A DNA stretch of 20,982 bases from Hydrogenophaga sp. GTDB lineage: Bacteria > Pseudomonadota > Gammaproteobacteria > Burkholderiales > Burkholderiaceae. Numbering within the stretch: position 1 is the first letter of the stretch; each line of letters opens with the position of its first letter. The DNA is taken from positions 1 to 20,982 of the forward strand of contig JALOSH010000005.1 of assembly GCA_025458545.1 (NCBI GenBank). The letters are read 5' to 3'. A program made the position numbers and the translations under genes. The notes under the pieces are model-generated. The model was not told where the DNA came from. It ran no database searches and saw nothing but the letters and a program-made list of their open reading frames with translations. Positions 1-20,982 of the stretch are shown here, in pieces.

Positions 1-117
1 GGGTGGCGGCAATGGGCAGAGTGGCCCAGACTGCCAGAGTTCAATCCATGCAATGGCCCGAGTGCGGCGGATGGGTGCAGCCGGCCAGAAGGCCACAAGT
101 GCAGTGGCTTGGGCAAG

Positions 118-135
118 CCCTTCGACAAGCTCAGG
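118..135. repeat. TTCGACAAGCTCAGG intergenic repeat, copy 1
   Basis: The sequence CCCTTCGACAAGCTCAGG is present here and again, identically, at 221-238. It is a dispersed intergenic repeat that I recognise from many Comamonadaceae genomes. Its function is not established from this sequence. Confidence 0.8.
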
Positions 136-220
136 GCGAACGGCTGTGCGTGCAACCCCCATCAAGGCCACAAAACGAACCGGCGCGAAATGTCCGAAAT
201 CCAGGGCACCCGTGGAACCG

Positions 221-238
221 CCCTTCGACAAGCTCAGG
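221..238. repeat. TTCGACAAGCTCAGG intergenic repeat, copy 2
   Basis: This is an identical 18-bp copy of the unit at 118-135. It sits inside a longer repeat frame (CCAGGGCAC...GTGGAACCG...GGGCCACAGGGTG, 201-252). The same frame appears at 1141-1180 with a different, shorter insert between the GTGGAACCG and GGCCACAGGG blocks. Confidence 0.75.
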
Positions 239-256
239 ACGGGCCACAGGGTGCGT

Positions 257-294
257 CCCCCCTCCAAGCGGCGTAGCCGCGCCAGAGAGGGGGG
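257..294 (-). terminator. GC-rich hairpin 3' of aapP, possible transcription end
   Basis: The outer stem pairs CCCCCCTC (257-264) with GAGGGGGG (287-294). An inner stem pairs GCGGC (268-272) with GCCGC (276-280). It lies about 30 bases past the aapP stop. There is no clear U-tract, so it may be a repeat-borne hairpin that slows polymerase or protects the 3' end, not a classical intrinsic terminator. Confidence 0.45.
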
Positions 295-326
295 AAGCCG
301 CGTCAGCGGCGCAGGGGGGAGTCCTC

Positions 327-1070
327 TCAATGCCCCAGGATCTTCGAGAGAAAATCCTTGCTGCGTTCGTTCTGCGGGTTGTTGAAGAACTCCTCGGGTG
401 TGTTCTGCTCCACGATCTGGCCCTGGTCCATGAAGATCACACGATCGGCCACGGCCTTGGCAAAACCCATTTCATGGGTCACGCAGATCATGGTGATGCC
501 CTGGTTGGCGAGTTCGATCATCACGTCCAGCACTTCCTTGATCATCTCCGGGTCCAGGGCTGAAGTAGGCTCGTCGAACAACATGATCTTGGGCGTGAGG
601 CACAGCGCCCGCGCAATCGCCACGCGCTGCTGCTGGCCGCCCGAAAGCTGCAAGGGGTACTTGCCCGCCTGGTTGGCGATCTGCACCCGCTCCAGTTGCG
701 CCATGGCCTTTTCTTCAGCCTCCTTCTTGGGCACCTTGCCCACCCACATGGGTGAGAGCGTGAGGTTCTCCAGCACGGTCAGGTGCGGAAACAAGTTGAA
801 CTGCTGGAACACCATGCCCACTTCCTTGCGGACCTTGTCGATGGCCTTGATGTCGTCGGTCAGCTCCGTGCCATCCACGATGAGGTGGCCCTGCTGGTGT
901 TCCTCCAGGCGGTTGATGCAACGGATCAGCGTGGACTTGCCGGAACCGGATGGTCCGCAGATGACGATGCGCTCGCCCTTGGCCACGTCCAGGTCAATGT
1001 CCTTCAACACGTGGAAGTCGTTGCCGTACCACTTGTTGACCTTGTCAAATCGAATGATGGGTTCAGTCAC
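327..1070 (-). CDS. aapP: Polar amino acid ABC transporter ATP-binding protein AapP
   Basis: ATPase of an AapJQMP-type general L-amino-acid importer; two copies would bind the inner-membrane permeases and power uptake. The 247-aa protein has Walker [10 protein letters not shown] at 39-47, Q-loop near 89, signature LSGGQQQR at 142-149, Walker B IMLFDEP at 162-168 and the switch His199, all intact. The chosen start is GTG at 1070, preceded by AAGGA; the frame stays open upstream to 1325, but that extension reads through the intergenic repeat and does not resemble the family. It lies 172 bp downstream of aapM with a repeat copy between them. Its partner aapM is truncated and aapQ is absent, so its role in this strain is uncertain even though the gene is complete. 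Size matches GltL/AapP (about 240-260 aa). Confidence 0.93.
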
Positions 1071-1140
1071 AGGAATTTCCTTGTTGTTCAATGTGTTCAG
1101 TCGAATGCCAAGAATCTCGCGCAGAAAGGAGTGTCTCCAT

Positions 1141-1200
1141 CCAGGGGCACCGTGGAACCGGCTCCGCCGGGCCACAGGGTGCCGCCCCCTTGAGGGGGGA
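1141..1200. repeat. Second copy of the repeat frame, between aapM and aapP
   Basis: The blocks CCAGGGGCACCGTGGAACCG and GGCCACAGGGTG match 201-252. Here the middle is a short CCGG-CTCCG-CCGG hairpin where the left copy carries the TTCGACAAGCTCAGG unit. The right end forms CCCCCT/AGGGGG (1185-1190 with 1193-1198). The element sits in the transcribed gap of the aap operon. Confidence 0.65.
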
Positions 1201-1242
1201 TTCGAGCTACACGCAGTGAGCGAGAAACGGGGGTGGGCATAC

Positions 1243-1962
1243 CTACCTGGCTTTGCTGGCTGAGAGCTGCTTCTCCACCCACAGGCTGTAGCGCGACATG
1301 GCGAAGCAGAAGATGAAGTAGACAACCGTGATGAACAGATAGGCCTCGATCTTGAAGGGGCGCCAGTTCACATCCGAATTGAGCGCCAACGAAAGCGCAC
1401 CGGTGAGCTCGTACATGGACACGATGGTCACCAGCGAGGTGTCCTTGAAGATGGAGATGAAGTTGTTCATCACACTGGGCACCACCATGGCCAGCGCCTG
1501 CGGCAGCACGATCTTGCGCTGCGTCTGCCAGTAGCTCAGACCCAGGGTGTCGGCCGCTTCCAGTTGGCCCTTCGGGATGGCCTGAAGGCCGCCGCGGATG
1601 ATCTCGGCCATGTAGGCGGCAGCGAACAGCGTGATGCCCACGACCACCCGCACCAGCACGTCGATGGTCACCCCCTGGGGCATGAACAGCGGGAACATGA
1701 AAGAGGCCATGAACAGCACCGAGATCAGTGGCACGCCCCGGATGAGTTCGATGTAGACGATGCAGGCCGAGCGGATGGCCGGCAGGTTGCTGCGGCGACC
1801 CAGGGCCACCGCAATCGCCAGCGGAAACGCCAGGAAGATCGACACCGTCGCCAGCAGGACCGTCAGTGGCAGGCCACCCCAGAGGTCGGTGCGCACAGTG
1901 CTCAGACCCAGCACGCCGCCGCCCATGAGGGTAAAAAAGATGGCCATGATGGACGCCCACAT
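1243..1962 (-). CDS. aapM: Amino acid ABC transporter permease AapM, 5'-truncated by the foreign block
   Basis: C-terminal part of the AapM permease: several membrane helices and the complete binding-protein-dependent transport domain, including the EAA-type loop around '[14 protein letters not shown]'. From the first in-frame ATG (1962) 239 codons remain, whereas family members have about 380-390. Family-like sequence continues upstream in frame through 'FWKPWLAL' to about 1989; it then turns abruptly into AT-rich DNA unlike the family and meets an in-frame stop after roughly 15 codons. The ATG at 1962 has no ribosome binding site, so it is probably not a natural start. About 145 N-terminal residues and the whole of aapQ are missing. 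It may be a pseudogene, or a reduced permease if it is expressed at all. Stop is at 1243-1245, 172 bp before aapP. Confidence 0.85.
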
Positions 1963-1991
1963 CAGCGCCAGCCAGGGTTTCCAGAAAAAAA

Positions 1992-2117
1992 TACACGGAG
2001 AAAGCTGAAGATCAGATCTGGAATGTGCCTAATATGATTCAGAAGAAATATTTGAATATTCGTATTGCATCTTCAAGAGGCTCAGTATTGGACAAAACGC
2101 CACAGACCGAGAAATGA
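1992..2117 (+). pseudogene. Possible 3' remnant of a gene cut at the left edge of the block
   Basis: An open frame with no start enters from the junction and runs 41 codons to TGA at 2115-2117. It is lysine- and isoleucine-rich, with composition like the island genes and unlike the host. It ends about 120 bp before the next gene. It would be the tail of an upstream gene in the island's original operon. No family is recognisable, and an open frame of this length can occur by chance. Confidence 0.3.
2002..2015 (+). repeat. Left copy of an imperfect direct repeat near the block edge
   Basis: AAGCTG-A-AGATCAG here corresponds to AAGCTG-TT-AGATCAG at 6711-6725, differing only in the central one or two bases. 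Both copies lie within about 15-25 bp of the block's edges and point the same way. Confidence 0.4.
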
Positions 2118-2234
2118 AGTCTTCACATCCATTCTTTGTTGGGCTACTATCGCGATCGATTTATCACGATTCGTTGGATGTACCCATCTGAGTTGCATGA
2201 TGAAGTTAGAAATCTTCACGGAGGAAAACGCTAC

Positions 2235-3326
2235 ATGAATACAAAAGAAACGAACAACAGCTCATCCTTGCAAAAATTAATTTTTGCGTTCAGTCTCCTA
2301 ATCCTCGCTCTGATTAGTGGGCTCGTGCTTGGGAACATGTATCTGAACCCTATGGTCTATCGTACGAGCCATATGCAAGAGGTCGCGCAGGCTCTGGCAC
2401 AGGGCAAAAATTACGGTGTATACGATACCAATATTAATTGGCGGGCACTGCGTCGCGAGCAGATCAAACTTATGTCGGAGACGCCCCAAGTCGTTGTATC
2501 CGGCGGCAGCCGCTGGCAAGAGGCCTCATCGATTCACACCCCTGGAAAAACGTTCTTCAATGCATTTGGACACAGCGATTTTAGTGAGGATTTTTTCGCA
2601 ATAGTCCATCTTCTTGAAGAAAACGGGCGAATGCCTGAAACCTTGGTGCTAAGCCTTCGCTATAGCATTTTTGCGCCTATCGCGGATCGTGATGCCACCG
2701 GGTGGAGAGAGTGGGTTCCAGAGTATGAGGCAATGATGGCCAAGCTTGGGTTAGAGCCGCATTCGGCTAGTGAAACGGGGCGAAAGAACCACTGGTTGGC
2801 GCTCTTGTCGATCAAAGATCTAGTGAGCCTTGCAAAACGCCGGCTGAGTAGCCGAGAGCATCCGCATATTTTGAATGAGGAAGATAGTGAGACGTTGGAC
2901 GTTATTCGTTCAGATGGTTCACTTCAGTGGTCTAAAAAAAATGCAAATCTTTTTACACCTGAATATGCAGAAAAAGATTCAATCAAACGACTTGCAAGGT
3001 ACACAGACTACACGCTGAGGATTGACGCTGATATGGTTGATGCAACAGATCGGCTTTTTGCTTACCTAAAAGAGAAAAAGGTCAAGGTTGTTTTGGCGCA
3101 AACGCCTTTTCACCCGACTTTCTACGATGGCATCAAACAGCGGCAATATGGTCAAACGCTTGATGAAATCGAGGAAATAGGTAGAAAGTTTTCTCTGAAG
3201 TATGATTTTCCTATCGTTGGGGGGTTTGATCCCAAAGAGGTCGGTTGTCCAAAAGAAGAATTTATTGATTGGCACCATGGGACGCCGGATTGTTTGGCCA
3301 AGATTTTTTCACAGATAAAATTTTAA
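2235..3326 (+). CDS. Membrane-anchored SGNH/DltD-like protein of the aminoacylation block
   Basis: 363-aa protein with an N-terminal membrane anchor (about residues 14-34) and a large domain expected to face the periplasm. The domain has SGNH/GDSL features: a block-I-like strand-turn VVVSGGSRW with candidate nucleophile Ser92, and a C-terminal D-x-x-H block (Asp345, His348 in FIDWHHG). Block I is GGS rather than GDS, as in divergent families such as DltD and AlgX/AlgJ. Such proteins partner MBOAT acyltransferases and complete transfer of an acyl group to an extracellular acceptor. The start at 2235 has a strong GGAGG ten bases upstream; the frame extends to 2136 but without a comparable site. 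An MBOAT gene follows after 12 bp. Whether it acts as transferase, esterase or adaptor is not decided. Similarity to a specific named family could not be checked. Confidence 0.75.
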   Translation: MNTKETNNSSSLQKLIFAFSLLILALISGLVLGNMYLNPMVYRTSHMQEVAQALAQGKNYGVYDTNINWRALRREQIKLMSETPQVVVSGGSRWQEASSIHTPGKTFFNAFGHSDFSEDFFAIVHLLEENGRMPETLVLSLRYSIFAPIADRDATGWREWVPEYEAMMAKLGLEPHSASETGRKNHWLALLSIKDLVSLAKRRLSSREHPHILNEEDSETLDVIRSDGSLQWSKKNANLFTPEYAEKDSIKRLARYTDYTLRIDADMVDATDRLFAYLKEKKVKVVLAQTPFHPTFYDGIKQRQYGQTLDEIEEIGRKFSLKYDFPIVGGFDPKEVGCPKEEFIDWHHGTPDCLAKIFSQIKF

Positions 3327-3338
3327 CAGGCTGAATAA

Positions 3339-4838
3339 ATGCTTTTTTATTCTTTGGAATTTATACTGCTCTTCCTCCCGTTAGTTGGTCTAGGGTATTA
3401 TATAAGCTATAGGTTATTTAAGGCTGAAGGGGTTATTCTTTTTCTCAGTGCTGCATCACTAGTTTTCTATTCCTTCTGGGGATGGGACTTTTTGGCAATT
3501 CTCATCGTCTCGATAGGTGTAAATTTCTCGTTTTATCGTTCACTTGCTTCTAATTGGACTGGTGCGAATGATCGGCGAGCAACGTGTTTGTTAATTTCAG
3601 CTATCGCGTTTAATCTTGCTTGGCTTGGCTACTTCAAGTATCAAGGATTTTTCTTTGAGAACATTTCGATGTTTTTAGGTAAAGATTATGAGCCACTGCG
3701 CGTATTGTTTCCGGTAGGTATATCTTTCTACACATTTATACAAATCGGATTTTTGATTGATGCCCGGAGCGGAATGATCGAAGGTGCTAAACCTGTATCG
3801 ATTTCACGTTACTTCTTGTTCGGTAGCTTCTTTCCTTATGTCACCGCTGGGCCATTGGTGCTTCAAAACGAGATGCTGCCGCAGATGGATAGTGATTCGT
3901 TGCGACCTAGCGCAAATCGCGCCATTCTGGGGTTTTCGATTTTTTCGATTGGTCTTGCTAAAAAGCTAATTCTCGCTGATGCGCTGTCTGGGCATGCGGA
4001 AGAGATTTTCAAGGCCGCAATGTTTCGGGAGGATATAGGTGCGCTCGCCGCATGGGGAGGCAGCGTCGCCTACACTCTTCAACTCTATTTTGATTTCTCA
4101 GGTTATTCGGATATGGCACTGGGCCTTGGTCTGATGTTTGGTCTGCTATTGCCGTTAAATTTCAACTCACCACTCAAAGCCTCTAACATTATAGATTTTT
4201 GGCGGCGTTGGCATATGACAATGACGCGATTTTTTACGAATTACATCTATTCTCCAGTTGCAATAGCTCTTACCCGGAAAAGCATTGGAAGCGGGTATTC
4301 TCCAGCATTAAAGTTAACGCTTTGCGTTGCATATCCTACGATCCTAACTTTTTTGCTTGCGGGTATCTGGCATGGGGCGGGCTGGAACTTTGTTGTGTTT
4401 GGTTTGATTCATGGCTTTGCGCTTACAGTGAATCATTTTTGGAATTCACTGAGGCCATGGGCTCTTCCTAATGTGGTCGGGTGGTTTCTGACGGTCGGCG
4501 TCTTTGTAGTTTCGTTGGTTTTCTTTCGTTCGGCTAATGTACCGGATGCGCTATACCTTTTAGGTGAAATGCTTTCTTTTGCGTCTGGTAGTAAGCAAAT
4601 TTCTGGCACAGAGTTTGCTTTACTTGGCGGCATGCTGGCGATTGCTCTGCTCGCACCAAATACGTTGGAAATTTTTAGTTCGCAAAAGATTTCCAGCGAT
4701 AGTATTCGGCCTGGCGGGAGTCTCATCTCAGTTAGGTGGTCTCCCTCTATTTCTTGGGCTCTAGGTCTTGCGGTATTGGTGTTTTTATCTGTATCACTAG
4801 GCGTTAATGAGACTCCGTTTATATATTATAAATTTTAG
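3339..4838 (+). CDS. MBOAT family membrane O-acyltransferase (DltB/AlgI-like)
   Basis: 499-aa polytopic inner-membrane protein with many hydrophobic helices, the usual size for DltB/AlgI/PatA-type proteins. Family signatures are present: 'YFDFSGYSDMALGLGLMFG' at about 250-268, the cytoplasmic 'FWRRWHMTMTRFF' at 287-299, and 'AGIWHGAGWNFVVFGLIHG' at 341-359 containing the invariant His345, with His358 nearby. MBOAT proteins of this class take an acyl group from a cytoplasmic donor and pass it across the membrane to a sugar polymer. The neighbouring carrier protein and ligase make an aminoacyl-carrier donor, as in DltB/DltC, more likely than acetyl-CoA. It starts 12 bp after the SGNH gene with a weak ribosome binding site, consistent with translational coupling. 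An alternative role is plain O-acetylation of an exopolysaccharide. Confidence 0.9.
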   Translation: MLFYSLEFILLFLPLVGLGYYISYRLFKAEGVILFLSAASLVFYSFWGWDFLAILIVSIGVNFSFYRSLASNWTGANDRRATCLLISAIAFNLAWLGYFKYQGFFFENISMFLGKDYEPLRVLFPVGISFYTFIQIGFLIDARSGMIEGAKPVSISRYFLFGSFFPYVTAGPLVLQNEMLPQMDSDSLRPSANRAILGFSIFSIGLAKKLILADALSGHAEEIFKAAMFREDIGALAAWGGSVAYTLQLYFDFSGYSDMALGLGLMFGLLLPLNFNSPLKASNIIDFWRRWHMTMTRFFTNYIYSPVAIALTRKSIGSGYSPALKLTLCVAYPTILTFLLAGIWHGAGWNFVVFGLIHGFALTVNHFWNSLRPWALPNVVGWFLTVGVFVVSLVFFRSANVPDALYLLGEMLSFASGSKQISGTEFALLGGMLAIALLAPNTLEIFSSQKISSDSIRPGGSLISVRWSPSISWALGLAVLVFLSVSLGVNETPFIYYKF

Positions 4839-4899
4839 TTTTGATTGATATGCATCCCGGTTCAATGTCAACCTCAAACCTTATAGGGGGGAATTTCAA

Positions 4900-6090
4900 A
4901 TGATAGGACAGCTACAGCTAAATCTAGATATAACGCACGATTTTGCGAGTGAAATTGAGAAAGAGTCGGCATTCGTAAGCCCTTACCTGGCAGAGCTGAC
5001 TGTTGATCCATCGAAGAGGACTGTAAGATTCAAGGCGACAGAGCCCTCAAGGCTGACAGAAGTCGAAAAAAAGGTCTCGACGTTCCTGCATAGTATGCTT
5101 GCTGGTTATCGTGAAGCGGACCCTCGAGTGGTATTTCAAACGGTCCGGAAGCACGCCAAGCCGCTCGAAAAGGACGTCTTCTACAAACTTCAAGAGCTAG
5201 GTTGGCTACATGAGGTAGGGCCTGGGCATGTGAGCCTTGCTGGGCCACCTCTAAAGTTTATTGCCTACTTGGATGCGGCCATACAAAAGATCTACGATGA
5301 GCAGTTTGCCGCTATCGAACGTAGTTTTCCGGCACTACTCCCTGCGCGGACCCTGGCCAAAGCAGGATATTTTGATAGTCATCCAAATAACGTCACAATG
5401 ACGACCCATTTGGTAAATGACTTTGATTTGATAGAAAATTTTCGTCAGAATGAAGGACGTACCGGAGACATGGGCACATTGGCCGCAGGAAGCTTTGCTA
5501 CTCCGCACCTATGTCTTAATCCAGCCGCTTGCTTACCCTGTTACCCGGTTTATTCAAACCAAGACGTGTCAGAGGGATGCGCACTTAGTTGGAGAGGTAG
5601 GGTCTTTCGCTACGAATCTTCAAACGTTCGAGGTCTTGAACGTTTGACTGAGTTCAACGTCCGCGAACTTGTGTTCATTGGAAATTCCGAGTATGTTGCT
5701 AGGGGTCATACACAAGCCATAGCGATTGTAAAAACGCTTTGCGAATTGTTGGAGATTGAGGGAATGCTCGTTACCGCTACGGATCCCTTTTTTGCAACTG
5801 TTTCCGCTACCAAAAAGTTTTGGCAGCAATCAATGGAAGCAAAATATGAGATCCGTCTCCCTTTTGAGCAATCAGCAGAAGGGAAGTTCTCGTATGTCGC
5901 AGCCGGGTCGGTCAATCACCATGGGACTTTTTTCGGATCACGATTCGCCATTAAGTCCGGGGGCGAAGAGTTTGCAAATACTGGGTGTGTGGGACTCGGA
6001 TTGGAGCGTTGGCTTCTTGCCTGCTTCGCCCAACATGGCTCAGTACCGGATCAATGGCCCGATGCCGTGCGAAAAGCGGTATTCGATTAA
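4900..6090 (+). CDS. Amino acid:carrier-protein ligase, class II seryl-tRNA-synthetase-like
   Basis: 396-aa enzyme with a class II aminoacyl-tRNA-synthetase core: motif 2 'FRYESSNVRGLERLTEFNVRE' beginning at Phe236-Arg237, and motif 3 'TGCVGLGLER' at 361-370 with Arg370. Cys211, Glu256 and Cys363 lie where the atypical methanogenic SerRS and its bacterial homologues bind catalytic zinc. There is no tRNA-binding coiled-coil arm. Characterised rhizobial homologues adenylate Gly or Ala and transfer it to the phosphopantetheine arm of a small carrier protein, not to tRNA. Here the carrier gene follows after 15 bp, as expected. About 80 N-terminal residues precede the part matching those enzymes, by my recollection of their size. 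Start ATG at 4900 has AGGGGGGA seven bases upstream. The amino acid used cannot be read from the sequence with confidence. Confidence 0.85.
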   Translation: MIGQLQLNLDITHDFASEIEKESAFVSPYLAELTVDPSKRTVRFKATEPSRLTEVEKKVSTFLHSMLAGYREADPRVVFQTVRKHAKPLEKDVFYKLQELGWLHEVGPGHVSLAGPPLKFIAYLDAAIQKIYDEQFAAIERSFPALLPARTLAKAGYFDSHPNNVTMTTHLVNDFDLIENFRQNEGRTGDMGTLAAGSFATPHLCLNPAACLPCYPVYSNQDVSEGCALSWRGRVFRYESSNVRGLERLTEFNVRELVFIGNSEYVARGHTQAIAIVKTLCELLEIEGMLVTATDPFFATVSATKKFWQQSMEAKYEIRLPFEQSAEGKFSYVAAGSVNHHGTFFGSRFAIKSGGEEFANTGCVGLGLERWLLACFAQHGSVPDQWPDAVRKAVFD

Positions 6091-6105
6091 AATTTAGGAG
6101 TTGTT

Positions 6106-6321
6106 GTGAATATTGAAAAAGTTATTGCAGATTTTTTTAGATTGCCGATTGAAAAAATTACAGACGAGAGCAGTCCAAGAACCATAGGAGACTGGGATAG
6201 TTTGAAACATATTGAACTCGTCATGACAATTGAAAAGGAATTTGGGATTCGGTTTAAGGCAAGTGAAATTCCTATGCTGACCTCTGTCGGGAATATTAAA
6301 AAGAGAATTGAGGCGCGATAG
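6106..6321 (+). CDS. Acyl/aminoacyl carrier protein (phosphopantetheine-binding)
   Basis: 71-aa acidic four-helix carrier protein. The modification site is the DSL motif in 'GDWDSLKHIEL', with Ser32 as predicted attachment point for 4'-phosphopantetheine. Start is GTG at 6106 with TAGGAG five bases upstream; the size matches ACP/DltC proteins (70-85 aa). It lies directly after the SerRS-like ligase, and that pairing is the known genetic signature of amino acid:carrier-protein ligases. Within this operon it is the likely shuttle from the ligase to the MBOAT acyltransferase, equivalent to DltC. The phosphopantetheinyl transferase is not encoded here and would have to be a host enzyme. A fatty-acid or polyketide role is less likely because no such enzymes are nearby. 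Confidence 0.9.
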   Translation: MNIEKVIADFFRLPIEKITDESSPRTIGDWDSLKHIELVMTIEKEFGIRFKASEIPMLTSVGNIKKRIEAR

Positions 6322-6721
6322 GGAGTTTGGCTTGATATCGCGGTGACGCTTAGGCCATGAAGTGTGGATATGGGGGAGACGAATGCGACGTCGATGAGGC
6401 AAATCATGACATCGAGACGGCGAGCAGTGGAATCTAAGGGTGTGCGGGCACTATTCCCTCGTGGGGCCAAGTCTCCCCCGTCCGGGGACCAAGCTGCAAT
6501 ATGTGATTTTGCAGGGATGCACCATTATGCTAACCACTGGATTGCTTTAAGTCGCTCCTAAGGCTAATTTGAATGTACTGCTGCGCGATTGGGTGTAGTC
6601 TTAGAGCCCACCGTCACACTCCCACGAGGGTGCTGAGCACGGGGGGTTTTTGCCCAGGCGATGTCAGAGATTCAACGGCGTCAGGAAATCCGGACAAGCG
6701 TTGTCATCCCAAGCTGTTAGA
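6322..6721. other. 400-bp region between the carrier-protein gene and aapJ
   Basis: No convincing gene. GC content is intermediate between the island and the host, so the composition boundary is less sharp than on the left. It contains small open frames without ribosome binding sites, a CCCC/GGGG short inverted repeat near 6476-6487, and a G6-T5 run at 6641-6650. The last 60 bases hold a short open frame described separately. No terminator with a solid stem and T-run was found after the carrier gene. Confidence 0.5.
6661..6720 (+). pseudogene. Possible 5' remnant of a family 2 glycosyltransferase cut at the right edge
   Basis: An ATG at 6661 opens 19 codons ending in 'TSVVIPSC', after which TAG occurs exactly at the join with aapJ. 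'SVVIPS(C/Y)N' is the usual first strand of GT2 glycosyltransferases and typically lies near the N-terminus, as here. If real, the island continued into a polysaccharide gene and was cut in its first 60 bases. Support is only a short motif, and the ribosome binding site is poor. Confidence 0.25.
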
Positions 6722-6725
6722 TCAG
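6711..6725 (+). repeat. Right copy of the imperfect direct repeat
   Basis: AAGCTG-TT-AGATCAG matches 2002-2015 apart from the centre. Its right half overlaps the aapJ stop codon (6722-6724), so the last bases belong to the host operon. Confidence 0.4.
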
Positions 6726-7744
6726 CGAACGGGCATCGGGTACATCAGGCCACCCTTGTTCCACAGCGCGTTCACGCCGCGCGGCAGGCCGATGGGGGTG
6801 ATGTTGCGCTCGTAGGACTCACCGTAGTTGCCCACGGCCTTGATGGCGCGCACAGCCCATTCCTTGTCCAGGCCCAACAGCTTGCCGGTGTCTTCGTTGC
6901 CACCGCCCAGCAGGCGCAGCACATTGGGGTTCTTGCTGTCCTTGCGCATCTGGTCCACGTTGGCTGCGGTGATACCCAGTTCTTCGGCTTCCAGCAGGGC
7001 GTAGCCCACCCACTTCACGATCGCGAAGAACTCGTCATCACCACGGCGCACGGACGGGCCCAGCGGTTCTTTGGAGATGAGTTCTGGCAGGATCATGTGA
7101 TCGTCCGGCTTGGCGGCTTCCTTGGAGCGGATCGAAGCCAGGCCCGATGCGTCCGTGGTGTAGGCCTGGCAGCGGCCAGCGAAGTAGGCTGCGTTGGTGG
7201 CTGCCAGTTCGGCGAACACCACGGGGCGCAGGTTCAGGTTGTTGGCGCGGGAGTAGTCGCTCAGGTTGAGCTCGGTGGTGGTGCCGGATTGCACGCACAC
7301 CGTGGCGCCCTTGAGGTCCTTGGCGCTCTTGACGTTCAGGCTCTTGGGCACCATGAAGCCCTGGCCGTCAAAGAAGTTCACGCCGGTGAAGTGCAGGCCC
7401 AGCGTGGCGTCGCGGGTCAGCGTCCAGGTGGTGTTGCGAGGCAGCAGGTCCACTTCGCCAGACTGGAGTGCAGTGAAGCGCTGGGCGGCGTTCAGGGGGA
7501 CGTAACGCACCTTCTCGGCAACGCCCAACACGGCAGAGGCGACCGAACGGCACACATCCACATCAAGCCCGCTCCATTTGCCCTGGCTGTCGGCGGCAGA
7601 GAAGCCCGCCAGACCGGTACTGACACCACATACCAAGGTGCCGCGCGACTTGATCGCGTCCAGATCCTTGCCAGCATGGGCAGGCATGCTCACCAGGGTG
7701 GCGGCTGCACCCACGCCCAAGGCGGCCAGTTTCAGGGATTTCAA
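6722..7744 (-). CDS. aapJ: General L-amino acid ABC transporter substrate-binding protein AapJ
   Basis: 340-aa periplasmic binding protein of family 3 (SBP_bac_3). A signal peptide covers about residues 1-24, with a predicted cleavage after 'SMPAHA'. The mature part begins 'GKDLDAIKSRGTLVCGVSTGLAGFS', typical of AapJ/BztA, and length matches (about 340 aa). It captures polar L-amino acids for the AapQMP complex. The start is TTG at 7744, with GGAGAGA about ten bases upstream, because no ATG lies near the signal peptide; a slightly longer CTG start is possible. The gene is intact to its stop, but immediately downstream, where aapQ should begin, is the AT-rich island. It is transcribed leftward from the inverted-repeat-rich region 7745-8101. 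Without aapQ in this location the transporter can only work if permeases are supplied from elsewhere. Confidence 0.92.
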   Translation of the reverse strand: MKSLKLAALGVGAAATLVSMPAHAGKDLDAIKSRGTLVCGVSTGLAGFSAADSQGKWSGLDVDVCRSVASAVLGVAEKVRYVPLNAAQRFTALQSGEVDLLPRNTTWTLTRDATLGLHFTGVNFFDGQGFMVPKSLNVKSAKDLKGATVCVQSGTTTELNLSDYSRANNLNLRPVVFAELAATNAAYFAGRCQAYTTDASGLASIRSKEAAKPDDHMILPELISKEPLGPSVRRGDDEFFAIVKWVGYALLEAEELGITAANVDQMRKDSKNPNVLRLLGGGNEDTGKLLGLDKEWAVRAIKAVGNYGESYERNITPIGLPRGVNALWNKGGLMYPMPVR

Positions 7745-7795
7745 TTTAATCAGGTCTCTCCAATTTGTGGTTTGGGTGTTGGTCTGTCGGCCCGG

Positions 7796-7818
7796 TTACG
7801 CACCGTAAACGTGCGTAA
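7796..7818. promoter_or_regulatory. Palindrome TTACGCAC-N7-GTGCGTAA upstream of aapJ
   Basis: Perfect 8-bp arms (7796-7803 and 7811-7818) separated by 7 bp, about 50 bp upstream of the aapJ start. Size and symmetry suit a dimeric transcription factor site, or a hairpin in the aapJ leader RNA. The regulator is unknown. Confidence 0.5.
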
Positions 7819-7841
7819 CTTTGCCGCCATGCGACTTTATC

Positions 7842-7860
7842 CCCGGCCGATTGGGCCGGG
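7842..7860. promoter_or_regulatory. GC-rich hairpin CCCGGCC-N5-GGCCGGG in the aapJ leader
   Basis: Perfect 7-bp stem (7842-7848 with 7854-7860) and a 5-base loop. There is no T-run on either strand, so it is not a standard terminator. It could be a leader hairpin of the aapJ transcript. Confidence 0.4.
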
Positions 7861-7898
7861 CATCGGGGTTTACGTGGTTGGTCTATGCAAATTAATCA

Positions 7899-7980
7899 TG
7901 ACGCCATCGCGCCGGCTGTTGACCGGCCCCGAGGCCTTCTTCAAGCAGGTTCCATGCCAGCGATTCGCGCGATGGCGTCA
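7899..7980. promoter_or_regulatory. 14-bp perfect inverted repeat, arms 54 bp apart
   Basis: TGACGCCATCGCGC at 7899-7912 is matched by its exact reverse complement at 7967-7980. The spacing of 67 bp between arm starts places the arms on different helical turns, as in paired operators, or allows a long stem-loop. It lies centrally between the divergent genes. Confidence 0.5.
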
Positions 7981-8101
7981 AGGCCCAAGCCACTGGTCTG
8001 CACGCTGAATGGGCGCAGGTCCCATGCGCGACATGCCCTATTTTTGGCAGCATCGAAGCCCACGTATCCTTGCTCCAGACAGTGACAACAGGAGACAACT
8101 C

Positions 8102-9832
8102 ATGACCAGCCCCGCACCCGCAGAGGCCGCTGCTGCCCGCGCGCCCGAGCGTCCCCACCACCGCTTCTGGCCCACCCGGCTGCCGCACCAGTTGACGCCA
8201 CCGGCCACTTCGCTGTGGTTCAACCTCATGGTCAGTGCGCAGCGCTATCCGGACAAGGCGGCGCTGGTGTTCTTTGATCAGGTGCTCACCTACCGCGCGC
8301 TGTTCGACCAGGTCGAACGCATGGCCGCGCACCTGCATGCCCAGGGGGTGCAGGCCGGTGACCGGGTGATCCTGTTGATGCAGAACTGTCCGCAGTGGGT
8401 GGTGGCGCACTTTGCGATCCTGCGCGCGAATGCGGTGGTGGTGCCGGTCAACCCGATGAACCGCGCAGAGGAGCTCAAGCACTACATCACCGACCCGGAC
8501 GCGCGCGTGGCCGTGGCGGCGGCCGACCTGGCGCCGGACCTGCTGCGGGCCAATGCCGAGGTCCCCGAGGGCCAGCGCCTGCGGCATCTGGTGGTGGCGC
8601 ACTACCACGACGCCATGGGCCCGCAAGCCGAGGTGCCTGCCCCTTGGCAGAACTGGCTCATGCAGCGCCACGCCATGCCCGACTTGCCTGGCGGCACGGT
8701 GGCCGACTGGGCTGACGCAATCGCTTGCAAGCAGCCCGCACCGGTGCACGACCGCACGCCCGAACACCTGAGTGTGCTGCCCTACACCAGTGGCACCACG
8801 GGATTGCCCAAGGGCTGCATGCACACCCATGCCAGCGTGATGCACAACGCCGTGGCCGTCAGCCTGTGGAGCAATGGCACGGCCGAGAACGTGGGCTTGC
8901 TGGTGGTGCCCATGTTCCACATCACGGGTATGGTGGCGGGCATGCACAGCGGTGTGTACACGGGCGCCACGCTGGTGCTCATGCCACGCTGGGACCGCGA
9001 ACTGGCCGGGCGCCTGATTTCACAGTGGCGCGTGACCCACTGGGCCAACATCCCCACCATGGTGATCGACCTGCTGGCCAGTCCGAACTTCGCGCAATTC
9101 GATCTCTCCAGCCTCAAGGTCATTGGCGGCGGCGGCGCGGCCATGCCGCAGGCCGTGGCGCAGCGCCTGTTCGAGCAATACGGGTTGCGCTATTCCGAAG
9201 GCTATGGCCTGACGGAGACGGCCGCGCCTTCCCACAACAACCCGCCGGACGCACCCAAGCAGCAGTGCCTGGGCATTCCTTTCATGGGGGCCGATGCGCG
9301 TGTGGTGGATCCCGACACGCTCAAGGAAATGCCGGTGGGCGAAGCCGGCGAGATCATCATTCGAGGCCCCATGGTGTTCGCTGGCTACTGGAAACGGCCC
9401 GACGCCACCGAGGCGGCGTTCGTCACCTTTGAGGGTGAGCGCTATTTCCGCTCTGGCGACCTGGGGCGGGTCGACGAAGATGGCTATTTCTTTATCACCG
9501 ATCGCCTCAAGCGCATGATCAATGCCAGCGGCTTCAAGGTATGGCCAGCCGAGGTGGAAACGCTGATGTTCCGCCACCCGGCGATCGCCGAGGCCTGCGT
9601 GATCGCCACCCGGGACGCCTACCGGGGCGAGAGCGTGAAGGCCGTGGTGGTGCTGCGCCAGGCCGCACGCGGTCACACCAGCGAGCAGGACATCATCGAC
9701 TGGTGCCGCGACAACATGGCGGTCTACAAATGCCCGCGCGAAGTCGCCTTCGTCGAAGCCTTGCCCAAGAGCGGCAGCGGCAAGGTGATGTGGCGCCAGC
9801 TGCAGGAGCAGGAGGATGTGAAGGCCGGTTGA
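8102..9832 (+). CDS. Acyl-CoA synthetase, AMP-forming (medium/long-chain fatty acid:CoA ligase family)
   Basis: 576-aa ANL-superfamily ligase that would activate a carboxylic acid with ATP and join it to CoA in the cytoplasm. Core motifs: A3/P-loop 'YTSGTTGLPKG' at 228-238, A5 'GYGLTET' at 367-373, A7 'SGDLGRVDEDG' at 451-461, hinge 'DRLKRMINASGFKVWPAEVE' at 467-486, and A10 'PKSGSGKVMWR' with catalytic Lys561. The length suits fatty-acyl-CoA ligases. Start ATG at 8102 has AGGAGA seven bases upstream; an upstream ATG at 8009 in the same frame lacks this and would add an unlikely leader. A small membrane protein and an AcuI-type reductase follow on the same strand, suggesting one catabolic operon. 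The chain length of the substrate is not readable from the sequence. Confidence 0.9.
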   Translation: MTSPAPAEAAAARAPERPHHRFWPTRLPHQLTPPATSLWFNLMVSAQRYPDKAALVFFDQVLTYRALFDQVERMAAHLHAQGVQAGDRVILLMQNCPQWVVAHFAILRANAVVVPVNPMNRAEELKHYITDPDARVAVAAADLAPDLLRANAEVPEGQRLRHLVVAHYHDAMGPQAEVPAPWQNWLMQRHAMPDLPGGTVADWADAIACKQPAPVHDRTPEHLSVLPYTSGTTGLPKGCMHTHASVMHNAVAVSLWSNGTAENVGLLVVPMFHITGMVAGMHSGVYTGATLVLMPRWDRELAGRLISQWRVTHWANIPTMVIDLLASPNFAQFDLSSLKVIGGGGAAMPQAVAQRLFEQYGLRYSEGYGLTETAAPSHNNPPDAPKQQCLGIPFMGADARVVDPDTLKEMPVGEAGEIIIRGPMVFAGYWKRPDATEAAFVTFEGERYFRSGDLGRVDEDGYFFITDRLKRMINASGFKVWPAEVETLMFRHPAIAEACVIATRDAYRGESVKAVVVLRQAARGHTSEQDIIDWCRDNMAVYKCPREVAFVEALPKSGSGKVMWRQLQEQEDVKAG

Positions 9833-9840
9833 GAAACCAT

Positions 9841-10089
9841 GTGATCATTCGGCCCATGCAGTTTCAATGGCAATCGGTTTCCCGCCTCTGGCAACCCCGG
9901 CGCGGCTTGTTCTGGGCCATGGTGGTGCTCAACCTGCTGTCGTCGGCCATCGTCTGGTTCATCCACCTGGCGCAGCCGGTGGATGGTTTGCGCTGGCTGC
10001 TGAGCCTGCTGGCGCTGAGCAATGCTGCGCTGGGGTGGTGGCTCGCTGTTCGCCTGTGGCGCGAAGGGCCGGAACCGCCCGCGTCCTGA
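9841..10089 (+). CDS. Small two-helix membrane protein, hypothetical
   Basis: An 82-codon frame from GTG at 9841 (or 77 from ATG at 9856), lying between the ligase and the reductase with gaps of 8 and 58 bp. The translation has two hydrophobic helices, roughly 'GLFWAMVVLNLLSSAIVWFIHL' and 'LRWLLSLLALSNAALGWWLAVRL', joined by a short polar loop and followed by a charged tail. This hydrophobic pattern and the codon use support a real gene. I do not recognise a family. It could be a small inner-membrane protein co-expressed with the pathway. Neither start has a strong ribosome binding site; translation coupled to the ligase stop, 8 bp away, is plausible. Confidence 0.6.
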   Translation: MIIRPMQFQWQSVSRLWQPRRGLFWAMVVLNLLSSAIVWFIHLAQPVDGLRWLLSLLALSNAALGWWLAVRLWREGPEPPAS

Positions 10090-10147
10090 GCCTGACGCCG
10101 TACACCCATCGACATGGATTTCAGTCCAACAACACCAAGGAGCAAGC

Positions 10148-11146
10148 ATGTTCAAGGCCCTGCTGATCACCAAGCCCGCCAGCGGCTACCGCTGTGCGGT
10201 AACCGAGCTGGAAGAGGCAGAACTGCCGTCAATGGGCGATGTGACGGTGGCGGTCGAATGCTCCACCATCAACTACAAGGATGGCCTGGCCATCACCGGT
10301 CGTTCGCCTGTGGTGCGCAACTTTCCCATGGTGCCCGGCATCGACTTCGCGGGCACCGTGACCGAGAGCCAGCACCCGAAGTGGAAGCCTGGAGACCGTG
10401 TGCTGCTCAACGGCTATGGCGTGGGGGAAACACATTGGGGTGGGCTGGCGCAACTGGCCCGGGTCAAGGGTGACTGGCTGGTGGCATTGCCCAAGGCCTT
10501 CAGTGCACGCGACGCCATGGCCATCGGCACGGCCGGCTACACGGCCATGCTGTGTGTGCAGACGCTGCAACGCCACTGGGCGAACGAGGGCGTGAAACCC
10601 GGTGATGGCGAGGTGCTGGTCACCGGCGCCAGCGGCGGTGTGGGCGGCGTGGCCATTGCCCTGCTGGCGAACCTGGGGCACACCGTGGTGGCCTCCACCG
10701 GTCGGCCGGAAGAGGCCACCTACCTCAAGGGACTGGGCGCCTCCGAAGTGATCGACCGCGGCCCCTTGGGGGAGCCCGGCAAACCGTTGCAGAAGGAGCG
10801 GTGGATCGGTGTGGTCGACTCGGTGGGCAGCCACACCCTGGCCAACGCCTGTGCCAGCACACGCTACGGCGGTGCGGTGACGGCCTGTGGCCTGGCGCAG
10901 GGCATGGATCTGCCGGCCAGCGTGGCGCCCTTCATCTTGCGTGGCGTGACGCTCTATGGCATCGACAGCGTGATGGCACCCATGGCCCGTCGCGAGGCGG
11001 CGTGGAGCCAGCTCGCTGCGCAGCTCAGCCGGAAGAAACTGGCGGCCTTCACCCGGGAAATCGGCCTGGCCGATGCGGTGCAGGCCGCCAGCGACATCCT
11101 GGCAGGTCAGGTGCGAGGCCGGCTGGTGGTGAACGTGAACGACTGA
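10148..11146 (+). CDS. acuI: MDR-family oxidoreductase, acrylyl-CoA reductase AcuI/YhdH-like
   Basis: 332-aa zinc-independent medium-chain dehydrogenase/reductase. The N-terminal GroES-like domain carries 'STINYKDGLAITG' (39-51) and 'PMVPGIDFAGTV' (60-71), signatures of the YhdH/AcuI group. The Rossmann domain carries 'VTGASGGVGGVAIALLANLGHTVVASTGR' (158-186), where the arginine after the second strand suits NADPH. AcuI enzymes reduce acryloyl-CoA to propionyl-CoA, protecting cells from reactive acryloyl-CoA in 3-hydroxypropionate or DMSP metabolism. Start ATG at 10148 has AAGGAG five bases upstream. Following an acyl-CoA ligase gene fits a route that makes and detoxifies an enoyl-CoA. The stop lies 23 bp from the convergent NptA-like gene, with no clear terminator between. 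Confidence 0.87.
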   Translation: MFKALLITKPASGYRCAVTELEEAELPSMGDVTVAVECSTINYKDGLAITGRSPVVRNFPMVPGIDFAGTVTESQHPKWKPGDRVLLNGYGVGETHWGGLAQLARVKGDWLVALPKAFSARDAMAIGTAGYTAMLCVQTLQRHWANEGVKPGDGEVLVTGASGGVGGVAIALLANLGHTVVASTGRPEEATYLKGLGASEVIDRGPLGEPGKPLQKERWIGVVDSVGSHTLANACASTRYGGAVTACGLAQGMDLPASVAPFILRGVTLYGIDSVMAPMARREAAWSQLAAQLSRKKLAAFTREIGLADAVQAASDILAGQVRGRLVVNVND

Positions 11147-11169
11147 GTCCCCAGGCCGCAGGGCATGGT

Positions 11170-12132
11170 TCAGACAGGCGCGTTCTGCGCAGAGGGCGTG
11201 GGCTCACCGGTTGGGGCGAACCGCCGGCCCATCCATCCTGTGAAGGGCAAAAACAGCATGGCCACACCCAGGTTGAAGCTGAGGTTGGCCACGGCCACCG
11301 CCTGCCCTGCGCTGCCACCGACGCGCACCGCCCATTCGCCAAACGGTGTGATGAAGGGCAGCATGAGCCCCACGCCCACCGCGTTGAACACCAGGTTCAT
11401 CTGCGCGGTGCGGCGGGCAAAGCGGTCCATGGGAATGCTGGCGATCAAGCCGGTGGCCGTGGTGCCCAGCGAAGCACCCACCACCACGGCCACAGCCCCC
11501 AGGGGCGCCAGCACACCTTGCTGCACCAGCACAATGGCCAATCCACTGACCACACTGCTTGACTGCAGCACCACCGTCATCACCACGCCCATGAGCACGC
11601 CCAGCAGCGGGTCTTGCGCTTTGGACAGCAACTCCAGCATCCAGGGTGCCTGGCGCAGCGGCTCCAGGGAGTTGCTGACGAGGTCGAGTGTGAAGAAGAT
11701 GAAGCCGAAATAGAAAATGGCCCGCCCGGCCACGCGGATGGCAAACGGCAGCATGGTCAGCAGCCCGCCCAGCACGATCAGGTAGGGCCCGATGTGCGTG
11801 AGTTCGTACGACACCAGCCAGGCCGTGGAGGTGGTGCCCACCTTGGCGCCCAGCAGCACCGCCAGGCTGCCTGCGAAGCTCAACGTGCCGGCATTGACCA
11901 ACGCCACCACCAGCGCACTCACCGCGCTGCTGGACTGCACCGCCGCCGTCACGCCGGCACCCAGCGCAAAGCCGCCGAGCCGGTTGCGCGTGGCCAGCCC
12001 CAGCCAGCGGGGCAGGCGATCGCGGCCAATGGTCTGCAGCTCCTTGCTGAAATGCTCCAGACCGTAGAGGAAGAGCAGCAAGGCGCTGAGCATCAGCACC
12101 GCGTACTGGAATGGGCTGTAGGGCAGGGTCAT
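11170..12132 (-). CDS. Na/Pi cotransporter family protein (NptA/YjbB type, without PhoU tail)
   Basis: 320-aa inner-membrane protein with two Na_Pi_cotrans repeats. Each has the diagnostic QSSS motif (66-69 and 190-193) followed by a matching G-A-x-x-G-T-T segment (95-101 and 219-225). The family moves phosphate coupled to sodium, outward in E. coli YjbB. It is much shorter than YjbB-type proteins of about 540 aa because the C-terminal PhoU-like region is absent, so only the transport core remains. It lies 66 bp downstream of the DUF2189 gene on the same strand and is convergent with acuI. Direction of transport and substrate cannot be told from sequence. Confidence 0.88.
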   Translation of the reverse strand: MTLPYSPFQYAVLMLSALLLFLYGLEHFSKELQTIGRDRLPRWLGLATRNRLGGFALGAGVTAAVQSSSAVSALVVALVNAGTLSFAGSLAVLLGAKVGTTSTAWLVSYELTHIGPYLIVLGGLLTMLPFAIRVAGRAIFYFGFIFFTLDLVSNSLEPLRQAPWMLELLSKAQDPLLGVLMGVVMTVVLQSSSVVSGLAIVLVQQGVLAPLGAVAVVVGASLGTTATGLIASIPMDRFARRTAQMNLVFNAVGVGLMLPFITPFGEWAVRVGGSAGQAVAVANLSFNLGVAMLFLPFTGWMGRRFAPTGEPTPSAQNAPV

Positions 12133-12198
12133 GGTGGGGCGAGCATACCCAAGCCCCCAGGCTTCGGTGCTCGCCAGCCCGCAAGCATTGTCCCGGTT

Positions 12199-13065
12199 TC
12201 AACCGGTGGCGGGTGGCACGATGTGGCGGTAGGCGTGCCAGGTGGCGTGGCCGATCACCGGGCCGACCACCAACAACCCCAGGAAGAATGGCAGCATGGC
12301 CAACAACACCAGCCCCGTGATCAGCGCGCCCCACAGCAGCATCACGCCCGGGTTCTGCAGGCAGGCGCGGATGCTGGTGAGCCCGGCGGAAACCGCGTCG
12401 ACCTGGCGGTCCATGATCATGGGGATCGAGATCACGCTGGTGACAAAGATCAAGCCGGCGAACAGCCCGCCTACCACCGTGTAGGTCACCAGGAAGCCAA
12501 GGTTCTCCGGGTTGACGAGCTGGGGCAGCAGCTTCTCGGTCGAGGGCATGGTGTTGAAAGTGACTGCGAACACCACCAGCGAGGCACGGCCCCACAGCAA
12601 CTCCAGGATCAGCAGCACGCCGGCAAAAATGGCCATCGTGCCCTGGGTGGGTCGCCACGCCAACAGCGAGGCCCGGAGGGACGGGCGATGCGACTGCGTC
12701 TGCATTGCCTTGCTGGCGTCGTACAGACCCAGGCACAGAAACGGGCCCATCAGCAGAAAGCCTGCACTCAGCGCCAGCACGTAGGCCGGTGCGTTCTGGA
12801 ACACCGCCAGCAAGGCATGACCCATGGCAAAAAAACAAAGGCCATAGAACAGGCCGATGCGCGGACAGCGTCTGAAATCGGCCCAACCCTGGCGCAGCCA
12901 GCGGAACGGGTCTCCTGCATTCAGGGGGGCCAGGCGCAGCGAGAACACCGAAGGCGTGCGCAGCCGCTCGGCCTCGCGGCGGGCCAGCAGGCGGGCGCTT
13001 TCACTGAGTTCGTCGTTCGTTTGGGCTGGCGCTTCTGCGGGCGCGTCTTTGGCGGCATCGGCCAT
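12199..13065 (-). CDS. DUF2189 domain-containing integral membrane protein
   Basis: 288-aa membrane protein. The first 60 residues are soluble and charged, followed by 'GDPFRWLRQGWADFRRCPRIGLFYGLCFFAMGHAL', the hallmark opening of DUF2189 proteins, and about six hydrophobic helices. The function is unknown; relatives are often close to respiratory (cytochrome oxidase-linked) genes. Start ATG at 13065 has AGGAGA about six bases upstream. It follows the hemerythrin gene by 36 bp in the same direction, so the two are probably co-transcribed. The neighbouring oxygen-binding protein loosely supports a link with oxygen or redox conditions, but that is inference from position only. Confidence 0.83.
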   Translation of the reverse strand: MADAAKDAPAEAPAQTNDELSESARLLARREAERLRTPSVFSLRLAPLNAGDPFRWLRQGWADFRRCPRIGLFYGLCFFAMGHALLAVFQNAPAYVLALSAGFLLMGPFLCLGLYDASKAMQTQSHRPSLRASLLAWRPTQGTMAIFAGVLLILELLWGRASLVVFAVTFNTMPSTEKLLPQLVNPENLGFLVTYTVVGGLFAGLIFVTSVISIPMIMDRQVDAVSAGLTSIRACLQNPGVMLLWGALITGLVLLAMLPFFLGLLVVGPVIGHATWHAYRHIVPPATG

Positions 13066-13101
13066 GGCAATCTCCTGTCTGGCCAGAATATAGCGACGCC
13101 C

Positions 13102-13536
13102 TCAGATGGGTTTCACATGGTTTACCCCATCGCGCCGGGGGTCCGCTGGCGGGGCTTGGCGCCGCATGTGCAGGGCCAGGGCGGCGTCCATCGACTGCGT
13201 GTGCTTGATGAACCACGCCGCGAGTTCGTTGGCCATCTCCCTCACCGGTGCGAGTTGTCCGCTGCGGGCCATGACTTCGCCTTCGCGCAGCAGGTTGAGC
13301 ACCACGCGGTGTTGCAGCAAGTGGTTGCTGGCGGACGCGAAGCCGGTCTGCCGCATCCAGGCATCTTCCTCGCCAAATTGGTGTTCGGTGTGCGTCAGCA
13401 GGGCGCTCCATGCGGGGGGCAGGGCTTCGTCGCTGGCGGCCTGGGCCTGGGCCAGCAGGACCACGAGCGTGCGGTGCGCGGTGTCCATTGGAGCAAAGTC
13501 GAGCCGCAAGGCCTCCGACCATTCGACAGTTTCCAT
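13102..13536 (-). CDS. Bacteriohemerythrin-type oxygen-binding protein
   Basis: 144-aa single-domain hemerythrin with the full set of di-iron ligands in order: His21, His52 and Glu56 (HQFGE), His72 and His76 (HLLQH), His112 and Asp117 (HTQSMD). It should bind O2 reversibly at the di-iron centre in the cytoplasm, for storage, delivery or sensing. I chose ATG at 13536, preceded by GAGG, because the protein then begins 'METVEWSEAL', the usual family start; an upstream ATG at 13593 would add 19 residues with no family match. No signalling domain is fused. DUF2189 follows 36 bp downstream and the 2OG-Fe dioxygenase is divergent on the other side. Confidence 0.9.
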   Translation of the reverse strand: METVEWSEALRLDFAPMDTAHRTLVVLLAQAQAASDEALPPAWSALLTHTEHQFGEEDAWMRQTGFASASNHLLQHRVVLNLLREGEVMARSGQLAPVREMANELAAWFIKHTQSMDAALALHMRRQAPPADPRRDGVNHVKPI

Positions 13537-13680
13537 CTTGTCCTCGTGCGGGTTGGCATGGCGTTGTCGATAGCTTGGCAGCGCAGGCGCCACATGGATT
13601 TGATCCAGCGCAGGAAGTGCGCACTCGGGTCGCTGTGAGGCTCGGTGTTTTCCCTGACGATTGCCCTAAACTGAGCGGCC

Positions 13681-14421
13681 ATGACCAGCGAATTCCAACC
13701 CCCTTACGTGCCTTTGACCGAACTGGACCGGCAACTCCAGCAGCACGGTTTTGCGCTCATCAGCGCTGACGATGTCAAGACCTGGCTGGCGGCGTCCACC
13801 GCCGATCTGGACCGCCTGCACCAGAGCTGGAACGATCTGCCGCCCGACGAATACCTCAAGGACGGCGGGCGCTACCGGCGTCGGCGGCACAGTTGCTTCA
13901 CCGTGAACGGCGATCAGGTGGAGCAGGTGCCGCATCGGGCCCACTGGCAGCCACTGGAATACAACGCCTTGCACGGCGGCATGCAGCGCTGGTTCGAACC
14001 CATGCCCGTGGACGTGGTGCAGCAGTCGGTGTGGAGCCGGCTGCTCGCGCGCCTGGGCGACGCGGCTGCGGCCCTGCGAGGTCCGCGCACCTGGTTCGTG
14101 GAGGCCCATCCGTTTCGCATCGACACCACCGATGGCATCGGCCGCCCCACGCCCGAAGGCGCGCACCGCGACGGCGTGGACCTGGTGGCCGTGTTCATGG
14201 TGAACCGCCATCAGATCAAAGGCGGTGAGAGCCGTGTGTTCGAAGCCAACGGCCCCAGCGGCCAGCGCTTCACGCTGCGCGATCCCTGGTCGCTGTTGCT
14301 GCTGGACGATGCGCGCGTGATCCACGAAAGCACGCCGATTCAGCCACTGGAGGCTGATGCGCTGGGCTGGCGAGATACGTTGGTGGTGACGTATCGGGCT
14401 GAGGGGTTTCAGGGCGGCTAG
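13681..14421 (+). CDS. 2-oxoglutarate/Fe(II)-dependent dioxygenase, isoleucine-hydroxylase-like family
   Basis: 246-aa protein of the 2OG-Fe dioxygenase family (PF10014 type) that includes the Bacillus L-isoleucine 4-hydroxylase. The iron triad is visible: His162 and Asp164 in 'AHRDGVD', and distal His215 in 'ARVIHEST'. An arginine near the end (Arg231 or Arg239) is positioned for 2-oxoglutarate. Reaction: hydroxylation of a small substrate, perhaps a free amino acid, with O2 and 2-oxoglutarate giving CO2 and succinate; the substrate is not predicted. It stands alone on the plus strand, divergent from hemerythrin, and its stop is 21 bp from that of the SOD/rhodanese gene. The ribosome binding site is weak (GAGCGG). 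Confidence 0.82.
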   Translation: MTSEFQPPYVPLTELDRQLQQHGFALISADDVKTWLAASTADLDRLHQSWNDLPPDEYLKDGGRYRRRRHSCFTVNGDQVEQVPHRAHWQPLEYNALHGGMQRWFEPMPVDVVQQSVWSRLLARLGDAAAALRGPRTWFVEAHPFRIDTTDGIGRPTPEGAHRDGVDLVAVFMVNRHQIKGGESRVFEANGPSGQRFTLRDPWSLLLLDDARVIHESTPIQPLEADALGWRDTLVVTYRAEGFQGG

Positions 14422-14442
14422 ATAAGAAGCCCCGTCGCTGAC

Positions 14443-15357
14443 TCAGGAAGGCGCAGTCGTTGGTTGTGTTGGCAGCGCTGCGGCCTTCCAGGCCTCAAAT
14501 CCTCCCCGGAGGTAGCGTGCTTTCAGACCCGCAGCCTGCAAGCGAAGGGCCGTGGCCCGGCTGACTTCATGTCCATGCACGCAATAGACAAGCACCTCGC
14601 GGTTGGCCGAAAGTTCGTTCGCCCATTGGCCAACTGTCGCCGGATCGCGCCAATGGGCGCCCGCGATCATGGCGTCCGATTGATCGAACACGCCGGCACG
14701 GCGCACGTCCACCACCAAGGCATCGCCGATAACGTCTGCCGTGCGGCCTAACGGCTCGCTCACTGCGTGCACGGTCTGCTGGTAACGGGCATGTACCCCC
14801 GCCCAGTCGATGTTCGCCATGAACGCGTCCACGTACGCCCCCGCCGCTGCCCCGAAGTCCAGGTGGTAAGCGTGTTCGTACATGTCCAGCGCGAGGATGG
14901 GCATGCTGCCGGCCAGCACGTGGGTATGGTCGGCCGCCCACTGGTTGACCAGGGTCCCTCCGCCAGGCTGGAACACGAGCAGCATCCAGCCCGAGCCACC
15001 ACCCAGCGCCTTGGCGCAGGCCGTGAACTCCTCGCGCCATCGCTCGACGCTGCCGAAGCTGGCTTCCAGTGCCAGCTGGCAGGCGGGCTCCATGGTCTGC
15101 CCATCGCCGCCGAGGCTGGCGAAGTACAGCTCGTGCAGCCACATCGAATTGGCAGCGATCAGTTCTTCGCGTTTCAGGCCGTTGAGCTCGAAGCCCGGTG
15201 TGCTGCTGAAAGACGTGCCAGCGAGCTGGGCACGGATGGCGTTGAGGCGCTTGACGGCGCCGCCATAGTTGTTCTGGTGGTGACTCTCCAGCAGTCTGAC
15301 GGACAGCCCTGCCAAAGCAGCGGGTTCAAAAGGCAGGGGTTGAATTCGAGCGTTCAT
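14443..15357 (-). CDS. Superoxide dismutase-like / rhodanese fusion of the chromate operon (ChrC-ChrE-like)
   Basis: 304-aa two-domain protein. Residues 1-200 form an Fe/Mn superoxide-dismutase fold: 'SHHQNNYGGAVKRLN' (25-39), His75 in 'MWLHELYF', and Asp158/His162 in 'ALDMYEHAYHLD'. Residues 205-295 form a rhodanese domain with active-site Cys259 in 'YCVHGHEVS' and the final 'RGGFEAW'. In C. metallidurans the chr operon has ChrC (iron SOD) and ChrE (rhodanese signature) as separate genes; here the two functions are in one chain. The position of the first metal ligand (His26 of E. coli SodB) appears to be leucine (Leu22), so classical SOD activity is doubtful. Start ATG at 15357 has AAAGGA about six bases upstream and lies 10 bp after chrA. 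Expected role: handling oxidative or sulfur stress from chromate. Confidence 0.85.
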   Translation of the reverse strand: MNARIQPLPFEPAALAGLSVRLLESHHQNNYGGAVKRLNAIRAQLAGTSFSSTPGFELNGLKREELIAANSMWLHELYFASLGGDGQTMEPACQLALEASFGSVERWREEFTACAKALGGGSGWMLLVFQPGGGTLVNQWAADHTHVLAGSMPILALDMYEHAYHLDFGAAAGAYVDAFMANIDWAGVHARYQQTVHAVSEPLGRTADVIGDALVVDVRRAGVFDQSDAMIAGAHWRDPATVGQWANELSANREVLVYCVHGHEVSRATALRLQAAGLKARYLRGGFEAWKAAALPTQPTTAPS

Positions 15358-15367
15358 GGAGAGTCCT

Positions 15368-16740
<1,373 letters not shown>

Positions 16741-16744
<4 letters not shown>

Positions 16745-17694
16745 GGTGTGCTCCCATTCGCGTTGGACGGGGAGGCATACAGCGCATCAAACACCGCCGC
16801 CGCCGCCGCTGCCAGTGCATCGTCATCGGTGTGCAACTCGCGCAACCCGCCCAACACACTTTCCAGGCCCGCCGCTTCGGGCACGGGAATACCGCCGGCG
16901 TCCAGAAAATGCACCGCACTGGCAATGCGCTGCAGCCGGGCATCGTGGGCCAGGCCGAAGGCGGCGAGCAAGACCTCAAACGTCACCCGCGAGCCCACGT
17001 GCGTGAAGCGCGCGCCGTCGTAGTCGAAGCCCACTGCACCCCGTGGCGCGGGCGAGGTGGCCGGGTCGCTCAACCAGATGAACCGGGCCTGTGGGTCAAT
17101 GAAACGGCGGATCAGCCAGGCACAGGCCAACCGGTCCACCCAGGGTCGTGCGCGGGTGGCCCAGCGTTTGCCCTGGAACTTGCGCATATCGAGGCGTTCG
17201 ATGCCGTGGTCCACCTGGGGCTGGGGTTCGCCTTTGGAGAACCGCGCGTCCAGCGCCTGGCGCAGTGCGTCCAGTTCGGATCGCGCCTGGTCTGCGGCCG
17301 CACCCGGGAAGTAGTCGATGCGCTGCAGCCCGTGCAAGGCCTCTGCCACGGCGCGCCAACGCCTGCGGGCTTCAGTCTCACCCAGCGTGGGCAGTTCAGT
17401 CTGAAGGGCTGTGGCGGTGTCGCGCCACTGCGCATAGGCCTCCTTGCGATCGAACAAGGCCAGCAGTTCGTCACGCTGGGCATCGTCCTTGGGAGACAGG
17501 GACAAGACCATGGCGGTGCCGCCGTGCTCGCGGACTTCTGCAGCGAGCGGCTCAAAAAGCGCTGCATGTTCTGAGGGCAGCAGGTAGGCGCCGTCTCGCA
17601 ATGCGCCGCAGCCCAGGGTCTTGAGAGAGCGCCAGATGCGCACCCTAACAGCATTGGGCTGGGTCGGCAGCGTGAGGATAAGAATGGCCAACAT
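16741..17694 (-). CDS. chrB: Chromate resistance protein ChrB, sensor/regulator
   Basis: 317-aa protein with the ChrB N-terminal domain beginning 'MLAILILTLPTQPNAVRVRIWRSLKTLGCGALRDGAYLLP' (given here only to mark residues 1-40) and the C-terminal ChrB domain with 'WVDRLACAWLIRRFIDPQARFIWL' around 185-210. In Cupriavidus and Ochrobactrum, ChrB is the chromate-responsive regulator of the operon. The start is ATG at 17694, where alignment with the family begins; no ribosome binding site precedes it. A -10-like TATATT lies seven bases upstream of the ATG within a palindrome, suggesting a leaderless transcript. The chrB-chrA-fusion genes are tightly coupled and are best seen as one operon. Confidence 0.92.
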
Positions 17695-17712
17695 GGTGTG
17701 TAATATACACCA
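17694..17712 (-). promoter_or_regulatory. Palindromic operator over the chrB -10 region and start codon
   Basis: TGGTGT (17694-17699) and ACACCA (17707-17712) are perfect inverted arms around a 7-bp centre. A second inner palindrome reads GTGTA-TAT-TACAC on the minus strand. The centre contains TATATT (minus strand, 17707-17702), a good -10 hexamer, placing the start of transcription at the chrB ATG. A repressor bound here would block the promoter; ChrB itself is the obvious candidate. Confidence 0.6.
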
Positions 17713-17793
17713 CGCTAAAAGAAATATCTATTACAGGAAATGGGGAAGTGAATTTGCCGTCAAAACCGGGCTTGACTCTGGGCAGGGTCGATC

Positions 17794-19029
17794 TCATTCC
17801 CTCGTCTTCACCCGCTGACCCGCCTGAATGGTGGTGCCAGGGTAGAGCACGACCTGGTCGCCTTCTTTCACGCTGTCTGGTGCATCGTTGTCCACCCGGG
17901 CCATGTCGGCATGGCGGTCCAGCACGGTGACGGACCTGGCCTCGGTGTGGCTGTCTTTGACCACCAGCACCCGCCATTGATCGGCGTCCCGCACCAGGGC
18001 AGCCGTGGGCACCAGCAGGGCGTCGTCGTGTGACGACACGGTGATGCGGGCGTCAACGCGGTAGCCTTCGCCCAGCGAGGTACTGCCAGCCGTCTCTGGC
18101 GCGGTCGCTTCAACGATCACGTTCACCCGCTGTTCTTCAATGCCCAGTGCAGACACCTTGGTGAACGCCACCGGTTCGATGCGGCTCACGCGGCCTTGCA
18201 GTGCGGGTAAGCCGGTTCCCGGGAACAACGCGACCTCGGCGCCCGTGGGAATGCGCGCCACGTCGGTCGACAGCACGTCGATCACTGCTTCGATGGCTCG
18301 CGTGTCGCCGATGTCGAGCAAGGCCTGGCCGGCCTGCACGGTCACGGCGCTGTCCTGGTGCAGCTTGATCACCTGGCCACTGACGGGACTGCGCAACTGC
18401 CACAGTCCGGTGGTGCGCGCATCTTTGTCGGGCTCGGACTGGGCCAGCGCGGCTCGGGCCTCGGTCAGCGCGAACTCGGCGGCGCGCACCTCGGCGCGGC
18501 CGGCCTCCAGCGCCTGCTGTGCAGAGCGCAGAGCCAATGCGGCCTGGTCGCGCGCCGAGGGTGCAATGAACTGGTCGCTGGCGAGCTTTTCGGCACGTTC
18601 GGCCTCCAGCGCGGCTTGCGCCTGTGCGGTCTGCAGCCGCTGCAACTGGGCGGCCGCCGCCCGGCGCATGGCGTCTGCGCTGCCCACGCGCTGCTGCAAC
18701 ACGGCACGGGTGCGGGCGTCGATCATCTGGGGCGCGGCAGGCGCCAGCGTGGCCACCACGTCGCCGGCCTGCACCGCGTCGCCCACCTTCAGGGTGGGGC
18801 GCAGCAGTTCGGCCTGCGTGGGCGCGGCGATCACATAGCGTTGCTTGAGTCGCATCCGGCCATCCTCTTCCAGTACCTGTACAAAGCGGCCCACCGTGAC
18901 GCTGGCCACTTCCACCGCCATGGGGCGAGGCTGAAAGGCCCAGGCGACCAGCCCAGCCACCACCACGGCGGTCAGTGCCCAGGGTGCCCAGCGGCGCAGT
19001 CCGCTGTTCCGGTTCTTGTTGCTGTTCAT
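17794..19029 (-). CDS. ABC exporter membrane fusion protein (HlyD/RND-MFP type)
   Basis: 411-aa periplasmic adaptor with one N-terminal membrane helix (about 13-32). A first lipoyl-like half 'IAAPTQAELLRPTLKVGDAVQAGDVVATL' is followed by an Ala/Gln/Glu-rich coiled-coil hairpin (about 105-200), the second lipoyl half 'LRSPVSGQVIKLHQDSAVTVQAGQALLDIGD', and beta-barrel and membrane-proximal domains to the end. It would link the inner-membrane permease next to it with an outer component or the periplasm, as MacA does for MacB. Its start overlaps the permease stop by 4 bp (ATGA), so they act together. It ends 99 bp before chrB on the same strand, and the chrB operator lies in that gap. The substrate is unknown. 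Confidence 0.88.
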   Translation of the reverse strand: MNSNKNRNSGLRRWAPWALTAVVVAGLVAWAFQPRPMAVEVASVTVGRFVQVLEEDGRMRLKQRYVIAAPTQAELLRPTLKVGDAVQAGDVVATLAPAAPQMIDARTRAVLQQRVGSADAMRRAAAAQLQRLQTAQAQAALEAERAEKLASDQFIAPSARDQAALALRSAQQALEAGRAEVRAAEFALTEARAALAQSEPDKDARTTGLWQLRSPVSGQVIKLHQDSAVTVQAGQALLDIGDTRAIEAVIDVLSTDVARIPTGAEVALFPGTGLPALQGRVSRIEPVAFTKVSALGIEEQRVNVIVEATAPETAGSTSLGEGYRVDARITVSSHDDALLVPTAALVRDADQWRVLVVKDSHTEARSVTVLDRHADMARVDNDAPDSVKEGDQVVLYPGTTIQAGQRVKTRE

Positions 19030-20982
19030 TCGCGTACTTTCAAAACGGCCACCAGGTCCAGCCGGTCGATCTGGCGGCGCACCATGAGCGCGCTCACCAC
19101 ACCGGCGGCCAGCACGATCAGTGCAGCCATGGCATAAGTCGATGGTTCGATGACCACCGGGAAATCGATGTTGTCGGACGACATCAGGCGCATCATCAGC
19201 GTGGCAAGCGCCCAGCCGGCCACACAGCCGATGGGCAGGGCCACCAGCAGCTCCACTGACAACTGGCCCAGCAGCAGCACCGACACCTCAGCCCGCGTCA
19301 TGCCCAGCACCCGCAGGCTGGCCAGTTCCCAGGCGCGTTCAGAGAGCGTGATGCGCGCGGCGTTGTAGACAATGCCCACCGCCATGGCCACCGCAAACAG
19401 CGTGAGGATGCCGCTGAACACACCCATGTTGCGCGAGGTGGTTTCGTTGAAGCTGGCCATGGTGCCTGCCTTGTCGAACACGGCGTTGATCAGCGGTGCG
19501 TTTTTCACGCCAGCCCAGAACGCCGGCATGGCTTGCGGGTCCACCTGCAGCGCGGCCTCCATCGCGCCCGCACCGTCGCGCGACAAGCGGTTCAGCGCAT
19601 CGAGGCGCATGAAGGCCTGCTTGCCCATCATCGTGTGCACCGTGTCCACCACCGCCACGCTGGTCCACGTCTGGCTCCATAGGCGGAACTCCACCTCCAC
19701 CCGGTCGCCCGTTCGCGCGCCGATGGCGCGTGCCAGTAGGGACGACATCACCAGGCCTTCGTCCGGCAGCGCCACCGGGCCGCGATGCTCGTCCACCACG
19801 CGAAACAACTGCGCGTCGTCCACCAGCCCCAGAATGGCGGCATCTTCACTGCGCCCGTGCAGGTACATGCGCACCGGTTCGGTCCGATAAGGTTCGGCGT
19901 TGATCACACCGGGCAGGCGCCTCAGGTCGTTCGTCACCGACAGCGGCACCGGCCGGTCGAAACTCACCATCACATCACCTTGCTGAACCTGGCGGAACTG
20001 CGTGTCCACGATGTGGGCAATGGCATCAAGCCAGAAGGCACCTGAAATCTGCAGCGCCACGGCCAGCGCGATGCCGGTCACGGTGAACGCCGCACGCAGC
20101 GGGCGGCGTTCGAAGTTGCGAATCACCATGAGTGCACCGGTGCGCACATGGCGGCCCAGGCCCAGTCGCTCCACCAGTGTGCGGCGGTAGGTGGGTGGCG
20201 ACGGGGGTTGCATGGCCTGCGCGGGCTTGAGGCGCACCACGGCATGAATGGCCGTCCAGGTGCCCAGGGCCGCGGCACCGGCTGTGATGCCGGCGGCCAC
20301 CGCCACCAGCCAGGGCGTGGTCACGTAGGCCAACTGGTTGAAACGGAAGACTTCGTCGTAAAGGCCCAGCATCAGCTGGCCGATCCACAGACTCAAACCC
20401 AGGCCGGCCAGCGCACCCAGGCCCGCGATCACCATGGCGAGCTGGATGTAGTGCCAGGCGATGGCCCCGTTGCCATAGCCCAGGGCTTTGAGGGCAGCGA
20501 TCTGGCTGCGCTGCGTGGCCACCTGGCGGCTGATCACCACGTTGAGGATGAACATGGCCACGGCCAGAAAGATCGCGGGCAGCACGGTGCCCATCACCTT
20601 CAGTTGCGCCAGCTCGTCGCTCACGATCCTGGCCGAGAGTTGCTGATCGCGGCCCACCGCGCCCAACGTACCGTAAGGATCCAGCAGACGGTCGGCATGG
20701 TCTTTCACTGCAGCCACGGAAGCGCCAGCCTCCAGTCGAAGGGCCGCCTGGTTGAAGGCGCCCTGCATGTCGGCGGCGTGCACCATGCGCTCGTCGTCGA
20801 TCCACCAGATGCCGAAGGTCTGGTCGTCGGGCGCGCCGCCGCGCGATGCGAACACATACTCCGGCGAAATGGCGGTGCCCACAATGTGCACCTGCTCCAG
20901 CCGGCCATTGAGGATGGCGCGCACGCGCTGGCCGGGCTGCAGGTTGCGCGCGGTGGCAAAACGGTCGCTCACCACCGCCTCC
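19026..20982 (-). CDS. ABC transporter permease, two FtsX domains (partial, runs off the right edge)
   Basis: At least 652 codons of a large permease; the 5' end lies beyond the window, so any apparent start near 20975 is internal. It contains two FtsX-type domains. The first spans 'AIFLAVAMFILNVVISRQVATQRSQIAALKALGYGNGAIAWHY', with four hydrophobic helices. The second, near the C-terminus, has 'ITLSERAWELASLRVLGMTRAEV'; a large periplasmic domain lies between them. Both show the 'ExxxLRALG' pattern of the MacB/LolE superfamily. No ATPase domain is present in the visible part; a separate ATP-binding gene probably lies just upstream, outside the window. The overlap with the membrane fusion protein indicates one MacAB-like exporter. 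Confidence 0.9.
   Translation of the reverse strand, partial: EAVVSDRFATARNLQPGQRVRAILNGRLEQVHIVGTAISPEYVFASRGGAPDDQTFGIWWIDDERMVHAADMQGAFNQAALRLEAGASVAAVKDHADRLLDPYGTLGAVGRDQQLSARIVSDELAQLKVMGTVLPAIFLAVAMFILNVVISRQVATQRSQIAALKALGYGNGAIAWHYIQLAMVIAGLGALAGLGLSLWIGQLMLGLYDEVFRFNQLAYVTTPWLVAVAAGITAGAAALGTWTAIHAVVRLKPAQAMQPPSPPTYRRTLVERLGLGRHVRTGALMVIRNFERRPLRAAFTVTGIALAVALQISGAFWLDAIAHIVDTQFRQVQQGDVMVSFDRPVPLSVTNDLRRLPGVINAEPYRTEPVRMYLHGRSEDAAILGLVDDAQLFRVVDEHRGPVALPDEGLVMSSLLARAIGARTGDRVEVEFRLWSQTWTSVAVVDTVHTMMGKQAFMRLDALNRLSRDGAGAMEAALQVDPQAMPAFWAGVKNAPLINAVFDKAGTMASFNETTSRNMGVFSGILTLFAVAMAVGIVYNAARITLSERAWELASLRVLGMTRAEVSVLLLGQLSVELLVALPIGCVAGWALATLMMRLMSSDNIDFPVVIEPSTYAMAALIVLAAGVVSALMVRRQIDRLDLVAVLKVRE

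Follow-up and report, generated by a model that had tools for sequence, protein, structure and literature searches.

The four genes packed on one strand of this Hydrogenophaga sp. DNA raise the question of whether a seryl-tRNA synthetase (SerRS)-like ligase can take the place of DltA in a Dlt-like system, supplying an amino acid through a carrier protein to a membrane acyltransferase. The window, by which we mean the whole stretch of 20,982 nt that was analysed, holds these genes on the plus strand in the order SGNH protein, MBOAT, SerRS-like ligase and carrier protein. The open reading frame list agrees with the initial annotation on the four frames and on the gaps of 12, 61 and 15 bp between them, and the motifs reported there, WHGAGW, motif 2 (RVFRYES), motif 3 (GLGLER) and GDWDSL, are all found in the window translations (Table 1).

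Table 1. Operon features; coordinates are positions within the 20,982-nt window, on the plus strand unless stated otherwise.
Feature	Position	Strand	Remarks
Low-GC acquired segment holding the operon	2000..6600		extent approximate, from 1-kb GC windows
SGNH acyltransferase, DltD-like by fold	2235..3326	+	363 aa from ATG at 2235
SGNH catalytic Ser92 (GGSRW)	2508..2510	+	S in 34/34; invariant in alignment A2 (34 rows)
SGNH triad Asp345 and His348 (DWHH)	3267..3278	+	D 34/34, H 34/34; invariant in A2
MBOAT membrane O-acyltransferase	3339..4838	+	499 aa
MBOAT active-site His345 (WHGAGW)	4371..4373	+	H in 34/34
Predicted acyl-shuttle hexapeptide FIYYKF, MBOAT residues 494–499	4818..4835	+	matches FXYXXF
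SerRS-like (class II) ligase, predicted amino acid:carrier protein ligase	4900..6090	+	396 aa
Carrier protein	6106..6321	+	71 aa
Carrier Ser32 (GDWDSL), predicted phosphopantetheine site	6199..6201	+	S 38/38, W30 38/38

An alignment-based scan of genome contigs returned 39 related loci, all of which have the ligase by construction, since it was the search query; a single-sequence scan of the genome contigs gave no matches, and none came from viral contigs. Besides the window, 30 of the 39 loci (on separate contigs, many of them mutually related) carry all four genes in the same order and strand, which establishes the Dlt-like MBOAT/SGNH pair joined to a SerRS-like ligase and carrier as a conserved unit. 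Chance clustering of the four genes is ruled out by this retained order and by the invariant catalytic residues. Among the 35 loci uncut upstream at a contig edge, the SGNH–MBOAT pair is present in 32, a fragment in one and absent in two; L006, L015, L025 and L039, where the ligase match lies 1.1 kb or less from a contig edge, were left out of this count. The carrier is present in 36 of the 39 loci, the other three being cut or broken, and lies 3′ of the ligase in all carrier-bearing loci save L034, where it is 5′ (35/36). A 4′-phosphopantetheinyl transferase gene stands directly 3′ of the carrier in L007, a locus of Phyllobacterium leguminum ORS 1419 (57.7 bits) and, as identified by clustering, likewise in L009. 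The three conserved neighbour clusters met most often have as their representatives a PAS histidine kinase (30 loci), a response regulator (20 loci) and what looks by eye like a transporter (16 loci). In a survey of 385 class genomes, G005 and G007, both previously collected, were alone in scoring over 600 bits with the ligase family; weaker relatives (111.8–195.4 bits) were seen in 13 other genomes and a second, weaker one (201.4 bits) in G007. The SGNH survey of 398 phylum genomes matched only the centre, the window's own. With no further members in the 385 and 398 sampled genomes, the system is therefore rare in these samples.

The MBOAT is a clear member of PF03062 (1.2e-18, 68 bits, cut-off 27), and the two PDB sequences that match it at E 0.001 are both DltB (best 4.4e-28). 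That it is DltB itself was considered and rejected, as it scores far under the cut-off of the DltB equivalog TIGR04091 (151.1 bits against 375) and lies outside DltB in the tree. A 2025 paper on PatAB gives FXYXXF as the acyl-shuttle motif of DltX and PatA (PMC12148441). The MBOAT ends in a hexapeptide of this form, in which F494, Y496 and Y497 occur in 34/34 sequences and F499 in 33/34, the one Tyr being that of Nonomuraea. Positions 3 and 4 of the motif read YY in 34/34 cassettes, YF in 13 of the 14 paralogues for which no carrier was detected, and YA in gonococcal PatA. This fused hexapeptide was unmentioned in the initial annotation and, read as a shuttle from its sequence, makes the proposed mechanism specific. 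At the locus itself, no small ORF of at least 20 aa with FXYXXF, as expected of a separate DltX, was found at 1963–2234 or 6322–6720, and the intergenic gaps of 12, 61 and 15 bp leave no room for a DltX micropeptide.

In the MBOAT tree a clade of 37 members (100/97) unites the cassette proteins; 35 adjoin a carrier gene, whilst the contigs of L033 and L036 end before the carrier position. The carrier-neighbouring label, which was defined after the first MBOAT tree had been viewed, changes once on the tree, with support of 100/97 on 55 rows and 100/98 on 50 rows. Gonococcal PatA, two DltB proteins and 14 paralogues fall outside (separate tree; 18 of the 33 cassette rows were left out of the tree with gonococcal PatA). 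L075, one of 15 rows first named paralogues, was relabelled carrier-neighbouring when an FkbH protein and a carrier were found alongside. L001, a 198-aa MBOAT fragment, was left out of the MBOAT alignment and trees, AMPCP_L109 (branch 6.2) from the 55-row tree onward, and the two DltB, FKBH_L101, PAR_L056 and PAR_L103 additionally from the 50-row tree.

For the SGNH protein the sole Pfam match is DUF1574, below the cut-off (0.0039), Lipase_GDSL_2 matches at E 0.1 or better in 9 of 34 family members (best 1e-4), and a PDB sequence search gave no match to E 1. Its structure model (mean pLDDT 95) has the SGNH fold, and DltD ranks first among solved structures in two aligners, so that the DltD-like character ascribed to it is borne out by fold. 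The N-terminal helix of the model (residues 9–37) is taken as a probable membrane anchor. The ATG at 2235 is preferred as the start over the TTG at 2136 because GGAGG precedes it.

The ligase matches a single Pfam family, tRNA-synt_2b (PF00587, 9.3e-10, 39.3 bits, cut-off 29.3), and stays well under the cut-offs of the amino acid:[carrier protein] ligase model NF005479 (134.6 bits against 357) and of the type-2 (methanogenic) SerRS equivalogs (127.7 against 611 and 98.7 against 489.55 bits). Since a housekeeping bacterial SerRS scored above cut-off in 20/20 relatives searched, the ligase is not the translation enzyme, and its candidate identity as the cell's own SerRS was rejected. Cys211 and Glu239 occur in 39/39 ligases and Cys363 in 37/37, and they align with Cys, Glu and Cys residues of Bll0957 that we take to be the zinc ligands of the SerRS-like core. 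The alignment to the SerRS model begins at position 125 of 518; much of the tRNA-binding N-terminus is gone, but about 90 residues are left ahead of the core, and this part aligns with the last stretch of the N-terminal region of type-2 SerRS. In structure comparisons type-2 SerRS ranks above Bll0957 by about 2 Z, which is no proof of serine. In all, 555 ligase homologues were obtained, 120 of them among the matches listed, and alignment A1 comprises 36 sequences including the window; the L039 ligase, a fragment, was left out of the ligase tree. A distant ligase is also seen in L051, an unannotated 'Bacteriophage sp.' record, where no MBOAT was apparent by eye among the listed ORFs of at least 90 aa.

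Bll0957-type ligases share with the cassette enzymes the class II SerRS-like core, the three zinc-ligand positions and an adjoining carrier, but form a separate branch of the midpoint-rooted ligase tree (97/95). The cassette ligases have the longer N-terminus, with 89–108 residues before window position 90 against 55 or fewer in 15 of 16 Bll0957-type rows (the exception, with 104, comes from a reading frame that is too long), and Gly at position 336 in 38/38 cassette-branch rows with letters, where 10 of 16 Bll0957-type rows have Met or Leu. Their neighbours differ too: at five Bll0957-type plasmid loci we found an acyl carrier protein and an acyl-CoA dehydrogenase, with DUF1839 in four, and no annotated MBOAT in the gene table, itself incomplete. 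The suggestion that orphan SerRS-like ligases gain a role from this operon thus does not extend to the characterised Bll0957 type, which belongs to the other branch and keeps other company; the role that we propose, feeding a transmembrane acyltransferase, is for the branch seen here.

The carrier belongs to PP-binding (PF00550, 1.3e-5, 25.8 bits, cut-off 20.8), reaches 13.5 bits with the DltC model (cut-off 68) and starts at a GTG preceded by AGGAG. Three types of loader stand beside the MBOAT clade: SerRS-like, NRPS adenylation and, in three loci, FkbH-like, the substrate of which is presumably glyceryl, the hydroxy analogue of serine. In Nonomuraea, SGNH, MBOAT and carrier genes are accompanied by an NRPS protein with an AMP-binding domain (294.6 bits) and a condensation domain; its gene, from 9812, overlaps that of the carrier (9585–9815) by 4 bases, and its adenylation specificity residues, judged by eye against known codes, resemble those for cysteine. 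The relatives are mostly proteobacterial, but the pathway is not strictly Gram-negative, given the Nonomuraea set. The one AMP-binding-type ORF tested in the window (8009–9832) sits outside the low-GC block; it was rejected as DltA, being a long-chain-fatty-acid–CoA ligase (902 bits, cut-off 705).

The operon probably encodes machinery for transmembrane aminoacylation, with a mechanism like that of Dlt and PatAB. We infer each transfer step from the gene set, the invariant catalytic residues, the folds and the MBOAT clade. The ligase would form an aminoacyl-adenylate, the amino group being held by zinc at Cys211, Glu239 and Cys363, and would then, in DltA's place, pass the amino acid onto the phosphopantetheine arm at Ser32 of the carrier. 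On the cytoplasmic side the carrier would hand the aminoacyl group to the MBOAT, whose His345 would place it on the enzyme's own Tyr496, the hexapeptide serving as a fused DltX. Ser92 of the membrane-anchored SGNH protein may then collect the group from Tyr496 and deliver it to a hydroxyl group on an acceptor outside the cytoplasm. The predicted acceptor is an envelope polymer or lipid encoded elsewhere, and our guess at the amino acid is serine, then alanine, with glycine less likely.

The Gram-positive Dlt system (DltA, DltB, DltC, DltD and DltX) has the carrier, the MBOAT, the DltD-like SGNH protein and the tyrosine acyl-shuttle motif in common with this operon, whereas its loader DltA is an ANL enzyme rather than a class II SerRS-like ligase, its DltX is a separate protein and its MBOAT occupies another part of the tree. 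In the Gram-negative Vibrio cholerae, AlmEFG likewise brings an amino acid from a carrier protein to the envelope, transferring glycine to lipid A; that system differs from the operon in that AlmE resembles DltA and AlmG falls outside the MBOAT family. PatA/PatB and AlgI-type pairs have the same C-terminal FXYXXF on the MBOAT and a periplasmic SGNH partner (PMC12148441), and the MBOAT His, hexapeptide Tyr and SGNH Ser-Asp-His of these pairs are all present in the window cassette. PatA, however, uses acetyl-CoA as donor without a carrier, whereas the operon includes a carrier and a loader.

The pair might nonetheless be an ordinary acetyl-CoA-fed O-acetyltransferase that merely shares an operon with a ligase and carrier making a separate product. 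The fused hexapeptide is of the acetyl type and is missing from the two DltB proteins read, ligase and carrier are kept without the pair in L032 and L034, and the 2025 paper reports MBOAT/SGNH pathways besides Dlt to be without a carrier, evidently because acyl-CoA is used (PMC12148441). The conserved MBOAT clade with a carrier and three kinds of loader contrasts with that statement. The MBOAT lies in this carrier-associated clade and not with the 14 paralogues or PatA, which answers the refuting condition set in the initial annotation, a firm placement among acetyl-CoA users; we consider a plain acetyltransferase unlikely. Still less probable, and hardly to be expected, is that the ligase loads coenzyme A, another free thiol or tRNA, from which the MBOAT draws, with the carrier accessory. 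Such loading would suit the Bll0957 structure with coenzyme A (3pzc, by title), the distant ligases of L106 and L107, which adjoin an MBOAT with no carrier found, and the N-terminal residues retained by the cassette ligases, but much of the tRNA-binding N-terminus of SerRS is missing, the carrier, with its invariant Ser, is next to the ligase in 36 loci (after it in 35) and in L007 it adjoins the phosphopantetheinyl transferase gene.

A different kind of alternative concerns the acceptor alone and overlaps with the aminoacylation system proposed here: the product could be an aminoacylated small secreted molecule or outer-face lipid. The conserved neighbour clusters that were read hold no gene recognisable as polymer-making, and the condensation domain of the Nonomuraea loader would fit such a product, but the nearest partners, DltD and PatB, act on polymers, and PatAB is likewise a stand-alone pair; we hold a small-molecule or lipid product to be rather doubtful.

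Machines of this kind were known with a different loader; here the loader is SerRS-like and its chemistry predicted. If transmembrane aminoacylation is correct, aminoacyl esters join the possible decorations of the Gram-negative envelope. More tentatively, the MBOAT/SGNH systems fed by a carrier may form a separate family outside DltB that exports C3 acyl groups bearing a hydroxyl or a thiol and in which the loader can be exchanged, SerRS-like for seryl, NRPS adenylation for a cysteine-like group and FkbH-like for glyceryl, the window operon putting L-seryl esters outside a proteobacterium; a SerRS-derived carrier ligase would thereby gain a physiological use in envelope modification.

In both the MBOAT and the ligase tree the group of L007, L009 and L020 splits off early, followed by the window. 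An Rfam search of the window gave zero matches, a promoter and terminator scan found sites not in excess of shuffled sequence, and a repeat search at the edges of the low-GC segment gave weak two-copy matches only. GC content is 0.42–0.49 in the four 1-kb windows of 2001–6000, 0.53 in 6001–7000 and 0.60–0.70 elsewhere, and the transporter flanking the low-GC segment is broken.

The SGNH–MBOAT–ligase–carrier cassette is real, conserved, rare and mechanistically specific, while its function is predicted. The initial annotation described four ORFs packed on one strand with gaps of 12, 61 and 15 bp, and an ORF listing confirmed this arrangement. The block has a GC content of 42–49%, against 60–70% in the rest of the window, and the DNA bordering the four genes contains no small ORF resembling DltX. 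Genes for an amino acid ABC transporter flank the block. Residue 2 of the window permease aligns 149 residues into a 386-residue Azospirillum permease (locus L134), indicating that it is the second permease and lacks about 149 N-terminal residues; in Azospirillum two permeases stand between the binding protein and the ATPase, and the first of them was not found in the window. Part of the transporter operon therefore appears to have been replaced by the cassette, as a horizontally acquired unit.

Features of the cassette and its transporter flanks
Feature	Position	Strand	Basis or remark
SGNH protein ORF	2235-3326	+	ORF listing; Pfam/NCBIfam name weak
MBOAT ORF	3339-4838	+	Pfam and NCBIfam
Class II synthetase-core ligase ORF	4900-6090	+	Pfam and NCBIfam
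Phosphopantetheine carrier ORF	6106-6321	+	Pfam and NCBIfam
Amino acid ABC transporter binding protein	6722-7744	-	cassette flank
Amino acid ABC transporter ATPase	327-1325	-	cassette flank; listed start possibly too early
Amino acid ABC transporter permease, 239 residues	1243-1962	-	cassette flank

An AMP-binding-type ORF at 8009–9832, on the same strand as the cassette and 1.7 kb downstream, was considered as the operon's DltA and rejected: it scores 902 bits as a long-chain-fatty-acid–CoA ligase (cut-off 705), lies in high-GC DNA outside the low-GC block and is taken as unrelated to the cassette. Chromate resistance genes chrB and chrA, with a superoxide dismutase/rhodanese-looking gene, occupy 14443–17694, 8 kb from the cassette; the same set lies directly upstream of the cassette in two other loci, L007 (1158–4784) and L009.

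Homologues of the ligase number 555 (E 1e-5 or better), and most of the 120 listed are 395–405 aa long. Searching the genome collection with an alignment of the window ligase and 35 homologues yielded 39 loci, mostly from alphaproteobacterial assemblies; Ramlibacter and Chromatiaceae are represented once each, and Phyllobacterium leguminum ORS 1419 is the single named isolate. When the four window proteins were compared with all ORFs, the order SGNH–MBOAT–ligase–carrier on one strand was found in 30 of the 39 as well as in the window. A contig edge cuts the locus near the ligase in four (L006, L015, L025 and L039), two (L033 and L036) have the SGNH and MBOAT genes on contigs ending inside the ligase, L001 has an incomplete MBOAT, and in L032 and L034 just the ligase and carrier are present. 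Since the L032 ligase is a near neighbour (95/60) of that of L031, which has all four genes, the absence of two of them from L032 appears to reflect recent loss or faulty assembly. The setting of L034 differs, with genes that read as glycosyltransferase, SIS-domain and FkbM methyltransferase. Judged from one tested member each, the commonest neighbour clusters are represented by a histidine kinase with a PAS domain (30 of the 40 loci, the window not among them) and a response regulator (20/40); two-component systems may thus regulate the cassette in many hosts.

Putative catalytic residues are strongly conserved. Across 34 sequences (the window, 32 loci and Nonomuraea), His345, F494, Y496 and Y497 of the MBOAT and Ser92, Asp345, His348, Cys338 and Cys353 of the SGNH protein are invariant, and MBOAT F499 is present in 33, with tyrosine in the other. 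Carrier Ser32 is found in 38/38 carriers, ligase C211 and E239 in 39/39, and C363 in all 37 rows with letters. The C-terminal MBOAT hexapeptide, FIYYKF, fits the FXYXXF motif whose tyrosine is reported to hold the acyl group in DltX and PatA (PMC12148441). Where cassettes read YY, 13 of 14 paralogues lacking a detected carrier read YF; the fourteenth, L052, reads YY.

In a maximum-likelihood tree of 56 MBOATs, rerun with rows left out and with gonococcal PatA added, the 33 cassette MBOATs and that of Nonomuraea formed a single clade (100/98 to 100/99), the latter nested among the former. Nonomuraea gerenzanensis (L098, 6896–12847) has close SGNH and MBOAT relatives and a carrier, followed by a 1011-aa condensation and AMP-binding protein that takes the place of the SerRS-like ligase and overlaps the carrier frame by 4 bases; its MBOAT ends in FLYYRY. 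One fork outward (100/97 to 100/99) are the MBOATs of S. meliloti L101, L108 (genome G007) and L075/L124 (G020), each adjoined by a carrier and an FkbH-like HAD-IIIC protein. That of L108 matches FkbH_N at 37.7 bits; that of L101 has no Pfam match, is annotated HAD-IIIC and has a 370-bit match to the L108 protein. Because cassettes, Nonomuraea and FkbH-like loci share this wider clade, it holds three loader types, with a carrier beside 35 of its 37 members; the remaining two (L033, L036) are cut before the carrier position. Within the stretches covered, no carrier was detected beside the 14 other paralogues to E 10, an absence that carries little weight, as annotated DltC in L104 and L105 escaped the same HMM. 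A possible reading of L101, L108 and L124 is a transmembrane acylation system fed by glyceryl-carrier. By eye, L101 and L108 also have an SGNH-looking neighbour.

In the proposed mechanism, the SerRS-like ligase would load the carrier, the MBOAT would shift the aminoacyl group onto its own C-terminal tyrosine, and the DltD-like SGNH protein would hand it to an outside hydroxyl. The cassette would thus work both like Dlt with DltX fused and like PatAB with the donor bound to a carrier. It belongs to neither group: its loader and DltB score and the search for a separate DltX each failed to place it in Dlt, and the presence of a carrier speaks against an acetyl type. Among titles and abstract openings of the best matches in an open-access library, no SerRS-like ligase joined to an MBOAT or SGNH protein was found.

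A ligase tree (64 rows, midpoint root) grouped 38 cassette rows with L034 (97/95), separate from Bll0957-type, Streptomyces, gut and other rows. Position 336 is Gly in all 38 cassette-branch rows with letters, and 10 of the 16 Bll0957-type rows carry Met or Leu there; from this pattern and the kinship to SerRS, we favour Ser, then Ala, ahead of Gly as the probable amino acid. Bll0957-type ligases of Priestia, Mycetohabitans, Azospirillum, Shinella and Caballeronia adjoin a carrier and an acyl-CoA dehydrogenase and, except in Priestia, DUF1839. Streptomyces ligases of similar length are flanked by an acyl-CoA dehydrogenase on one side and an acyltransferase-domain protein on the other, in company with a carrier and a 3-hydroxyacyl-CoA dehydrogenase; this arrangement resembles the zwittermicin aminomalonyl-carrier genes, which start from serine. 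None of 12 other-context plasmid and phage loci (L040–L051) has an annotated MBOAT, L042 and L051 being unannotated and the plasmid gene table incomplete.

A second arrangement of ligase with MBOAT is found in L106 (G392) and L107 (G007), where distant SerRS-like ligases (196 and 202 bits) stand beside another MBOAT type (FIYFRF) that falls outside the clade. Both have an SGNH-looking protein (327 and 315 aa), with a GNAT gene in between in L107, and no carrier was found in either. In L109 (G016), a 618-aa AMP-binding enzyme that ends in a carrier domain (PP-binding slightly below cut-off), possibly a DltA–DltC fusion in a proteobacterial assembly, adjoins a 383-aa MBOAT without the hexapeptide. 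In L110 (G125), a SerRS-like ligase and carrier lie between genes that read as LpxD and PseG, and perhaps aminoacylate a nucleotide sugar. On a 30-kb plasmid of the honeybee bacterium Apilactobacillus kunkeei (L043, 3085–8048), a SerRS-like ligase adjoins a small hypothetical protein, with two genes annotated D-alanine–D-alanine ligase nearby.
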